A stretch of DNA of 64,000 nt. Origin: Epilithonimonas zeae (GTDB lineage: Bacteria; Bacteroidota; Bacteroidia; Flavobacteriales; Weeksellaceae). The position numbers and the translations under genes are program-made. Shown here one piece after another: positions 1 through 64,000 of this stretch (position 1 is its first letter; each line of letters begins with the position of its first letter). The stretch covers positions 3,720,001 through 3,784,000 of the forward strand of contig NZ_CP075338.1 in the NCBI RefSeq assembly GCF_023278365.1. The letters are read 5' to 3'. The notes under the pieces were generated by a model, which had not been told where the DNA came from, did not search any database, and was given only the letters and a program-made list of their open reading frames with translations.

Positions 1-155
1 GTTGTTTCCATTCCCTTCGTTTTGATGGTACAAAGTTGGGAAATCGAAAACGTGAAAATCTTAAACTGGTTTAAGAAATACTTTTCTTGCGAATTTTACA
101 GATGCTGAGGATTTTATTAATATGCAAAATTTGCTTGGTCTGCGAGAAATAAGTT
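1..155. other. left-edge noncoding stretch
   Basis: No reading frame with coding character is visible before the stop of the first Crp-like gene. The stretch is AT-rich and may hold the promoter of a gene that lies beyond the window edge. I see no hairpin terminator or repeat that I can support. Confidence 0.4.
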
Positions 156-731
156 TTACGAAATAGTCTTTTTTCGAATTTCGCTCAGATATTCCGGTGT
201 GAAACCGAGAAAAGAAGCGATGAGATATTGCGGAACACGCTGAACAAACTCAGGATATTGTTTGAGTAATGAGAAGTAGAAGTCTTCTTTGGAATAGGTG
301 AAAATATATTTGACTCGCCGTTGATTGGCGGCAAAAGCTCTTTGATAAACAATCCTGAAATACTTTTCCATGATTGGAAAATCATTGAGAAGTTTCTCCT
401 GAGAATCGCTACTGATAGTCAAAACTTCCGATTTTTCCACCGTCTGAATACTGAAGTCTGCAGGTGCTTTGCGCTCGAACGAGAAATTATCGGTCATCCA
501 CCAGGTTTCCAAAGCAAAATCTGTGGTTTGTTCAATACCTTTTTCGTTGATGAAAAACTTTCTGAGAAGACCTTTCAAAACAAAATAATTCTGCCGACAA
601 ACCTGTCCTTCTTCTAGAAGAATTTCTTTCTTTCTAAAGTTTTTAACCTCAAAATAATCCAATATCAAAGCAAAATCCTCATCAGTAATTGTGATGAATT
701 TATCGAGATGGGCTTTGAAGATTTGGGACAT
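156..731 (-). CDS. Crp/Fnr-family transcriptional regulator (first of two)
   Basis: This 191-residue protein has the two-part layout of the family: an N-terminal cyclic-nucleotide-binding-like beta barrel (about residues 10-125) and a short C-terminal winged helix ending in YLIASFLGFTPEYLSEIRKK. It has no Cys cluster that would bind an Fe-S centre as in true FNR. The recognition helix (FTPEYLSEIRKK) lacks the R-E-T-x-x-R signature of E. coli CRP, so its operator should differ from TGTGA. The second Crp-like protein at 2747-3313 does carry that signature. The effector is unknown. Family membership is firm, but its targets are not visible here. Confidence 0.9.
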   Translation of the reverse strand: MSQIFKAHLDKFITITDEDFALILDYFEVKNFRKKEILLEEGQVCRQNYFVLKGLLRKFFINEKGIEQTTDFALETWWMTDNFSFERKAPADFSIQTVEKSEVLTISSDSQEKLLNDFPIMEKYFRIVYQRAFAANQRRVKYIFTYSKEDFYFSLLKQYPEFVQRVPQYLIASFLGFTPEYLSEIRKKTIS

Positions 732-771
732 ATTTTATTATTAATTTAAATCTTTTTAATTCAATCAAAAA

Positions 772-1119
772 CTATCTCATCCAATTTATGGTATCTATCA
801 ACCAACCGCAGAAGCATTCCCGGCTAGTCATCAGACAACTAATATAGATGATGAAAACGGCAAACGGAATCAGAAAAGGAATATTTAAAAGCGCTATTTT
901 GTACTCCTTTTTTGTAAGTCTGAAAATCAAATCTATAGTAAAACCAATGAACATAAATATAAGAATGAAGGCCAATAAAATCACAATTCCCAATCCCACG
1001 TCTGTCGGATGCTCTTTCTCCCGATTGGCTTTGAAAGCAATTTGAGAATAAAGAAAAAGTAGTAGAAGTGGAACGATGACAATTAAGAATCTTATTGCGA
1101 AAACTTTTAGTAGTTTCAT
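772..1119 (-). CDS. small integral membrane protein, function unknown
   Basis: This 115-residue protein has three likely transmembrane segments, at about residues 7-27, 42-63 and 75-97, and a Cys-containing C-terminal tail (RECFCGWL). I do not recognise a family. The gene lies 10 nt downstream of the PH/SHOCT gene on the same strand, so the two are probably co-transcribed and could act together at the inner membrane. That link rests on position only. Confidence 0.7.
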   Translation of the reverse strand: MKLLKVFAIRFLIVIVPLLLLFLYSQIAFKANREKEHPTDVGLGIVILLAFILIFMFIGFTIDLIFRLTKKEYKIALLNIPFLIPFAVFIIYISCLMTSRECFCGWLIDTINWMR

Positions 1120-1129
1120 TCTAAGCTTA

Positions 1130-1756
1130 TTACATTCTGTTCAATATCTCTTTCTTTTTGGTTTCGTAATCTTCGAGAGATATCAAGTCATTGTCCAGAA
1201 ATGCCTTTAGTTTCAGTAGCGTTTCCATTGGATCTTCAGCTGGTGTCTCCGATTTAGTTTCTTGTGGTTCTGCAGGTTTTTCCTGGTTTTCGTTTTGCGT
1301 ATTGACAACAATTCCTCCTGATGCAGCTCTTCTTTCTTCAAGTTCTTTTTCTCTTCGGTATTCTATCATTTGCTCTTCTTTACCTTGAGCATATTGATAG
1401 AGTTTTCTGGCCTGAGATTTAGGAATATAATCTATTGTTTCAATGAATCCTGTGATTGCAGTCATCGTGAAAGTAGAACCTAAAATAGCCTCACTGATAT
1501 GACTTTCCGCAACATCTTTCCAAAGATAATCGTTGAAATCCGTCACCAATCCAAATGATTTTGAGCGGAAAAACAGGATTCTTTTATTCGTAAGAACAAT
1601 AGAATCCGGAGAGATGTTGATGGCAGGTTTGTTTTGTACTGCGATATATTCTACAGTTTCTCCATTGGTTAATAAATCGTTGACTTTTTCACTAATTTTC
1701 TCTACTGCTTTTGGGTCTTGGTCTTCGTTCAGGAATTTTTTTATATCGTTGATCAT
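1130..1756 (-). CDS. PH-like and SHOCT domain protein
   Basis: Residues about 25-125 look like a bacterial pleckstrin-homology-like (YokE-type) domain: a beta-rich stretch with the typical pattern SIVLTNKRILFFRSK. A charged linker rich in E, Q and P follows (about 130-175). The last 30 residues (METLLKLKAFLDNDLISLEDYETKKKEIL) form a SHOCT motif, a short C-terminal helical pair usually taken as an oligomerisation element. No signal peptide or membrane segment is visible, so it is cytoplasmic. It sits just upstream of a small membrane protein in a likely two-gene operon. The biochemical role of such proteins is mostly unknown. Confidence 0.8.
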   Translation of the reverse strand: MINDIKKFLNEDQDPKAVEKISEKVNDLLTNGETVEYIAVQNKPAINISPDSIVLTNKRILFFRSKSFGLVTDFNDYLWKDVAESHISEAILGSTFTMTAITGFIETIDYIPKSQARKLYQYAQGKEEQMIEYRREKELEERRAASGGIVVNTQNENQEKPAEPQETKSETPAEDPMETLLKLKAFLDNDLISLEDYETKKKEILNRM

Positions 1757-1824
1757 TGTTTTAAAATTTGTCTAATGTGAAATTACGAAAACAAAATGAG
1801 AATAGGACTTGTTAATGTAATGAA

Positions 1825-1862
1825 AACAAAAAAAGCAAAACCTCAATTGGCCTTGCTTTTAA
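1825..1862 (-). terminator. intrinsic terminator of the DJ-1/PfpI gene
   Basis: Read on the minus strand, AAGCAAGGCC pairs with GGTTTTGCTT (two G-U pairs) across a six-base loop and is followed by a T run. It lies directly downstream of the DJ-1/PfpI stop codon and upstream of the PH/SHOCT gene. Confidence 0.7.
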
Positions 1863-1880
1863 AATTTTGATTGTAAAAAT

Positions 1881-2657
1881 TTATTTCTGTTTCAATTGCT
1901 TTAGAATTTCTTCACCAACACTTTTTGCAGATTGCGGATTTTGTCCGGTGATTAATCTTCCGTCTGCAACTACGTGATTCTGCCAAAGCCCGGATTTATC
2001 AAAGATTGCTCCGCGTTCTTTCAATTGATTTTCCAATAAGAAAGGAACTACATTTTCCAGCTTCACAGCGGTTTCTTCCTCATTGGTGAAAGCATTCACT
2101 TTTTTACCTTCAATCAGATATTTTCCATTTGATAATTTGAGGTTTACAAGAGCAGAAGGTCCGTGGCAAACAGCACTTACGATGCCATTGTTTTCATAAA
2201 TTTTTCTTGCAATATTCTGTAATTCTGTATTGTCCGGAAAATCCCACATTGTTCCGTGTCCGCCGGCGTAGAAGATTGCAGCATATTTTGACGGATCAAT
2301 GTCGGAAGGCTTCATTGTGTTTTCGATTTTTGTACGGTATTCTTTGTTCTCCCAGAATTGTTTATTGACAGCATCTTCCAGATTAAGCCCGTCAACTGGT
2401 GCTTTTCCACCCTTTGGACTTACAAAATCGATGTCATAACCAGCAGAATGAAGAACTTCCCAAGGATGGGAAACTTCGCCAAGGTAATATCCTGTTGGTT
2501 CGTTTGTATTGCCTTTTTTGTCGTGACTTGTCACCACGAATAAGATTTTTTTGCTCATAACTTTGTTAGATTTTTTGTTCTGTGCACTTGCAATATTCAA
2601 CATCGAAATGAATGCAAATAGAACAGAAAAGATTAAAACTTTGGTTTTCATTATCAC
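1881..2657 (-). CDS. secreted DJ-1/PfpI (class I glutamine amidotransferase-like) protein
   Basis: The 258-residue protein starts with a signal peptide (MKTKVLIFSVLFAFISMLNI, cleavage near ASAQ), which is unusual because most DJ-1/Hsp31 proteins are cytoplasmic. The fold markers follow: ILFVVTSHDKKG, FYAGGHGTMWDFP, and the nucleophile elbow AVCHGPSAL with the catalytic Cys. The family includes Hsp31-type glyoxalase III/deglycase and chaperone-like members, so a periplasmic role against reactive carbonyls or damaged proteins is plausible but not proven. Two start codons are possible (2657 or 2651). A perfect CRP-type operator lies about 75 nt upstream, next to a Crp-family gene, and suggests direct regulation by it. 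Confidence 0.85.
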   Translation of the reverse strand: MIMKTKVLIFSVLFAFISMLNIASAQNKKSNKVMSKKILFVVTSHDKKGNTNEPTGYYLGEVSHPWEVLHSAGYDIDFVSPKGGKAPVDGLNLEDAVNKQFWENKEYRTKIENTMKPSDIDPSKYAAIFYAGGHGTMWDFPDNTELQNIARKIYENNGIVSAVCHGPSALVNLKLSNGKYLIEGKKVNAFTNEEETAVKLENVVPFLLENQLKERGAIFDKSGLWQNHVVADGRLITGQNPQSAKSVGEEILKQLKQK

Positions 2658-2729
2658 AATTTTAAAATTTGATACTGCAAAATTCTATAAAATCGAGACC
2701 GAAAGAAAGGATGTAAATCAAGGTTTTTC

Positions 2730-2745
2730 TGTGATGTATGTCACA
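2730..2745. promoter_or_regulatory. CRP-type operator palindrome TGTGA-N6-TCACA
   Basis: The sequence TGTGATGTATGTCACA is an exact match to the classical CRP consensus. It begins two bases beyond the stop codon of the Crp-family gene and about 75-90 nt upstream of the DJ-1/PfpI start, a usual operator distance. The Crp-family protein next door has the R-E-T-x-x-R recognition helix that reads TGTGA in E. coli CRP. Confidence 0.65.
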
Positions 2746-2746
2746 T

Positions 2747-3313
2747 TTATTTTGACAATCTGCTGAGTGTCTCTCTGGAAACACCAAGGTAAGAAGCAAT
2801 AAGAGATTTGGGAACGCGTTGAAAAAGAGAAGGGTAGTTGCTAAGCATCTGCTCATAACGTTCTTTTGCGCTATGAGTTAAAAGTGAAAGGATTCTTTGC
2901 TGAAGTGCAATGTAACCGAAGTTTGATTTTTTTCTGAAAAAATGTTCAATCTTATGAAGCTCAGCACAGATTTTTTCACGGTTTTCCAACGAAATAGAAA
3001 GTACTTCGACATCTTCTATACAATCGATGTTCAAGGTTGAATTAGTTTGATTGAAATAAGCCTGGAAATCTGTGATCCACCAGTTTTCCCAAGCAAACTG
3101 AAGAATGTGTTCTTTGCCATCATCAGGATTGGTATGATAAGCTTTCAATAAACCTGAAACTACAAAATGGTCGTTTCTGACAAGGTCGCCTTGCTGAATC
3201 AGAAACTGATGTTTTTTAAGTTTTTTGACAGAAAAATGAGACAGCAAATAAGCGAATTCTCTATCCGTAATCGGTGTGATTTCTTCGATATGTTGTCTTA
3301 ATTTGTCGCTCAT
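2747..3313 (-). CDS. Crp/Fnr-family transcriptional regulator (second of two)
   Basis: This 188-residue protein has an N-terminal cNMP-binding-like domain (about 10-125, with the motif QGDLVRNDHFVVSGLLKAY) and a C-terminal winged helix that ends SYLGVSRETLSRLSK. The recognition helix SRETLSR keeps the Arg, Glu and Arg that contact TGTGA in E. coli CRP (SRETVGR). This supports the palindrome at 2730-2745 as its site. The protein stops soon after the recognition helix, as is common for Bacteroidota members. It precedes the secreted DJ-1/PfpI gene on the same strand, so it is a likely local regulator. The ligand, if any, is unknown. Confidence 0.9.
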   Translation of the reverse strand: MSDKLRQHIEEITPITDREFAYLLSHFSVKKLKKHQFLIQQGDLVRNDHFVVSGLLKAYHTNPDDGKEHILQFAWENWWITDFQAYFNQTNSTLNIDCIEDVEVLSISLENREKICAELHKIEHFFRKKSNFGYIALQQRILSLLTHSAKERYEQMLSNYPSLFQRVPKSLIASYLGVSRETLSRLSK

Positions 3314-3352
3314 TTTTTAATTTCTTTTTCGAATATAAGAATTAAAAACAGG

Positions 3353-3384
3353 TTTATAAAAAATCCATTCATTTCGAATGGATT
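3353..3384 (-). terminator. intrinsic terminator of the ABC-F gene
   Basis: The arms AATCCATTC and GAATGGATT (3362-3370 and 3375-3383) form a 9-bp stem with a 4-nt loop. On the minus strand it is followed by a T run, just beyond the ABC-F stop codon. Confidence 0.8.
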
Positions 3385-3397
3385 AAATATTTTAAAA

Positions 3398-5335
3398 TTA
3401 ATTCTCTAATTGACTCCCAAGATACTCCCATTCCTGCAAAGTAAGATCCAGTTCTTCTTTGGTTTTGTTGTAAGCTTCCAATACTTGTTCAGTAGGATTA
3501 TCTTTCGTAAAAGAACTTTCAAATTCCTCGATTTTTAATTCCAGTTCAGAGATTTTTTCTTCTACTTTTTTAAGCTTGTTCTGGATGTTTTTTTGTTCTT
3601 TGCTAACAATCCTAGTTGGTTGATTGTTGCTGGCTACTGGTTTTGATTCTTGCTTCTTTGGTCTTGGTTCTTCAACTTCTTCCTGATGCAATTTTGCTTT
3701 TTCTGCAGAAATTTCTCGGATACTTTCTTTTTGTCTGTACTCCAAGTATTCATCAATGTTTCCAAGGAATTCTTTCATTTTCCCATCTCGGAATTCGAAG
3801 ATTTTATCTGATAAACCTTGCAGGAATTCACGGTCGTGAGAAATCACGATTAATGTTCCTTCATATTTCTGAAGCGCCAATTTGATAATCTCCTTTGACT
3901 GGATATCTAAGTGGTTCGTAGGCTCATCCATAATCAAAGTGTTGAACGGACGAAGCAATAATTTACAAAGCGCCAAACGGTTTCTTTCACCTCCGGAAAG
4001 AACTTTGGTTTTCTTGGTCACATCTTCACCTTGAAACAAGAAAGAACCCAAAAGGTCACGAACTCTAGGTCTGGTTTCTTCCGTTGCAGAATCTTCTGCT
4101 TCTTGCAAAACAGTTTTTTCAGGCGTCAAAACTTCTTCCTGATTCTGAGCAAAATAACCGATGCTCACATTGTGGCCAAGATTCCATTCTCCTGTATAAT
4201 CCTTGATGTCGCCGGCAAGAATCTTCGCCAAAGTAGTTTTTCCCTGTCCGTTTTGTCCTAAAAGAGAAATTCTGTCACCACGTTCTATGAAGAAATCTAC
4301 ATTGTCGAAAATTTGTTTATCGCCGTAAGCCTTCCCAAGGTTTTTAGCTTCGAAAATCACTTTTCCTGGCGTTACAGAAGGCTGGAAACGAATGTTGAAT
4401 TTAGAAACATCTTCATTCTCAACTTCGATGCGTTCTACTTTTTCTAATTTCTTAATCAATGACTGTGCAAAAGAGGCTTTGGAAGCACTCGCACGGAATT
4501 TATTGATTAGTTCCTCGGTATGTTTTATCTCTGCATCCTGATTTTTCTTAGCCTGGATGAGTTTTTCTTTTCTGTCTTTTCTCAGCTCAAGATATTTGGA
4601 ATAATTGGCCTTGTAATCATCGATTTTCTTGTTGTTCACATCGAAAGTTCTGTTACAAGTAGAAGTCATAAACTGCTTATCGTGACTCACCAATAACATC
4701 GAGCCCGGATAATCTTTCAAAAATTCTTCCAGCCAAATGATAGATTCCATATCCAAGTGGTTGGTCGGCTCATCCAGAAGCATCAAATCGTTTTGCTGAA
4801 GAAGCAGTTTTGCCAACTCGATTCTCATTCTCCAACCTCCCGAAAACTCATCGGTTATTTTGTGAAAATCACTCGCTTTGAAACCTAAACCAAATAAAAT
4901 TTTCTCCACATCGCCTTCCAAATTATACGCATCGTGATTCATTAATAAATCATTCAAATCCGTCATTCTGTTGATGAGATCTGTGTAAGCATCGCTTTCG
5001 TAGTCGGTTCTTGTAGCTAATTGATTATTGACTTCTTCCAACTCATCTTTCAATGCATTGATTTGTTCAAAAGCTTGCATTGTCTCGTCCCAAACAGTTC
5101 TTCCTTTTACGAAATCTAAATCCTGTTTTAGAAATCCAATGGTGATATTACCTTCCGGAACTACATTTCCTTCGTAGAAGTTGATTTCTCCGGAAAGAAT
5201 TTTGAGAAGCGTAGATTTTCCGGCTCCGTTTTTTCCGACCAATCCAATTTTATCGCCTTTTTTGATGGTGAAATTGGTGTCTCTGAAAAGATAATTTCCT
5301 GCGTGATGTAAGCCTAATCCCTGAACCGAAAGCAT
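3398..5335 (-). CDS. ABC-F family ATPase (Uup/EttA-like)
   Basis: The 645-residue protein has two ABC ATPase domains and no membrane segments, the hallmark of ABC-F proteins that act on the ribosome rather than in transport. Domain 1 has Walker A GLVGKNGAGKSTLLK, signature FSGGWRMRIELAKLL and Walker B LMLLDEPTNHLD. Domain 2 has LLGQNGQGKTTLAK, LSGGERNRLALCKLL and LIMDEPTNHLD. Between them is the charged linker expected of the family (about 230-310), and a C-terminal coiled coil (about 560-645) resembles Uup. It probably resolves stalled or structured translation complexes. Resistance-type ABC-F members look similar, so the exact subfamily is uncertain. A minus-strand -7 box (TACTTTTG, 5362-5369) lies about 27 nt upstream. 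Confidence 0.92.
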   Translation of the reverse strand: MLSVQGLGLHHAGNYLFRDTNFTIKKGDKIGLVGKNGAGKSTLLKILSGEINFYEGNVVPEGNITIGFLKQDLDFVKGRTVWDETMQAFEQINALKDELEEVNNQLATRTDYESDAYTDLINRMTDLNDLLMNHDAYNLEGDVEKILFGLGFKASDFHKITDEFSGGWRMRIELAKLLLQQNDLMLLDEPTNHLDMESIIWLEEFLKDYPGSMLLVSHDKQFMTSTCNRTFDVNNKKIDDYKANYSKYLELRKDRKEKLIQAKKNQDAEIKHTEELINKFRASASKASFAQSLIKKLEKVERIEVENEDVSKFNIRFQPSVTPGKVIFEAKNLGKAYGDKQIFDNVDFFIERGDRISLLGQNGQGKTTLAKILAGDIKDYTGEWNLGHNVSIGYFAQNQEEVLTPEKTVLQEAEDSATEETRPRVRDLLGSFLFQGEDVTKKTKVLSGGERNRLALCKLLLRPFNTLIMDEPTNHLDIQSKEIIKLALQKYEGTLIVISHDREFLQGLSDKIFEFRDGKMKEFLGNIDEYLEYRQKESIREISAEKAKLHQEEVEEPRPKKQESKPVASNNQPTRIVSKEQKNIQNKLKKVEEKISELELKIEEFESSFTKDNPTEQVLEAYNKTKEELDLTLQEWEYLGSQLEN

Positions 5336-5361
5336 TGTATTCTATATTTTGTTTGAATTTG

Positions 5362-5369
5362 CAAAAGTA
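5362..5369 (-). promoter_or_regulatory. -7 promoter box for the ABC-F gene
   Basis: TACTTTTG on the minus strand matches the Bacteroidota -7 consensus TAnnTTTG and lies 27 nt before the start codon. No clear -33 TTTG was found, so this rests on the single box. Confidence 0.45.
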
Positions 5370-5379
5370 GTGAAATATG

Positions 5380-5407
5380 ATGGAAGTTGGAAAATGGATG
5401 TCGGAAG
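5380..5407 (+). repeat. degenerate heptamer array (ATGGAAG-like, 4 units)
   Basis: There are four consecutive 7-base units with consensus WYGGAWG (for example ATGGAAG, then TTGGAAA). The facing stretch 5491-5518 contains four further heptamers (TCATCCA-like) that resemble the reverse complement. The intergenic region therefore holds an inverted pair flanking another dispersed repeat. Confidence 0.6.
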
Positions 5408-5451
5408 TTTATATTTGGTTAATAACTAAAGTGTTATTGAAGGAAATCGAT

Positions 5452-5477
5452 GGCTTCGAGAGCCTCAGACTGACAAT
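5452..5477 (-). repeat. 26-nt dispersed repeat, copy A
   Basis: On the minus strand it reads ATTGTCAGTCTGAGGCTC and then TCGAAGCC. Two further copies in the window (19017-19042 and 47560-47585) share ATTGTCAG-CTGA-GCTCT-AAG-C. All three are intergenic, which points to a family of dispersed flavobacterial repeats. Confidence 0.6.
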
Positions 5478-5490
5478 TCTATTATTGAAA

Positions 5491-5518
5491 TCATCCAACT
5501 TCTGAGTTCCATCATCCA
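5491..5518 (+). repeat. degenerate heptamer array (TCATCCA-like, 4 units)
   Basis: Four 7-base units run in register; the first and last are both TCATCCA. They form the inverted partner of the heptamers at 5380-5407. The promoter of the next gene follows directly. Confidence 0.5.
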
Positions 5519-5528
5519 AACAAATCCT

Positions 5529-5536
5529 TATCTTTG
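5529..5536 (+). promoter_or_regulatory. -7 promoter box for the deoxyhypusine-synthase-like gene
   Basis: TATCTTTG matches TAnnTTTG and lies 17 nt before the start codon. No strong -33 TTTG is visible at the usual 19-nt spacing. Confidence 0.5.
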
Positions 5537-5553
5537 CAAAAATCTTAAACAAA

Positions 5554-6528
5554 ATGAGCAAACCGATTACTGAGTTCATAGAAAAATATTATTTGCACTT
5601 CAATGCGGCGGCTTTGGTAGATGCTTCCAAAGCTTATGTTGCACACCTGAAAGATGGTGGGAAAATGATGATTACGCTTGCAGGAGCAATGTCAACAGCG
5701 GAATTAGGAAAAATCTTGGCTGAGATGATTCGTCAAGGGAAAGTGGATTTCATTTCTTGTACTGGAGCAAATCTTGAAGAAGATTTGATGAATCTTGTAG
5801 CACATACACATTACGAGAGAGTTCCTAATTACAGAGACCTTACGCCAAAAGAAGAATGGGATTTGCTGGAAAGAGGACTTAACAGAGTGACTGATACTTG
5901 TATCCCTGAGGAAGAAGCTTTCAGAAGATTACAAAAACATATCTATGAAATATGGAAAGATGCGGATGATAAAGGAGAGCGTTATTTCCCACACGAATAT
6001 ATGTACAAAATGATTTTATCAGGTGTTCTTGAGCAGTATTATGAAATCCCGAGAGAGAACTCTTGGATGATTGCTGCGGCAGAGAAAAACTTGCCAATTG
6101 TTGTGCCTGGATGGGAAGATTCTACAATGGGTAATATTTTTACTTCTTATTGTATCAAAGGAGATTTGAAGTTTTCTACAATGAAATCCGGAATCGAATA
6201 TATGGCTTATTTGGCTGATTGGTATCCAAAAAATTCTGGTGGAAAAGGCGTTGGATTCTTCCAAGTTGGAGGTGGAATTGCTGGAGATTTCCCAATTTGT
6301 GTAGTACCGATGTTATATCAGGATATGGAAATGCACGATATTCCTTTCTGGAGTTATTTCTGTCAGATTTCTGATTCTACAACATCTTACGGTTCCTATT
6401 CCGGGGCTGTTCCGAATGAAAAAATCACTTGGGGTAAATTAGATATTACAACTCCGAAATTCATTGTTGAAAGTGATGCGACAATTTGTGCACCATTGAT
6501 GTTCAGCTATATTTTGGAGAATTCATAA
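5554..6528 (+). CDS. deoxyhypusine synthase family protein
   Basis: The 324-residue protein belongs to the deoxyhypusine synthase (DHS) fold. The N-terminal half carries the dinucleotide-binding part (ITLAGAMSTAELG, FISCTGANLEED). The C-terminal half has GGGIAGDFPI and the catalytic-lysine motif TWGKLD, with Lys295 matching the lysine that forms the enzyme-imine in eukaryotic DHS. Bacteria lack eIF5A, so the protein substrate is absent. Known bacterial relatives transfer the aminobutyl group of spermidine to small amines, giving homospermidine. A polyamine role is therefore likely but not proven. It is a single gene with its own promoter and a strong terminator. Confidence 0.88.
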   Translation: MSKPITEFIEKYYLHFNAAALVDASKAYVAHLKDGGKMMITLAGAMSTAELGKILAEMIRQGKVDFISCTGANLEEDLMNLVAHTHYERVPNYRDLTPKEEWDLLERGLNRVTDTCIPEEEAFRRLQKHIYEIWKDADDKGERYFPHEYMYKMILSGVLEQYYEIPRENSWMIAAAEKNLPIVVPGWEDSTMGNIFTSYCIKGDLKFSTMKSGIEYMAYLADWYPKNSGGKGVGFFQVGGGIAGDFPICVVPMLYQDMEMHDIPFWSYFCQISDSTTSYGSYSGAVPNEKITWGKLDITTPKFIVESDATICAPLMFSYILENS

Positions 6529-6533
6529 AGTTT

Positions 6534-6561
6534 AAGAACGGAAGTCTGAAGCTGGAAGATA
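6534..6561 (+). repeat. short heptamer array (GAAGNNN)
   Basis: Three or four consecutive 7-base units begin GAAG (GAAGTCT, GAAGCTG, GAAGATA), between the DHS-like stop codon and its terminator hairpin. Confidence 0.45.
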
Positions 6562-6562
6562 A

Positions 6563-6599
6563 AAAAAGCGCTCAAAATAGTTTGAGCGCTTTTCTTTTA
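6563..6599 (+). terminator. intrinsic terminator after the DHS-like gene
   Basis: AAGCGCTCAAA pairs with TTTGAGCGCTT across a 4-nt loop, with A runs before and T-rich sequence after. It would also work on the minus strand for the 48-residue gene that ends at 6618. Confidence 0.9.
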
Positions 6600-6617
6600 T
6601 TTTAAATTGATGATTTG

Positions 6618-6764
6618 TTAGTCTAATGAATTGATTAAAACCAAATAACGATAGCCGAAAATTGCCTTTTGAAATTTATTCAATTTTGTGAAATCTCTTT
6701 TGCTGTATTTGGGTAAAATAGCAACATTTATTTTGTTTAGAAATTTAAAAAATGATTTTTTCAT
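6618..6764 (-). CDS. 48-residue conserved-looking basic protein
   Basis: The frame encodes a 48-residue protein that starts MKKSFFKFLNKINVAILPKY and ends AIFGYRYLVLINSLD. It is rich in Lys, Phe and Tyr, has clean start and stop codons, and fills an otherwise empty gap. It resembles the short flavobacterial proteins often labelled SsrA-binding-like in annotations. I recall that pattern from memory and cannot search here, and I make no claim about tmRNA binding. It is probably transcribed with or after the DUF493 gene on the same strand. Confidence 0.6.
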   Translation of the reverse strand: MKKSFFKFLNKINVAILPKYSKRDFTKLNKFQKAIFGYRYLVLINSLD

Positions 6765-6828
6765 AACATTAAATTTAATTTTAAAATACAAGATTTACGC
6801 CACTATAAAATCACTCATCATTTTATAA

Positions 6829-7134
6829 TTACAACATCATTACACCTTCGATGGTTGCTACTTTTTTATAAATATTAATGACTTGGTCTGCATCTAATAC
6901 AAAACAATCGATAGAAACAGAAGTGTATTTTCCAGTAGAGCTTTCTTTGTTGGATAAAGTATATTTCAAATTATCAAATACTCTCAGGATTTCTGTTATT
7001 TTCTCAGAATCACTTGTAACGATGAATTTGAAAAGATATTCTTCCGGAAAATTATGCTGTTCTTCTAATTTTTCTTTCAGTGATTTGTAAAATTCTTCTG
7101 GATTTGCGTGATTGCTATCTATAATATCTGCCAT
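6829..7134 (-). CDS. DUF493 family protein (YbeD-like)
   Basis: The 101-residue acidic protein shows the DUF493 pattern: FPEEYLFKFIVTSDSEKI in the middle and YTSVSIDCFVLDADQVINIY toward the end, forming a small ferredoxin-like alpha/beta fold. In E. coli YbeD lies next to lipoate genes and has a suspected regulatory role; no such neighbour is present here. The gene lies downstream of ferritin on the same strand, but a terminator separates them. Confidence 0.85.
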   Translation of the reverse strand: MADIIDSNHANPEEFYKSLKEKLEEQHNFPEEYLFKFIVTSDSEKITEILRVFDNLKYTLSNKESSTGKYTSVSIDCFVLDADQVINIYKKVATIEGVMML

Positions 7135-7154
7135 TTAATTTTAAGTCTTGAATT

Positions 7155-7183
7155 AATAAAAAATCTCCGTAAAAAACGGAGAC
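7155..7183 (-). terminator. intrinsic terminator of the ferritin gene
   Basis: On the minus strand, TCTCCG pairs with CGGAGA across a 7-nt T-rich loop and is followed by a T run. It lies between the ferritin stop and the DUF493 start. Confidence 0.7.
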
Positions 7184-7209
7184 CAAAGTTAGTGATATTT
7201 AATTTGATG

Positions 7210-7764
7210 TTAAGAAGGATTTTCTGCTGTTGCTTCCTGAGGTAAGGAAACTTCATCTGCGGCAGCTTCCAAAGTTTTGTCCAAAGTAAATAATGACTCG
7301 TCGCTGGCGCTATCTCCACCTGCAATTTTCAATTTATCAATCAATTCAAGTGCTAATTTTTCTTCTTCAATCTGTTCTTTTACAAACCACTGCATAAAAT
7401 TCCAAGTTGCCCAATCTTTTTCTTCAAAAGATAAATTGACTAAATTGTATATAGAAGTTGTATTGTCAACTTCGTGTTGGAAAACTTTATTAAAGCAATC
7501 CGTTAAATTTTGAGGATTTTCTGGTGGAGCAGGAATAGCTTCCACTTTAGCTTCCCCGCCTCTGTCTAGGATGTAGCGCATAAACTTAATCATATGATTC
7601 CTTTCTTCTTGAGAATGTCGATACAAGAAATTAGCAATTCCGCCATAACCCTTTACATCTGCCCAACAGCCATAAGAAAGAAATATTTGTGAAGCATGCG
7701 CTTCTTTTGTCATCTGTTTAATCAATGCATTTTGCATATTGTTAGACAATCTGTTAGTGTTCAT
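7210..7764 (-). CDS. ferritin (non-haem, FtnA-like)
   Basis: The 184-residue protein is a four-helix-bundle ferritin of bacterial FtnA type. The iron-ligand positions are visible: Glu in MTKEAHASQ, the E-E-x-x-H set in HSQEERNHM, Glu in FQHEVDNTT, and Gln/Glu residues in WFVKEQIEEEK. It stores iron as ferric mineral in the cytoplasm. The last 25 residues form an Ala/Glu/Ser/Pro-rich tail beyond the usual fold. Upstream lies the AT-rich region shared with the divergent SusC gene. No Fur box can be pointed to with confidence. Confidence 0.95.
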   Translation of the reverse strand: MNTNRLSNNMQNALIKQMTKEAHASQIFLSYGCWADVKGYGGIANFLYRHSQEERNHMIKFMRYILDRGGEAKVEAIPAPPENPQNLTDCFNKVFQHEVDNTTSIYNLVNLSFEEKDWATWNFMQWFVKEQIEEEKLALELIDKLKIAGGDSASDESLFTLDKTLEAAADEVSLPQEATAENPS

Positions 7765-8043
7765 AATTTATATGTTTAATAATTTTTATTGCTGATTAAA
7801 TATCTAAAACCAGATGTGTTTAAATTAATACCTCAATTTGAGTAATTAATACCTTTATTATGTTAAATAGACAAATATTGAGCCACAAATTGGGGACAAT
7901 ATTTATTGGTCGATTCATTGATTCTTTATAAATCAATGTTTTAAGTGATTGATTTTCAGTTTTTTAAAATTTTATGTTAAAATTAACACTGAGTTAATAA
8001 AAAGATTTATATTCGGTGTAAGAAAATAATACTTAAGAATATT

Positions 8044-10863
8044 ATGAGAAAAAATTATGTAAAATTACCATTGTTGATTGCTGCTTTGTACTTTGGCGGT
8101 GATTTACATGCACAATCCACACAGGATACTACTACGAAAGAGAATAAAATCGAGGAGGTGGTTGTGATTGGATATGGTACACAGAAAAAAGAGAATGTTA
8201 CTGGGAGTATTGGTATTGTAACTGCTAAAGATTTAGCAGATAAACCAAATGCTAACCCATTAAACTCTGTACAAGGAAAACTTGCTGGGGTAAATGTTGT
8301 TACATCTGGTACGCCAGGTGGCTCTCCTAGAGTAGATATTCGTGGTGTTGGGTCATTGTCAGGAAATACAGTATTTATCGTTGATGGTATGTTGACAGAA
8401 GATATTTCTTTCCTAAATCCTCAGGATATTGAATCAATGAGTGTTTTAAAAGATCCTTCCAGTTTAGCAATTTTTGGTGCTAAAGCAGCAAATGGAGCGG
8501 TGATTATTAAAACTAAGAGTGGAAAAGGTAAGCCAGTTTTTAATGTTAATTCTTATTTAGGAATCAAAACTGTTACCAACGTCCCAAAAATGGTAAATGC
8601 AGATCAATATATTGAATTGTACAATGAGAAATTGTTGAATGACAATGGGTCTTCTGCAGGGTCAATTAGTAGAGCAGATTTTCCAGCAGATACAGATTGG
8701 TTTAAAGAAATTTTCCGTACCAGTATCATTAATTCTAATGATTTTTCTGCTTCGGGAAGTTTAGGGAAGTTGAATTATTATGGTAGTGTAGGATATCTTC
8801 AGGATGAAGGTAATTTAGCTGCTGGGCAAGGTATTAACTCAGGAAGTGGTTTTAACAGGTTCAATACAAAATTGAACTTGAGTTATAAAATTACTGATAA
8901 TATTACAATTGGAGATAATTTTTCTTTTTCGAAAACACGGACTGACGTTGCAAATAATCCTTTGTTAGATGCACGTAACTCTCCACCGTTATTTGGTCCA
9001 ATTAATTCTGCAACAGGGACTTATCAGTTTTTTAATGGTTATTCTATTGCCAATCCAAGAGCAACTTTGGATCTTTATAGATCACAGGTAAGACAAGAAA
9101 GAATGCTTAATAACGTTTTTGTTGATATTAAGTTTTTAAAGGATTTTACTTTTAGAAGTAGTTATACCACAGATAATTATACTCCTGTGCAATATGAATA
9201 TACTCCAGCAATAACTTATATACCAAACCCAACTATTTCTAATTTGATAACCAGAACTAATAGATATAGAAATTATGTTTGGGATAATACAATTAATTGG
9301 AAAAAGACCTTTGGTAATCATAATTTAGAATTGTTAGCTGGTTTTTCAAGAATCAGAGATTCTAGATCAGAAGATGTTTGGATTGCTAAAAATGTAAGTT
9401 ATGACGGTACTAATGGATCTCTAAATATCGGAAATGGTACAGATATTTTTAATTATCAAGATACTGCGGCTGCAGTTACCAATGGTAGACCTGCCGCTAC
9501 ACAGGATCAACAAAGAATTGAATCTTTCTTTGGGAGAATCAATTATGATTATGCTGGGAAATATCTTTTAAATGCCTCTGTACGTAGAGATGCTAGTTCA
9601 CAAATCTCAACAGACAGATATAAAACTTTCCCTGCTATAAGTGTTGGTTGGGTAGTTTCTAAAGAAGGTTTTATGAGTGAGCAGAACATTTTTAATTTGT
9701 TAAAATTAAGAGCTAGCTGGGGAGAGTTAGGTAACCCGAGAGTTAAGAGAGATTTTTCTGCGATTGTAACTAACATTGGTGGAGGTGCATATTATGGTAA
9801 TACTGGATATGCCGCAGCAACAGTTGATAGAGTGATTGATCCATCTATTGGCTGGGAAACAACAACGGGTTCGGACTTTGGTGTTGAGATGGCATTTTTA
9901 AATAATAAACTAAAAGTTGAAGGGACATATTATAATAAAGAATCAAAAGATATAGTTTACGGAGTTAATCAGGCTACTATTTCCGGAGCTAGTAATCCGT
10001 ATGATTTTATCACTAATGCTTATTCTTTTAGAAATAAAGGATTTGAAGTGTCTGCAAATTATAATACAGATCTAAGTGAAAGTGTAAAACTAGGTTTCTA
10101 TGGTAACTTCACGTCTCTTAAAAATGAGATTACAAGCGTCTACCAAGGGTCATTCTTAGAAACAGGTGCTAGCTTATTCGGAAATTCAATTGTAAGACTA
10201 CAAGCTGGGCAAGCAGTAGGTTCTTACTATGGATACCAAGTTGATGGCGTGTTCCAAACAGATGCTGAGGCTGCTGGTTCTGGACAAACTGGTGCTAAAG
10301 CAGGCTGGTTTAAGTTTGCTGACTTAGATGGTAATGGAGTTATTGATACAAGAGATAAAACATTTTTGGGAAGCCCAATCCCAAAAGGAACTTATGGTTT
10401 TGGATTTAACTTAACAGTTCATTCTATCGATTTTGGAATCGATTTCCAAGGTGTATTTGGTAATAAAATCTACAATTATAATCGTGAGCAAAGATATGGT
10501 AACGAGAGCTGGGATTTAGATATGTATAACAACAGATGGCGTGGAGCAGGAACATCTAATACTAATTCTATGATTACTTCTAACCAGTCTATTATTTTGC
10601 CAAACAGTTTCTATGTTGAGGACGGTAGCTATTTTAGAATTAGAAATATTCAAGTTGGATATAATTTGCCATCAGGAATTGCACAATCTCTATCTGTTAA
10701 AAAACTGAGAATTTATCTAAGTGCACAAAATCCTTGGACTAGTTTCAAATATAATGGATTCTCTCCAGAGATCATGAATCAGGACAGAGTACAAATGGGT
10801 ATTGATCAAAATATCTATCCAATTTCAGCAATTTATACAATGGGTATGAACTTAACATTTTAA
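8044..10863 (+). CDS. SusC/RagA-type TonB-dependent outer-membrane transporter
   Basis: The 939-residue protein has a signal peptide (cleavage near LHAQ), a SusC-type TonB box and plug start (EEVVVIGYGTQKKENVTGSI), the plug domain (about 45-165, with VRIDIRG-like VDIRGVGSL, FIVDGM and the motif AANGAVIIKTK), and a 22-strand-type barrel ending in an aromatic residue (MNLTF). It imports oligosaccharides with TonB energy, paired with the SusD lid encoded 11 nt downstream. Unlike most SusC proteins it has no N-terminal carboxypeptidase-regulatory-like domain before the TonB box. The upstream 279 nt has a weak -7 box TATATTCG (8008-8015) but no sigma/anti-sigma genes, so the switch is unclear. Confidence 0.97.
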   Translation: MRKNYVKLPLLIAALYFGGDLHAQSTQDTTTKENKIEEVVVIGYGTQKKENVTGSIGIVTAKDLADKPNANPLNSVQGKLAGVNVVTSGTPGGSPRVDIRGVGSLSGNTVFIVDGMLTEDISFLNPQDIESMSVLKDPSSLAIFGAKAANGAVIIKTKSGKGKPVFNVNSYLGIKTVTNVPKMVNADQYIELYNEKLLNDNGSSAGSISRADFPADTDWFKEIFRTSIINSNDFSASGSLGKLNYYGSVGYLQDEGNLAAGQGINSGSGFNRFNTKLNLSYKITDNITIGDNFSFSKTRTDVANNPLLDARNSPPLFGPINSATGTYQFFNGYSIANPRATLDLYRSQVRQERMLNNVFVDIKFLKDFTFRSSYTTDNYTPVQYEYTPAITYIPNPTISNLITRTNRYRNYVWDNTINWKKTFGNHNLELLAGFSRIRDSRSEDVWIAKNVSYDGTNGSLNIGNGTDIFNYQDTAAAVTNGRPAATQDQQRIESFFGRINYDYAGKYLLNASVRRDASSQISTDRYKTFPAISVGWVVSKEGFMSEQNIFNLLKLRASWGELGNPRVKRDFSAIVTNIGGGAYYGNTGYAAATVDRVIDPSIGWETTTGSDFGVEMAFLNNKLKVEGTYYNKESKDIVYGVNQATISGASNPYDFITNAYSFRNKGFEVSANYNTDLSESVKLGFYGNFTSLKNEITSVYQGSFLETGASLFGNSIVRLQAGQAVGSYYGYQVDGVFQTDAEAAGSGQTGAKAGWFKFADLDGNGVIDTRDKTFLGSPIPKGTYGFGFNLTVHSIDFGIDFQGVFGNKIYNYNREQRYGNESWDLDMYNNRWRGAGTSNTNSMITSNQSIILPNSFYVEDGSYFRIRNIQVGYNLPSGIAQSLSVKKLRIYLSAQNPWTSFKYNGFSPEIMNQDRVQMGIDQNIYPISAIYTMGMNLTF

Positions 10864-10874
10864 TTAGAAAAATC

Positions 10875-12299
10875 ATGAAAAAAATATTTTTAACACTCTC
10901 CATATTTTCGGTAATTGCAAGTTGTAGTGATGATTTTGTGGATATCAAACCAGAAGGGGTAGTAATAGCTGACGATTTTTATAAAACGGAAGCTGATGCT
11001 ATGAAAGCGACGAACGCTATATATAGCTTCTTAAGAAGTTGGGAGAATAGTGGATTCCCAGCACAATATGTATTTGGAGTGACGGGTGATGATGTAGAAA
11101 AAGGATCAAATCCTGGAGATGCATCTTTTATCAATGCATATGATAATTTTTCTTTTACAATTAGTGATGATGGAGTCAATGGCTATTGGACAGGTCAATG
11201 GCAGGCAGTACAAAGAACTAATCAAGTAATTACTAATGTTCCAAATATTGACATGGATACAGCTCTTAAAACTAGATTGGTTGCGGAAGCTAAAATGTTG
11301 AGAGCCTACTTCTATTTTAATTTAGTAAGAATATATGGTGGCGTTCCTATTTTTGATGGATTGCAAACTGATTATATAAACCAGCCCAGAAATACTGCAG
11401 CAGAGGTATATGCATTTATTGTTAAGGATTTAACTGAAGCATCTGAAATTTTACCGCAAACATATCCTGCAGGTCAAGAAGGGAGAGTTACAAAAGGTGG
11501 TGCTTTGGGATTGCTTTCAAAAGTATATCTTTACATGAAGGAATACCAAAAAGCATATGATACATCTAACTTAGTAATTGGAATGGGTTATAAATTAGAT
11601 CCTGATTTTAATCATTTGTTTAGACCGGCTGGAGAATTTGGAACTGAGTCTGTTTTTGAAGTGAACTGCGGTTGTTCTCCCGAATTTGGAGGTAGTCAGT
11701 ATGCGGAAGTTCAAGGCGTAAGAAACCAATATGGTTGGGGATTCTTTACGCCTACTCAGGCATTGGAAGATGCATTTGAGCCTGGTGATGTAAGAAAACA
11801 ATTTACTATTCTTAGAGAAGGTGAGACTACACCAGAAGGGGATCTTATAAAAAAAGGAGATCCACAAGCGGGCAATACTTGGAATTATAAAACTTATGTT
11901 CCTTCATCACTTAACAATAATGCTTGTGGATATGGATCGATCCAAAACATAAGAATTTTGAGATTTGCTGATATTTTATTAATTAATGCAGAGGCTGCTA
12001 ATGAATTAGGTAATTCTGGTGTTGCTATTGCAAATGTTAACAAAGTTAGACATAGAGCTAATTTGGGAGATACTCCAGCATCAACACAATCTGCTTTAAG
12101 ATTGGCAATTTGGCAAGAAAGAAGAGTTGAGCTTGCTATGGAAATGGATAGATTTCCTGATTTAGTAAGAACAGGCCAAGCAGAGCAATTTTTAGGTTCT
12201 AAAGGGTTTCAAAAAGGTAAAAACGAGTTGTTTCCAATTCCTTTAAGAGCTATTACGGACAGTAAAGGTGTATTAACACAAAATCCTGGTTATAATTAA
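10875..12299 (+). CDS. SusD/RagB-type substrate-binding lipoprotein
   Basis: The 474-residue protein has a lipoprotein signal (MKKIFLTLSIFSVIASC, lipid-bearing Cys17), the SusD TPR-like helices (for example LVAEAKMLRAYFYFNLVRIYGG) and the C-terminal SusD signature (ILRFADILLINAEAANELG; RRVELAMEMDRFPDLVRTG). It forms the surface lid over the SusC transporter and captures glycans. It is co-transcribed with SusC, and a strong terminator follows the stop codon, so the downstream enzymes use other promoters. Confidence 0.97.
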   Translation: MKKIFLTLSIFSVIASCSDDFVDIKPEGVVIADDFYKTEADAMKATNAIYSFLRSWENSGFPAQYVFGVTGDDVEKGSNPGDASFINAYDNFSFTISDDGVNGYWTGQWQAVQRTNQVITNVPNIDMDTALKTRLVAEAKMLRAYFYFNLVRIYGGVPIFDGLQTDYINQPRNTAAEVYAFIVKDLTEASEILPQTYPAGQEGRVTKGGALGLLSKVYLYMKEYQKAYDTSNLVIGMGYKLDPDFNHLFRPAGEFGTESVFEVNCGCSPEFGGSQYAEVQGVRNQYGWGFFTPTQALEDAFEPGDVRKQFTILREGETTPEGDLIKKGDPQAGNTWNYKTYVPSSLNNNACGYGSIQNIRILRFADILLINAEAANELGNSGVAIANVNKVRHRANLGDTPASTQSALRLAIWQERRVELAMEMDRFPDLVRTGQAEQFLGSKGFQKGKNELFPIPLRAITDSKGVLTQNPGYN

Positions 12300-12323
12300 T
12301 TTTTTATATACTAAATAATAAAG

Positions 12324-12352
12324 AGAGGAGAGTTTTAACTCTCCTCTTTTTT
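12324..12352 (+). terminator. intrinsic terminator after SusD
   Basis: AGAGGAGAGTT (12324-12334) pairs with AACTCTCCTCT (12337-12347), followed by a T run. It closes the SusCD transcription unit. Confidence 0.9.
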
Positions 12353-12490
12353 ATTAATTCAAAAATACATTGATCTTATTTCTATAAAGGTAATGTTATT
12401 TTCAACTTAAGAAAATTAATGTAGTTAGCTTTTTTGTTGATAAATAGAGGATAAACAATTAAAATAGAATAACAAAAATTAAAATCAATA

Positions 12491-14071
12491 ATGAAAACAC
12501 AAACCAAAAATTTAATTACATGTTTTTGCTTGCTATTATTATCTATTAATACTTTCTCACAGAGTTGTGTTATAACAAGATTACCTAGTTCTGGAGATTT
12601 CTCAAACAGTGGTAATACAAATAGTTTTTCCATCATTTATCAAAAAAATTGCACACCTACTATTATCAAGAGTAATGACAGTTGGTTTTCTTATACTGTA
12701 ACAACTAATAATAGTCGACCATCGTACAATGAAATATTACTCTATGTTACAACTTCTCCAAATTATGGAAACCCAAGAACAGGCTATATTTATGTTAATA
12801 ATAATGAATCTTTTAAAATTACAATTAATCAAGCTGCAGGAGCAAATGTAAATGTTCCGGTTTCAGGAGTTAGTGTAAATCCAACATCAGCATTTTTGAG
12901 TATTAATGAGACAGTTAGCTTGTATCCAACAGTATTACCAATGCAGGCTACTAATAAAAATATTATTTGGAATACAAGTAATCCTAATATTGCTACAATA
13001 GCTTATTCTAGTAACTATGTAACTTCTATTAAAGGCATAAGCCCAGGAAAAGTACAGATTACAGCAACAACAGAAGATGGAGGACATATTGCTGCAAGTA
13101 ATATTACAGTAACAGGAGAAGCTAAATCTTTTTCGTGGAAGAACTACACGGATATGGATGGAACAATAAAAGATTTTACCACACCAGCCAAAGATCAGAT
13201 AACGCAAGGTCCATGCTTTTTATTTGCAGCAATAGGTATGGTAGAAGCAAAATATAAGATACAAAATAGTACAACAAATAACATTGATCTATCAGAAGCA
13301 AGCTTACATCCTAATTGTACAGGATTATATGAAAGTATATATAACTCACTCACTTATATAAAGAATAATGGAGTTTTGGAAGAAAGTTGTTATCCTTATT
13401 CTCTTTCAGCCTATGCTTATGGAAGCTTACCATATCCTAACTGTCAGACAGGAATTTGTACAGGCACAACAAAAAAATATAAAGTGGCTAGTTTTTCACA
13501 AATTAATTTTAGCAATTTGGATCCGAATTTAAGATCTGACTATCTGAAAAGTATTATAAGACAAAACGGTACAGTAGCAGTATCCTTTAGCGGAAGTAGT
13601 TTGCATAATGGGGCTTCACACGCTTATGAAATTTATGGATGGAATGGTCTGTATTGGTTATTAAAAGACAGTTGGCCTAATGAAGTTAATTCAGCATTAT
13701 CGACAGATATTGATATTCCAGAAATTCTAGCAGCTAATAGTACGGGTCAGTTTGCAGCTTATTATATAAATGGTAATGTTAACATCAGCAATAAAATAGG
13801 AATGGTTAAAGGAAGACAAAATTCTGTTTCTAGTGATCAAGATGATATAAATTTTGAAATTGTACCTAACCCAGCCAATAACCAAATTAGAATATTAAAT
13901 TTTCCTAAAGAAGGTGCACTTGTTCAAATATCTACTACCGATGGAAGATTAGTATTTAATAATTGGATAAAATATAATGTTATTGATATAACACAACTTC
14001 CAAAAGGTAGTTATTTAATGAAATTTAATTCAAATGATAAACAGAATATTTTAAAGTTTATTAAACAATAA
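12491..14071 (+). CDS. papain-like (C1) T9SS-secreted protein with BACON-like and Big_2 domains
   Basis: The 526-residue protein has a signal peptide (cleavage near TFSQ). A BACON-like beta domain follows (about 25-118, with the typical RTGYIYVNNNESFKITINQ), then a Big_2 bacterial Ig-like domain (about 120-205), then a papain-like domain (about 215-425) and a T9SS type A sorting tail (about 452-526, NFEIVPNPANNQIRI to KGSYLMKFN). In the peptidase domain the Gln-x5-Cys pair is present (Cys242 in QGPCFLFA) and His377 lies in SHAYEIYGW. The position of the papain Asn is Asp393 (LKDSWP), so activity is uncertain. The gene is AT-rich and sits between SusCD and the glycosidases, although a protease is not an obvious part of glucan uptake. 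Confidence 0.85.
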   Translation: MKTQTKNLITCFCLLLLSINTFSQSCVITRLPSSGDFSNSGNTNSFSIIYQKNCTPTIIKSNDSWFSYTVTTNNSRPSYNEILLYVTTSPNYGNPRTGYIYVNNNESFKITINQAAGANVNVPVSGVSVNPTSAFLSINETVSLYPTVLPMQATNKNIIWNTSNPNIATIAYSSNYVTSIKGISPGKVQITATTEDGGHIAASNITVTGEAKSFSWKNYTDMDGTIKDFTTPAKDQITQGPCFLFAAIGMVEAKYKIQNSTTNNIDLSEASLHPNCTGLYESIYNSLTYIKNNGVLEESCYPYSLSAYAYGSLPYPNCQTGICTGTTKKYKVASFSQINFSNLDPNLRSDYLKSIIRQNGTVAVSFSGSSLHNGASHAYEIYGWNGLYWLLKDSWPNEVNSALSTDIDIPEILAANSTGQFAAYYINGNVNISNKIGMVKGRQNSVSSDQDDINFEIVPNPANNQIRILNFPKEGALVQISTTDGRLVFNNWIKYNVIDITQLPKGSYLMKFNSNDKQNILKFIKQ

Positions 14072-14173
14072 CTTTTAAATTATAAGATCAAGATTTATAT
14101 ATTAAGTATTTTTGTTTAAATATACTTTATCATTTTATGTTTATTTAAGCAAACTTAATCTAAACAATTACCA

Positions 14174-15562
14174 ATGAAAAACCTACTATCAATATCAATC
14201 ATATCCTTATCAGTCTTGCTTTCCTGCAAGAACGCCCAGGTCTCGAAAACAGTTAGCGAAACAAAACCGGTTTCAAAAAATCTGACAGACAATCAATTAA
14301 TGGATAAAGTCCAAAGCGATGCCCTAAAATATTTTTGGGATTTTGCAGAACCCCATTCATTATTAGGAAGAGAACGTTATCACGAAGACAATATCTATCC
14401 GGATAACGACAAACATGTGATTACAACTGGCGGATCGGGATTTGGTTTAATGACAATCCTAGTTGGTGTTGACAGAAAATACATTCCGCGTCAGGAAGCT
14501 GTGAAAAGACTGACGCATATTGCGGATTTTTTAGAAAAAGCAGACCGTTTTCACGGGGCTTGGTCACATTGGATTAATGGCGAGACGGGTAAAGTCGTTC
14601 CCTTTGGAAAAAAAGATAATGGTGGAGATCTGGTAGAAACCGCTTTTCTTACACAAGGCATTATTTGCGTCCGCGAATATTTCAAGAACGGAAATGCAGA
14701 AGAGAAAGCACTCGCTGCAAAAATGGACAAACTCTGGAAAGGGATAGAATGGAACTGGTACACAAAAGGTGGTGAAAAAGTGCTCTATTGGCACTGGTCT
14801 CCATCATACGGCTGGGAAATGAATTTCCCACTGGAAGGTTACAATGAGTGTCTTATCACTTATATTTTAGCAGCATCATCACCCAATTATTCCATCGATT
14901 CTGAGACTTATAACAAAGGCTGGTCAAGAAACGGAACTTACACAACAGACCGAACAAAATACGGACTTCCACTGTATGTTAAACATAATTACGCAGAAGA
15001 ATTTGGTGGTCCATTATTCTGGTCACAGTATTCCTATTTAGGTTTGGATCCAAGAGGACTTTCCGACAAATATGTAAAAAGTTATTGGGACTTAAACCGA
15101 AATCATGTTCTTATAGATTATAAATATTGTTTAGAAAATCCGTTAAATTATAAAGGTTATTCAGAGAAATATTGGGGACTTACCGCGGGTTATACAAGAA
15201 ACAAAGATGGCTCTGTTGGTTATGCAGCGCATCAACCTATGAAAGAAGATTTGGGCGTAATTACTCCGACGGCTGCGTTGAGCTCAATGCCTTACACGCC
15301 AAAAGAATCGATGGCGGTTTTAAGATTTTTGTACGATGAAAAACCAAATTTCATTGGACAAGCCGGACCTTATGATGCAACTTCCATCAATTTTAATGAT
15401 TGGACCACACCTCGCTATCTCGCTATCGATCAGGGAACTATTGCGCCAATGATTGAGAATTACCGCACAGGATTGTTATGGAATTTGTTTATGAATGCGC
15501 CGGACATCAGAGAAGGACTCAAGAAAATTGGATTTAAGTCCACGGAACACCAAATCCAATAG
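14174..15562 (+). CDS. glycoamylase-domain lipoprotein (GH144-like glucanase)
   Basis: The 462-residue protein has a lipoprotein signal (SVLLSCKN, Cys18) and a single large catalytic (alpha/alpha)6 domain of the glycoamylase family, with YFWDFAEPHSLLGRER, VITTGGSGFGLMTILVG, HWSPSYGWEMNFPLEGYNE and GLTAGYTRNKDGSVGY. Characterised Bacteroidota members of this type (GH144) are endo-beta-1,2-glucanases, and this is my best guess for its reaction; older annotations call such proteins glucoamylases. It would cut glucan at the cell surface or in the periplasm before GH3 finishes the oligomers. The neighbours support a glucan locus. Substrate linkage is not readable from sequence alone. Confidence 0.85.
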   Translation: MKNLLSISIISLSVLLSCKNAQVSKTVSETKPVSKNLTDNQLMDKVQSDALKYFWDFAEPHSLLGRERYHEDNIYPDNDKHVITTGGSGFGLMTILVGVDRKYIPRQEAVKRLTHIADFLEKADRFHGAWSHWINGETGKVVPFGKKDNGGDLVETAFLTQGIICVREYFKNGNAEEKALAAKMDKLWKGIEWNWYTKGGEKVLYWHWSPSYGWEMNFPLEGYNECLITYILAASSPNYSIDSETYNKGWSRNGTYTTDRTKYGLPLYVKHNYAEEFGGPLFWSQYSYLGLDPRGLSDKYVKSYWDLNRNHVLIDYKYCLENPLNYKGYSEKYWGLTAGYTRNKDGSVGYAAHQPMKEDLGVITPTAALSSMPYTPKESMAVLRFLYDEKPNFIGQAGPYDATSINFNDWTTPRYLAIDQGTIAPMIENYRTGLLWNLFMNAPDIREGLKKIGFKSTEHQIQ

Positions 15563-15863
15563 CCAAAAAGTAGTATCTTTAAACACTAAAATTTATTGTC
15601 TCAATTTGAAATAATAAAAATTTAGGAGCTATTTCCCGCTTTCCACTATATCTTTTTTTGTTTAGAAGATTCAGTCATAAAAACAAAATTTCTACAAAAC
15701 AAAAAAAGGATGCCGTTGCAAATCGAGGAACGAGATTCGACGATTCAAAAACAAAATAAAAAAGGATAGAGTCAATCGGGGCTAGGGCATTGGACATAAA
15801 ATAAAAATTCAACAATTTGTAGAGGATTCAAAGCCTCAAATAAATTTTTTGAAAATTTAAAAT
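15563..15863. other. 301-nt gap inside the glucan locus, largely a dispersed repeat
   Basis: No coding frame of substance is present. Positions 15624-15787 are a copy of a dispersed repeat (listed separately). The remainder is AT-rich and may hold a promoter for the esterase and GH3 genes, but I cannot point to a clear TAnnTTTG box. Confidence 0.6.
15624..15787 (+). repeat. long dispersed repeat, copy 1 (CCCGCT ... ATCGGGGCTAG type)
   Basis: It begins GGAGCTATTTCCCGCT, has CTATATCTTTTTTTGTTT, an A-rich complement (AAACAAAAAAAGGATGCCG) and ends with AATCGGGGCTAGGG. The second copy at 48540-48620 shares both ends but has a shorter centre. The T-run and A-run can fold into a hairpin. Copy 1 carries an extra central insertion of about 80 nt. 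Confidence 0.7.
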
Positions 15864-16574
15864 ATGAAATTAAAAAACATCATTCTTCTATTATTGGGGT
15901 TTTCATCTTTTGCAACAGCACAGGAAATCAAAGCTGAGTTCAATAAAGAAATTAAAATCCAAAAGAATCTATCCTACATTCTGGATATTCCAAAAGATGT
16001 AAAAACCAAAGTTCCATTAATTGTTTTCCTTCACGGCTCTGGTGAAAGAGGCAATGATTTGGAAATTGTAAAAGCGCACAGTCCTTTTACTTATAGAAAT
16101 TTAATCAAAGAACCTGTTGCGATTTTGGCGCCGCAATGTCCAGCAAATACTTGGTGGGATACAGATGCGGTTTATTTCCTGATTAAAGAGATTTCAGAAA
16201 AATATAAAATCGATAAAGAAAGAATCTATCTCACAGGATTATCAATGGGTGGTTGGGGAACTTTGAAATTAGCAGGTGAACATCCCGAAATGTTTGCAGC
16301 GGTCGCATCAGTCTGTGCGCCGACAGATCGTGTAATGTGGGCAAACATCCACAACTACAAAGATATGAATCTGAAGATTTTCCATGGCGGAATGGACGAT
16401 GTTGTTCTTCCGGAAAATGCGTTCAATTTCTATCAAAAATTGCATCCAATCAATCCAAAAGCAGAATTAACGATTTTCCCAAATGACAATCACAATTCTT
16501 GGGATTCTACATATTCTGACCCGAAATTATATGAATGGTTGTTGTCATTCAAAAAAGAATCAATAAAAAATTAA
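15864..16574 (+). CDS. secreted alpha/beta-hydrolase (esterase, dienelactone/phospholipase-carboxylesterase type)
   Basis: The 236-residue protein has a signal peptide (cleavage near ATAQ) and an alpha/beta-hydrolase core: oxyanion motif FLHGSGERG, nucleophile elbow GLSMGG, acid in HGGMDDVV and catalytic His in NDNHNSW. The closest descriptions are predicted esterases that lie in glycan loci, where they strip acyl groups. The gene is 13 nt upstream of GH3, so the two are co-transcribed. If the substrate is bacterial beta-1,2-glucan, succinyl groups would be a fitting target; this is inference only. Confidence 0.85.
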   Translation: MKLKNIILLLLGFSSFATAQEIKAEFNKEIKIQKNLSYILDIPKDVKTKVPLIVFLHGSGERGNDLEIVKAHSPFTYRNLIKEPVAILAPQCPANTWWDTDAVYFLIKEISEKYKIDKERIYLTGLSMGGWGTLKLAGEHPEMFAAVASVCAPTDRVMWANIHNYKDMNLKIFHGGMDDVVLPENAFNFYQKLHPINPKAELTIFPNDNHNSWDSTYSDPKLYEWLLSFKKESIKN

Positions 16575-16587
16575 AATAATATATATA

Positions 16588-18915
16588 ATGAAAAAGTTTG
16601 TAATCTTAGCTGCGTTGGCTTTATCGCCTTTCTTTTTGGCGCAGGAACTTGTAACCAAACCAGTTCAGTCTTATCAAACAGAAAAATACCAGTCAAAGAA
16701 AAAAGCTTTCATCGATAATCTGATTTCAAAAATGACTCTGGAAGAAAAAATCGGTCAGTTGAATTTGCCTTCATCTGGAGACTTTACAACTGGTACAGCC
16801 CAGAGTTCAGATATCGGAAAAAAAATTGAACAAGGTTTAGTTGGCGGTTTATTTAACATAAAAGGTGTTGATAAAATCCGCGACGTTCAGAAGGTAGCAG
16901 TAGAGAAAAGCCGTCTGAAAATTCCAATGATTTTCGGTATGGATGTGATCCACGGTTATGAAACTTCTTTCCCTATTCCATTAGGTTTAGCCTCATCGTG
17001 GGATATTAATTTAATCCAAAGATCAGCTCAGATTGCCGCCCAGGAATCTACAGCAGATGGTATCAACTGGACGTTCTCTCCAATGACGGATATCTCAAGA
17101 GATCCAAGATGGGGTAGAGTTTCCGAGGGTTCTGGTGAAGATCCATATCTGGGAAGTGAGGTTGCAAAGGCAATGGTTTTTGGTTACCAAGGAACAGACC
17201 TTTCTAAAAATAACACAATGTTGGCTTGTCTTAAACACTTTGCGCTTTACGGAGCACCGGAAGGTGGAAGAGATTACAATACAGTTGATATGAGCCACGT
17301 ATCAATGTTTAACAATTACTTTCCACCTTACAAAGCGGCTGTTGAAGCTGGAGTTGGTTCTGTGATGGCTTCTTTTAACGAAGTGGATGGTGTTCCTGCA
17401 ACTGGAAACAAGTGGTTGATGACAGATGTTCTGAGAGACCAATGGAAGTTCAAAGGCTTTGTGGTGACGGATTACACAGGAATCAATGAAATGGTAGATC
17501 ACGGAATGGGAGATTTGCAACAGGTTTCTGCTTTGGCAATGAACGCCGGAATTGACATGGATATGGTTGGTGAGGGTTTCCTTAAAACTTTGAAAAAATC
17601 AATCTCTGAAGGAAAAGTTTCTGAACAAACTGTAACAGATGCCGCAAGAAGAATCTTGGAAGCTAAATATGATCTTGGTCTTTTTGATGATCCTTACAAA
17701 TATACGGACTCTAAAAGAGCTCAGAAAGAGGTTTTCAGCCCGAAACATTTGGAAGCAGCAAGAACTATTTCTGCGAATTCTATGGTTTTGATGAAAAATG
17801 ACAAGCAGGTTCTTCCTCTTAAAAAATCAGGCACTGTTGCTGTAATTGGCCCATTGGCTGATAACTCAGTTAATATGCCAGGAACCTGGAGCGTTGCTGC
17901 AAAACATGCTAATTCGATCTCATTATTGAGAGGTCTTAAAGAAACTGTGGGTAAAGACGTGAATTTCATCTACGCAAAAGGAAGCAACATTTACGAATCT
18001 GCAACAATGGAAGAAAGAGCAACAATGTTCGGGAAAACTGCAGACAGAGATAACCGTTCTGCAGATCAAATCAGAAAAGAAGCTGTTGAGATTGCAAGCA
18101 AAGCGGATGTAGTGGTTTTAGCAATTGGGGAAAGTGCCGAGATGAGCGGAGAATCTAGCTCAAGAACAGATATCGGAATTCCGGAAACTCAAAAAGAATT
18201 GTTGAGAGAACTTAAGAAAACCGGAAAACCAATTGTTTTAGTTCTGTTTACGGGTCGTCCATTAGTATTAACAGAAGAATCTGAACTAGCAGATGCAATG
18301 TTGAATGTTTGGTTTCCTGGAAGTATGGCTGGATACGCAGTTTCTGATGTGCTTTACGGAAAAGTGAATCCTTCGGCGAAGTTGCCGATGACTTTCCCAA
18401 GAAGTGTTGGTCAGGTTCCAATCTACTACAATGCTAAAAATACGGGTCGTCCACTAAGTACCGAGAATACTGAGAAATGTAATTTTGATAAATTCCGTTC
18501 CAATTATCTGGACGAGTGTAACACGCCGCTTTATCCATTTGGATATGGTTTGAGTTATTCTAAATTCGATTATTCTGATATTTCAGTTTCTAATGCAAAA
18601 CCATCTGGAAATGCAGAAATCGAAGCGACTGTAACATTGACCAATAGTGGAAAATATGATGGAGCAGAAGTGGTTCAGCTTTATATCAGAGATTTGGTTG
18701 GAAGTATTACAAGACCGGTTAAAGAATTGAAAGGTTTCCAAAAAGTTTATCTGAAAGCAGGCGAAAGCAAAAAAGTAACGTTCAAAATCTCTCCGGAAGA
18801 TTTGAAGTTCTATAACAGCCAATTGAAGTTTGATTGGGAAGCTGGCGATTTCGATGTGATGATCGGAACCAATTCTCACGATGTGAAAACAACGAGAATT
18901 ACCTGGACAAAATAA
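16588..18915 (+). CDS. bglX: GH3 beta-glucosidase (BglX-like)
   Basis: The 775-residue protein has a signal peptide (cleavage near FLAQ), the GH3 N-terminal barrel (about 45-385), the GH3 C-terminal domain (about 400-630) and a fibronectin type III-like domain (about 680-765). The nucleophile is Asp295 in GFVVTDYTG, and the acid/base Glu lies in the MSGESSSR loop. WGRVSEGSGEDPYLG is the typical substrate-pocket motif. It releases glucose from the non-reducing end of beta-gluco-oligosaccharides in the periplasm. In this locus it would finish what the GH144-like lipoprotein starts. Length and motifs match BglX; the preferred linkage is unknown. Confidence 0.95.
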   Translation: MKKFVILAALALSPFFLAQELVTKPVQSYQTEKYQSKKKAFIDNLISKMTLEEKIGQLNLPSSGDFTTGTAQSSDIGKKIEQGLVGGLFNIKGVDKIRDVQKVAVEKSRLKIPMIFGMDVIHGYETSFPIPLGLASSWDINLIQRSAQIAAQESTADGINWTFSPMTDISRDPRWGRVSEGSGEDPYLGSEVAKAMVFGYQGTDLSKNNTMLACLKHFALYGAPEGGRDYNTVDMSHVSMFNNYFPPYKAAVEAGVGSVMASFNEVDGVPATGNKWLMTDVLRDQWKFKGFVVTDYTGINEMVDHGMGDLQQVSALAMNAGIDMDMVGEGFLKTLKKSISEGKVSEQTVTDAARRILEAKYDLGLFDDPYKYTDSKRAQKEVFSPKHLEAARTISANSMVLMKNDKQVLPLKKSGTVAVIGPLADNSVNMPGTWSVAAKHANSISLLRGLKETVGKDVNFIYAKGSNIYESATMEERATMFGKTADRDNRSADQIRKEAVEIASKADVVVLAIGESAEMSGESSSRTDIGIPETQKELLRELKKTGKPIVLVLFTGRPLVLTEESELADAMLNVWFPGSMAGYAVSDVLYGKVNPSAKLPMTFPRSVGQVPIYYNAKNTGRPLSTENTEKCNFDKFRSNYLDECNTPLYPFGYGLSYSKFDYSDISVSNAKPSGNAEIEATVTLTNSGKYDGAEVVQLYIRDLVGSITRPVKELKGFQKVYLKAGESKKVTFKISPEDLKFYNSQLKFDWEAGDFDVMIGTNSHDVKTTRITWTK

Positions 18916-18936
18916 AATTTAATCCAAATTAATATT

Positions 18937-18977
18937 AAAAAGCCTTTCAGAACTTATATCTGAAAGGCTTTTATTTT
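18937..18977 (+). terminator. intrinsic terminator after GH3
   Basis: AAAAGCCTTTCAGA pairs with TCTGAAAGGCTTTT across a 7-nt loop and is followed by T-rich sequence. It ends the glucan-locus transcript. Confidence 0.92.
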
Positions 18978-19016
18978 TATAAATATTTTAAGTCTGAAGC
19001 TCTTTGATAAATCAAA

Positions 19017-19042
19017 ATTGTCAGCTTGAGGCTCTTGAAGAC
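19017..19042 (+). repeat. 26-nt dispersed repeat, copy B
   Basis: It reads ATTGTCAGCTTGAGGCTC and then TTGAAGAC, matching copies A (5452-5477) and C (47560-47585) at most positions. It lies between two convergent genes. Confidence 0.6.
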
Positions 19043-19054
19043 TTTATAAATAAT

Positions 19055-20413
19055 TTATTCCTTAATAATTTTTGTAGTCAAAATTCTCATACCTTCTTTT
19101 TTAAGATTGAGAATATAAGTTCCAGTTTTTAGCATGGAAACATCAACTGATTGATTAACATCGGAAACCAAAGCCTGATGAACAATCTTTCCTGATAAAT
19201 CAACAACTTCTGCAGAAATATTTTTCTCATTAAGGTTTTTGATAAAAATTATATTTTTTGCAGGATTAGGTGTTACAAGAATTTGATTTTTATTAAGGTC
19301 GGAAACTGCCAGGTTATTGGTTTTTATTTTAAAAATCTTCCCGTTAGATGCAGCAATGTAGAGTTGTTTGTCATTATCTTCCCCGAATGTGGTAAACATA
19401 TTTCCAGAAAAAGCGGATGTCCAGATAATGGTTGTGTTATCAAGAATGCCGATTTGAGTTGAACAATAATCTGCAAAAAGATACTTGCCAATCAGGTCTG
19501 TGTAGAGATTTCCTCTGTAAACGTATCCGCCCGTAATGGAACATTTTCCACCAGAATGATCATATTGCACAATCGGAAAAGTCATTGTAGAAGCACTGGC
19601 GCAACCGGCTGTATTATAGGTGTTGTTTCCTTCGTAGCATCTCCAGCCGTAGTTTACAGCAGGCGTTGTTGCGGGAACTTTATTTATTTCTTCAATCAAA
19701 TTTTGACCTACGTCTGCAATCCAGATATTGTTCGTAGTTCTGTCAAAAGAATATTTCCAGCCGTTTCTAAGTCCGTACGACCAGATTTCATCCGCACCAT
19801 CTATACCAACAAAGGGATTGGTCGGAGGAATATTGTAAGCATTGTCAGAATTAACATCGATTCTCAATAGTTTTCCCAATAGAGAATTTTTGTTTTGTGC
19901 ATTGTTATCAGTATCGCCGGCACCTCCGCCATCACCAGTAGAGATGTAAAGGTAACCATCCGCACCGAAATGAATACTTCCTCCATTGTGATTGGTATTA
20001 TTTTTTGGAATGGATACCATCACTTTTTCAGTGGTCACATCCGCCGTGTTTGGGTTGCTGGAATTGGCTGTAAATCTGGAAACCGTAATGGTTCTGCCAG
20101 CTCTATTGTAATAAACATAGAAATAACGATTGTTGGCAAAGTCTGGGTGGAAAGCCAAGCCCAATAAGCCCATTTCTCCGCTGAAATTGACTCGGTCTGT
20201 GATATTAAGAAAATTAGTGGTTTCAAAGGTTCCGTTGGTGTTCAAAATTCTGATGGTTCCGGATTGTTGGACAACAAAAAGTCTGTTGTCATTGGTTGGC
20301 GAAGCGATAATTTCTACAGGATTGGAGGCGGTTGCAAACTCTTCAAGAGAAATTTGTTGAGATTGGACTTCCGAAGCAAAAGCCAAGGAAAGAAGAAGTA
20401 AGATTTTTTTCAT
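19055..20413 (-). CDS. secreted PQQ-dependent sugar dehydrogenase-like protein with T9SS tail
   Basis: The 452-residue protein has a signal peptide (cleavage near VQSQ) and a six-bladed beta-propeller of the glucose/sorbosone dehydrogenase family (about 20-365), with GEMGLLGLAFHPDF, NHNGGSIHFGADGYLYISTG and IWSYGLRNGWKYSFD. A type A T9SS sorting domain follows (about 378-452, ILVTPNPAKNIIFIKNL to GTYILNLKKEG). Known relatives oxidise aldoses using soluble PQQ and calcium; many flavobacterial members have never been tested, so enzymatic activity is inferred. It is exported through the outer membrane and probably surface-bound or released. It is convergent with the glucan locus and could act on released sugars. 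Confidence 0.88.
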   Translation of the reverse strand: MKKILLLLSLAFASEVQSQQISLEEFATASNPVEIIASPTNDNRLFVVQQSGTIRILNTNGTFETTNFLNITDRVNFSGEMGLLGLAFHPDFANNRYFYVYYNRAGRTITVSRFTANSSNPNTADVTTEKVMVSIPKNNTNHNGGSIHFGADGYLYISTGDGGGAGDTDNNAQNKNSLLGKLLRIDVNSDNAYNIPPTNPFVGIDGADEIWSYGLRNGWKYSFDRTTNNIWIADVGQNLIEEINKVPATTPAVNYGWRCYEGNNTYNTAGCASASTMTFPIVQYDHSGGKCSITGGYVYRGNLYTDLIGKYLFADYCSTQIGILDNTTIIWTSAFSGNMFTTFGEDNDKQLYIAASNGKIFKIKTNNLAVSDLNKNQILVTPNPAKNIIFIKNLNEKNISAEVVDLSGKIVHQALVSDVNQSVDVSMLKTGTYILNLKKEGMRILTTKIIKE

Positions 20414-20600
20414 AACTGATTATTTTAGAATTGGTTATTTAAATTATCAAAATTAATACCTAATTTAATTATTTTTATTTAATCTTTAAAATTCATCAAT
20501 TTTTATCAGATTTTTATTAAAAAAATAAGATATATTATTTGTAAATAGCCAATGTCCGCATATTTCTCATTTTCAAATTCTTATTTCCACTATAAATCAT

Positions 20601-20608
20601 TATATTTG
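20601..20608 (+). promoter_or_regulatory. -7 promoter box for secDF
   Basis: TATATTTG matches TAnnTTTG and lies 29 nt before the secDF start. No convincing -33 box is present. Confidence 0.5.
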
Positions 20609-20637
20609 CCGACTAAAATTATATATATCGTAAGAAA

Positions 20638-23547
20638 ATGCAAGGAAAAGGACTCGTTACACTAGTTGCCATCGTTCTTGGATTGATTTGTCTCAATGAG
20701 CTTCTGCCTTCTTTCTATGCCAATAAAATAGAAAAAGAAGCAAGAGCTGTTGCAGGTGAGAATCAGTTGAAATACCAAGCCGAACTCGACAGACTTTCTA
20801 AAGACACGCTTAATTTAGGTTTTACAAAACTGGATTATGCTTCGGCTAGACAGAAAGAAATGAAACTCGGATTGGATCTTAAAGGTGGTATCAACGTATT
20901 GCTAGAGATCAACCAAAGAGATTTGGTTAACGATCTTAGTAATTATTCTACAAATGCTACTTTAATAGAAGCACTTAACAGAACCGACAAAGCTCAGAAA
21001 AACTCAAGTAAACAATACATCGAGGATTTCTTCACCCAGTTCGAAGCTGTTAACAAAGAAAAGGGAACCAACCTAAAACTTGCAGATCCTGAGATCTTCG
21101 GTAATACTAATCTTTCTGAGATTAAGTTCAATACACCAGATGAGCAGGTCAAAAATATCGTAAGAAAAAAAATCGATGCGTCTGTTGGAACAGCTTATGA
21201 AGTTCTTAGAACACGTATCGACAAAATGGGTGTTACGCAGCCAAACGTTCAGAGAGTTCCTGGAACTGGAAGAATCTTGGTGGAAATGCCTGGTATCAAA
21301 GATATCGAAAGAGTTAAAAAAATGTTGGCGACTTCTGCGAAACTTCAGTTTTGGGAAGTACAGTTAATGCAGGAAGTTGTTCCTTATTTCTCTCAGTTGG
21401 ATCAATTGGTTAAAGCTAAAGGAGACTCTATCGGTGTTGCAAAAACTACGAATTTGATGAACTTGATTCAATTGAATTCTACACCTGGAAATGCTGTTGC
21501 AAACGTAAAATTGTCTGATACTGCAGTTGTAAATAAATTACTTAATAGTGATGCGGCAATCAAAGCAAGACCTATTAACTTGAAATACACCCAGTTTATG
21601 TGGGGTTACAAGCCTGAGAATAATACTTCTAACAGCCTTGTATTATACGCTATCCGTGGAAATATCACTCAGAAAGCACCAGTTGACGGTGCTGTAGAAT
21701 CTGCAAATATCAACTATGACCAATTGGGTCGTATCGTGGTAGATATGCAGATGGATTCTCAGGGAGCTCGTGATTGGAAAACAATGACGGAAAAAAACAA
21801 AGGTAAAGTAGTTGCTGTAACTTTGGATAACAGAGTGTACACAGCGCCTTCTGTAAATGAAGTGATTCCTAACGGTAGAACTCAGATTTCCGGAAACTTT
21901 ACTCAGGAAGAAGCTAAAGATTTGGTAGACGTTCTTGGTGCTGGAAAATTGCCTGCAGGTGCAAAAATTGTACAGGCAGACGTTGTAGGTCCATCTCTTG
22001 GCGCGGAGTCTATCAATGATGGTATTATGTCATTCCTTATTGCATTTGCTATTATCATTGTTTACATCATTTTCTATTACGGTGGAGCAGGTGTGTATGC
22101 AGTTATTGCAATGACCATTAACTTGTTCTACATCTTCGGAATTATGGATTCTGTGGATGCTACTCTTACACTTCCTGGTATTGCGGGTATCGTATTATCT
22201 ATGGCGATGGCGGTAGATGCGAACGTAATTATCTATGAAAGAACCAAAGAAGAATTGTTCCTTGGAAAAGGAATTATGGAGGCTTATAAAGATGGTTTCA
22301 AACATGCGATTTCTGCGATTATTGATGGTCACGCAACGACTTTCATTACAGCATTGATTCTTTATATCTTCGGAACTGGACCGATTAAAGGTTTTGCAGT
22401 AACGTTGATGATTGGATTGGTAATGACATTGTTTACTTCGGTATTGTTATCGAGAGTGATGATTTTCAGCAGACTGGAAAAAGGAAAAACGCTTTCTGTT
22501 TGGACTGCACCTACCAAAAATCTTTTCAGAAATACTTGGTTAGATTTTATCGGAAAAAGAAAATGGTCTTACATCGTATCAGGTATATTAATGGTAATCG
22601 CCATTGCATCTATTGCAATCAACGGTTTCAAATATGGTATTGATTTCACAGGTGGACGTAACTTTGTAGTGAGATTCGAAAAACCGGTTGATGCAGAAAA
22701 AATTGAAGCTAGTATCGGCAAATTGATGGTAACTGCGGATGGTCAGAATAATATCGTAGAAGCTAAAACATTTGGTAACTCTTCTCAATTGAAAATCACA
22801 ACCGATTATTTAATTGATGATGAGTCATTAACAGCTGACCAGACTGTAGAACAAAAAATATACGAAGGATTGAAGTCTGAATTACCAGCAGGTATGACTT
22901 TAGCAGAATTTAAGTCTGCAGATAAAGGTCACGCTGGTATTGTTTCTTCAACCAAAGTTGGACCTACAGTGGCGGATGATATCAAAACACACGGTATGTT
23001 GGCAGTAGCTGCATCATTGCTTGGTATCTTCATCTATATCTTGGTAAGATTTGACAAATGGCAGTTCTCTCTTGGAGCGGTTGCTGGTCTATTCCACGAT
23101 ACGGTGGTGATCTTAGGTGTTTACTCATTGTTCTACAAAGTGATGCCTTTCAATATGGAAATCAATCAGGATTTCATTGCAGCGATTTTGACGGTAATTG
23201 GTTACTCAATTAATGATACCGTAATTATCTTTGACAGAATTAGAGAATATCTTCGTGAGAAAAAAGCATTGACTTTGGCTGGATTGTTTGATGATTCAAT
23301 TTCTAGTACAATCGGTCGAACGTTCAACACGTCTTTCACTACGATCTTGGTAATCTTGGCGATTTTCATCTTCGGTGGAGATAACCTAAGAGGATTTATG
23401 TTCTGTCTATTGATTGGTATTGGATTTGGTACTTATTCATCCATCTTCATTGCATCGGCCACGGCTTATGACTTCCTAAAAGGAAAGAAGAAAGAAGATA
23501 AAGTAACAGGGAAATCTTCCATCAGCAATGCTGAAATAGTGAATTAA
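20638..23547 (+). CDS. secDF: fused protein translocase subunit SecDF
   Basis: The 969-residue protein joins SecD and SecF in one chain, the usual form in Bacteroidota. The SecD part has an N-terminal membrane helix, the motif GLDLKGGINVLLE (about 80), a large periplasmic domain and five further membrane helices ending near residue 630, including MAMAVDANVIIYERTKEE. The SecF part starts near 645 (WSYIVSGILMVIAI, IDFTGGRNFVVRF) and has the matching helix set with GYSINDTVIIFDRIREYLR. It uses the proton gradient to help pull secreted proteins through SecYEG, which matters here because many window products are exported. It is a stand-alone gene between two strong terminators. Confidence 0.97.
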   Translation: MQGKGLVTLVAIVLGLICLNELLPSFYANKIEKEARAVAGENQLKYQAELDRLSKDTLNLGFTKLDYASARQKEMKLGLDLKGGINVLLEINQRDLVNDLSNYSTNATLIEALNRTDKAQKNSSKQYIEDFFTQFEAVNKEKGTNLKLADPEIFGNTNLSEIKFNTPDEQVKNIVRKKIDASVGTAYEVLRTRIDKMGVTQPNVQRVPGTGRILVEMPGIKDIERVKKMLATSAKLQFWEVQLMQEVVPYFSQLDQLVKAKGDSIGVAKTTNLMNLIQLNSTPGNAVANVKLSDTAVVNKLLNSDAAIKARPINLKYTQFMWGYKPENNTSNSLVLYAIRGNITQKAPVDGAVESANINYDQLGRIVVDMQMDSQGARDWKTMTEKNKGKVVAVTLDNRVYTAPSVNEVIPNGRTQISGNFTQEEAKDLVDVLGAGKLPAGAKIVQADVVGPSLGAESINDGIMSFLIAFAIIIVYIIFYYGGAGVYAVIAMTINLFYIFGIMDSVDATLTLPGIAGIVLSMAMAVDANVIIYERTKEELFLGKGIMEAYKDGFKHAISAIIDGHATTFITALILYIFGTGPIKGFAVTLMIGLVMTLFTSVLLSRVMIFSRLEKGKTLSVWTAPTKNLFRNTWLDFIGKRKWSYIVSGILMVIAIASIAINGFKYGIDFTGGRNFVVRFEKPVDAEKIEASIGKLMVTADGQNNIVEAKTFGNSSQLKITTDYLIDDESLTADQTVEQKIYEGLKSELPAGMTLAEFKSADKGHAGIVSSTKVGPTVADDIKTHGMLAVAASLLGIFIYILVRFDKWQFSLGAVAGLFHDTVVILGVYSLFYKVMPFNMEINQDFIAAILTVIGYSINDTVIIFDRIREYLREKKALTLAGLFDDSISSTIGRTFNTSFTTILVILAIFIFGGDNLRGFMFCLLIGIGFGTYSSIFIASATAYDFLKGKKKEDKVTGKSSISNAEIVN

Positions 23548-23567
23548 TTTTCTTAAAATATATAATG

Positions 23568-23598
23568 AAAAGCTCTCAATCACTTGAGAGCTTTTTTT
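23568..23598 (+). terminator. intrinsic terminator after secDF
   Basis: AAAAGCTCTCAA pairs with TTGAGAGCTTTT around a TCAC loop and is followed by a T run. Confidence 0.93.
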
Positions 23599-23640
23599 GT
23601 GCTTTCACTCAAACTTTAAATATATTTTAAAAAAGCATTT

Positions 23641-23720
23641 TTGTCATTCTGAAGGAATCTATGCAAAGTGAATCAACGCAATGAATTATCTGCTATGTCT
23701 AGATTCCTCTGGAATGACAA
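23641..23720. repeat. imperfect inverted repeat (TTGTCATTC ... GAATGACAA)
   Basis: The 21-nt arms at 23641-23661 and 23700-23720 pair except at three central positions, giving a long hairpin with a 38-nt loop. It sits in the gap between secDF and a convergent lipoprotein gene and looks like the GTCATTCTGAAGGAATCT-type palindromes dispersed in flavobacterial genomes. The family assignment is from memory. Confidence 0.6.
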
Positions 23721-23817
23721 ACTAAGTGTTCTACCAATAGAAATCAAAAAATCCTGCAGCCCAAAGCTCTACATGATAAAAATTGAACCAACTCATTTGT
23801 ATAATATTGAATTGGAA

Positions 23818-24186
23818 TTATTGCTTTGTAAGTGTCCAGGTGCCTTGTTGGTCTTTATCTTTCCAAGTACCCTTTTTGTCTTTTAAGTTACCATATAATG
23901 TAAAACTCAATGTGTCGGACATCACAGGTTGTAATGTGCCATCGTCATAGACATAGCTGGCCAGATCTACTTCTGTACGACCTAAAGAGCCAGTGATATT
24001 ACCACTTTTAGAAACTTCAATGGTCAATGTTCCTACTTGAGCGCCGTTGTAAGTCCCTACCCATTTTCCCATAAAGGGTGAGGTATGGTTTTCTTCTTCT
24101 TTCTGTTTCCAATAATTGTCTGAGATTTGGTCGCAGGATGTGATGGCGAAAAATAAGGCTAAAATTAGCATGATTTTGATTTTCAT
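23818..24186 (-). CDS. small lipoprotein, function unknown
   Basis: The 122-residue protein has a lipoprotein signal (MKIKIMLILALFFAITSC, lipid Cys18) and a compact beta-rich domain (about 38-122) with repeated short strands: GKWVGTYNGAQVGTLTIEV, SFTLYGNLKDKKGTWK, QQGTWTLTK. The pattern resembles small lipocalin-like or calycin lipoproteins of Bacteroidota, but I cannot name a family. It is a single gene, convergent with secDF. Confidence 0.75.
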   Translation of the reverse strand: MKIKIMLILALFFAITSCDQISDNYWKQKEEENHTSPFMGKWVGTYNGAQVGTLTIEVSKSGNITGSLGRTEVDLASYVYDDGTLQPVMSDTLSFTLYGNLKDKKGTWKDKDQQGTWTLTKQ

Positions 24187-24506
24187 TGGTGGTTAAGTAT
24201 TTTTAAAGAAACAAATTAAAGATATAGTATTTTTTTGTTCCAATATGAGTCCATATTTATTTTTTTCTCTTCTGGTATTGAGTATATCGAAAAATATCTT
24301 TTGCAAGTCCTTTTGATAGATTGTCTGCCCAAATTATAATGTTATTACCATACATTGAAGGAACAATCGCTTCATTATTTAGCTATTGATTTATGTAATT
24401 AGACTTAAAATTATCAGATATTTAATTTAAATTTTTTTTCTAAAAATAGCAATTCTAAGATTTTTAAATAGAATTGTAATTTCAAAAAAATATTATCTTC
24501 GCAGAC
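24187..24506. other. 320-nt intergenic region with a possible gene remnant
   Basis: This is the divergent upstream region of the lipoprotein and the MFS gene, very AT-rich. The only coding-like signal is a short minus-strand frame at 24257-24355 (listed separately). A weak -7 box TATCTTCG lies about 5 nt before the MFS start codon and is too close to be trusted. I see no operator for a TetR-type repressor. Confidence 0.5.
24257..24355 (-). pseudogene. possible 32-residue ORF or C-terminal gene remnant
   Basis: A minus-strand frame with protein-like composition ends WADNLSKGLAKDIFRYTQYQ and then KRKK before a stop codon. The frame stays open upstream for about 9 more codons (LNNEAIVPS) to a stop, with the first ATG at 24355. 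The amphipathic, non-repetitive sequence looks like the tail of a degraded gene. I do not recognise the family, and chance is a real alternative. Confidence 0.25.
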
Positions 24507-25724
24507 ATGAAAACAAACCAAAAATCAGCAGCTATAGGATTTATATTTATCACTTTGTTGATCGATATTACAGGTTGGGGGATTATCATTCCCGTGGTAC
24601 CGAAACTGATAGAAGAACTGATCCACGCAGACATCAGTGAGGCTGCCAAATATGGTGGTTGGTTGAGTTTTGCTTATGCTTTCATACAATTCGTTTTTTC
24701 GCCTTTGGTTGGTAATCTGAGTGATAAATACGGTAGAAGACCAGTGATTTTGTTGTCGCTTTTTGGGTTTTCTATAGACTATATTTTTCTGGCGTTGGCG
24801 CCAAGTATCTGGTGGCTTTTCGTAGGTAGAATCATTGCCGGAATCACCGGAGCGAGTGTCACGACTGCGAGTGCCTACATTGCCGATATCTCTACAGATG
24901 AAGATCGTGCGAAGAATTTTGGATTGATTGGGGCAGCTTTTGGCTTAGGCTTTATCATCGGTCCTGTATTAGGTGGTGTTTTGGGACATTATGGAGCGAG
25001 AGTTCCGTTCTATGCAGCAGCGGTTTTGTGTATGATCAATTTTATTTACGGTTATTTTATCCTGCCGGAAAGTCTTAGCAAGGAAAACCGAAGAGAGTTC
25101 AGTTGGAAAAGAGCGAACCCGATCGGGTCTTTCAAATTCCTAAGAAAACACCCTGAAATCTCAGCGCTCACCACTGCTTTGATTTTGATTTATATTGGCG
25201 GACACGCCGTACAAAGTAACTGGAGTTTCTACACGATGTACAGATTTAGCTGGGATGAAAGAATGGTAGGAATTTCGCTGGGTGTTGTTGGTCTTTTGGT
25301 TGGATTGGTGCAAGGTGTTCTGATCCGATGGATCAATCCTAAAATAGGTGATCAGAAAAGTATCTTTTATGGACTGATGCTGTATGCTGCGGGAATGCTG
25401 CTTTACGCTTTTGCAACAGAAGGTTGGATGATGTTGGTTTTCACAATTCCTTATTGTTTAGGTGGGATTTGTGGTCCTGCGTTGCAGTCCATCATTACCA
25501 AGAATATTCCGTCCAACGAGCAGGGCGAACTACAAGGTGCGTTAACGAGTCTAATGAGTGCAACTTCTATCATCGGTCCGCCCTTGATGACGAATCTATT
25601 TTATTATTTCACACACAAAGATGCACCGTTTTTGTTTCCGGGAGCGCCATTTTTCTTGGCATTCTTGCTATTTGCAGTAAGTATTTATTTTGTTTATATA
25701 AGCTTTAAAAAGGACAAAATTTAG
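24507..25724 (+). CDS. TCR/Tet-family MFS efflux transporter
   Basis: The 405-residue protein has 12 predicted membrane helices. MFS motif A is [19 protein letters not shown], and the helix 5 antiporter motif C is [19 protein letters not shown]. This arrangement matches the tetracycline-resistance-type drug:H+ antiporters (TetA-like), but chromosomal flavobacterial members are widespread and their substrates are mostly untested. No TetR gene adjoins it, so inducible tetracycline resistance is not supported by context. It is a single gene facing a ClC channel gene. Confidence 0.88.
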
Positions 25725-25734
25725 TTACTAATAA

Positions 25735-25806
25735 AACCACATAGACACATAGGGATTTTTAAACTTAGTTTTTATCTTAAACACAAAACTATGTGTCTAT
25801 GTGGTT
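25735..25806. repeat. perfect 18-bp inverted repeat between convergent genes
   Basis: The arms AACCACATAGACACATAG (25735-25752) and CTATGTGTCTATGTGGTT (25789-25806) are perfect complements around a 36-nt AT-rich loop. The position between two convergent stop codons suits a two-way transcription end point. The sequence has an internal ACATAG repeat. Confidence 0.75.
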
Positions 25807-25868
25807 CAGAATTTTCCAGAATAATTAAAATAATCCGCTGAATCTGTCAGATTGGCAAGGGTGTTAAT

Positions 25869-27119
25869 CTAAGATTTCGGAACGTAAGTATAAACGTTGT
25901 AAGGGATAATTTTTTCTGCTGTTTTTTTAGCAATCAAACTTCCTAAAAGAATCGGGAAGAATAATTCGTAACCGTTGGGAACCAAACAGCAAGTGAGAAT
26001 CAAGGCGGTGAAAGGTGCGTAAATAGCTGCTGATAGAGTAGCAGCAATACCAATCAGAACGAAATTAATATAAATCAAAGAGGTTCCAAAAAAGTTGTTG
26101 CAAACAATTGCAAATGCCAAACCCAAATAAGCACCCGCCACAATGCTTGGTGCAAAAACACCACCGTCTCCGCCTGCTCCCAGTGTTAATGATGAAGCTA
26201 ATGGTTTCAACAATACCAAAGCTAAAATTAAAAGTACAGAATAACTTTGGGGATGAGAAATCAATTCATTCAACGAATGATAACTGTCGCCGTAAAGGAA
26301 AGGAAAAAGGCAAATCAAAATCCCAACTGATAGAGTACCAAGATTCACTTTTATAAAATTGTTATGGATTCCGGAGAAAAAATCTTTCATTTTAATTACT
26401 AATAAGGTAAAATAAACTGAGAGAGTGCCACACAATAAACTTAGAATTATCATAAAAGGAACAGCCATCCAGTTCCAATGCGTTACCGGAAAATTAATCA
26501 ACGGTTTTGAAGGAAAAAAGTAAAGAAACATCCAAGAAATTAAAGCTGCAGAAACACAACTGATGAATAAGGTTTTATTGATTTTTCTCGCAATTACTTC
26601 CAAAGCGAAAAGGCAACCAACCAAAGGATTCCCAAAAAGGACAGCCACTCCGGCAACTACTCCGGCACAAATCAATTCCAATTTGTAAACATTAGCAGCA
26701 AACTGTTTCTCGTAAACCGAATTCCCAACTGTAGCTGTCGCAACCACTGTAGAAACCTCAATCCCTGTAGAACCTCCGAAAATAACCGTCAAAAATCCAT
26801 TGAAATAATGGGACGGAATCTTGAAAAAAGGCAAATGGTCTTTTCTCTGATCCACAGTTTTATAAATCTCTGTAATACCTTTATTCTTTCGATTTTTGAA
26901 AAGATATTTCCTCAAAAAGTAAATCGCAGTTATCCCAATCGTTGGCAAAATGATGAATAAAAAAGCATTGTTCTTTTCTACAAATTCAAATAAATGTTCC
27001 TGACAAAACTCTGTAATTTTTTTGAGTGTCAGTCCTAAAATGGATGCGATAATCCCGATGAATAATGATGAAATAATTAATTTGAAATAATTGTGCGCTT
27101 GTACTTTCTGTCTTTTCAT
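25869..27119 (-). CDS. ClC-family chloride channel or transporter
   Basis: The 416-residue protein has the ClC fold with about 10-12 membrane helices. The second filter motif is GGSTGIEVSTVV, which keeps the gating Glu at the position of E. coli GREGP. The third motif is GGDGGVFAPSIVAGAYLG, matching GGIFAP-type filters. The first motif (GSGIP in E. coli) is replaced by KGITEIY, so anion preference may differ from chloride. It has no CBS domains. Family membership is certain; channel versus Cl-/H+ exchange cannot be decided, though the gating Glu favours exchange. Confidence 0.93.
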   Translation of the reverse strand: MKRQKVQAHNYFKLIISSLFIGIIASILGLTLKKITEFCQEHLFEFVEKNNAFLFIILPTIGITAIYFLRKYLFKNRKNKGITEIYKTVDQRKDHLPFFKIPSHYFNGFLTVIFGGSTGIEVSTVVATATVGNSVYEKQFAANVYKLELICAGVVAGVAVLFGNPLVGCLFALEVIARKINKTLFISCVSAALISWMFLYFFPSKPLINFPVTHWNWMAVPFMIILSLLCGTLSVYFTLLVIKMKDFFSGIHNNFIKVNLGTLSVGILICLFPFLYGDSYHSLNELISHPQSYSVLLILALVLLKPLASSLTLGAGGDGGVFAPSIVAGAYLGLAFAIVCNNFFGTSLIYINFVLIGIAATLSAAIYAPFTALILTCCLVPNGYELFFPILLGSLIAKKTAEKIIPYNVYTYVPKS

Positions 27120-27265
27120 TTTTCCTATCTCTTAGAGATCACAAATTTACGTCAAAATTATTTGTTAGTCTTTTTATGGGATGAGATTAATTTCTAAGCT
27201 ATTTTTAAGTAAAAATTAATAAAATTCTCTGTATCAATTCTCTAAATGTTTCTTAATTTTGTCAA

Positions 27266-27589
27266 ATGGAATTGAGTATTGGAGAAATGCTGATGATTGC
27301 TCTGGCAATTGTTGTTTTGTTCGGACCAGATAAATTACCCGAGATTGCCAGAGGTCTTGGCGAAGGCGTCCGTAAAATGCGCGGTGCGGTAGATGATATC
27401 AAAACCGAGATTATGAAGGAGGCAGATAACCCTGTTTCCGAAATCAAAAAAGAAATCGAGAAAGTGAAGCAGTCTGCACAGGAATTCAACCCTTTGGGAG
27501 ATAAGAAATTAGAATCTTTTGCTCAGCAGGAAACACCTAAAGTAGATCTTTCCGAAGACGATTCTCACGAAGGTCCCGTAAGCCGATAA
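27266..27589 (+). CDS. tatA: TatA/TatE family twin-arginine translocase subunit
   Basis: The 107-residue protein has the full TatA pattern: a short N-terminus with the conserved Glu (MELSIGE), one membrane helix (about 8-20), the hinge FGPDKLPEIARGLG and an amphipathic helix, followed by a charged tail. TatA forms the pore ring that moves folded proteins with twin-arginine signals. A TAATTTTG box at 27254-27261 is only 4 nt from the start, too near to act as the -7 element of this mRNA. The stop codon is 3 nt before the PAP2 gene, so the two are co-transcribed. No tatC gene is in the window. Confidence 0.93.
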   Translation: MELSIGEMLMIALAIVVLFGPDKLPEIARGLGEGVRKMRGAVDDIKTEIMKEADNPVSEIKKEIEKVKQSAQEFNPLGDKKLESFAQQETPKVDLSEDDSHEGPVSR

Positions 27590-27592
27590 TCT

Positions 27593-28162
27593 ATGGACGA
27601 ACTGATTTCTCTTGACCAACAATTACTTGTATTTCTCAATGGATTGGGAAGTTCCACATTTGACCCGTTTTGGCTTTTGGTTACAGGAAAATGGTTTTGG
27701 ATACCGTTTTATGTGATTTTACTTTACCTTGTTTACAAAGCAGTTCCGCGCAAGAAATTGATTTTCGTATTGATTTTTATCGCTATTGGCGTTACTATTT
27801 CCGATCAATTGGCGAGTGTTTTCAAACACGGCGTCGAAAGATTACGACCTTGTCAAGATCCTATAGTTTTGGAAAAAATGAGGTTCGTGATTTGTGGTGG
27901 GAAATATGGTTTCTATTCTGCGCACGCATCCAGTGTGTTTTTCCTGTTTAGCTTTCTGTCTATTTTGATTGGCAAACAGTATAAATATCTGACCGTTATT
28001 TTACTGTTTTGGGCGATTTTGGTTTCTTACAGCAGGATTTACGTTGGTGTACATTACCCGATGGATGTAGCTTTTGGTGCGGTAGTCGGCTTTTTGCTCG
28101 GCGGTTTTTTAGCGAATCTTACGAAGAAGGTTATTAATAAGAAATTAGAAATTAGAAATTAG
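27593..28162 (+). CDS. PAP2-family membrane phosphatase
   Basis: The 189-residue protein has five or six membrane helices and the three PAP2 motifs: KHGVERLRP (K-x6-RP), YSAHAS in place of PSGH, and SRIYVGVHYPMDV (SR-x5-H-x3-D). These residues form the active site of lipid phosphatases such as undecaprenyl-diphosphate phosphatase. It lies 3 nt after tatA. The last codons (KLEIRN) and the stop fall inside a tandem GAAATTA array (28141-28168), so the C-terminal tail is made of repeat sequence and could vary between strains. Confidence 0.93.
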   Translation: MDELISLDQQLLVFLNGLGSSTFDPFWLLVTGKWFWIPFYVILLYLVYKAVPRKKLIFVLIFIAIGVTISDQLASVFKHGVERLRPCQDPIVLEKMRFVICGGKYGFYSAHASSVFFLFSFLSILIGKQYKYLTVILLFWAILVSYSRIYVGVHYPMDVAFGAVVGFLLGGFLANLTKKVINKKLEIRN

Positions 28163-28168
28163 AAATTA
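28141..28168 (+). repeat. tandem heptamer array GAAATTA x4
   Basis: Four perfect copies of GAAATTA begin inside the PAP2 coding end and continue 6 nt past its stop codon. Confidence 0.9.
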
Positions 28169-28175
28169 ATTTTGC

Positions 28176-28238
28176 TAACATCTAACATCTAACATCTAAC
28201 ATCTAACATCTAACATCTAACATCTCTAACCTCTAATC
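28176..28238 (+). repeat. tandem heptamer array TAACATC x7 plus degenerate units
   Basis: Seven perfect copies of TAACATC run from 28176 to 28224. Two degenerate copies (TCTAACC, TCTAATC) continue to 28238 and cover the rlmH stop codon. This is the most regular of the heptamer arrays in the window. Confidence 0.92.
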
Positions 28239-28706
28239 ATTATGATAAGGTTTCCCTTGCAAAATCGTAGCTGCGCGATAAATCTGCTCCACAAAAAATA
28301 AGCGAATCATCTGATGTGTAAAAGTCATTTTGGATAACGAGATTTTCTCATTAGAACGCTGATAGATTTCCTCTGAAAAACCATAAGCACCGCCAATCAG
28401 GATATTCACTTTTTTCACGGAACTTCCCATCCAGAAATCAATCTTTTCAGAAAATTCCCGACTTGTGAATTGTTTCCCTTTTTCGTCCAGAAGAATGACC
28501 AAATCAGAAGAATCAATTTGGTTTTGGAACAATTTGGCTTCTTCTTTTTTCAGTTGATCAGGACTCAAGTTTTTAGCATTCTTCACATCCGGAATTTCCA
28601 CTAATTCGAAGTTCCAATGTTTCGGGATTCTGGGCAGATAATATTTGATAAGAGACACAATTTCTTTATCATCCGTTTTCCCGATGCAGAGTAAATTAAT
28701 ACGCAT
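28233..28706 (-). CDS. rlmH: 23S rRNA pseudouridine1915 N3-methyltransferase
   Basis: The 157-residue protein is a full-length SPOUT methyltransferase of the RlmH type: the start MRINLLCIGKTDDKEI, VILLDEKGKQFTSREFSEKI, the SAM knot LIGGAYGFSEEIYQRS, and the C-terminus IYRAATILQGKPYHND, whose terminal Tyr-His is typical. It methylates pseudouridine 1915 in helix 69 of 23S rRNA. A minus-strand -7 box (TATCTTTG, 28724-28731) gives a very short leader. Its stop codon lies within the TAACATC array. Confidence 0.97.
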   Translation of the reverse strand: MRINLLCIGKTDDKEIVSLIKYYLPRIPKHWNFELVEIPDVKNAKNLSPDQLKKEEAKLFQNQIDSSDLVILLDEKGKQFTSREFSEKIDFWMGSSVKKVNILIGGAYGFSEEIYQRSNEKISLSKMTFTHQMIRLFFVEQIYRAATILQGKPYHND

Positions 28707-28710
28707 TTAG

Positions 28711-28731
28711 TATATTTGTGGTGCAAAGATA
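28711..28731. promoter_or_regulatory. divergent promoter pair for rlmH and the BrkB-like gene
   Basis: The plus strand has TATATTTG at 28711-28718 (for the gene at 28737). The minus strand has TATCTTTG at 28724-28731 (for rlmH, start 28706). The two -7 boxes are 5 nt apart within a 30-nt gap, so both promoters overlap. Confidence 0.55.
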
Positions 28732-28736
28732 AATGA

Positions 28737-29660
28737 ATGGTTAAAAAATTACAGCGTTTTTTCCTCAAAATCAAGAACTTTTTCGATGGGATTCATATTC
28801 CGGTTTTAGGGATTTCTCTTTGGAAAATGTTGACAATTTACACAGATGCGATTTTCAAAAACCCTTTGGGAAGACAAGCTGCCAGCATTTCGTGGAATTT
28901 TTTCCTCAGTCTTTTCCCAATGATTCTCTTTTTTTTGTCTGTGCTGCCATTTATGCCACATTACGACAAGCTTCAGTTTTATATTTTTGAGGTTTTGATG
29001 CCACGGGTTTTCCCTTCTCATATGCAGAGTGATGTGACAGGTTACATTCAGGAGAACATCATCCCGAATATGAAATCCATTAGTAATTTGACGATTTTAT
29101 TGTCTTTCGTTTTTGCTACGAACGGCTGTTTTACCTTGATTGGAGGATTCAATAGAAATACAGAATTGCAACGAGGTTTTGTAAAAGAATATGCTTTGGC
29201 GATGTTGGTTACGATTTGTTTTTTGACATTAGTCTGTCTTTCAATTTTCGGAATCTATTACAGCGAGGTTGTTCTGAAGCTTTATACACCTACTTATGAT
29301 ATTGGTTGGTTTACTAAAAACTTAACCAAGATTATAGGATTTATATCTTTTCCATTATTTTATTTTATTCTGCTCACACTCTTTTATTGGGTTGGATGTC
29401 TTAAAATTACAAGATTAAGAGAAGCTGTTCCTGGTGCTATTTTAACGACGATTCTTTTCGTATTATTGACTTATTTCTTCGCCATTTATGTATCGAATAT
29501 TGCAAGATATAACGTCCTTTACGGTTCCATTGGTTCCATTATTTTGGTAATGGTTTGGGTGAATGTCAACGTGTTTCTTGTCTTGATGGGCAATGAGCTT
29601 AATCTAGCTATCAAAAAAGTTAAATTAGAAAAATTGGTTCGGGAAGAAATGTATTTGTAA
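28737..29660 (+). CDS. YihY/BrkB-family membrane protein
   Basis: The 307-residue protein has about six membrane helices and the family pattern: NPLGRQAASISWNFFLSLFPMILFFLSV near the start, VFATNGCFTLIGGFNR, and the C-terminal GSIGSIILVMVWVNVNVFLVLMGNELN. The older names ribonuclease BN and serum-resistance BrkB are not supported as functions; envelope or lipid transport has been proposed for relatives. It is divergent from rlmH with overlapping promoters. Confidence 0.92.
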   Translation: MVKKLQRFFLKIKNFFDGIHIPVLGISLWKMLTIYTDAIFKNPLGRQAASISWNFFLSLFPMILFFLSVLPFMPHYDKLQFYIFEVLMPRVFPSHMQSDVTGYIQENIIPNMKSISNLTILLSFVFATNGCFTLIGGFNRNTELQRGFVKEYALAMLVTICFLTLVCLSIFGIYYSEVVLKLYTPTYDIGWFTKNLTKIIGFISFPLFYFILLTLFYWVGCLKITRLREAVPGAILTTILFVLLTYFFAIYVSNIARYNVLYGSIGSIILVMVWVNVNVFLVLMGNELNLAIKKVKLEKLVREEMYL

Positions 29661-29730
29661 TCAGTTTATTGAATTGGATATTTAATTATATTTACAATAA
29701 GTAATTTACCAACACCAAAATACATAAACA

Positions 29731-29841
29731 ATGGCAAAAGGTCAAGACGCTAAAAAAGCCGTAAAAAAAGAACCGCAGAAAACGGCAAAAGAAAAGAAGG
29801 AAGCTAAAAGAGAAAAGAAAAATGCTTCTAAAAAAGATTGA
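29731..29841 (+). CDS. 36-residue lysine-rich basic protein
   Basis: A short frame encodes 36 residues starting MAKGQDAKKAVKKEPQK, with 14 lysines and no aromatic residues. It has a clean ATG, a stop codon and its own intrinsic terminator 8 nt later, which supports it as a real expressed gene. The composition suggests nucleic-acid or ribosome binding, but no function is known to me. I believe similar tiny proteins occur in related genomes. Confidence 0.65.
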   Translation: MAKGQDAKKAVKKEPQKTAKEKKEAKREKKNASKKD

Positions 29842-29848
29842 AAACTAC

Positions 29849-29880
29849 AATCTCTCAATTAATCATTGAGAGATTTTTTT
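29849..29880 (+). terminator. intrinsic terminator after the 36-residue gene
   Basis: AATCTCTCAA pairs with TTGAGAGATT around a 7-nt loop and is followed by seven Ts. The T run overlaps the last codons of nhaA on the other strand. Confidence 0.92.
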
Positions 29881-31026
29881 ATTGAGTTTCAATATAAAAT
29901 ATCCCGTAATTCCAGACAAAACCGAAGCAATTAAAATACTGATTTTGGAAATATCCTGAATTTCGATTTCACTTGGGAATGCTAAAAGCGAGACAAAAAT
30001 CGACATTGTAAAACCTATTCCGGCCAAAAATCCAACACCAATCATTTCTTTCCAGGCAGAAAAAGCAGGAAGTTCTGCCCATTTTAATTTGATAGCTATA
30101 AAGGAAAATAAATTAATTCCTAAAACCTTTCCGATAAACAATCCTCCAATAATTCCCAAACTCAAAGGATTGATGAAACCTTCAAATATTTCTTTCTGAA
30201 AAGTAATATTTGTGTTAGCCAAAGCAAACAATGGCATTATAACAAAACTTACAGGAATGTGAAGCTTTTGTTCCAATTTCTCTAATGGAGAAATCTCAGT
30301 TTCAGAAAGATTAGTCGGAATTGTAAATGCCAGGATAACACCTGCAATTGTTGCGTGAATCCCGGAATGGTGCATAAAGTACCAAAGAAATAACCCCGGA
30401 ATGATGTAAAAGAAAAGTCTATTCACTCCACTTTTATTTAGAATAATCAGTAAGGCAGTAATGCCACCGCAAATTCCCAATGAAATCCAATCAATAGAAT
30501 CTGTGTAAAATAAAGCAATTACGATAATTGCTCCCAAATCATCTACAATCGCCAATGCACTCAGAAAAATTTTCAGAGAATTGGGAACGCTTTTTCCAAG
30601 CAGAGAAATGATGGCTAAAGAAAACGCAATGTCTGTCGCCATCGGGATTGCCCAACCATTTTTGTAATCTGTATTATGATTAAAACCAAAATAAATAATT
30701 GCCGGAATCAACATTCCGCCAAGTGCAGCGAAAATGGGAAGACTTGCTTTTTTGATGTCAGATAATTCGCCTTCCAGCAACTCTCTTTTGATTTCCAAAC
30801 CAACCAAAAGAAAGAAAATAGCCATCAAGCCATCATTAACCCAAACAGAAACCGAATAATCCAAATGAAATAATTCTGTTCCGATTTTACTGTCCAAAAC
30901 ATTCTGAAAATCTGCTGATAATGAACTATTAGCAATCAACAAAGAAATCAATACAAAAATAATCAGGACGATTCCCGAACTTTTGCTGTTGTGAAAAAAC
31001 TGTTGAAAATATTTGGTTAAAATCAT
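29863..31026 (-). CDS. nhaA: Na+/H+ antiporter NhaA
   Basis: The 387-residue protein is a full-length NhaA with about 12 membrane helices. The ion-binding aspartate pair is present in LAIVDDLGAIIVIALFY, and the family motifs ATDIAFSLAIISLLGK and GIGFTMSIFVSLLAF are clear. It exports Na+ in exchange for protons and supports pH and salt balance. The start codon directly abuts the stop codon of the relA/spoT gene (1-nt overlap), so the two are translationally coupled. Confidence 0.96.
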   Translation of the reverse strand: MILTKYFQQFFHNSKSSGIVLIIFVLISLLIANSSLSADFQNVLDSKIGTELFHLDYSVSVWVNDGLMAIFFLLVGLEIKRELLEGELSDIKKASLPIFAALGGMLIPAIIYFGFNHNTDYKNGWAIPMATDIAFSLAIISLLGKSVPNSLKIFLSALAIVDDLGAIIVIALFYTDSIDWISLGICGGITALLIILNKSGVNRLFFYIIPGLFLWYFMHHSGIHATIAGVILAFTIPTNLSETEISPLEKLEQKLHIPVSFVIMPLFALANTNITFQKEIFEGFINPLSLGIIGGLFIGKVLGINLFSFIAIKLKWAELPAFSAWKEMIGVGFLAGIGFTMSIFVSLLAFPSEIEIQDISKISILIASVLSGITGYFILKLNKKISQ

Positions 31027-33230
31027 TAAACACGCTTCACTTTAGAGACACCTTTGATGCCTTTCAGTTGTTTGAAAGTCTCTTCCAATTGGCTTTTGTT
31101 CTTCACTTCCAGATTGATGTTTCCGGTAAAAATGCCGTCGTTGGACGAGATGCTCAAACTCTTCATATCCATATTCATCGAACCACTAATAACCGCTGTG
31201 ATATCGTTGATCATTCCCATTCTGTCCAAACCTTCGATTTCGATTTTAATTCTGTTTTTGAAGCTTTCTGCATTCACCCATTTCGCTTGGAGAACACGAT
31301 AATCGTAGTTGGCCCTCAGGTTAATGGCGTTTGGACAGTTTTCGCTGTGTACTTTGATTCCGTCTGAAATAGTAATGAATCCGAAAATCTTATCCCCAGG
31401 AATCACCGTACAACATTTGGCGAAAGAATAATTCAGTTTTTCTTCATCTTTCCCGAAGACAATCATATCCAGATTAGAATCAACTTTCTCTACAAATTGT
31501 TCTTTGTTGGAAGTCTTTCTGAAACGTTGGAATAGATTGCTTAGAATACTTTTTCCATCAGCATATTTCTTGATGTCGCCAATATCAAAAGTCCCATTTT
31601 GGAAGCCTAGGAATAAATCCTGAGACGTTTTAAGATTCAGATGTTTCTGTAAGCCGTTGATTTCTTCGTCATTGAAATTCAGTTTTGCGTGACGCATTTT
31701 TCTTTGAAGAATCTCTTTTCCTTCAGCCGTATGTTGATTTTTTTCAGAATTAAGAATGTTCTTAATCTTCGATTTGGCTTTAGAGGTTACAACAAATTCC
31801 AGCCAGTCTGCTTTCGGCTTTTGGTTTTGAGAAGAAAGAATATCTATCTGATCGCCGTTTTGAAGAACATAACTGATTGGAACTAATTTTCCATTGATCT
31901 TCGCACCAAGACATTTTGTTCCCAAATCCGAGTGCACAGAAAATGCGAAATCCAAAGCTGTTGCGCCAGTGGGAAGAATCTTAATTTCTCCTTTTGGCGT
32001 GAAAACGAAAACTTCTTTAGAATAGAGATTTAATTTAATATTATCAAGAAGCTCTGATGTAGAAAGATTTTGCTGTTGTTCCAAAACATCACGAATCTCA
32101 GAAACCCAATTTTCGAATCGTTGGTCATCTGTGTTTTTTCTGTAACCTTCTTTGTATTTGTAATGCGCAGCAACTCCTTTTTCAGCGATTTCGTTCATTC
32201 TTTCCGAACGGATTTGAACTTCGATCCATTTCTTATCCGGACCCATTACCGTAAGATGGAGACTTTCATAACCTGTTGATCTCGGTTGTGAAATCCAGTC
32301 ACGCATTCGCGAAGGATTACTTTGGTAAAGGTCTGTTACGATAGAGTAGATTTTCCAAGCCAGAAATTTCTCATTTCTAGGATCGGATTTATAAATAATT
32401 CTGATGGCATAATTATCATAAACTTCCTCAAAAGTCACATTCTGCTTCTGCATTTTACGATAAATGGAGCTTATTGCTTTTGCGCGCCCTTTTATCGTGA
32501 AATTCAGGTTTTCTTCTTTCAGTTGTTCAGAAACTTCTTTGGTGAACTCTTCTACATATTTTTCACGGCCTTCCTTTGCCGTTTCCAATTTGGCAAGAAT
32601 CTCATTGTAAACGTCTGGATTATTGTATTTTAAAGACAAGTCTTCCAACTCAGATTTGATGGAATAAAGCCCAAATCTGTGAGCCAAAGGCGCATAAATA
32701 TAAGACGTTTCTGCAGCAATTTTTTTCTGTTTGATAGGATGCATACTTTCCAGCGTTCTCATATTGTGCAATCTATCTGCAATTTTGATGAGAATCACAC
32801 GGAAATCTTCCGAAAGTGTCAATAATAATTTTCTGTAATTTTCTGATTGAACCGAGATATTCTGCTGATTCATTACAGAAATCTTAGTCAAACCATTTAC
32901 GATGTCCGCAATAGTTTCTCCGAAGATTTTTTTCAAATCTTCATAAGTATATTCTGAATCCTCAATCACATCGTGAAGCAATGCACAGGCGATACTGGTT
33001 GCTCCTAAACCAACTTCATTAGCAACAATTTTCGCCACTTCTATCGGATGATAGATGTAAGGCTCACCTGTTTTTCTCCGCTGATCTTTGTGCGCATCCA
33101 AAGCGAGATCAAATGCTTTCCTGATAAGCTTGTTGTTTTCCTCATCCAACGTTCTGTAGGTGTTGGAAATGAGGTCTTTATATCGAGCAAGGATTTCCTT
33201 GTTTTCTTTCTCTAAGTCGTAGTTCATCAT
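31026..33230 (-). CDS. bifunctional (p)ppGpp synthetase/hydrolase (RelA/SpoT family)
   Basis: The 734-residue protein has the long RSH layout: an HD hydrolase domain (about 45-200, with LLHDVIEDSEYTYEDL and IADRLHNMRTL), the synthetase domain (about 240-360, NYAIRIIYKSDP, GYESLHLTVMGP), a TGS domain (about 405-465, VFTPKGEIKILPTGATALDF), and a C-terminal ACT domain (about 655-734). The intact HD motif and synthetase loop suggest both activities, as expected for the single long RSH of many Bacteroidota. It sets growth and starvation responses. It is upstream of nhaA in one operon. Confidence 0.95.
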   Translation of the reverse strand: MMNYDLEKENKEILARYKDLISNTYRTLDEENNKLIRKAFDLALDAHKDQRRKTGEPYIYHPIEVAKIVANEVGLGATSIACALLHDVIEDSEYTYEDLKKIFGETIADIVNGLTKISVMNQQNISVQSENYRKLLLTLSEDFRVILIKIADRLHNMRTLESMHPIKQKKIAAETSYIYAPLAHRFGLYSIKSELEDLSLKYNNPDVYNEILAKLETAKEGREKYVEEFTKEVSEQLKEENLNFTIKGRAKAISSIYRKMQKQNVTFEEVYDNYAIRIIYKSDPRNEKFLAWKIYSIVTDLYQSNPSRMRDWISQPRSTGYESLHLTVMGPDKKWIEVQIRSERMNEIAEKGVAAHYKYKEGYRKNTDDQRFENWVSEIRDVLEQQQNLSTSELLDNIKLNLYSKEVFVFTPKGEIKILPTGATALDFAFSVHSDLGTKCLGAKINGKLVPISYVLQNGDQIDILSSQNQKPKADWLEFVVTSKAKSKIKNILNSEKNQHTAEGKEILQRKMRHAKLNFNDEEINGLQKHLNLKTSQDLFLGFQNGTFDIGDIKKYADGKSILSNLFQRFRKTSNKEQFVEKVDSNLDMIVFGKDEEKLNYSFAKCCTVIPGDKIFGFITISDGIKVHSENCPNAINLRANYDYRVLQAKWVNAESFKNRIKIEIEGLDRMGMINDITAVISGSMNMDMKSLSISSNDGIFTGNINLEVKNKSQLEETFKQLKGIKGVSKVKRV

Positions 33231-33315
33231 ACAATGTTAACTATAACGAATATAAGAAAATTAATACAAATTATCAAGTTATCTTTGCTGTGGTTTTTTA
33301 TAAAAGGTTGATTTT

Positions 33316-33738
33316 ATGAAGGAAAAATATCAACAGATATTTATAACATTTTACAGATATTTGATTCCGTTTTATACTGTTTTTTTACTGTATCTGATGT
33401 TTTTCGGATTTGGAAGAAGTCAATATGACATTAATATTGTAAGATTGTTGCCAATGGTTTCGACCTTTAATTTTGTCAAAGAAACTATTATATGGAAAAC
33501 GATTATCATCAATGTTTTTGGAAATATTTTGATGTTTGTTCCGTTTGGTTTTCTCGGAACTGTTTTTCCAAAACTTAATAATTTCCGACTATTAATTTTA
33601 GATTTCCTCTTTGTGATTATTCTTATAGAAAGTCTTCAATACTTCACAAGATTAGGTGTTTTTGATATTGATGATGTGATTCTCAATACAGTTGGTGTTG
33701 CAATCGGTTTTTGGATATATCAGTTGTTTTACAAATAA
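33316..33738 (+). CDS. VanZ-like membrane protein
   Basis: The 140-residue protein has four membrane helices and the VanZ pattern: IINVFGNILMFVPFGFLG in the middle and IILIESLQYFTRLGVFDIDDVILNTVG toward the end. VanZ gives low teicoplanin resistance in enterococci, but most relatives have no known role and here there is no vancomycin cluster. It is divergent from relA/spoT. Confidence 0.88.
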   Translation: MKEKYQQIFITFYRYLIPFYTVFLLYLMFFGFGRSQYDINIVRLLPMVSTFNFVKETIIWKTIIINVFGNILMFVPFGFLGTVFPKLNNFRLLILDFLFVIILIESLQYFTRLGVFDIDDVILNTVGVAIGFWIYQLFYK

Positions 33739-33748
33739 TTTAATTCTC

Positions 33749-33813
33749 GCTGATTTTTTTTGATTTAACTGATTATAAAATTAAATCTGCTTTGTCTGAA
33801 AAATCTGCAGGAA
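33749..33813. repeat. imperfect inverted repeat (CGCTGATTTTT ... AAAAATCTGCAG)
   Basis: CTGATT-rich and AATCTGC-rich arms face each other in the gap between convergent VanZ and GNAT genes. The arms match only partly. It may act as a weak two-way terminator or be a worn copy of a dispersed repeat. Confidence 0.4.
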
Positions 33814-33831
33814 AACTTATTAGCACAAAAC

Positions 33832-34263
33832 TTATTGGTAAGGATTTTTAGTATGAACTTCCATCCATCTCGCTGGTTCTTTGATGTTATTCCAGCCAAA
33901 TTTTTTATAAAGTTCGTGCGCATCGGCAGTTAAAAGCATCCACCTTCTCAAGCCTTGTAATTCCGGATGAGTCATAATGTTTTCCATTAATAATTTTGAC
34001 AAACCCAACCCACGAAATTCATCCAAAATAAACACATCGCCCAAATAAGCAATCGTGGTAAAATCTGTAATCACTTTTGCAAATCCGACTTGTTTATCAT
34101 TATAAAAAACACCAAAACAAAAAGAATTGGCAACAGATTTTTCAACAATCTCTTTGGGAATGCCTTTTGCCCAATAGGATTCTTCGGATAAATATTGGTG
34201 AATGGTTTCTATGTCCATTTTGGATTTATCAGTAGAAATATAGAAGTCTTGTTGGTTGTACAT
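33832..34263 (-). CDS. GNAT-family N-acetyltransferase
   Basis: The 143-residue protein is a single GNAT domain. The acetyl-CoA pyrophosphate loop is visible as DEFRGLGLSKLLME, following the beta-strand FGVFYNDKQVGFAKVITD, and the C-terminal ELYKKFGWNNI matches the usual LYxxxGF ending. The acceptor substrate is unknown. It lies 2 nt after proC, so it is in the same operon. Confidence 0.92.
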   Translation of the reverse strand: MYNQQDFYISTDKSKMDIETIHQYLSEESYWAKGIPKEIVEKSVANSFCFGVFYNDKQVGFAKVITDFTTIAYLGDVFILDEFRGLGLSKLLMENIMTHPELQGLRRWMLLTADAHELYKKFGWNNIKEPARWMEVHTKNPYQ

Positions 34264-34265
34264 TG

Positions 34266-35069
34266 TTATGAATTTAATTCTTTAGCTCTATTTTCAGCAG
34301 CTAAAATTCCTTTTTGTAAGATGGATTTTAATTGGTTTTCTTCGAAAGTTTTAAGTGCAGCTTCCGTTGTTCCGCCTTTGGATGCGACATCTTTTATTAA
34401 TTCTTCCAAAGATTTATCCGAATTGTTGATGAGATGATAAGCACCCAACATTGTTTGTTTTACAAATAATTTCGAAAGGTTTTCATCGATTCCCATTTCT
34501 GTTCCTGCTTTGATCATTGCATCAATAATGTAGTAGAAGTATGCTGGTCCACTCCCGGAAAGTGCCGTTACGCCATCCAAAAGTTTTTCATCTTCCAAAT
34601 AAACAGAACGTCCGGTGGAATTCAATAATCGTTCGATATTCATCAATTCTGAGAAGGAAATTCCGTCTGCTGCTGTATAACCGGTAATTCCCATTCCGAG
34701 AAGAGTAGGAGAATTGGGCATTGCTCGAACCACGAATTTGTGATTCAAAAATTTCTGAATTTTCTCAATAGAAATTCCAGCCATTATTGATAACACCAAA
34801 GATTTTTCTGGAATTTTAAAAGCCAGATTTTCTGCAACGAAAGCAAAATCCTGTGGCTTTACAGCAATGATAATCAAGTCAGCTTCTAGGGTTTTAACTT
34901 CATCAAAAGATGAAATATCAGAATCTGGAAAAACCGATTTTATCTTCTCTTTTTTATTTTGACTTCTTGTTATGAGATGCAGATTTTGCGATTTTATCAA
35001 TTCATATTTCAAAAATGATTTTGAAAATGACAAACCCATATTTCCTGCTCCTAAAACTGCAATTTTCAT
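34266..35069 (-). CDS. proC: pyrroline-5-carboxylate reductase
   Basis: The 267-residue protein matches ProC in length and motifs: the Rossmann start AVLGAGNMGLSF, VVRAMPNSPTLLGMGITGY, and the C-terminal dimer/substrate signature ALSGSGPAYFYYIIDAMIKAG with KDVASKGGTTEAAL. It makes the last step to proline using NAD(P)H. It sits in a run with MurB, a DsbA-like protein and GNAT, where co-transcription is likely from spacing (20 nt or less). Confidence 0.96.
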   Translation of the reverse strand: MKIAVLGAGNMGLSFSKSFLKYELIKSQNLHLITRSQNKKEKIKSVFPDSDISSFDEVKTLEADLIIIAVKPQDFAFVAENLAFKIPEKSLVLSIMAGISIEKIQKFLNHKFVVRAMPNSPTLLGMGITGYTAADGISFSELMNIERLLNSTGRSVYLEDEKLLDGVTALSGSGPAYFYYIIDAMIKAGTEMGIDENLSKLFVKQTMLGAYHLINNSDKSLEELIKDVASKGGTTEAALKTFEENQLKSILQKGILAAENRAKELNS

Positions 35070-35089
35070 TTGGTGTTTAAATTAATTAT

Positions 35090-35785
35090 TTAGCAATTAT
35101 TTCCACCAACATCGCAGGAGTCGCCTTCACTGATAATGTTGATTTTAGAATCAGATTCAGAAAAGCTTTTTTCCAAAACTTCCGAGAACAGATGCGTTGG
35201 TTGTGCTCCGGAAATCGCATACTTTCTGTCAAAAACAAAGAACGGAACACTGTTGATTCCAAGTGATGCGGCTTCTTCAATATCGTTATTTACCAATTCG
35301 GTTAATTCTGGAGATTGAACAGCATTTTTAATTTCATTTTTTGTAAAACCTAACTTTTCTCCGATTTCTGAAAGGACTTCAACATCATCAATATTTTGTC
35401 CAAGGATAAAATAAGCTTCGAACAGAAGTTCTTCCATTTCGTTGGTTTTACCTTTTTCTTTTGCCAGTTGAACCAACATTTGACTTTTGAAAGAATTAGA
35501 AACTTTTACTTCATCAAAATTAAAATCAATTCCTGCATTTTTTCCTATCTGGATAAGATTTTCGTGCATTTTGATTGTCTCTTGTAAGGAGTGGCCTTTG
35601 ATATCAGACAAATATTCATAATGATTTCTGCTAAGGTCGGTTTTCATTTTTGGATCCAATTGGAAAGAATGCCAATTAACCTCAATCTTATCATTTTGAG
35701 CAAAATTCTGAAGTGCTTTTTCAAAATTTTTCTTTCCAATAAAACAAAACGGACAACGTGTGTCGCTCCAAATATCTACTTTCAT
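35090..35785 (-). CDS. DsbA-family oxidoreductase (FrnE-like)
   Basis: The 231-residue protein is a cytoplasmic (no signal peptide) DsbA-type thioredoxin-fold protein with the active-site motif CPFC (DTRCPFCFIGKKNFEKAL, about residue 11) and the helical insert typical of FrnE. The cis-Pro loop is visible in SLGINSVPFFVFDRKYAISGAQP. FrnE proteins act in oxidative-stress tolerance or small-molecule isomerisation; the exact role here is open. It lies 10 nt after murB on the same strand. Confidence 0.93.
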   Translation of the reverse strand: MKVDIWSDTRCPFCFIGKKNFEKALQNFAQNDKIEVNWHSFQLDPKMKTDLSRNHYEYLSDIKGHSLQETIKMHENLIQIGKNAGIDFNFDEVKVSNSFKSQMLVQLAKEKGKTNEMEELLFEAYFILGQNIDDVEVLSEIGEKLGFTKNEIKNAVQSPELTELVNNDIEEAASLGINSVPFFVFDRKYAISGAQPTHLFSEVLEKSFSESDSKINIISEGDSCDVGGNNC

Positions 35786-35795
35786 TTTTTTAATT

Positions 35796-36815
35796 TTATA
35801 TTATATTGACTTCCCGTTCCAATTCAATTCCGAATTTCTCTTTTACTGAATCAATAATTATCGTCGAGAAATCAAAAATCTCTTTTCCGGTTGCATTTCC
35901 AGTGGCGTTGATGATGACCAAAGCCTGCAATTGGTTGGATGCTACATTGCCGATTTGTTTGCCTTTCCAGCCAGCTTGCTCTATTAACCAACCAGCGGGA
36001 ACTTTAACAAAATCACCATTCGGATAGCCTGGGATATTTTCAAATTGTTGTTTTAAAGCTTCAAATTGTGAAAGCGAAATTGTTGGATTTTTGAAGAAAC
36101 TCCCGGCATTTCCAATCACTTTTGGGTCTGGCAATTTGCTTTGTCTAATGTTGATGACAGCTTTCGAAACATCCTGGATGGTTGGATTAGTGATTCCTAA
36201 TTTCTCCAATTCTGACTGAATTGCGCCATATTCGACATCGATTTTATGGTTGTGTCTTGTTAATCTGAAAGTCACTTCCAAAATCACATATCGACCTTTT
36301 CCTTCCTGCTTGAAAATCGAATCTCTGTAACCAAATTTACACTGATCTGAGTTCAAAGTTTCAATTTCAAAATTATCCAGATTCAGAACTTTGCAACTTC
36401 CGAAAACATCTTTTATTTCCGTTCCGTAAGCACCAATATTCTGCATTGGGGAAGTTCCGACGTTTCCGGGAATTAATGATAAATTTTCTAATCCGCCATA
36501 ATTTTTCTCCAAACAAAACATCACAAACTGATGCCAGTTTTCACCCGCTTTTGCTGTAACAAGAATTTGATTGTCGTCGATAATTTCTTCGCAGATTCCC
36601 TTCAGATTTAACCGAATAGCTAATCCTTCAAAATCTTTCGTGAACAAAATATTGCTCCCACCGCCAAGGAAAAGGAGTGGGAGAGTTTTTGTGTTTGAGA
36701 GTTTGAGCGTTTCTATAAGTTCTTCTACAGAATTGACTTCTGCAAAATATCTGGCTGAAACATCGACTCCGAAAGTATTGAAAGACTTTAAGGAAACGTT
36801 TTCTTGAATTGACAT
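35796..36815 (-). CDS. murB: UDP-N-acetylenolpyruvoylglucosamine reductase
   Basis: The 339-residue protein is a type I (E. coli-like) MurB. FAD-binding motifs are PLLFLGGGSNILF and IPGNVGTSPMQNIGAYG; the catalytic Ser lies in IGNAGSFFKNP. It reduces the enolpyruvyl group made by MurA to form UDP-MurNAc for peptidoglycan. The start codon overlaps the stop codon of the upstream lipoprotein gene by 1 nt (TAATG), indicating translational coupling. Confidence 0.96.
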   Translation of the reverse strand: MSIQENVSLKSFNTFGVDVSARYFAEVNSVEELIETLKLSNTKTLPLLFLGGGSNILFTKDFEGLAIRLNLKGICEEIIDDNQILVTAKAGENWHQFVMFCLEKNYGGLENLSLIPGNVGTSPMQNIGAYGTEIKDVFGSCKVLNLDNFEIETLNSDQCKFGYRDSIFKQEGKGRYVILEVTFRLTRHNHKIDVEYGAIQSELEKLGITNPTIQDVSKAVINIRQSKLPDPKVIGNAGSFFKNPTISLSQFEALKQQFENIPGYPNGDFVKVPAGWLIEQAGWKGKQIGNVASNQLQALVIINATGNATGKEIFDFSTIIIDSVKEKFGIELEREVNII

Positions 36816-37258
36816 TAATATTTTTTAAGAAGATTATCGAGATTATTTTTAAGCTTCTCAATTTGCTTATAACCTTCGGAATTTTCAGGAACATTAATCA
36901 ATTCGTATTCTTTTTCAGTCGTCGTAATTCGGTAAATATGGTCTGGACCATCATAATATCCACGTGCTTTTCCACTTTGTGTTTTTTCCAAAAGAGAAAT
37001 ATTAATATCAGAAACTATTTTGTCCCAATCTTTCTTGTCTATTTTTTTCTTGAAAACCGGATAATCTTCAAACCTTCCGCCAGTTTTGTTGGATTCCAAA
37101 GAATCTTTCGTCGCGTTGATGAAAGTTCTGCCGCCTCTTCCAGCGGTATGTGTGTAAGAAACGGATGTGATAGTTGTATTCTGAGCCGCAGTTTTACAAT
37201 TCAATAAGAAAAGTGAAAGCGCTGAAAGTATAAATCCAATTTTAATTATTTTCATCAT
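36815..37258 (-). CDS. lipoprotein of unknown function
   Basis: The 147-residue protein has a lipoprotein signal (LSLFLLNCKT, lipid Cys at about 21) and a soluble domain of about 110 residues with a pattern of alternating beta strands and Lys-rich helices (KKIDKKDWDKIVSDIN, GYYDGPDHIYRITTTEKEYEL). I do not recognise a named family. It lies between the aminotransferase and murB in one likely operon and is coupled to murB. Confidence 0.75.
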   Translation of the reverse strand: MMKIIKIGFILSALSLFLLNCKTAAQNTTITSVSYTHTAGRGGRTFINATKDSLESNKTGGRFEDYPVFKKKIDKKDWDKIVSDINISLLEKTQSGKARGYYDGPDHIYRITTTEKEYELINVPENSEGYKQIEKLKNNLDNLLKKY

Positions 37259-37271
37259 TTCAAAATTTTAA

Positions 37272-38474
37272 TTAAGCAAATTCTGTATTGTATTTTTCAA
37301 TCGCATCTTTTAGAATCTCAACACTTCTTCTAAGGTCTTCTTGTTTCAAAACGTACGCAATTCTTACTTGTTTTTTTCCTAATTCCGGATTGCTGTAAAA
37401 ACCGCCCATTGGCGCAACCATTACAGTCTCGTTGTTGTTAGAATAACTTTCCAAAAGCCATTGTGCAAATTTTTCTGTATCATCTACAGGCAATTCAACA
37501 CCGCAATAGAACGCACCTTTTGGCTTTGGACAGATCACTCCAGGAATCTCATTCAATAATCTTACCAAAAGATCTCTTCTTTCTGTGTATTCTTCTCTGA
37601 CTTTGGCGATATATTCTGCATCATTTTTATGAGCAGCAGTCGCCGCAATTTGACCCAAAAGAACTGGACTCAATCTTGCCTGAGCAAAAAGAATTGCTGC
37701 ATCGTGAATTTTTTTGGAACGCGTAATCAAGCATCCAATTCTCGCACCGCACATTGAGTATCTTTTTGATTCTGAATCGATAACGATAACATTGTCTGCG
37801 ACTTCCGGAAACTCAAACATAGAGATTTGTTTTTCTCCGTCGTAAACATATTCTCTGTAAACTTCGTCCGAAATAATAACAATATCGTGTTTTTTTGCAA
37901 TCTCAGCCAGTTTCTGAAGTTCTTCTCTGGAATATAGATAACCTGTTGGATTTCCAGGATTACAAACAACAATAGCTCTGGTTTTATCGGTGATTTTTTT
38001 CTCAAATTCTTCAATTGAAGGTAACGCGAATCCAGTATCAATGGTTGATGGAACCGCTACTACATTGATATTGAATGTTCCGGCAAATCCATTATAATTG
38101 GCATAATAAGGCTCTGGAATAATAATTTCGTCGCCGTCATCACAAAGAGTAGAAATAGCGAAATTAAGAGCTTCAGAACCGCCGTTGGTAACGATAAAGT
38201 TATCTGTTGTAAGGTCATTGAATCCTAAAGAGTGATAATAATCTCTAAGCGCAATTCTGTAATCCAGATTACCTTCTGAAAGAGCATATTCCAAAACTTT
38301 TAAGTCAATATTTTTTACAGCATCCAAAGCCGTTTGTGGCGTTTCTATGTCTGGCTGACCAATGTTCAGGTGATATACTTTGATTCCTTTTTGTTTTGCT
38401 GCGGTTGCAAATGGAACTAATTTTCTAACAGGTGATGCAGGCATATGCTGCGCTCTTTGCGATATTTTCGGCAT
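37272..38474 (-). CDS. class I/II pyridoxal-phosphate aminotransferase
   Basis: The 400-residue protein has the fold-type I aminotransferase pattern: HLNIGQPDIETP, VTNGGSEALNFAIS (phosphate-binding), VVCNPGNPTGYLYSREEL, the Asp in IIISDEVYREY, and the PLP lysine in SESKRYSMCGARIG. The C-terminal Arg for the substrate carboxylate is in VRIAYV. Substrate is not readable; aspartate or aromatic amino acids are the usual guesses. It is the first gene of the likely operon that runs to the GNAT gene. Confidence 0.9.
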   Translation of the reverse strand: MPKISQRAQHMPASPVRKLVPFATAAKQKGIKVYHLNIGQPDIETPQTALDAVKNIDLKVLEYALSEGNLDYRIALRDYYHSLGFNDLTTDNFIVTNGGSEALNFAISTLCDDGDEIIIPEPYYANYNGFAGTFNINVVAVPSTIDTGFALPSIEEFEKKITDKTRAIVVCNPGNPTGYLYSREELQKLAEIAKKHDIVIISDEVYREYVYDGEKQISMFEFPEVADNVIVIDSESKRYSMCGARIGCLITRSKKIHDAAILFAQARLSPVLLGQIAATAAHKNDAEYIAKVREEYTERRDLLVRLLNEIPGVICPKPKGAFYCGVELPVDDTEKFAQWLLESYSNNNETVMVAPMGGFYSNPELGKKQVRIAYVLKQEDLRRSVEILKDAIEKYNTEFA

Positions 38475-38563
38475 TATTTTTAAACTTTGAAGTACAAAAA
38501 TAAGCTTTAATTTTTCAACAAAAAAATTAGTATTTTTGATTTAGAATAATTGGATTTTATATC

Positions 38564-38650
38564 ATCGCAAAGGCACAAAAATTTATAAATGATTCTATAT
38601 TTAAGTCGCTAATTTTTCCAATAATGTGAACATAATTTTAGCTTTGCGAT
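38564..38650. repeat. inverted repeat ATCGCAAAGGC/GCTTTGCGAT with embedded -7 box
   Basis: About 10-nt arms at 38564-38574 and 38641-38650 face each other across about 66 nt. The right arm contains TAGCTTTG (38639-38646), a -7 match located 26 nt before the DUF1801 start. The repeat may therefore supply the promoter of that gene. Confidence 0.45.
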
Positions 38651-38671
38651 AAACTTTAAATAAGTAATTGT

Positions 38672-39127
38672 ATGCAGATTTTTGTTGATACCATAGAAGA
38701 GTATATTTCCCAGATTCCTGAGGAAAGAAGAGATGCTTTTAGAAAGCTTTTGGAAACCGTGGATAGCAATCTTCCGAAAGGTTTTCAGCAGACGATGCAA
38801 TACGGAATGGTTACTTGGTGTGTGCCTTTGGAAACTTATCCTGCAGGTTATCATTGTGCAAAAAATACGCCTTTGCCCTTCATAAGTGTGGCTTCGCAAA
38901 AGAACTTTATCGCTTTTTACAATATGGGAATTTATGCTGACCAAAAGATTTTAGATTGGTTTGTGAATGAGTTTCCAAATCATTCTAAAAAGAAATTAGA
39001 TATGGGCAAATCTTGCATTAGGTTCAAAAAAGTGGAAGATATTACTTATGATTTGCTAGGTGAACTTTGTCAGAAAATATCTGTGGATGATTGGATCGCG
39101 GTTTATGAGAAGAATTATAAAAAGTAA
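38672..39127 (+). CDS. DUF1801 domain protein
   Basis: The 151-residue protein is a single DUF1801 domain (SufE/YdhG-like fold): YISQIPEERRDAFRKLLETV, the conserved QTMQYGMVTWCVPLETYPAGYH stretch, and FISVASQKNFIAFYNMGIY, ending with RFKKVEDITYDLLGELCQ. No enzyme activity is established for the family. The 3' end overlaps the start of the YiiX-like lipoprotein gene by 23 nt, so the two are coupled. Confidence 0.88.
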   Translation: MQIFVDTIEEYISQIPEERRDAFRKLLETVDSNLPKGFQQTMQYGMVTWCVPLETYPAGYHCAKNTPLPFISVASQKNFIAFYNMGIYADQKILDWFVNEFPNHSKKKLDMGKSCIRFKKVEDITYDLLGELCQKISVDDWIAVYEKNYKK

Positions 39128-39749
39128 TCAGGTTTATCTTATTTTTGCACTTCTTTTTTTAACAAGCTGCAAAACTTACAACACTTCTTTTTTGGAAAAC
39201 GGCGATTTACTTTTCGTACCATCTGTGGATTCTGGATTGTCTGGAGCAATTAATAATGTGACTCAGACAGAGAAAAAAACTTCTTATGACCATATCGGAA
39301 TTGTTAAAAAAGAAGATCATCATCTGTATGTTCTTCATGCTGCGCCAAAAGGTGGTTCTCAAAAACAAAAACTTCAATCTTTCCTAAAAGAGCAAACCAA
39401 AGCGGGACAAAAAATTGATGTTTACCGTTTGAAATCAGAATTCCATTCGTCGATTCCGAACTCTGTTTCCAAGGCTGAAACTTTGATCGGGAAACCTTAT
39501 AACTTCAATTATATTTTGGATGAAAATTCTTACTACTGCTCAGATTTTGTAGAAAGGGCTTTCCGTGATCATCAGATTTTCCAATTAGAACCAATGACTT
39601 TCATTGACCCAAAGACTGGGAAAACTAATTCGTTTTGGGAAAAATTCTACCAAGACAAAAATATCAAAGTTCCGGAAGGTGAGCTTGGCTGTAACCCCAA
39701 TGGATTAGCAAGTTCGGAGAAATTATTTAAAGTTGGTAATATCGATTAA
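39105..39749 (+). CDS. YiiX/YebB-like (permuted NlpC/P60) lipoprotein
   Basis: I choose the ATG at 39105, not the GTG at 39060, because only the shorter form gives a good lipoprotein signal (MRRIIKSNQVYLIFALLFLT then SC, 214 residues). The mature part carries the permuted papain-like hydrolase motifs: NGDLLFVPSVDSGLSGAI, His in SYDHIGIVKK and Cys in NSYYCSDFVERAF. Such proteins cleave amide or ester bonds, with peptidoglycan or lipid targets suggested for relatives. It overlaps the DUF1801 gene in another frame. Confidence 0.85.
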   Translation: MRRIIKSNQVYLIFALLFLTSCKTYNTSFLENGDLLFVPSVDSGLSGAINNVTQTEKKTSYDHIGIVKKEDHHLYVLHAAPKGGSQKQKLQSFLKEQTKAGQKIDVYRLKSEFHSSIPNSVSKAETLIGKPYNFNYILDENSYYCSDFVERAFRDHQIFQLEPMTFIDPKTGKTNSFWEKFYQDKNIKVPEGELGCNPNGLASSEKLFKVGNID

Positions 39750-39754
39750 TGAAT

Positions 39755-42700
39755 TTATTTCGAAGGATTTGAAATTGAATCCTTGATTGCTTTCGCTTTT
39801 TCCTCTTCTTCTGCTTTTTGTTTTTCATACAAATCTTTGTCTTCATCATCCAAAGAAGATTCGAAATCATCGTCTTTTTGTTGATTCTTCCCTGCTTTAA
39901 TGATTGGATTATCCGAAGTTCCACTCACACTGATTGGTATCCCGAAAAGTCCAAATGGCGGTAGTCCCAATCTGATTTGCAGGTCTAATTTTCCATCCAG
40001 ATTAACTTTTCCTTCGAATCTCGGTCGGAAGCCTGCAACTTTGGTTTTGGTTCTTGGAATAGTGATGACATTATTTTTTATAGAAGATTTTACTACAATT
40101 TTATTGACGCTTGTGTCCGTTAATTTGTCTTTATCTGTGTCTTTGGCAATTTGATTCAGGATTTTGAAGCCTTTGAATTTAATATCTTCTAAAGTCAGAT
40201 TTCCGCCACCAATCAGTGAATTCATAATGGGTTCCATCCCTTGATTGAGCAATCCGCCTAATTGATAATCCAAAGAAATTGTTCCGTAAGCAGATTTTCC
40301 GGCGCTCATCATTTCTCGGAACAACGGGATTTCTTTATAAGCTCTTTGAATATCAAAATTATCTGCCTTTAATTGAATGTCAAAACCTGCACGTTTTGTA
40401 TTGATTGGTTTGTAGTAGCCAACGACTTTAGCATCCATTCCCGCCAGATTAAAACCAGTGTTGTTGAGATAAGCTTTTCCATCTTTTAAATTGACATTAC
40501 CTTTGAACTGGGTCAATAGCAAATCATTATATTTGATTTTGTCTGCTTTTGCGTTTAAACTAATGTCAATATTTTTAGGTAATTCTACAACGCCTGTCAT
40601 AGCCGTAGGAGAAGCAGTTTGTGTACTGGAGCTGTTGGCCAATGCTGTAAAATCTCCAATATTCAGCATTGGACTGTTGATGGAAAAGTTTCCTTTTACC
40701 GTTTGATTTCCGGTGATGTACGAGATGATATTATCCAGATAACCGTTGGCAGAAAAATGATTCAGGCCATAATTAGCTTTAAAGTTGTCAAAAGAGAGTT
40801 TTTCCTTCTCAAAAATCATTTTACCTCGGTTAATTCGTACCAGTTTTGGAAGCAGATTATATTTGATGTTTATTTTCTGAATTTCTACATAACCTCTGTT
40901 TTTCAATCGGTTATATCTGCCGGAAACGGCATCTGACTGTAATCCTGCAATGTCAAAATTTGTGTAAACACTGCCATCTACATTCAGCCCGTCCAAAGCA
41001 AACAGTTCGTAAAAAGGAGCCAGTTCCAATTTCCCTTTAGACTGAACATGGTATTTGATATTATTAAAATTCTTTAAATCTGCTTTCAGATTAAATGGCT
41101 GACCTTTAACCGTAAAAGAAACAGGCAATAGTTTTACCACCAAATCCTGCAGAGATCCATTTTTACTTTGAACAAGAGCTTCAATGCGCATATTCTCAAC
41201 AGGAACCGGCGAATTAGCCGTTTTCAAATAACCGTTCTTAAGATTGATGTGAGAGTTCACAACCGGAATAATTTTCTTTTCCAAGTTTAATTTTCCTTTT
41301 GTGTTGATGTCTGCATCCAATATGCCTTTGACCACAAGGTCTTTCATCGGATAAATCTTCTCGATCTCGGACAAATCAACAAACATTTTTGCATTAGCAT
41401 CCAAATCGAAGGTCTTAATTCCCCTTAAATGGATATCGCCTTTGATATAATTCTTTAAAGATTTGATGTCAATTTGTTTCAGGCTTGTTTCGATATTTTT
41501 ATAATTGCTGTCTCTGGATTCCGAAGTCAATTGAAACGAAGCATAATCTATAGCTTGTGGCAAATCTTTCAATTTAAGATAACCATTTTTCAAGTTACTG
41601 GTGATATGAAACACAGGGATAGATGTAATCTCAAATGTTTTACGGGCTTTATTGAATGGACTGTAAGTTTCTTTGGTGGAAAAAATACCATTGACATTCC
41701 CTTTCAGAGAGAAGTTTCCTTTCAAAACAGTTCCTTCTAATCCCAAAGTTTTTTGCAAATCTTCCAAAACCAGATTACAATCGGTGTCAGAAACTACTTT
41801 CATTGGGTTGAATCCTTCGATATGAGAAACCGATTTGAAGTAACCATTTCCTAATTTGAATTCTGCTTTTCGAACATCAGTAATTAATTTGGTGAAATCC
41901 AGATTTGGAAAATCCAGTTTAAACATTAGATTTAGGTTTTCCAGAGGAGCTTTAGAATGATTATAGTTCAAGTAGCCATCTTTTATTTTGAGTCCAAAAG
42001 AAAAGGTAGGCATCTCTTTTTTTTCTACTATATAATTGCCGGAAAGAGATGCAATGGCAGAAACATCTCCTTTTATTTCTGTGTTTTTCAGCCAATGTTC
42101 ATAGGATTTTGGAACCAAAGACAAGGCATTAGCTAAAGTGCTTTTTGCTGTTTTTAGTTTGAAATCCATATTGTATCCATTAGTCAGGAAAGCCAGTTTA
42201 CCTTCAAAAGAAACAGGTAACTCATTAATTTTCAAATCATTTTTCCTGAACTGAAACGCCAGATTATCTGTATTAATATTGGTAATAAGATTGGCGTGAA
42301 CCTGCTTGTGGTCAACATAAGTTTCCCCTGCATAACTGAACGTCAAAGCTTTGATATCTGCTGTGGTTTCCAAATCAAAAACAGAATTTGCCAAATCTCC
42401 CTTTCCTGTATAATTGAGACTGTCTAAAGTAATCTTCATCGGGAGAGAAGCATCATTGTAAGATAAATCTACATTATCCAACTGAATCAGTTTTATTTTG
42501 ACTTTAGAATTGCCATCGGATTGTTCTTTTTCCTCGCTGCTTTTATAAACATTGTAATTGGCTCTACCAAGGCTGTCAACTTCTATCGCAATTGCTCCAT
42601 TTTTCAAATAAACACCTTCTATAACGGTTTCATCAGAAAATAGACTCAAAACATCGATACCTAAACTGAAACTTTCAGATTTTATAAGGCTTTGCTTTTG

Positions 42701-43006
42701 AAATGGTGAAGAACCTTTTAAATCAACTTTGTTCAAGGAAGCTGTAAGGTTGGGAAAATCTTTGAAAAAAGAAATATTTACAGATTGATAATTCAGTTTT
42801 CCATTGATGTTTTGATTGATGAGGTCTTTCACAGATTGATTAATCTGTTTTTTGAAAACCACAGGGATGAGAAAAAGAATTCCAATGAATAAAACCAGCA
42901 GAACTCCAATGATTTTACCGGCTTTTTTTAGGATAGATGTCAGAATATTTTTGTTGTCGGACTTTTCTATTGATGTTATAGATGCGTCCAAGTCATTTTT
43001 CGTCAT
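39755..43006 (-). CDS. large AsmA-like (AsmA/DUF3971-type) envelope protein
   Basis: The 1083-residue protein has one N-terminal membrane helix (about 35-55, IIGVLLVLFIGILFLIPVVF) and a long periplasmic region of repeating beta strands typical of AsmA-like and repeating-beta-groove lipid-bridge proteins. The AsmA C-terminal block is visible (about 905-1045: GTISLDYQLGGLLNQGMEP, IGGGNLTLEDIKFKGFKILNQI). It ends in an acidic, Lys-rich tail. By family it is likely to help move or sort phospholipids to the outer membrane. A single gene, its stop is close to the stop of the YiiX-like gene on the other strand. Confidence 0.88.
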   Translation of the reverse strand: MTKNDLDASITSIEKSDNKNILTSILKKAGKIIGVLLVLFIGILFLIPVVFKKQINQSVKDLINQNINGKLNYQSVNISFFKDFPNLTASLNKVDLKGSSPFQKQSLIKSESFSLGIDVLSLFSDETVIEGVYLKNGAIAIEVDSLGRANYNVYKSSEEKEQSDGNSKVKIKLIQLDNVDLSYNDASLPMKITLDSLNYTGKGDLANSVFDLETTADIKALTFSYAGETYVDHKQVHANLITNINTDNLAFQFRKNDLKINELPVSFEGKLAFLTNGYNMDFKLKTAKSTLANALSLVPKSYEHWLKNTEIKGDVSAIASLSGNYIVEKKEMPTFSFGLKIKDGYLNYNHSKAPLENLNLMFKLDFPNLDFTKLITDVRKAEFKLGNGYFKSVSHIEGFNPMKVVSDTDCNLVLEDLQKTLGLEGTVLKGNFSLKGNVNGIFSTKETYSPFNKARKTFEITSIPVFHITSNLKNGYLKLKDLPQAIDYASFQLTSESRDSNYKNIETSLKQIDIKSLKNYIKGDIHLRGIKTFDLDANAKMFVDLSEIEKIYPMKDLVVKGILDADINTKGKLNLEKKIIPVVNSHINLKNGYLKTANSPVPVENMRIEALVQSKNGSLQDLVVKLLPVSFTVKGQPFNLKADLKNFNNIKYHVQSKGKLELAPFYELFALDGLNVDGSVYTNFDIAGLQSDAVSGRYNRLKNRGYVEIQKINIKYNLLPKLVRINRGKMIFEKEKLSFDNFKANYGLNHFSANGYLDNIISYITGNQTVKGNFSINSPMLNIGDFTALANSSSTQTASPTAMTGVVELPKNIDISLNAKADKIKYNDLLLTQFKGNVNLKDGKAYLNNTGFNLAGMDAKVVGYYKPINTKRAGFDIQLKADNFDIQRAYKEIPLFREMMSAGKSAYGTISLDYQLGGLLNQGMEPIMNSLIGGGNLTLEDIKFKGFKILNQIAKDTDKDKLTDTSVNKIVVKSSIKNNVITIPRTKTKVAGFRPRFEGKVNLDGKLDLQIRLGLPPFGLFGIPISVSGTSDNPIIKAGKNQQKDDDFESSLDDEDKDLYEKQKAEEEEKAKAIKDSISNPSK

Positions 43007-43191
43007 TTGTGCAATTGGTTTTTAATCAATTTAATTTCTACAAAATTAAATAATAGTTTCACACTCTCCTAAAACAATCGATAAATACACGGATTTTATA
43101 GATGAAATCCCAAATTGATAAAACTTTTCTCTCAAAAATTCCTGCGATAGATGTAATGTTGATGAAGCCTTTAATTTAAAATAAAAATAAA

Positions 43192-43212
43192 ATCATACTA
43201 ATTTAGTATGAT
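43192..43212. promoter_or_regulatory. 21-bp palindromic operator candidate before the oxoamine synthase gene
   Basis: ATCATACTA and TAGTATGAT are perfect complements separated by ATT, so only the central base breaks the symmetry. The site covers the expected -33 region of the promoter whose -7 box TATTTTTG is at 43227-43234. This is a strong candidate for a dimeric regulator, which is not encoded nearby. Confidence 0.6.
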
Positions 43213-43226
43213 ATCGAAAATTATTC

Positions 43227-43234
43227 TATTTTTG
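43227..43234 (+). promoter_or_regulatory. -7 promoter box for the oxoamine synthase gene
   Basis: TATTTTTG matches TAnnTTTG and lies 17 nt before the start codon. The palindrome at 43192-43212 covers the -33 position. Confidence 0.5.
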
Positions 43235-43250
43235 ATTTATAAATTTTACA

Positions 43251-44489
43251 ATGGATATATTTGATAGAATAGAGAATAACCCAGGTCCGCTTGGGGAATA
43301 CGCAACTTATGCAGACGGAGAATATATTTTTCCTCAATTAGAAGGAGAGATTTCTACTAAAATGTTTTTCAAAGGGCAGGAAATGATAGTTTTCAGTCTC
43401 AACAATTATCTTGGTCTTGCCAATCACCCCGAAGTCCGAAAAGTAGATGCTGAAAGTGGACAATCTTACGGTTTGGCATATCCAATGGGATCCAGAGCTA
43501 TGACGGGCCAAACAATTCATCATCAGCAATTAGAAAAAGAGTTGGCAGAATTTACTCAAAAAGAATCTTCGTTATTATTGAATTTCGGTTATCAGGGAAT
43601 GTTTTCTTTGATTGATACTTTGTTGACAAGAAATGATGTAGTGGTTTATGATTCTGAAAGTCACGCTTGTGCCATCGACGGAATCAAACTGCACAGAGGA
43701 AAACGCTTTGTTTTTGCACATAATGATATGGGTAGTCTTGAGAAGTCACTTCAAAAAGCTTCAAAGATTATAGCAGAAACGGGCGGTGGAATCTTGGTCC
43801 TGACAGAAGGCGTTTTCAGTATGAATGGAGAACAAGGCAAGCTAAAAGAAATTGTTGAACTCAAAAAAAAATATCCTTTCCGATTGATTGTGGATGATGC
43901 GCACGGTCTTGGAGTGATGGGCAAAAATGGAGTAGGAACGGGCGAAGAGCAAGGCGTCCAGGATGATATTGACCTTTATTTTTCTACGTTTACAAAGTCA
44001 TTTGCCGGATTCGGTGCTTTCGTTTCAGGAAAGGCGAGTGTCATCAAATATATCAAATACAATATTCGGTCACAGATTTTTGCCAAAGCTTTACCAATTG
44101 TAATGGTTATCGGAATCAGAAAAAGATTAGAATTAATAAAACAAAATCCTCAATTCCGAACGCTACTTTGGGACAATGTATTCAAAATTCAGAAAGGTTT
44201 AAGAGATTTGGGATTCGATATTGGAAAAACTAATACTTGCATTACACCGGTTTTCATCAAAGCTGATACTTTGGACGCGACCTTAATCGTCAAAGAATTG
44301 AGAGAAGTTCACGGGATTTTTACAAGTATAGTAGTTTACCCGGTTATTCCAAAAGGATTAGTAATGCTGAGAATTATACCAACAGCAGAACATTCTGACG
44401 AAGAAATCAATCAATTGCTATTAGCTTTTGAAAGTTTGAATAAAGGGAAAGAAAGTCAGCCAATATTAACAAATAATGAATTTGTGTAA
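43251..44489 (+). CDS. alpha-oxoamine synthase (serine palmitoyltransferase or cysteate acyltransferase type)
   Basis: The 412-residue protein is a fold-type I PLP enzyme of the alpha-oxoamine synthase family: NNYLGLANHPEV, YPMGSRAMTGQTIHHQQLE, DSESHACAIDG, LIVDDAHGLGVMG, and the PLP lysine in TFTKSFAGFGAF. These enzymes join an amino acid with an acyl-CoA or acyl-ACP. In Bacteroidota the candidates are serine palmitoyltransferase (sphingolipids) and the cysteate-using homologue that makes capnine-type sulfonolipids; the sequence alone does not decide between them. It is a single gene with a strong palindromic operator candidate upstream. Confidence 0.88.
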   Translation: MDIFDRIENNPGPLGEYATYADGEYIFPQLEGEISTKMFFKGQEMIVFSLNNYLGLANHPEVRKVDAESGQSYGLAYPMGSRAMTGQTIHHQQLEKELAEFTQKESSLLLNFGYQGMFSLIDTLLTRNDVVVYDSESHACAIDGIKLHRGKRFVFAHNDMGSLEKSLQKASKIIAETGGGILVLTEGVFSMNGEQGKLKEIVELKKKYPFRLIVDDAHGLGVMGKNGVGTGEEQGVQDDIDLYFSTFTKSFAGFGAFVSGKASVIKYIKYNIRSQIFAKALPIVMVIGIRKRLELIKQNPQFRTLLWDNVFKIQKGLRDLGFDIGKTNTCITPVFIKADTLDATLIVKELREVHGIFTSIVVYPVIPKGLVMLRIIPTAEHSDEEINQLLLAFESLNKGKESQPILTNNEFV

Positions 44490-44505
44490 ATTTAATTCAT
44501 ACTTA

Positions 44506-44536
44506 TTTGATGGGAATTAAATAATTTATATATTTG
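44506..44536 (+). promoter_or_regulatory. promoter of the leader-peptide attenuator operon
   Basis: The -33 TTTG (44506-44509) and -7 TATATTTG (44529-44536) boxes are separated by exactly 19 nt, the ideal Bacteroidota spacing. The predicted start of transcription near 44541-44543 leaves about 12 nt before the leader ORF. Confidence 0.75.
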
Positions 44537-44554
44537 CAATGTAATTAAGAAATA

Positions 44555-44602
44555 ATGAAACAGATTTTCTCACAGATGGCGATGATGTGTAATACGAACT
44601 GA
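44555..44602 (+). CDS. 15-residue methionine-rich leader peptide
   Basis: The frame encodes MKQIFSQMAMMCNTN: Met at 1, 8, 10 and 11 and Cys at 12, four Met and one Cys in 15 codons. It starts about 12 nt after the predicted transcription start. Its codons 4-7 (44565-44573) pair with 44611-44619, so ribosome stalling at codons 10-12 would cover that arm and change the RNA fold. This is the sensing element of the attenuator that follows; charging of tRNA-Met or tRNA-Cys is the likely signal. Confidence 0.75.
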   Translation: MKQIFSQMAMMCNTN

Positions 44603-44658
44603 AGAGTGCGGTGAGAAGACTATGACATAAAGCTTCATCTTACCGATGGAGCTTTTTT
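44565..44658 (+). promoter_or_regulatory. trp-like transcription attenuator (antiterminator and terminator)
   Basis: Four segments form exclusive pairs. Segment 1 TTTTCTCAC (44565-44573) pairs with segment 2 GTGAGAAGA (44611-44619). Segment 2 CGGTGAGA (44609-44616) can instead pair with segment 3 TCTTACCG (44638-44645). Segment 3 AAAGCTTCATC (44629-44639) pairs with segment 4 GATGGAGCTTT (44645-44655) to make a terminator followed by a T run to 44658. Stalling on the Met/Cys codons hides segment 1, frees 2 to pair with 3, and prevents termination. Confidence 0.78.
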
Positions 44659-44676
44659 ATTTTAAAAATTTCAAAT

Positions 44677-45108
44677 ATGGAACAAACAAAAAAATATTAT
44701 ACAGACGAAAATACCGTAAGACTCACCGCATTTTTTGTGATTGTTGTGGTTTCTGTATCCCTGTTTTTTGATTTGCCATATTTATTGTTGCTCTTAGTTT
44801 TTGATTTTATTATTAGGGCTTCTGGCTTATTATTTTCGCCTTTAGCCCTTTTTTCAAAATCGATTTTAAAAATATCAGGATTGAAACCTAAACCAATTTT
44901 TGCAGCTCCAAAGAGATTTGCTGCGACATTGGGTTCAATCTTTACACTGACAATTGTTGTATTGATGTTGACCGGATTCTACAATGTTGCTTTAGGATTT
45001 GGATTGATATTGATTCTTCTGGCTGCTTTGGAAAGTTTTTTCAAAATCTGTGTCGGGTGTTACATCTTCCAAGTCATTGTTGTTCCAATCCAAAATAAAC
45101 TTAAATAA
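44677..45108 (+). CDS. DUF4395 membrane protein, attenuator-controlled
   Basis: The 143-residue protein has four membrane helices and the DUF4395 pattern, including the loop KPKPIFAAPKRFAA and the C-terminal motif FFKICVGCYIFQ with a C-x2-C pair. The family is of unknown function; members often lie near thioredoxin or rhodanese genes, which hints at sulfur or redox chemistry at the membrane. It follows the Met/Cys leader-peptide attenuator by 18 nt from the T run and precedes the NIL-domain gene by 24 nt, so the two form one regulated operon. Confidence 0.88.
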   Translation: MEQTKKYYTDENTVRLTAFFVIVVVSVSLFFDLPYLLLLLVFDFIIRASGLLFSPLALFSKSILKISGLKPKPIFAAPKRFAATLGSIFTLTIVVLMLTGFYNVALGFGLILILLAALESFFKICVGCYIFQVIVVPIQNKLK

Positions 45109-45132
45109 TTCACCAAAAACCAAAATATTACT

Positions 45133-45441
45133 ATGATTTACAAACAAGAAACTACAGGCAAAACTTTTTTCCCGAAATCGACGAAACAAATAATCCTTGA
45201 AATAGAACTGAACGGGAAAATCAGATTTGACATCCTACTTTACACGATTTACAATCATTACAATGTGAGTTACAAAATCGTAAATGCTAACATCGAATAT
45301 CTGAACGGAAGCAATTTCGGAAATGTGAAACTGCTTTTGAACATTAGTCAAGACCAAATCGAAAAGATAGAAAACTATCTGAGAGAATATAAATTGCTGA
45401 GCAGCAGAATAGACGTTCTACAAAAAAAGGAAGCTTCTTAA
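45133..45441 (+). CDS. stand-alone NIL-domain-like protein
   Basis: The 102-residue protein resembles a NIL domain, the ferredoxin-like ligand-binding module usually found at the C-terminus of the methionine importer ATPase MetN, where it senses methionine. The pattern here is TKQIILEIELNGKIRFDILL, NVSYKIVNANIEYLNGSNFG, GNVKLLLNISQDQIEKIENYL. It is encoded directly after DUF4395 under the Met/Cys leader attenuator, which fits a methionine-linked role. It has no ABC ATPase partner in the window. The domain call is by pattern, not by search. Confidence 0.7.
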   Translation: MIYKQETTGKTFFPKSTKQIILEIELNGKIRFDILLYTIYNHYNVSYKIVNANIEYLNGSNFGNVKLLLNISQDQIEKIENYLREYKLLSSRIDVLQKKEAS

Positions 45442-45460
45442 TGAGCTTCCTTTAATTTTT
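45426..45460 (+). terminator. intrinsic terminator after the NIL-domain gene
   Basis: AAAGGAAGCT (45426-45435) pairs with AGCTTCCTTT (45444-45453) around an 8-nt loop and is followed by T-rich sequence. The hairpin includes the last codons and stop of the gene. Confidence 0.8.
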
Positions 45461-45470
45461 ATATCATAAG

Positions 45471-45505
45471 TCTAGAATCTAAGTTCTAAAGCGAAAGTTC
45501 TAATT
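45471..45505 (+). repeat. degenerate heptamer array (TCTANNN, 5 units)
   Basis: Four of five consecutive 7-base units begin TCTA (TCTAGAA, TCTAAGT, TCTAAAG, then CGAAAGT, TCTAATT). It fills the gap between the NIL-domain terminator and the murA stop codon. Confidence 0.6.
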
Positions 45506-46811
45506 AGATTCTTCTGATATCTGCACCAATCGCTCTCAATCTCTCATCGATATTCTCGTAACCACGGTCGATTTGTTCGATATTTTGAATCACTGATTTT
45601 CCTTCTGCAGAAAGTGCTGCAATCAATAAGGCATTTCCAGCTCGGATGTCTGGCGAAACCATTGTTGTTCCGCGTAAAGGTGTTTCTTGGTTCATTCCAA
45701 TAACTGTTGCTCTATGCGGGTCGCAAAGGATGATTTGCGCGCCCATATCGATAAGCTTATCTACGAAGAATAATCTGCTTTCGAACATTTTTTGATGAAT
45801 CAAAACAGAACCTTTTGCCTGAGTTGCTACAACCAAAATAATGGATAACAAATCTGGCGTGAATCCTGGCCAAGGCGCATCTGAAACGGTTAAGATAGAA
45901 CCATCGATGAATTTCTGAACTTTATAATTTTCCTGAGAAGGGATGTAGATATCATCACCTCTTTGTTCCAATTCGATTCCTAATTTTCTGAAAGTATTTG
46001 GAATAACTCCCAACTGATTCCAGTTCACATTTTTGATGGTAATCTCAGATTTTGTCATTGCTGCCAATCCAATCCAGGAACCTATTTCCACCATGTCCGG
46101 AAGCATTGTGTGTTCTGTTCCGCGCAGTTTGTCAACACCTTCGATTGTGATTAAGTTTGAACCAATCCCTGTGATGTTGGCGCCCATTCTGTTCAGCATT
46201 TTACACAATTGCTGAAGATAAGGTTCGCAAGCAGCGTTGTAGATTCTTGTTTTTCCTTTTGCCAAAACTGCTGCCATCACGATATTGGCCGTTCCGGTTA
46301 CAGAAGCTTCTTCCAAGAGGATAAATTTCCCAGTCAATTCCTTGGCTCTCAAAGAGTAGAAAGCTTCTTCCTCATCGTAAGAAAATTCAGCACCCAATTC
46401 TACAAAACCTTGGAAGTGTGTGTCCAGACGTCTTCTTCCGATTTTGTCACCACCTGGCGTCGGCAAATAAGCTTCACCGAATCTCGCTAGCATAGGTCCC
46501 AAAATCATCACAGAGCCTCTTAATTTAGCACCGTCTTTTTTGAATTCTTTAGATTTTATATAATCGAAGTTAACTTCATCAGCTTTGAAGGTGTAATCGC
46601 CTTTGCCATTTTTTGTCACTTTGACGTTGAAGTCCTGAAGAATCTCAATCAACTTATTCACATCCTTGATGTCCGGGATGTTATCAATTCTTACCTCATC
46701 TTCCGTTAGCAAAACTGCACAAAGAATCTGCAAAGCTTCATTCTTTGCACCTTGAGGTGTGATTTCTCCGCTCAATCTCTTTCCTCCTCTTATTTCGAAA
46801 GCACCGTCCAT
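45504..46811 (-). CDS. murA: UDP-N-acetylglucosamine 1-carboxyvinyltransferase
   Basis: The 435-residue protein is a full-length MurA of the EPSP-synthase fold: IRGGKRLSGEITPQGAKNEALQIL with the catalytic Lys/Asn pair, LPDMVEIGSWIGLAAM, and the C-terminal DIRAGNALLIAALSAEGKSVI. It performs the first committed step of peptidoglycan synthesis. The loop residue that is Cys115 in E. coli is Asp122 here (TPGGDKIGRR), the change known to block fosfomycin binding in Chlamydia and mycobacteria; resistance to that drug is therefore expected. It lies directly after the DUF4290 gene (0 nt gap). Confidence 0.97.
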   Translation of the reverse strand: MDGAFEIRGGKRLSGEITPQGAKNEALQILCAVLLTEDEVRIDNIPDIKDVNKLIEILQDFNVKVTKNGKGDYTFKADEVNFDYIKSKEFKKDGAKLRGSVMILGPMLARFGEAYLPTPGGDKIGRRRLDTHFQGFVELGAEFSYDEEEAFYSLRAKELTGKFILLEEASVTGTANIVMAAVLAKGKTRIYNAACEPYLQQLCKMLNRMGANITGIGSNLITIEGVDKLRGTEHTMLPDMVEIGSWIGLAAMTKSEITIKNVNWNQLGVIPNTFRKLGIELEQRGDDIYIPSQENYKVQKFIDGSILTVSDAPWPGFTPDLLSIILVVATQAKGSVLIHQKMFESRLFFVDKLIDMGAQIILCDPHRATVIGMNQETPLRGTTMVSPDIRAGNALLIAALSAEGKSVIQNIEQIDRGYENIDERLRAIGADIRRI

Positions 46812-47483
46812 TTATCTTCTTTTATTTTTATGATTTTGGAAATTATTTTTCCTGTTATTATTGTTATTGTGGTTTTGATTTCTGTTGTTGTTTCTATTAT
46901 TATTGTTGTTGTTGTTGTTGTTCCTGTTGGTCGCATAATAGATTTTACTTTTGTCCAGAGAATCCAGTCCTGTAAGGTCTAATCTGTTTTTAGAAAGCTC
47001 CTTGAGATGACGGAAAATCACATCATCCTGAACGTGTTCTTTGTTGTACACGTTGTAGGACTTCTTCATATTGTTGGCGATTACCTGAATCAAAGCATCT
47101 TTCTCATCACCTTCTTCCAAAGCAATCGCAGTTTCTATCAGCTGAAGAATACTTTTTCCGTAGAATTTATAATCATTTTCCAAAGAAGGATAATCCATTT
47201 TCCTTGGTTTTGTGATCAGATCTTCTGCGCTTAAAATCGGGTAAGGAGAATCTACATCCAGATTATGATCTGCCAAGATGAAAAGATGATCCCAAAGTTT
47301 GTGCTTGTAATTTTCCTCGTCGCGAAGGTGTGGGTTTCTTTGTCCCATAAACTCGACAATTGCAAGCGCCATCTCATTTCTTTCTTCCTTGGTCTGCAGC
47401 GTTTTGCAATGCTCTACGAGTTGTTGTATGTTGCGCCCATATTCGGGCATTAGTAGTTGTGTTCTGTCGGTATTATATTCCAT
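46812..47483 (-). CDS. DUF4290 family protein with poly-Asn tail
   Basis: I take the ATG at 47483 (MEYNTDRTQLLMPEYGRNIQ), because the ATG 21 nt upstream overlaps the -7 promoter box TATATTTG (minus strand, 47491-47498). This leaves a nearly leaderless mRNA. The 223-residue protein is a helical DUF4290 domain (about 1-180) of unknown function, then a low-complexity tail of Asn with Arg, Gln and Lys (about 187-223) encoded by AAC/AAT repeats. It is in one operon with murA, suggesting a link to cell-wall or growth control. Confidence 0.85.
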   Translation of the reverse strand: MEYNTDRTQLLMPEYGRNIQQLVEHCKTLQTKEERNEMALAIVEFMGQRNPHLRDEENYKHKLWDHLFILADHNLDVDSPYPILSAEDLITKPRKMDYPSLENDYKFYGKSILQLIETAIALEEGDEKDALIQVIANNMKKSYNVYNKEHVQDDVIFRHLKELSKNRLDLTGLDSLDKSKIYYATNRNNNNNNNNNRNNNRNQNHNNNNNRKNNFQNHKNKRR

Positions 47484-47490
47484 AATATTG

Positions 47491-47498
47491 CAAATATA
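47491..47498 (-). promoter_or_regulatory. -7 promoter box for the DUF4290-murA operon
   Basis: TATATTTG on the minus strand ends 7 nt before the chosen start codon, so transcription would begin only a few bases upstream of the ATG. Confidence 0.55.
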
Positions 47499-47507
47499 AA
47501 ACATTTC

Positions 47508-47535
47508 AAGTTCAAAGTTTGAAATTCAAAATTGA
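47508..47535 (+). repeat. degenerate heptamer array (AARTTYA, 4 units)
   Basis: Four consecutive 7-base units share AAGTT or AAATT (AAGTTCA, AAGTTTG, AAATTCA, AAATTGA). It lies just upstream of the DUF4290 promoter. Confidence 0.65.
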
Positions 47536-47559
47536 GTGATTGTTTTTTCTTTAATTTGT

Positions 47560-47585
47560 ATTGTCAGGCTGAAGCTCTCAAAGCC
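47560..47585 (+). repeat. 26-nt dispersed repeat, copy C
   Basis: It reads ATTGTCAGGCTGAAGCTC and then TCAAAGCC, matching copies A and B at most positions. Confidence 0.6.
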
Positions 47586-47602
47586 TTTTCTGTATTAAAA
47601 AT

Positions 47603-48028
47603 TTATTGAAAAATAAATTTTTTCCTTTGTTCAGCATTAGGTAAAAAACATTGGTTTTCGGCTAACTTCTTTCTGTTTCGGGAAACCAAATTATAAAATT
47701 GATTTCCGATAAAATCTGGCAGGATCTTCCCAATATTTGCCAAAGAATAAACGCCGCCCAATTCACTCGCAATTCTTAAAATCGCCTGATATTTGGACAG
47801 ATAAAAACTCTCAGGTTTCCAAAGATAAAGCGTGTCAAAAACTTTGTTTGGAAGATTTCTTTCATTCAAAAATTTTTGTCCAAATTCAGATTGCAGAGAG
47901 GAGAACAGAAACTTGTCTTTTTTGTCCCGTTCCAAAATCCACTGCACCCAATGGTTGCAAAATCCACATTCACCATCATAAAAAACAATGAATTTATCTT
48001 TCAAATTAACTGAGATGTCTGTCGTCAT
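47603..48028 (-). CDS. DCC-family (DUF393) thiol-disulfide oxidoreductase-like protein
   Basis: The 141-residue protein belongs to the DUF393/DCC family, named for the Asp-x-x-Cys motif: FYDGECGFCNHWVQWIL, with a CGFC pair that could be redox active. Further conserved points are DTLYLWKPESFYLSKYQAILRI and FYNLVSRNRKKL. No reaction is established for most members. The start overlaps the stop of the haem-binding gene by 4 nt (ATGA), indicating coupling. Confidence 0.9.
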   Translation of the reverse strand: MTTDISVNLKDKFIVFYDGECGFCNHWVQWILERDKKDKFLFSSLQSEFGQKFLNERNLPNKVFDTLYLWKPESFYLSKYQAILRIASELGGVYSLANIGKILPDFIGNQFYNLVSRNRKKLAENQCFLPNAEQRKKFIFQ

Positions 48029-48483
48029 AATGGGTTGGTTTCCGTTTCTTTCTCTATTTTCCTAAAATATTCTGCCAGTTCCTTTCTTTGCCTGTCAGTC
48101 AATTTGGCATTAGAATGACCAAGCAGATAACTTTCCAGAGGCATTTTGCTTTGCTCTACATACTCCGCTGCTTCTTCCATTTTGTGCGCTTGCCGCTTTG
48201 GTTCATATGTTGCAAAAGTAGAAAAATTAAGTTCTTTTCTACCCTCGTCGATATGATTTTTTAACAGCCACGCAACAGGTTGGATATTACTATAAAAAGG
48301 ATATTTCGTTTCATTGGAATGGCAATCGTAACAAGAGTTTCGGATGGTGTTCGCAATAGGTTCAGGCGTGTTTTTGATTTTCAGAAAATCCATTCCTTGG
48401 TTAGTCGTGGGATTCGTCTTGTCAATTGGAAAAAACTGAATGATAATAAACACCATCAGTAAAATAATTAATACTTTTTTCAT
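48025..48483 (-). CDS. haem-binding-domain (cytochrome-like) protein
   Basis: The 152-residue protein has an N-terminal membrane anchor or signal (about 3-20) and a single CxxCH haem c motif (CYDCHSNETKYPFYSNIQP) followed by the typical VAWLLKNHIDEGRKELNFSTF and a helical C-terminus with a DRQRKELAEYFRKIEKE ending. This is the haem_bd family of flavobacterial periplasmic electron carriers, of unknown partner. It is coupled to the DCC-family gene, so a redox pair is plausible. Confidence 0.9.
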   Translation of the reverse strand: MKKVLIILLMVFIIIQFFPIDKTNPTTNQGMDFLKIKNTPEPIANTIRNSCYDCHSNETKYPFYSNIQPVAWLLKNHIDEGRKELNFSTFATYEPKRQAHKMEEAAEYVEQSKMPLESYLLGHSNAKLTDRQRKELAEYFRKIEKETETNPL

Positions 48484-48539
48484 AGTTCAGATTTTCAGGT
48501 ACAATTGCAAAAAGCTTTCCAATTTTTCATCTCGTTTTC

Positions 48540-48620
48540 AGGAGCTTAATCCCGCTATCCGCTATATCTTTTTCTTTTTTTGCTAAAAAAGAAAAAGGAT
48601 GCCGCTACTATCGGGGCTAG
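48540..48620 (+). repeat. long dispersed repeat, copy 2
   Basis: It begins AGGAGCTTAATCCCGCTATC, continues CGCTATATCTTTTTCTTTTTT, then the complementary AAAAAAGAAAAAG, and ends GGATGCCGCTACTATCGGGGCTAG. It shares both ends with copy 1 (15624-15787) but lacks that copy's central insertion. Confidence 0.75.
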
Positions 48621-48653
48621 TGAGCAATTCAACGTTGAAATTAGTTCCACTGT

Positions 48654-48681
48654 CAACAATCAACCAACAACTCTCAACCAA
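48654..48681 (+). repeat. degenerate heptamer array (CAACNNN, 4 units)
   Basis: Four consecutive 7-base units all begin CAAC (CAACAAT, CAACCAA, CAACTCT, CAACCAA). It sits between the long repeat and the der promoter. Confidence 0.7.
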
Positions 48682-48687
48682 AAAATG

Positions 48688-48695
48688 TATATTTG
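48688..48695 (+). promoter_or_regulatory. -7 promoter box for der
   Basis: TATATTTG lies about 172 nt before the der start codon, implying a long 5' leader. No clear -33 TTTG is present. Confidence 0.4.
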
Positions 48696-48867
48696 CAAAA
48701 ATTTTGGGCTTCGAAAGTCGAAGTAACCCATTCTTAATCAGAATTTAAAAATTCGGAGATTGAGAGATTTGAAAAATGTAAGTAGAAATTACAATAGAAT
48801 TCTGCCATCATTTTATGAATCTCAAAATTCTTTAATCTCTTAATTTTTAAGAAAAAGAAACAAATTT

Positions 48868-50175
48868 ATGTCAAACATTGTCGCTATCGTTGGGCGCCCC
48901 AACGTAGGAAAATCCACATTATTTAACCGATTATTAGAAAGGAGAGAAGCTATTGTAGATTCTACAGCCGGCGTTACACGTGACCGTCATTACGGAAAAT
49001 CCGATTGGAACGGCGTAGACTTCACAGTAATCGATACAGGAGGTTATGATGTGGGAACAGAGGATGTCTTCGAGATGGAGATCCGTAAACAGGTTCAGTT
49101 GGCTGTGGACGAGGCTACATCAATCATCTTTATGGTGAATGTAGAAGAAGGTCTTACCGATACAGACCACGAAATCTTCGAATTACTAAGAAAAGCCAAC
49201 AAGCCACTTTATTTGGTAGTAAACAAAGTAGATTCTTCAAAAGAAGAATTGCCGGCAACCGAATTCTACCAATTGGGTGTTGAAAAATATTTTACATTAT
49301 CTTCTGCAACAGGTTCCGGAACAGGAGAATTGTTGGACCAAGTTGTCAGCGATTTCCCGACAACAGATTACAAAGACCCATTCGAAGGGTTGCCAAAAAT
49401 CACCATCGCAGGCCGTCCAAATGTTGGAAAATCAACAATGACAAATGCCTTGTTAGATGTTGAAAGAAATATCGTAACAGATATCGCCGGAACAACTAGA
49501 GATAGTATTCAGACTTTATATAACAAATTCGGACACGAGTTTGTGTTGGTGGATACAGCTGGGATGAGAAGAAAATCTAAGGTAAACGAAGATTTGGAAT
49601 TCTATTCCGTAATGCGTTCCATCCGTTCTATCGAATATTCTGATGTTGTGATTCTGATGGTTGACGCCACTTTAGGCTGGGAATCTCAGGATATGAACAT
49701 TTTCGGTTTGGCTCAGAAAAACAGAAAAGGAATCGTTATTTTGGTGAACAAATGGGATCTTGTAGAAAAAGATACCAACACAATGAGGGATTTCGAGGCT
49801 GCGATTAAACATAAAATTGGACAGTTTACAGATATTCCGATTTTATTTGTTTCAGCTTTGACTAAGCAGAGAATTCTGAAAGCTGTTGAGGTTGCAATGG
49901 AGGTTTATAATAATAGAGCTAAAAAGATCAAAACTTCAAAACTGAATGAGGTGATGCTTCCTGTTTTTGAAGCGATGCCGCCACCAGCTATCAAAGGAAA
50001 ATATGTGAAAATCAAATATTGTGTACAGTTGCCAACGCCATCGCCGCAATTTGTATTTTTCTGTAATCTTCCGCAATATGTGAAAGAGCCATACAAGCGT
50101 TTCACGGAAAATCAACTGAGAAAACACTTTGGCTTTACAGGTGTTCCAATCGAGATTTACTTCAGACAAAAATAA
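48868..50175 (+). CDS. der: ribosome-assembly GTPase Der (EngA)
   Basis: The 435-residue protein has two tandem GTPase domains and a KH-like C-terminal domain. Domain 1 has GRPNVGKSTLFN (G1), DTGGYD (G3) and NKVD (G4). Domain 2 has GRPNVGKSTMTN, DTAGMRRKSK and NKWD. The KH-like part ends near KPYKRFTENQLRKHFGFTGVPIEIYFRQK. It is needed for 50S subunit maturation. Length and motifs are those of Der. Confidence 0.97.
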   Translation: MSNIVAIVGRPNVGKSTLFNRLLERREAIVDSTAGVTRDRHYGKSDWNGVDFTVIDTGGYDVGTEDVFEMEIRKQVQLAVDEATSIIFMVNVEEGLTDTDHEIFELLRKANKPLYLVVNKVDSSKEELPATEFYQLGVEKYFTLSSATGSGTGELLDQVVSDFPTTDYKDPFEGLPKITIAGRPNVGKSTMTNALLDVERNIVTDIAGTTRDSIQTLYNKFGHEFVLVDTAGMRRKSKVNEDLEFYSVMRSIRSIEYSDVVILMVDATLGWESQDMNIFGLAQKNRKGIVILVNKWDLVEKDTNTMRDFEAAIKHKIGQFTDIPILFVSALTKQRILKAVEVAMEVYNNRAKKIKTSKLNEVMLPVFEAMPPPAIKGKYVKIKYCVQLPTPSPQFVFFCNLPQYVKEPYKRFTENQLRKHFGFTGVPIEIYFRQK

Positions 50176-50180
50176 AATTC

Positions 50181-50214
50181 AACCCTTTCAGAATTTATTC
50201 TGAGAGGGTTTTTA
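50181..50214 (+). terminator. intrinsic terminator after der
   Basis: AACCCTTTCAGAA pairs with TTCTGAGAGGGTT (one G-T pair) around a short loop and is followed by a T run. Confidence 0.9.
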
Positions 50215-50255
50215 TTGCATTAATTTCTTAAATTTAAAATACTAATACAGCATAA

Positions 50256-50906
50256 ATGTTAACAATATTATCAAATCAATTCTCTCTTGTCAATTCTTGG
50301 ATTAATGATCTTCGAAACGTTGAGGTACAGCAAGACAGAATGAAATTCCGTAGGAATATGGAAAGAATCGGGGAAATTGCAGCTTTCGAAATCAGTAAAA
50401 CTCTTGACCAGAAAGAAATTGAGATTACAACACCTCTTGATAAAATCACTGTAAAAGAAATCGAAACACAGCCTGTAATCACAACGATTTTGAGAGCTGG
50501 AGTTCCCTTGTTTCAAGGAATTTTGAATTATTTTGATAAAGCGGATTGTGGATTTGTAGCCGCTTATAGAAAACACGATGCCAACGATTATTTCTCTATC
50601 AAGCAAGATTATTTGACTTGTCCGAAATTAGATGGTCGACCGTTAATTGTTGCTGATCCAATGTTGGCAACTGGCGCATCTTTGATTGAAGCAATCAAAG
50701 ATTTGTTGACTAATGGAAAACCGACTTCTATTCATATTGTTGCAGCAATCGCAAGCAGACAAGGAGTAGAAACAATAGAAAAAGCTTATCCTGATGCGAA
50801 AATTTGGATTGGTGCCTTGGATGAAAATTTAACTTCAAAAGGTTATATCACACCAGGTTTGGGCGATGCAGGCGATTTGTCTTACGGAGAAAAACTTCAA
50901 AGGTAA
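50256..50906 (+). CDS. upp: uracil phosphoribosyltransferase
   Basis: The 216-residue protein is a type I phosphoribosyltransferase: the PRPP loop LIVADPMLATGASLIEAI and the uracil-binding C-terminus YITPGLGDAGDLSYGE identify Upp. It salvages uracil to UMP using PRPP. It is a single gene whose stop codon is directly followed by the heptamer array, facing comF. Confidence 0.95.
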   Translation: MLTILSNQFSLVNSWINDLRNVEVQQDRMKFRRNMERIGEIAAFEISKTLDQKEIEITTPLDKITVKEIETQPVITTILRAGVPLFQGILNYFDKADCGFVAAYRKHDANDYFSIKQDYLTCPKLDGRPLIVADPMLATGASLIEAIKDLLTNGKPTSIHIVAAIASRQGVETIEKAYPDAKIWIGALDENLTSKGYITPGLGDAGDLSYGEKLQR

Positions 50907-50974
50907 TTATGAGTTACTAGTTATGAATTATGAATGATTCGAAAAACTCATAACTTGTAATTCATAACTGATCA
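50907..50974. repeat. inverted pair of heptamer arrays filling the upp-comF gap
   Basis: Four units on the left (50907-50934; TTATGAG, TTACTAG, then TTATGAA twice) face four on the right (50947-50974; CTCATAA, CTTGTAA, TTCATAA, CTGATCA) that are their approximate reverse complements. The arms AGTTATGAATTA (50919-50930) and TAATTCATAACT (50958-50969) pair perfectly. The array begins at the first base after the upp stop and ends at the comF stop, so it probably also works as the shared terminator. Confidence 0.75.
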
Positions 50975-51670
50975 AACGTCCATCGCCATTACCAAAATAC
51001 TGATTTTTACATTCTTGGAATTATTGAGAATTTCCCACGCGATATTCGACATTGTGTTTCCGGTTGTGTAAACGTCATCAATCAAAAGAATATGCTTATC
51101 ATTGATATTTTGTGTCAATTGATAAGCATTTTTTGTTTTCAGTCTTTCGTTTTGATTTTTCTTTGCCTGAGCTCGGGAGTGTTTGATTCTTTTTAATAAA
51201 GTATGATTAACTGGGATGTTGTAATGCTTTGATAACTCATTCCCGAAAAGATGAAGCTGATTATAACCGCGTTGTTTTAATTTCTTATAATGGAGTGGAA
51301 CTGTTACGAGCAAATCAGGTTTGCTATTGCTGAAATCAATTCTCTCAGTAATCCATTTGGCTAAGACTTTTCCGATTTTTTCTCTGTGATTATATTTGAG
51401 TTGATGAATGATTCTTTGAGCCAGACTTTCTTTTTCATAATACAAAAGCGAGTAGGCATTTTCAACAGGAATCTGTAATGCTACTTTATCCATTAACGAA
51501 TTGTTTTCAAAATAATTATGATTCGAGAAATTGATTTTATCCCGGCATAATTCGCAGACTATTTCACTTTTGTCAATCAGTTGATTGCAATCCAGACATC
51601 GGTTGGGAAACAAAAAATCGAAGATCATAGTTAATAAGTTTCTGAAAACTAAATTAAAAATTTTCTTCAA
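50972..51670 (-). CDS. ComF-family phosphoribosyltransferase-like protein
   Basis: The 232-residue protein has a zinc-binding head with two C-x2-C pairs (FPNRCLDCNQLIDKSEIVCELC, about residues 20-42) and a C-terminal phosphoribosyltransferase-like domain with the PRPP-type loop HILLIDDVYTTGNTM. ComF takes part in DNA uptake during transformation in several phyla, which suggests possible natural competence, but no other com genes are here. The start could be the ATG at 51670 or the one at 51628 (MIFDFLFPNRCLDC). Confidence 0.9.
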   Translation of the reverse strand: MKKIFNLVFRNLLTMIFDFLFPNRCLDCNQLIDKSEIVCELCRDKINFSNHNYFENNSLMDKVALQIPVENAYSLLYYEKESLAQRIIHQLKYNHREKIGKVLAKWITERIDFSNSKPDLLVTVPLHYKKLKQRGYNQLHLFGNELSKHYNIPVNHTLLKRIKHSRAQAKKNQNERLKTKNAYQLTQNINDKHILLIDDVYTTGNTMSNIAWEILNNSKNVKISILVMAMDV

Positions 51671-51672
51671 AT

Positions 51673-51703
51673 AAAAAACCTCTTCATTTCGAAGAGGTTT
51701 TTT
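51673..51703 (-). terminator. intrinsic terminator between the phosphorylase homologue and comF
   Basis: ACCTCTTC and GAAGAGGT form the stem core around ATTTC, flanked by A and T runs on either side, so it can work in both directions. On the minus strand it follows the phosphorylase-homologue gene and precedes comF. Confidence 0.85.
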
Positions 51704-51724
51704 ATATAATTAGTGACAAAAGAA

Positions 51725-51759
51725 AATCATTAATCACTCATAATTTATCATTGATAATT
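51725..51759 (+). repeat. degenerate heptamer array (AATCATT-like, 5 units)
   Basis: Five consecutive 7-base units share the pattern N-A-T-M-A-T-T (AATCATT, AATCACT, CATAATT, TATCATT, GATAATT). It ends at the stop codon of the phosphorylase homologue. Confidence 0.5.
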
Positions 51760-53410
51760 AATAAAGCAGTTTGTAATATTCATCCGCCATTCTATCACTT
51801 CCAAACTGGATTTTTACATCATCCATAGCATTATGAACGATTTTTCTCCATTGGTCTGGCTTCTCATAATAAGTTGGGATAATCTCATTTTCCAAAACAT
51901 CATAAAGATTATTAAGGTCAAAGCTGTCTTGTTCTACTACAGGCCAGTTATCGTAATCTGCTTTTGGAACTACGAAAGAGTTTTCGCCGTGTTTTGCAAA
52001 CTCCGGAATCCATCCGTCGTCTGTAGAAAGATTAACAGAACCGTTCATAGAAGCCGTCATTCCACTTGTTCCGGATGCTTCTCTAGGTACTCTAGGGTTG
52101 TTCAACCAAATATCAGAACCTTGTTTCAAAGCCTTACTCAAAGCTAATTCATAACCTGTAAGAACGGCCATGTTTTTATGATTCTTACTTTCCTCAACCA
52201 AATTGTTGAATGTAGAAATTGCACCATAATCCATTGGATAAGGTTTTCCTGCCCAGATGATTTGAACCGGATGCTCTTTGTTCTCCAACATTCTTCTGAA
52301 ACGCTCCTTGTCTGCCAACAAAAGATCTGCTCTTTTATAACCTGCAAAACGTCTTGCCCAAACAATGGTCAGAACTTTGGTGTCAAACATATTGCCTGTC
52401 TGGTCTGCTACGATTCTGAAGGCTCTTTTCTTAAGATAAGCTTTTCTGATGTCGAACTCTGCAGCGTCATTATTTTCTTTGTGTTGATAAAGCGCCTTGT
52501 CGCCCCAGTAGCCGAACTCCTGAGCATTGGTAATAGACTTGATTTCACAAATCCCGTCATATTTGTTCCATATATCTCTGGAAACTACGCCGTGTAATTG
52601 AGAAACGCCATTCGCAATTCTTGACATTCTCAAAGCACAAAGCGAGTGGTTGAATCTGTCATCCTGCACACCTTCGATTCTCTTCACTTCATCGATGGTT
52701 AAACCACAGAAATAAGACATATCGTGGCAAAGGTGGATGTTGTGCTTTTCGTTTCCAGCTTCCTCCGGTGTATGGGTTGTGAAAACTAATTTTTCTTTCA
52801 CTTTAGCCAGATTACCACCATATTTTCTCAAAAGATAGAATGCTGCAGGCAAACCGTGCGCCTCGTTCAAGTGGTAAACTTCTCTGTGGAAATTCATCTC
52901 GTCTAATAATTTTGCACCACCTTTTCCTAGAAGGATATATTGTGCAACCTTTGTAGATTCGTTGGCGTCGTATAATTTGTGGCAAATAGTCTTAGATAAA
53001 TGATCGTTTTCCGGCACGTCTGTACTCAAGAAAAACATAGGACAGGTTTTAAATGTCTCTGGAGCCAGATACCAAACTTTTACCCAAACCGGAGCATTAT
53101 GAATTTCGATTTGGAATTTGATGCCCGTATCTTCCAAGAAGCTGTACATTTTTTTTGTCCAGATTGGATTCAGGGTTTGATCCATATTTCTGCTTTGGTC
53201 ATAATAACCATATTTCCAAAGTATCCCGATTCCTACAAAATCTTGCTTCAGGTTGTATGCACTCTTCATATGAGATCCTGCAAGGAAACCTAATCCGCCG
53301 CTGTAGATCTTCAGAGCCTGATCTATGGCAAACTCCATAGAGAAATAAGCCGTTTTTTTGGAATAATCTGGATTGATGCTGTAAGGCATCTTAAAGTTTT
53401 TAAAATCCAT
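51758..53410 (-). CDS. alpha-glucan phosphorylase homologue (short form, PLP lysine absent)
   Basis: The 550-residue protein belongs to the divergent short branch of the glycogen phosphorylase family: TAYFSMEFAIDQALKIYSGGLGFLAGSH, HLNEAHGLPAAFYLLRKYGG, VVSRDIWNKY and IVWARRFAGYKRADLLL, and near the end the glucan phosphorylase motif REASGTSGMTASMNGSVNLS. In classical members the motif reads GTSGMK or GTGNMK and its Lys binds PLP; here Thr452 takes its place. Enzymatic phosphorolysis by the standard route is thus doubtful. It may act as a PLP-independent glycosyltransferase or be a Bacteroidota variant. It has a minus-strand -7 box at 53450-53457. Confidence 0.85.
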   Translation of the reverse strand: MDFKNFKMPYSINPDYSKKTAYFSMEFAIDQALKIYSGGLGFLAGSHMKSAYNLKQDFVGIGILWKYGYYDQSRNMDQTLNPIWTKKMYSFLEDTGIKFQIEIHNAPVWVKVWYLAPETFKTCPMFFLSTDVPENDHLSKTICHKLYDANESTKVAQYILLGKGGAKLLDEMNFHREVYHLNEAHGLPAAFYLLRKYGGNLAKVKEKLVFTTHTPEEAGNEKHNIHLCHDMSYFCGLTIDEVKRIEGVQDDRFNHSLCALRMSRIANGVSQLHGVVSRDIWNKYDGICEIKSITNAQEFGYWGDKALYQHKENNDAAEFDIRKAYLKKRAFRIVADQTGNMFDTKVLTIVWARRFAGYKRADLLLADKERFRRMLENKEHPVQIIWAGKPYPMDYGAISTFNNLVEESKNHKNMAVLTGYELALSKALKQGSDIWLNNPRVPREASGTSGMTASMNGSVNLSTDDGWIPEFAKHGENSFVVPKADYDNWPVVEQDSFDLNNLYDVLENEIIPTYYEKPDQWRKIVHNAMDDVKIQFGSDRMADEYYKLLY

Positions 53411-53449
53411 TAGTGTAGTAAATTTTTTTTAAGGTCGTCTATATGCCTG

Positions 53450-53457
53450 CAAATATA
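53450..53457 (-). promoter_or_regulatory. -7 promoter box for the phosphorylase-homologue gene
   Basis: TATATTTG on the minus strand lies about 40 nt before the start codon. No -33 TTTG is visible at the ideal distance. Confidence 0.45.
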
Positions 53458-53580
53458 ATAATTAGTTTTTTGTACCGTAGAGTATACACTTTATAATGTT
53501 CAAAAAATCAAAGTTGTAATAGTGCTATTGGGCTTCCATTGCTTGTTTATGAAGCTTTAAAAGAATTTTTAAATAGCTCA

Positions 53581-53608
53581 GTCTTGAATCTTATGTCTTG
53601 AGTCTTAT
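53581..53608 (+). repeat. heptamer array (GTCTTGA/ATCTTAT, 4 units)
   Basis: Units GTCTTGA, ATCTTAT, GTCTTGA, GTCTTAT run in register; it is also two 14-mers that differ at one position. It lies in the divergent region upstream of the orphan gene at 53697. Confidence 0.65.
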
Positions 53609-53696
53609 TTCTTTTTTGTTAAATTTAATTCATATAAGTGTTTTGTAATCAATAATTTATTAAATTTAAAAAGGTTTAATTTCTAATAATACGAAG

Positions 53697-54476
53697 ATGA
53701 TTTATTGTGAAGACCTTAATAAGAATCTGGAGATTTGTGTCGCTTCCAAAAGTGAAAAATCTGATAATCTGGTAAAGTGGTATCATATCATTGGTAGCGC
53801 CAACCTGCATGAACGTGAGGAATATCAGAAAAAAACAGAATTGCTACTGCTTGATACGCTCTTCCAGCATTTTCCCGAAATGGAAATCGAAAATCTGACA
53901 GGCGAAAGCCCCGATTTTATCATCAATTATAAAGGAAAGCAGATTGGGATAGAAGTTTCGGAGATTATTAACCATTTTGAGCTCAAAAAAAAGGAGAGTT
54001 ATATTAATCATATCTTTCGCACCGTAGAAAAGGTTTTGACAGAATATAAAAGTCTTTATGCAATCTATCATCTTAATATAGACTATACACAGGAAGATTT
54101 TTACCAGCAACCTGAGCAATTAATCAAAGAAATCTCATCTGCAATTACCAATAACAAAAAAACCAAATTAGTAAAACATATCAGAAGAACGCCTCATCAG
54201 AAAGGCGTTCTTTTGTTTTTGGAGTATCAGTTGTCTCTGTTTGATGAGCTGCATTCTGACAAAATTCTGGAAGTCATCGAAAAGAAGAATACCAAATATC
54301 CTCTATATAACAGCAAGACGAAGGAATGCTGGCTGGTGCTGGTTTCTAATATGCACAACATCGCTTCCCGATACAGCTACATCCACGCCAAAGAAGAACT
54401 GAAAAAAGTGAAAAGCCCTTTTACAAAAATTCTGCATTTGGAAAATCTCTATAGCCAGATGATGGTGATTAAGTAG
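53697..54476 (+). CDS. orphan protein, possible PD-(D/E)XK-fold
   Basis: I do not recognise a family for this 259-residue soluble protein. A stretch at about residues 80-100, GESPDFIINYKGKQIGIEVS, matches the PD-x(n)-(D/E)-x-K pattern of the nuclease superfamily except that the final Lys is Ser. The preceding LLLLDTLFQHFPEMEIENL is the helix-strand usually found before it. The rest is helical and Lys-rich. No partner methylase, helicase or toxin gene is adjacent, and a helical orphan with an accidental match is the alternative. Confidence 0.6.
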   Translation: MIYCEDLNKNLEICVASKSEKSDNLVKWYHIIGSANLHEREEYQKKTELLLLDTLFQHFPEMEIENLTGESPDFIINYKGKQIGIEVSEIINHFELKKKESYINHIFRTVEKVLTEYKSLYAIYHLNIDYTQEDFYQQPEQLIKEISSAITNNKKTKLVKHIRRTPHQKGVLLFLEYQLSLFDELHSDKILEVIEKKNTKYPLYNSKTKECWLVLVSNMHNIASRYSYIHAKEELKKVKSPFTKILHLENLYSQMMVIK

Positions 54477-54671
54477 TTTTCTAGTAATTAATTGATTAGA
54501 TTCTTTCCTAAAGATATAAGCAGTTATAAACTAAAAGTTAAGTGTTTGTAAAATTTTAGAAAATGGAATTTTAACAAATAAGATTTATCCACAAAATTGG
54601 TGCGATTTTGACAGTATTTTTACATTTATATTAACATTTTAAAACTCAGGTGTTTGTTTTGGTTATGCGGT

Positions 54672-54679
54672 TATATTTG
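54672..54679 (+). promoter_or_regulatory. -7 promoter box for the giant T9SS protein gene
   Basis: TATATTTG matches TAnnTTTG and lies 8 nt before the first ATG (23 nt before a second in-frame ATG at 54703). The nearest -33 TTTG is at 54653-54656, a spacing of 15 nt, shorter than ideal. If this is the promoter, translation may start at 54703 instead. Confidence 0.5.
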
Positions 54680-54687
54680 CTTGCTTA

Positions 54688-57600
54688 ATGAAAACAAATG
54701 CTATGGATCAAAATTTATTCTCTCTGAGAACATATTTTTTCTGGAAGTCTGTTCAGGCTTTTTTACTTTTCTTTTTACTTTTAATAGGAGGGAAAGCTAT
54801 CGCTCAATATTCTGGAACTGGTACGTTTACCAAAGTTACTGCTGCTACAGGTTTTACTGATGGCTATTATGTTGTTGCTTATGGTACAACTCAGGCAATG
54901 AATAATACTCATAACGGGACATTTTTTGCGAATACATCTATTTCTCCAACTTCAGGAACCACAATTACTAATCCTTCAAAGGCAATTGTTTGGAAAATAG
55001 AAACTAACGGAACAGGAAAGTCTATATATAATGAAGATGCCAATGTTTTTGCATCTTACACAGGTAGTAGTAATAATGTTCAAGCTGTATCTTCGGCAAC
55101 TACTAATAATCAAAGATGGACTTTTACTTATTCTGGTGGAACATTCAGTGTTCAGAATCTCGGAGTTAGCGGTAGATCCTTACAATACAATACAAGTGCT
55201 CCTAGATTTGCTTGCTATACAGGCAGTCAGCAAGATATTACTTTATATAAGCTAACAGTTACTGCTGCTCCAACTCTTACACTTACGCCTACTTCTATAA
55301 CGGGGTTAAACTACTCTCAAGGTTCAGGACCTTCAGCATCACAATCCTATAATATAAAAGGTACTAATTTAACAGCAGGGGTTACTGTGACAGCACCTGC
55401 TAATTTTGAAGTTTCAAAAACAGCAGCAGGTACTTACGCAGGTACTATCTCTTATACGGCTGCAGAAGGGAATGTTTCTGCAGGGCAAACAGTATATGTC
55501 AGATTACAAAGTGGATTAACTGCCGCGACTTATGGAGGTTCAACAACTTATGTAACCAATGCTAGTGCAGGGGCAACTACAGGAAATGTTTCTGTTACTG
55601 GTACAGTTGCTGCGCCTGTTACTTATACGCTTACTTATAATGGTAATGATAATACCAGTGATCCAAGTACCATTCCTGCAAACGATAGCTTTACAGGAGG
55701 GCAAAGTCCAGGTATTATATTAGCTAATCCTACAGCACTTATGAAGAGTGGTTATACACTTGCAAGCTGGTACAGTATTCCGAATGGCATTAGTGGAGGT
55801 GTCATCAATACACCGGGTTCTAGTTATGGACCTGCGCCGATGCCAAGTAGTAATATTACGATATATGCTCGCTGGAAATTTAATGTAGCTTACAATAATA
55901 ATGGCGGGTCGGGAACAATTTCTAGTCAGGATGGTTACTATAACGGAACTACGGGTGTTAAATCGGGTACAATTGTTCTAAATAATGGTTCAGCTTTTAC
56001 AAGAGCAGGATATACTTTTGGTGGCTGGAAAACAACCGCAGCAGGTATTGTAGCAGACTATACTGCAGGGTCGACTTATACACACTCAGGTTCTAATGAA
56101 ACAGTAACTTTGTATGCCCATTGGATAAAAAATCCACCTAAATTTACAGTAACGCCAGCTTCTTTATCTGGTTTCAACTATGTGGAAAGCAATGGTCCTT
56201 CTGCTGCACAATCTTTTGTATTGAATGGTAGCGATTTGGAAAATACAGACACCGATCCTGTAGAATTGGTAACCATAGATGACCGATTTGAAATTGCGGA
56301 AAGTGCATCAGAACCTTATAGTCATGCAATAGCACTTCCTGCCAATTATACTGGCGCCTCTAAAACATTCTATGTCCGCTTGAAAGCAGGTTTAACAGCT
56401 AATGCTAATTATACTGATACGGTTCTTGTAAGTGGAGGAAGTGCTATAGAAGCCAATTATGCTGAGGTAGCATTGTCAGGAAGTGTAGCAGCTTGTCTAG
56501 CTCCTACTACACAGTCATCAGTTACATCATTTACTTCGGTTACTTCATCAGGTATGACTGTTAACATAACCGCAGGTAACGGTATTGGTAGAGTAGTTAT
56601 GATTAATACAGTTAATAACTTTACAAATCCAGCCAGTTCTAATGCTTTGCCGATTGCTAACACAGTTTATGATGGTGGAGAGCAAGTCATCTATGTCGGC
56701 GCAGGAAATAGTGTCGCAATAACAGGTTTAGCACCATCTACAACATATTATGTCAGAGTATATGAATACAATATTTGCTCAAATAATTACATATACAATA
56801 CAACTACAATTACTAATAATCCAAGAACAGTAACTACACCTTGTCAAATTCCTTTGACTCCGAATGGTGAGATTACACCTTTGGAAAACCCGGTGTGTAT
56901 TACTGCGGTTCTTATTTATGAAATAGGAACTCAAGATGAAGCCAATATTGCAACTGGTGCAACTTTATATTGGCAGACTACAGCTACAGGAACGTCTACA
57001 GCTAATCAGGTAGTTTTTGTTAATGGTTCTTCGGCTTCTGAACCTTATTCTGTTACAGCCTCTGGTAATTATTATGTTCGTGCTTATAATGGTTTTTGTT
57101 GGAGCACGGGTTCTTATGTAACTCAAGAGCCTATCTCTATATTATCAGCACCAATTATCACGACTCAGCCAATCAATCAAAGTGTCGTAACTGGAGCTAA
57201 TGCAAACTTTTCAGTAGCTGCTACTGGATCTGCTCCCTTCACTTACCAATGGCAAGAAAGCCCGACAGGAGCAGCCGGAACCTGGATGAATGTAGGAACA
57301 AGCAGTAACACCTTGATTCTTACAAATGTACCATTATCTAAAAACGGATATAAATATCACGTCATTGTAAGTAACGATTGTGGTAGCAAAACTTCTAATA
57401 CAGTAACACTTTCTGTAATAACTGGACCTTGCTTTGAAGAGACTTTTAATGCAATTACGGCAGGTAATAGTACTAATACAAGTGGTTCAAGCTCTATTTG
57501 GTCCGGGAATACCAATTTTCCAACGACTTCTACTGTTTATCAGGCAGGCAGTGCAATTAGAATTGGAACGACAGCTAGCGGAACAATTACTTCAAGAAAC

Positions 57601-60513
57601 TTAACAGAAGTGAGTGGTAATATTACCGTAGAACTAGATGTTAAAGGATGGACCACTGTTGAAGGCAGCTTTAATGTTACCATAAATGGTGTTACAAAAA
57701 ATGTAACTTACAATAATAAAATGGCAGATGGTTTTGAAACTGTTACTGCTCAATTTGAAAATGTACCAGCTGGTTCTCAATTAACAATTTCAACGACAAG
57801 AAGAGGATTCTTAGATGCAGTAAGAGTATATTGTGCTAATAGTTGTACTCCGGCCACAATTACAGCATTCCCAACAAGTGGACCTGCCAATACAATCGTA
57901 ACAATTACCGGAACTGATTTCACTGCTGCTTCAACAGTTAAGTTTGGATCCGCAAATGCAGTTGTTCACTATATCAGCGCTACACAAATCAGAGCAACGG
58001 TTCCGGTGACAGCTGATGGAGATATTATTGTTGATACAGCTTTAGATTGTGATTCCGGAACTGCTTTTACATTAATCAAAGAAGATGCTACGGGTTGTGA
58101 AGCGGTAACAGGATCAGGTTCTGGTACAATTGCAACAGATCTTATTATATATGAAGTGTATGACGAGAATGGCGGATCAGGAGGAACTGTTTCTATCTAC
58201 AACGGAACTAATGCTGCTGTTGATTTAGCTGACTACAGTTTCTTTAGAGCTAATGATTATGGAGTATCTTACAGTAGTTATGGAACATTATCAGGAAGTC
58301 TTCCAGCTGGTGGATTAGCTGTAATTGGAGTAAGCGGATCGGCTTGTGGATACACACCAACTGGTAATGGAAATATTACAGGAGGCTTCAATGCAAATGA
58401 CGGTTTGCAACTGAGAAAAGGTTCTGTTATAGTTGATGATTTCAAAGCACCTAATTATGTAGGTTATTATCTAAAAAGGAAGAACGGGTTTTTATCTCCT
58501 AAAGCAACTTTTGTAGAATCAGAATGGGCTGCTGAAGTTGTAGAAACGGGACGGTGTTTGGCTAATGTGGCATCTCAAACTCCGGTAATCAAAACACCTC
58601 CGGTAATTACATCTCAACCATCTTATGTTGTTAATTGTGATATTGCGAACGCTTCTTTAGCACTTACAGCAACAGAAGGTTATGTAGGAGGTAATACATT
58701 GGCTTACCAATGGTATGAATTGAAAAACACAGGTGATTGGACAGCCGTTGTTGATGGTGGTGTTTATTCAGGTGCGACTACTCGGACTTTAACTATAAGT
58801 GATGTTAATGGTCTTAACAATTATCAATATTACTGTCAGGTAAGAGAAAATACACAGACTTGTTATACAGCAACACAAGCGACTCAAATCAAAGAAGCTT
58901 CAAATACTTGGGCAAGCAATGTCTGGACTAATGGAACACCAGTTTTTGGAAGCAAAGTTATTATCGCAGGAAGTTATAATACTCAGACAAATGGAGCGTT
59001 GGATGTTTGTGATTTGACCATCAATACGGGAGGAACTTTGAGAGTAAGACCAAATTTTCCGGTTACCGTTAAAAAGAAAATTACGAATAATGGATCTGCG
59101 GCTAATTTCATTGTAGAAAGTGATGCCAATTTAATTCAAACCGATAATGTAATCAATGAAGGTGATATCCAGGTGCAGAGAAGTGTAACGGATATGAACA
59201 ACAATGCAGCTGTTGCTATTGATTATGTTTATTGGAGTTCACCGGTTAATGGGCAGACTATTAAAGGAGCAAGCGGTTTCTCTCCGAACACGCCAACAAA
59301 CGGTTATTTACAATATAACGAGTCGAATGATAAATTTACAGTGACCAACGAAGCAACATTCCAAATAGGAAAAGGTTATGCGATCCGTGCAGAAGCTGGA
59401 ACTGATGGTTACAACAAAACATACAATTTCAATGGAATCCCAAATAATGGAAATCTTCAATATCAAAACCTGAAATGGACAGACGCTAATCACGGCTTCA
59501 ATCTGGTAGGAAACCCTTATCCATCTAATATTGATTTTGATTTATTATATCAATTGAACTCGGCTAAAATGTATTCTACGGTTTGGTTCTGGACTAATAA
59601 TAGCTATACTGCTGGACAAGTTGGATCCGGATATAATGGTAATAATTATGCAATTTATAATGGGACTGGAGGTTCACCGGCAACTTATAATCCAGAAAAT
59701 CCTTACGATGGATCTATCGTGCCGAATGGAAAAATCAAAGTTGGACAAGCTTTCATTATCCAGGCAAAAGCAGGAGGTAAAGATCAGCCGTTAGATTTTA
59801 GTAATAATATCAGAGTGACGGATAATGGTAACTTCTACCAAAAATCAACTCCAAAAAATAGATTCTGGCTCACGATGACTTCTCCTTCTAATTTGGTTAA
59901 TACAATTCTTGTAGGTTATATCGAAGGAGCAACCGATAATTATGAAACCGATTTTGACGGGGAATTATTTGCAGTGGGTTCAGATTCTTTCTATTCTATA
60001 TTAGGTGCAAGAAAATTAGCTATTCAAGGTAAGGCTAATAGCTTCTCAACTGACGATATTATTACTTTAGGAAATGTATTTGCTGTCAATGGAACTTACA
60101 AAATTAAACTTCAAACTGCGGAAGGTATTTTTGAAACTAATCAAAAAGTCTATTTAAGAGACAGGGTGTTGAATCAATATTTTGATTTAAGTAGCAATGA
60201 AACTTATACTTTTACAGCAACTAAAGGAGCTAATAATAACCGTTTCGAAATTGTATATAAAGAAGGTACATTAGCTGTGGCTGATGACGAAAAATCTGAA
60301 TTTCAGGTGTACAGAAGTGGGGACAATTTTGTAGTTCAATCCTCGGATAAGCTTGGAAATGTAGAATTATATGATGCTAGTGGAAAATTGATTCGTCAAT
60401 TATATTCGAAAGAAAAACAGATTGTTATTGAGACTAATGCTTTACCGCACGGAATATATATCGTGAAAGCTGAAAATTCTGGAAGTTTAAGAACAAAAAA
60501 AGTGATTAAGTAA
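54688..60513 (+). CDS. 1941-residue T9SS-secreted mosaic surface protein
   Basis: After a signal peptide (about 1-40, cleavage near AIAQ) come: an N-terminal lectin-like or anchor region (about 41-195); repeated beta-sandwich units beginning TLTPTSITGLNYSQG and FTVTPASLSGFNYVES; two InlB B-repeat-like units (about 315-400 and 402-485, each ending in an aromatic-Arg/His-Trp strand such as IYARW, LYAHW); fibronectin-like and Ig-like units; an IPT/TIG domain (about 1057-1135, ITAFPTSGPANTIVTITGTD); a lamin-tail-like domain (about 1150-1255); another Ig-like unit; and a type A T9SS sorting tail (last 75 residues, EFQVYRSGDNFVVQSS to GIYIVKAENSG). No catalytic domain is recognised, so adhesion or matrix function is likely. 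Confidence 0.85.
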   Translation: MKTNAMDQNLFSLRTYFFWKSVQAFLLFFLLLIGGKAIAQYSGTGTFTKVTAATGFTDGYYVVAYGTTQAMNNTHNGTFFANTSISPTSGTTITNPSKAIVWKIETNGTGKSIYNEDANVFASYTGSSNNVQAVSSATTNNQRWTFTYSGGTFSVQNLGVSGRSLQYNTSAPRFACYTGSQQDITLYKLTVTAAPTLTLTPTSITGLNYSQGSGPSASQSYNIKGTNLTAGVTVTAPANFEVSKTAAGTYAGTISYTAAEGNVSAGQTVYVRLQSGLTAATYGGSTTYVTNASAGATTGNVSVTGTVAAPVTYTLTYNGNDNTSDPSTIPANDSFTGGQSPGIILANPTALMKSGYTLASWYSIPNGISGGVINTPGSSYGPAPMPSSNITIYARWKFNVAYNNNGGSGTISSQDGYYNGTTGVKSGTIVLNNGSAFTRAGYTFGGWKTTAAGIVADYTAGSTYTHSGSNETVTLYAHWIKNPPKFTVTPASLSGFNYVESNGPSAAQSFVLNGSDLENTDTDPVELVTIDDRFEIAESASEPYSHAIALPANYTGASKTFYVRLKAGLTANANYTDTVLVSGGSAIEANYAEVALSGSVAACLAPTTQSSVTSFTSVTSSGMTVNITAGNGIGRVVMINTVNNFTNPASSNALPIANTVYDGGEQVIYVGAGNSVAITGLAPSTTYYVRVYEYNICSNNYIYNTTTITNNPRTVTTPCQIPLTPNGEITPLENPVCITAVLIYEIGTQDEANIATGATLYWQTTATGTSTANQVVFVNGSSASEPYSVTASGNYYVRAYNGFCWSTGSYVTQEPISILSAPIITTQPINQSVVTGANANFSVAATGSAPFTYQWQESPTGAAGTWMNVGTSSNTLILTNVPLSKNGYKYHVIVSNDCGSKTSNTVTLSVITGPCFEETFNAITAGNSTNTSGSSSIWSGNTNFPTTSTVYQAGSAIRIGTTASGTITSRNLTEVSGNITVELDVKGWTTVEGSFNVTINGVTKNVTYNNKMADGFETVTAQFENVPAGSQLTISTTRRGFLDAVRVYCANSCTPATITAFPTSGPANTIVTITGTDFTAASTVKFGSANAVVHYISATQIRATVPVTADGDIIVDTALDCDSGTAFTLIKEDATGCEAVTGSGSGTIATDLIIYEVYDENGGSGGTVSIYNGTNAAVDLADYSFFRANDYGVSYSSYGTLSGSLPAGGLAVIGVSGSACGYTPTGNGNITGGFNANDGLQLRKGSVIVDDFKAPNYVGYYLKRKNGFLSPKATFVESEWAAEVVETGRCLANVASQTPVIKTPPVITSQPSYVVNCDIANASLALTATEGYVGGNTLAYQWYELKNTGDWTAVVDGGVYSGATTRTLTISDVNGLNNYQYYCQVRENTQTCYTATQATQIKEASNTWASNVWTNGTPVFGSKVIIAGSYNTQTNGALDVCDLTINTGGTLRVRPNFPVTVKKKITNNGSAANFIVESDANLIQTDNVINEGDIQVQRSVTDMNNNAAVAIDYVYWSSPVNGQTIKGASGFSPNTPTNGYLQYNESNDKFTVTNEATFQIGKGYAIRAEAGTDGYNKTYNFNGIPNNGNLQYQNLKWTDANHGFNLVGNPYPSNIDFDLLYQLNSAKMYSTVWFWTNNSYTAGQVGSGYNGNNYAIYNGTGGSPATYNPENPYDGSIVPNGKIKVGQAFIIQAKAGGKDQPLDFSNNIRVTDNGNFYQKSTPKNRFWLTMTSPSNLVNTILVGYIEGATDNYETDFDGELFAVGSDSFYSILGARKLAIQGKANSFSTDDIITLGNVFAVNGTYKIKLQTAEGIFETNQKVYLRDRVLNQYFDLSSNETYTFTATKGANNNRFEIVYKEGTLAVADDEKSEFQVYRSGDNFVVQSSDKLGNVELYDASGKLIRQLYSKEKQIVIETNALPHGIYIVKAENSGSLRTKKVIK

Positions 60514-60558
60514 AATTCAATTAATTAATCTAATAGTAAATTTTAATTTGCCTATATC

Positions 60559-60599
60559 TAAGAGCCAGAAAGTATATTTTCTGGCTCTTATTTTTTTAA
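60559..60599 (+). terminator. intrinsic terminator after the giant T9SS gene
   Basis: TAAGAGCCAGAAA pairs with TTTCTGGCTCTTA around GTATAT and is followed by a T run. Confidence 0.95.
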
Positions 60600-60912
60600 T
60601 GTTAGAGTTGAAATGTGTAATTATTCCCGGGTTCATCTATCTTAAGAATATCTAAAGCTTAATCATAATACACTCTTTGATTAATGGTAAGTGATGTTTT
60701 TAAACAATTTAAAATATTCTTTAAAATTAAACTTCCTACAAGTCAGCGTTATAAGAAAAACTCACCTAAATAAGTTTGCTAATATTTGCGAGGTGAGCTA
60801 AGAAAGTCTATTTTTGCCACCGCTTTGAGAGATAAGCAGCGCAGGAGTTACAGGTTAATAGATATTGAGTATTTAATGAGAATAAAATTATTGAATATAA
60901 AATAATAAAAAG

Positions 60913-60943
60913 CTTGTAGGAATAAAAAGATTACTTATCTTTG
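60913..60943 (+). promoter_or_regulatory. rRNA operon promoter P1
   Basis: CTTG at 60913-60916 (a -33 near match) and TATCTTTG at 60936-60943 (-7) are separated by 19 nt. It lies about 277 nt before the 16S gene. Confidence 0.6.
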
Positions 60944-61036
60944 CAATCCGAAATCGAGAGATCTAGGGGCGCAGGAGAGGGGTTAAGAACATACTAAAAT
61001 AATTTTCGAGGTTACGAAAAAAAACTTCAAAAAAGT

Positions 61037-61068
61037 TTTGGTAGTTTGGGAAAAACTTTTTACTTTTG
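61037..61068 (+). promoter_or_regulatory. rRNA operon promoter P2
   Basis: TTTG at 61037-61040 and TACTTTTG at 61061-61068 are separated by 20 nt, near the ideal spacing. It lies about 150 nt before 16S. The pair P1/P2 resembles tandem rrn promoters. Confidence 0.65.
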
Positions 61069-61128
61069 CACTCGCAAATCAGGGACAAGATGACAGATTA
61101 AGAATCCTGAGGAAGCGAAAAGAACAAA

Positions 61129-61142
61129 GTTCATTGACATAA
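61129..61142 (+). promoter_or_regulatory. boxA-like element in the 16S leader
   Basis: The decamer TCATTGACAT (61131-61140) recurs just upstream of 23S (63198-63207). The same element before each large rRNA is typical of antitermination boxA sites or of processing stems. Confidence 0.5.
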
Positions 61143-61219
61143 CATATAACAACCAAGTAAGGAAAAAAAACCAAAGCGTCAATTTAAAATTGAGTTTGAG
61201 TATAAGGACAAACAAACAT

Positions 61220-62736
<1,517 letters not shown>

Positions 62737-62849
62737 TAGAGACTATACGTCAAAAAATATTAAAGTGCTTTATACAAAAGCTTTGGTTTTTTTACTCGGT
62801 TGATTATATAAAAAATAAACCCACTAGAAATTAGTAAAGGGAATGAGAT

Positions 62850-62884
62850 AATTATTAATTAATAATTGTTAATTATTAATTATT
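62850..62884 (+). repeat. heptamer array (AATTATT-like, 5 units)
   Basis: Five consecutive 7-base units (AATTATT, AATTAAT, AATTGTT, then AATTATT twice) lie between 16S and tRNA-Ile. Confidence 0.6.
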
Positions 62885-62888
62885 TAAT

Positions 62889-62962
62889 AGTCTCGTAGCT
62901 CAGCTGGTTAGAGCGCTACACTGATAATGTAGAGGTCGGCAGTTCGAGCCTGCCCGAGACTA
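62889..62962 (+). tRNA. tRNA-Ile (GAT)
   Basis: The 7-bp acceptor stem AGTCTCG/CGAGACT, the D arm with GCTCAGCTGGTTAGAGC, the anticodon loop CTGATAA (anticodon GAT) and the T arm GGTTCGAGCC-like CAGTTCGAGCCTG are all intact. CCA is not encoded. It lies in the 16S-23S spacer as usual. Confidence 0.97.
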
Positions 62963-62971
62963 CTAATTAAA

Positions 62972-63034
62972 GTTTAAGGTTTAGAGTTTAAAGTTGAGGG
63001 TTTTAACCCGAAACAAAAAACCTAAAACCCGAAG
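62972..63034 (+). repeat. inverted heptamer arrays in the tRNA-Ile/tRNA-Ala spacer
   Basis: Five units of the GTTTARR type (62972-63006; GTTTAAG, GTTTAGA and so on) are followed by four of the complementary type (63007-63034; CCCGAAA, CAAAAAA, CCTAAAA, CCCGAAG). They could fold into a hairpin between the two tRNAs. Confidence 0.6.
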
Positions 63035-63042
63035 CACCTAGC

Positions 63043-63116
63043 GGGGAATTAGCTCAGCTGGCTAGAGCGCCTGCCTTGCACGCAGGAGGTCAAGGGTTCG
63101 ACTCCCTTATTCTCCA
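63043..63116 (+). tRNA. tRNA-Ala (TGC)
   Basis: The acceptor stem GGGGAAT/ATTCTCC (one G-T pair), D arm, anticodon loop CTTGCAC (anticodon TGC) and T arm GGGTTCGACTCCC are complete. CCA is not encoded. Confidence 0.97.
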
Positions 63117-63195
63117 CAGTTTTAGGAGTTTGATTTAAAAGTTACGATTGGAGCCAACAACAACAATTGTTCATCAGACGAATAGAAAGCAAAAA

Positions 63196-63209
63196 GATCA
63201 TTGACATTA
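63196..63209 (+). promoter_or_regulatory. boxA-like element before 23S
   Basis: TCATTGACAT at 63198-63207 repeats the decamer of the 16S leader. Confidence 0.5.
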
Positions 63210-63273
63210 ACGGTAAAGACATCACAAAGAGAAAACCGAGCGCAAACAAGCGCTTGAGTAACCTAAAAATAGG

Positions 63274-64000
<727 letters not shown>

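Follow-up and report, generated by a model that had tools for sequence, protein, structure and literature searches.

Leader-peptide attenuators of the trp, his and ilv operons consist of a short ORF with control codons, alternative stems and an intrinsic terminator before the operon. The locus analysed here lies in a 64,000-nucleotide stretch of the Epilithonimonas zeae genome (the window) and resembles these systems in its ORF with control codons, its predicted alternative stems and its terminator directly before the operon. It differs from them in its leader, which has a single Cys codon after Met, in its Bacteroidetes host and in its genes, which encode a membrane protein and a NIL protein instead of a biosynthetic pathway; moreover, no Rfam model matches. 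In MetN-type ABC transporters, NIL is the ligand domain of MetN. The locus shares the NIL domain with MetN-type operons, and metN genes of the same family have Met/Cys leaders of their own, but the NIL protein of the window is free-standing (102 aa) and paired with DUF4395.

For mycobacteria, polycysteine short ORFs were described as acting by translation attenuation of cysteine biosynthetic genes (Canestrari 2020, as cited in PMC13236596). In the accessible part of the citing paper, cysteine codons of an upstream ORF are tied to sulfur genes, as here; unlike there, an intrinsic terminator is present and the genes are for uptake or uncharacterised. For Flavobacterium psychrophilum, leader-peptide attenuation was reported from transcript maps upstream of amino-acid biosynthesis operons (PMC9723704). 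This is likewise flavobacterial leader-peptide attenuation, but the accessible part of that paper names no cysteine, metN, NIL or DUF4395 leader. Leader-like short ORFs of B. thetaiotaomicron are mentioned in general terms in the accessible part of PMC7366714, and the accessible part of PMC2965389 mentions neither 'Bacteroidetes' nor 'Flavobacteri'. A literature search, with most subscription journals outside its scope, yielded among the papers listed no cysteine-codon attenuator described in Bacteroidetes. In the same search, the titles and abstract starts listed contained nothing on the window leader, DUF4395 regulation or free-standing NIL proteins in Bacteroidetes.

The DUF4395-NIL locus

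The initial annotation had described a promoter, a 15-codon ORF with defined Met and Cys positions, three pairings, a T run and an 18-nt spacing to the DUF4395 gene. All of these were confirmed by direct reading. Features are given in window coordinates.

43195-43214 (genome 3763195-3763214), + strand: further operator-like site, upstream of the cysteate-acyltransferase-like gene and with one mismatch to the pattern
43251-44489, + strand: cysteate-acyltransferase-like gene, upstream of the leader
44491-44521, no strand assigned: operator-like inverted repeat TTTAATTC..GAATTAAA, overlapping the -33 box; similar sites at cysH, metN and the cysteate-acyltransferase-like gene
44506-44536, + strand: promoter TTTG-N19-TATATTTG, read from sequence (TTTG 44506-44509, TATATTTG 44529-44536)
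44555-44602, + strand: leader ORF MKQIFSQMAMMCNTN, stop TGA, found in 22/23 genus genomes
44565-44573, + strand: region 1, partner 44611-44619
44609-44619, + strand: region 2, alternative partners region 1 (via 44611-44619) and region 3 (via 44609-44616)
44629-44658, + strand: intrinsic terminator with covariation, stem 44629-44639 with 44645-44655, then T run
44638-44645, + strand: region 3, antiterminator half, partner 44609-44616
44677-45108, + strand: DUF4395 membrane protein (PF14340, Pfam), 143 aa, CxGCY invariant in the aligned set
45133-45441, + strand: free-standing NIL domain protein (PF09383, Pfam), 102 aa

TTTG-N19-TATATTTG was taken as a Bacteroidetes-type promoter from its match to the consensus. 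The leader ORF has ATG at codons 1, 8, 10 and 11 and TGT at codon 12 (44588-44590). Its Met-Cys control pair occupies codons 11-12 (44585-44590), corresponding to codons 10-11 of the commoner 14-codon leaders. All three pairings are made of standard pairs only, with one G-U each. The T run ends at 44658 and DUF4395 starts 18 nt further, at 44677.

Both protein identities assigned initially lie above the Pfam gathering scores (DUF4395, 98.6 bits vs 24.5, E 4.5e-28; NIL, 38.1 bits vs 24, E 1.4e-9). With the predicted fold of DUF4395 (pLDDT 85.4), no PDB match was obtained at E up to 0.001. The window NIL protein had a single PDB relative at E up to 0.1, MetN chain 2qrr (E 0.049). For the acyltransferase-like gene, the nearest solved relative by sequence was 28eh, a cysteate-C-fatty acyltransferase (E 4.8e-168); NCBIfam returned models of the wider family alone, all below their cut-offs. 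Cysteate-C-fatty acyltransferase has a role in sulfonolipid synthesis.

The fold of the window leader had a z of -2.28, and 0/200 shuffles were as stable. Among 484 ATG-started window ORFs of 10-36 codons, 4 contained MC, 14 contained CC and 3 had a terminator-like site at most 75 nt behind; the leader was the sole one combining MC or CC with such a site. Conservation is stronger evidence than these chance tests that the leader is real. Elsewhere in the window, Flavo-1 RNA matches were found at 48544-48622 (-) and 15628-15734 (-), and the DUF4290 protein at 46812-47504 (-) has a long asparagine/arginine-rich tail.

Leader conservation and folding

A DUF4395 relative is encoded in 20/23 Epilithonimonas genomes, and a leader of the same plan precedes all 20 genes. 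The covariance model R1 was built from these 20 leaders, which match by construction. With R1, 22/23 genomes were matched; the two additional ones, G005 and G015, lack DUF4395, and their leader is followed immediately by NIL, which itself is present in 22/23 genomes. The sole genome without the leader, G012, lacks DUF4395 and NIL as well. An extra record (L207, PS02293) carrying MYQNCSNMMMCNTN was added, giving a comparison set of 23 loci (20 + G005 + G015 + L207) with 18 distinct sequences. Further copies in the window's own genome (G000) were rejected: R1 gave a single match at E up to 0.01, and a DNA pattern for MMCN codons hit 10 places vs 8 for the reversed control, the nine besides the leader being examined for their reading frames. 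R1 matches outside the genus (L054-L056) were rejected too, being terminator-like sites that follow other genes and have no leader. The G005 NIL gene seems broken near its 3' end (G005:C1:62620-62926; L070, L051), with a second short piece containing a stop; DUF4395 is also missing there.

Start, Met-Cys pair and a stop are fixed in the 18 distinct leaders, and the other positions vary. When the extra codon of the four 15-codon leaders is omitted, every leader has ATG at codon 10 and Cys at codon 11 (TGT 16, TGC 2). Stop codons of all three kinds are used. One indel of a whole codon lies inside the ORF, and those of 1-2 nt are confined to the sequence behind it. Across these leaders Met is as invariant as Cys, of which the window leader has one codon.

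Relative to the window protein, the DUF4395 proteins behind the leaders comprise a group with 68-97% identity, one protein with 54% and a group with 40-48%. The two groups (alignment A2, rows L012-L020 vs L001-L010) are found behind closely similar leaders, and this sequence pattern suggests gene replacement under a fixed switch.

For the terminator, a covariation score of 0.284 was obtained vs a shuffled mean of 0.209 and was reached by 0/500 shuffles; 12 cells of the alignment were changed on both sides. Pairing is kept in 78% of cells for the 1:2 stem and in 82% for the antiterminator, both better than slid versions. In alignment A3, neither of these two showed covariation beyond shuffles; some covariation may be masked by gap placement differing between two clades. 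A lack of conservation of leader codons or stems had been named in the initial annotation as one outcome that would refute the proposal: the codons and the terminator are conserved, whereas the 1:2 stem and the antiterminator do not covary.

For stall folding, the transcript up to the terminator loop was folded with a ribosome footprint placed at each codon of the 23 leaders. Mean antiterminator probability rose from 0.38 for the transcript without ribosome to 0.70 when Cys occupied the A site, and fell to 0.41 three codons later. By stall position, means were 0.63-0.70 between the eighth codon upstream of Cys and the first one downstream, then 0.58 and 0.41. Stalls eight to one codons before Cys already gave 0.63-0.68, so folding fails to pick out Cys; the drop just behind the Cys codon is the behaviour required of an attenuator. 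In 17/23 leaders, placing Cys in the A site raised the value by over 0.1. The window leader was near flat (0.61 without ribosome, 0.63 at Cys, 0.57 at the stop), as were L002, L006, L051 and L207; L011 remained low. In equilibrium folds of the whole leader, with the ribosome placed on Cys, the terminator won (0.95 or more) in 18/23 leaders, including the window copy (0.95), and dropped in five (L002, L006, L009, L051, L207). Antitermination in the 18 would thus have to be kinetic. As to the initial view of three exclusive pairings as a switch, the 1:2 stem and antiterminator recur in the folds of 17/23 leaders, but the window copy barely responds and these two stems lack covariation.

Cysteine-codon leaders and operator-like sites at related genes

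Besides the window-type leader, Cys-codon leaders with a terminator and a sequence of their own were found in the family at DUF4395, metN and EamA genes. Within the genus, metN was detected in 18/23 genomes at E up to 1e-100. An absence of MetN from the genus, considered at one point, was rejected on this count; the NIL query had passed over the NIL part of MetN. An operator-like site and a terminator (CCTTTCAT..GAAAGG) were present at 18/18 genus metN genes. Between them, the short ORF contained CC in 15/18 and one Cys in 2/18; 1/18 had no comparable ATG ORF. Several of these leaders, e.g. MLKFVCCIRFI, have the start as their sole Met.

In genus g20, probably Chryseobacterium, leaders precede metN or EamA. 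The covariance model R2, built from 10 g20 leaders, matched 47 genomes (10 by construction), of which 30 were read. Their leaders have MMMxCCM-type cores with Cys in 30/30; 20 cores end in CCMP and 10 are variants, each with Cys and two or three Met before it. Without ribosome, antiterminator probability in the 30 leaders was 0.65; stalls as far as three codons past the core gave 0.63-0.69, and later ones 0.37-0.45. The core stall is thus not above the ribosome-free state, and the fall behind the core alone fits attenuation. A text criterion (CC and at least 3 Met) missed the leaders in 10 of 11 EamA regions; R2 recovered leaders in all ten genomes. R2 matches L266-L268 were discarded as leaderless terminator-like sites that follow other genes. 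In a g26 genome (G135), a MQTEVKNKTMKNSKDMNKMMMCYRMKMQRCCRI leader and a terminator are followed by EamA, DUF4395 and metN in one row.

In genus g10, an MNCCC leader with terminator GTCCTC..GAGGAC precedes a distant-branch DUF4395 in 4/7 genomes with DUF4395 (G097, G105, G059, G088). It was absent at the G075 and G031 genes and at the best of three G111 copies. Met in these leaders is limited to the start and the M of MNCCC. In three of the four, the value was 0.95-0.99 for stalls at N-C-C-C and 0.13-0.35 for those a few codons further on. L281 rose from 0.09 without ribosome to 0.95-0.96 at N-C-C-C-P-F stalls and fell to 0.13-0.19 from the second Asn; L282 rose from 0.41 to 0.98; L283 was at 0.92 already without ribosome and fell behind the codons. 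L280 showed a small rise (0.32-0.37 at Cys); the start of its NCCC ORF, chosen by script, is unlike that of its relatives, and its profile was set apart. In Bacteroidetes bacterium 43-16, which is outside the family, a peroxiredoxin-like gene is followed by DUF4395 and then metN; no leader was found immediately upstream of its DUF4395. Cys codons are shared by all leader sets and internal Met codons are not. Peptides before different genes have little in common beyond Met and Cys.

For the operator search, a degenerate inverted-repeat pattern was run on 5 genus genomes, with the reversed pattern as control. It gave 26 matches vs 1 for the control. As read by eye, 19/26 lie before genes in promoter position and the other 7 seem unrelated. 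The 19 comprise the DUF4395-NIL leader (5), cysH (5), metN (4), the cysteate-acyltransferase-like gene (2), a Cupin_8 gene (2) and a peroxiredoxin gene (1). Among 21 cysH upstream regions, ATACTAATTTGGT was present in 18 and ATACCAATTTGGT in 3. Pfam assigned PAPS_reduct to cysH and to the cysD-like gene behind it, a GTP-binding domain to the cysN-like gene, ABC_tran and NIL to metN, and Cupin_8 and AhpC-TSA to the remaining genes. The occurrence of the site at cysH and metN, judged by sequence, supports a link to sulfur. We presume some resemblance to sites of Rrf2-type regulators. Operator-like sites were also seen at the Cupin_8 and AhpC-TSA peroxiredoxin genes of genus genomes (L159, L164, L154), and the regulon may be broader than sulfur uptake. 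The free-standing NIL gene of g20 (L079-L086) has a palindromic site like CTACTAATTTGGTAG at its promoter. Read by eye, this operator-like site was present in 8/8 loci and a leader or terminator in none of them.

Proposed mechanism and alternatives

We consider the locus to be, with a probability of roughly 0.75, a trp-type leader-peptide transcription attenuator of DUF4395-NIL whose main signal is charged tRNA-Cys, perhaps alongside tRNA-Met. An attenuator layered on a sulfur operator is the best reading. The missing covariation of the 1:2 stem and antiterminator, the weak response of the window copy in folding, the single Cys codon and the equal invariance of Met count against it. The leader is conserved, its Met-Cys codons are fixed and its terminator covaries; Cys-codon leaders recur on related genes, with which the operator-like site is shared. 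From there we infer that the ORF is translated, that ribosomes stall on it, which amino acid is sensed, that antitermination takes place in the cell and that a regulator acts on the operator. When cysteine is scarce, region 1 would be covered by a ribosome stalled at the Met-Cys pair, codons 11-12 of the window leader. Regions 2 and 3 would then pair, the terminator would be delayed or blocked and DUF4395-NIL would be transcribed. With ample cysteine, the ribosome would reach the stop codon, regions 1 and 2 would pair after its release and the terminator would halt transcription ahead of DUF4395-NIL. The promoter-overlapping operator common to cysH and metN would add a second sulfur-dependent layer.

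The initial annotation had left methionine and cysteine side by side as signals. A responsive operon of this kind is supported, with the emphasis moved to cysteine by the CC codons of 15/18 metN leaders, by those metN leaders with a start Met alone and by MNCCC in g10. Because Cys codons are common to the leader sets and internal Met codons are not, and given the sulfur operator, the switch was read as cysteine-responsive, with methionine as the weaker alternative. The same attenuator could sense methionine by stalling at the Met before Cys and at the further Met codons of some leaders. This Met is invariant, another one directly precedes it in 6/18 distinct leaders, two or three precede Cys in g20, and NIL is the domain by which MetN binds its ligand. 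Yet 12/18 distinct leaders have one internal Met, leaders such as MLKFVCCIRFI have none, and those of g10 add only the M of MNCCC. Met is also the start codon, and a shortage of tRNA-Met would slow initiation generally. Methionine is an unlikely signal, though the foremost of the alternatives.

Regulation by the operator alone, with the hairpin as a constitutive partial terminator and the ORF as a by-product of region 1, would agree with the wide sharing of the operator-like site and with covariation that backs the terminator only. It is improbable: the whole-codon indel, the invariant Met-Cys pair with TGT/TGC exchange and the use of all three stops speak for coding, and related genes repeatedly carry Cys leaders that differ in sequence.

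Copper-responsive upstream ORFs exist in other bacteria, and a Met/Cys peptide could bind metal or arrest the ribosome by its own sequence. Met and Cys are metal ligands and an IFSxI[IM]MCN-like short peptide is kept across the genus. The IFS codons, however, double as region 1 of the stem, peptides at different genes hardly agree outside Met and Cys, and the operator-like site ties the set to cysH and metN; we regard a sensor of this kind as quite improbable. Control by a riboswitch or T-box, which a structured 5' leader ahead of a sulfur operon might suggest, is very improbable given the coding signal and the lack of any Rfam match at gathering score near the site (at relaxed threshold, the sole match of the window leader was a snoRNA with 12.4 bits vs a cut-off of 45; no riboswitch or T-box match was found at g20 locus L238 or at the own metN locus L169).

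Returning to the cysteine-responsive attenuator, such switches might have originated, or been rebuilt, repeatedly within one family, on a small common set of genes (DUF4395, free-standing NIL, EamA and MetN); this is a tentative proposal, with the odds somewhat against it. If the several leaders are as they look, the switch was rebuilt from new sequence around a sensed codon that was kept. In G135 and Bacteroidetes bacterium 43-16, metN immediately follows DUF4395, which points towards a role in sulfur supply. If repeated origin is true, DUF4395 would be an unrecognised membrane part of the uptake of cysteine or sulfur compounds, acting with MetN or a free-standing NIL sensor. Through the leader, the poorly known proteins DUF4395 and free-standing NIL become open to tests of their regulation, and their production under cysteine shortage would imply a role in sulfur supply.
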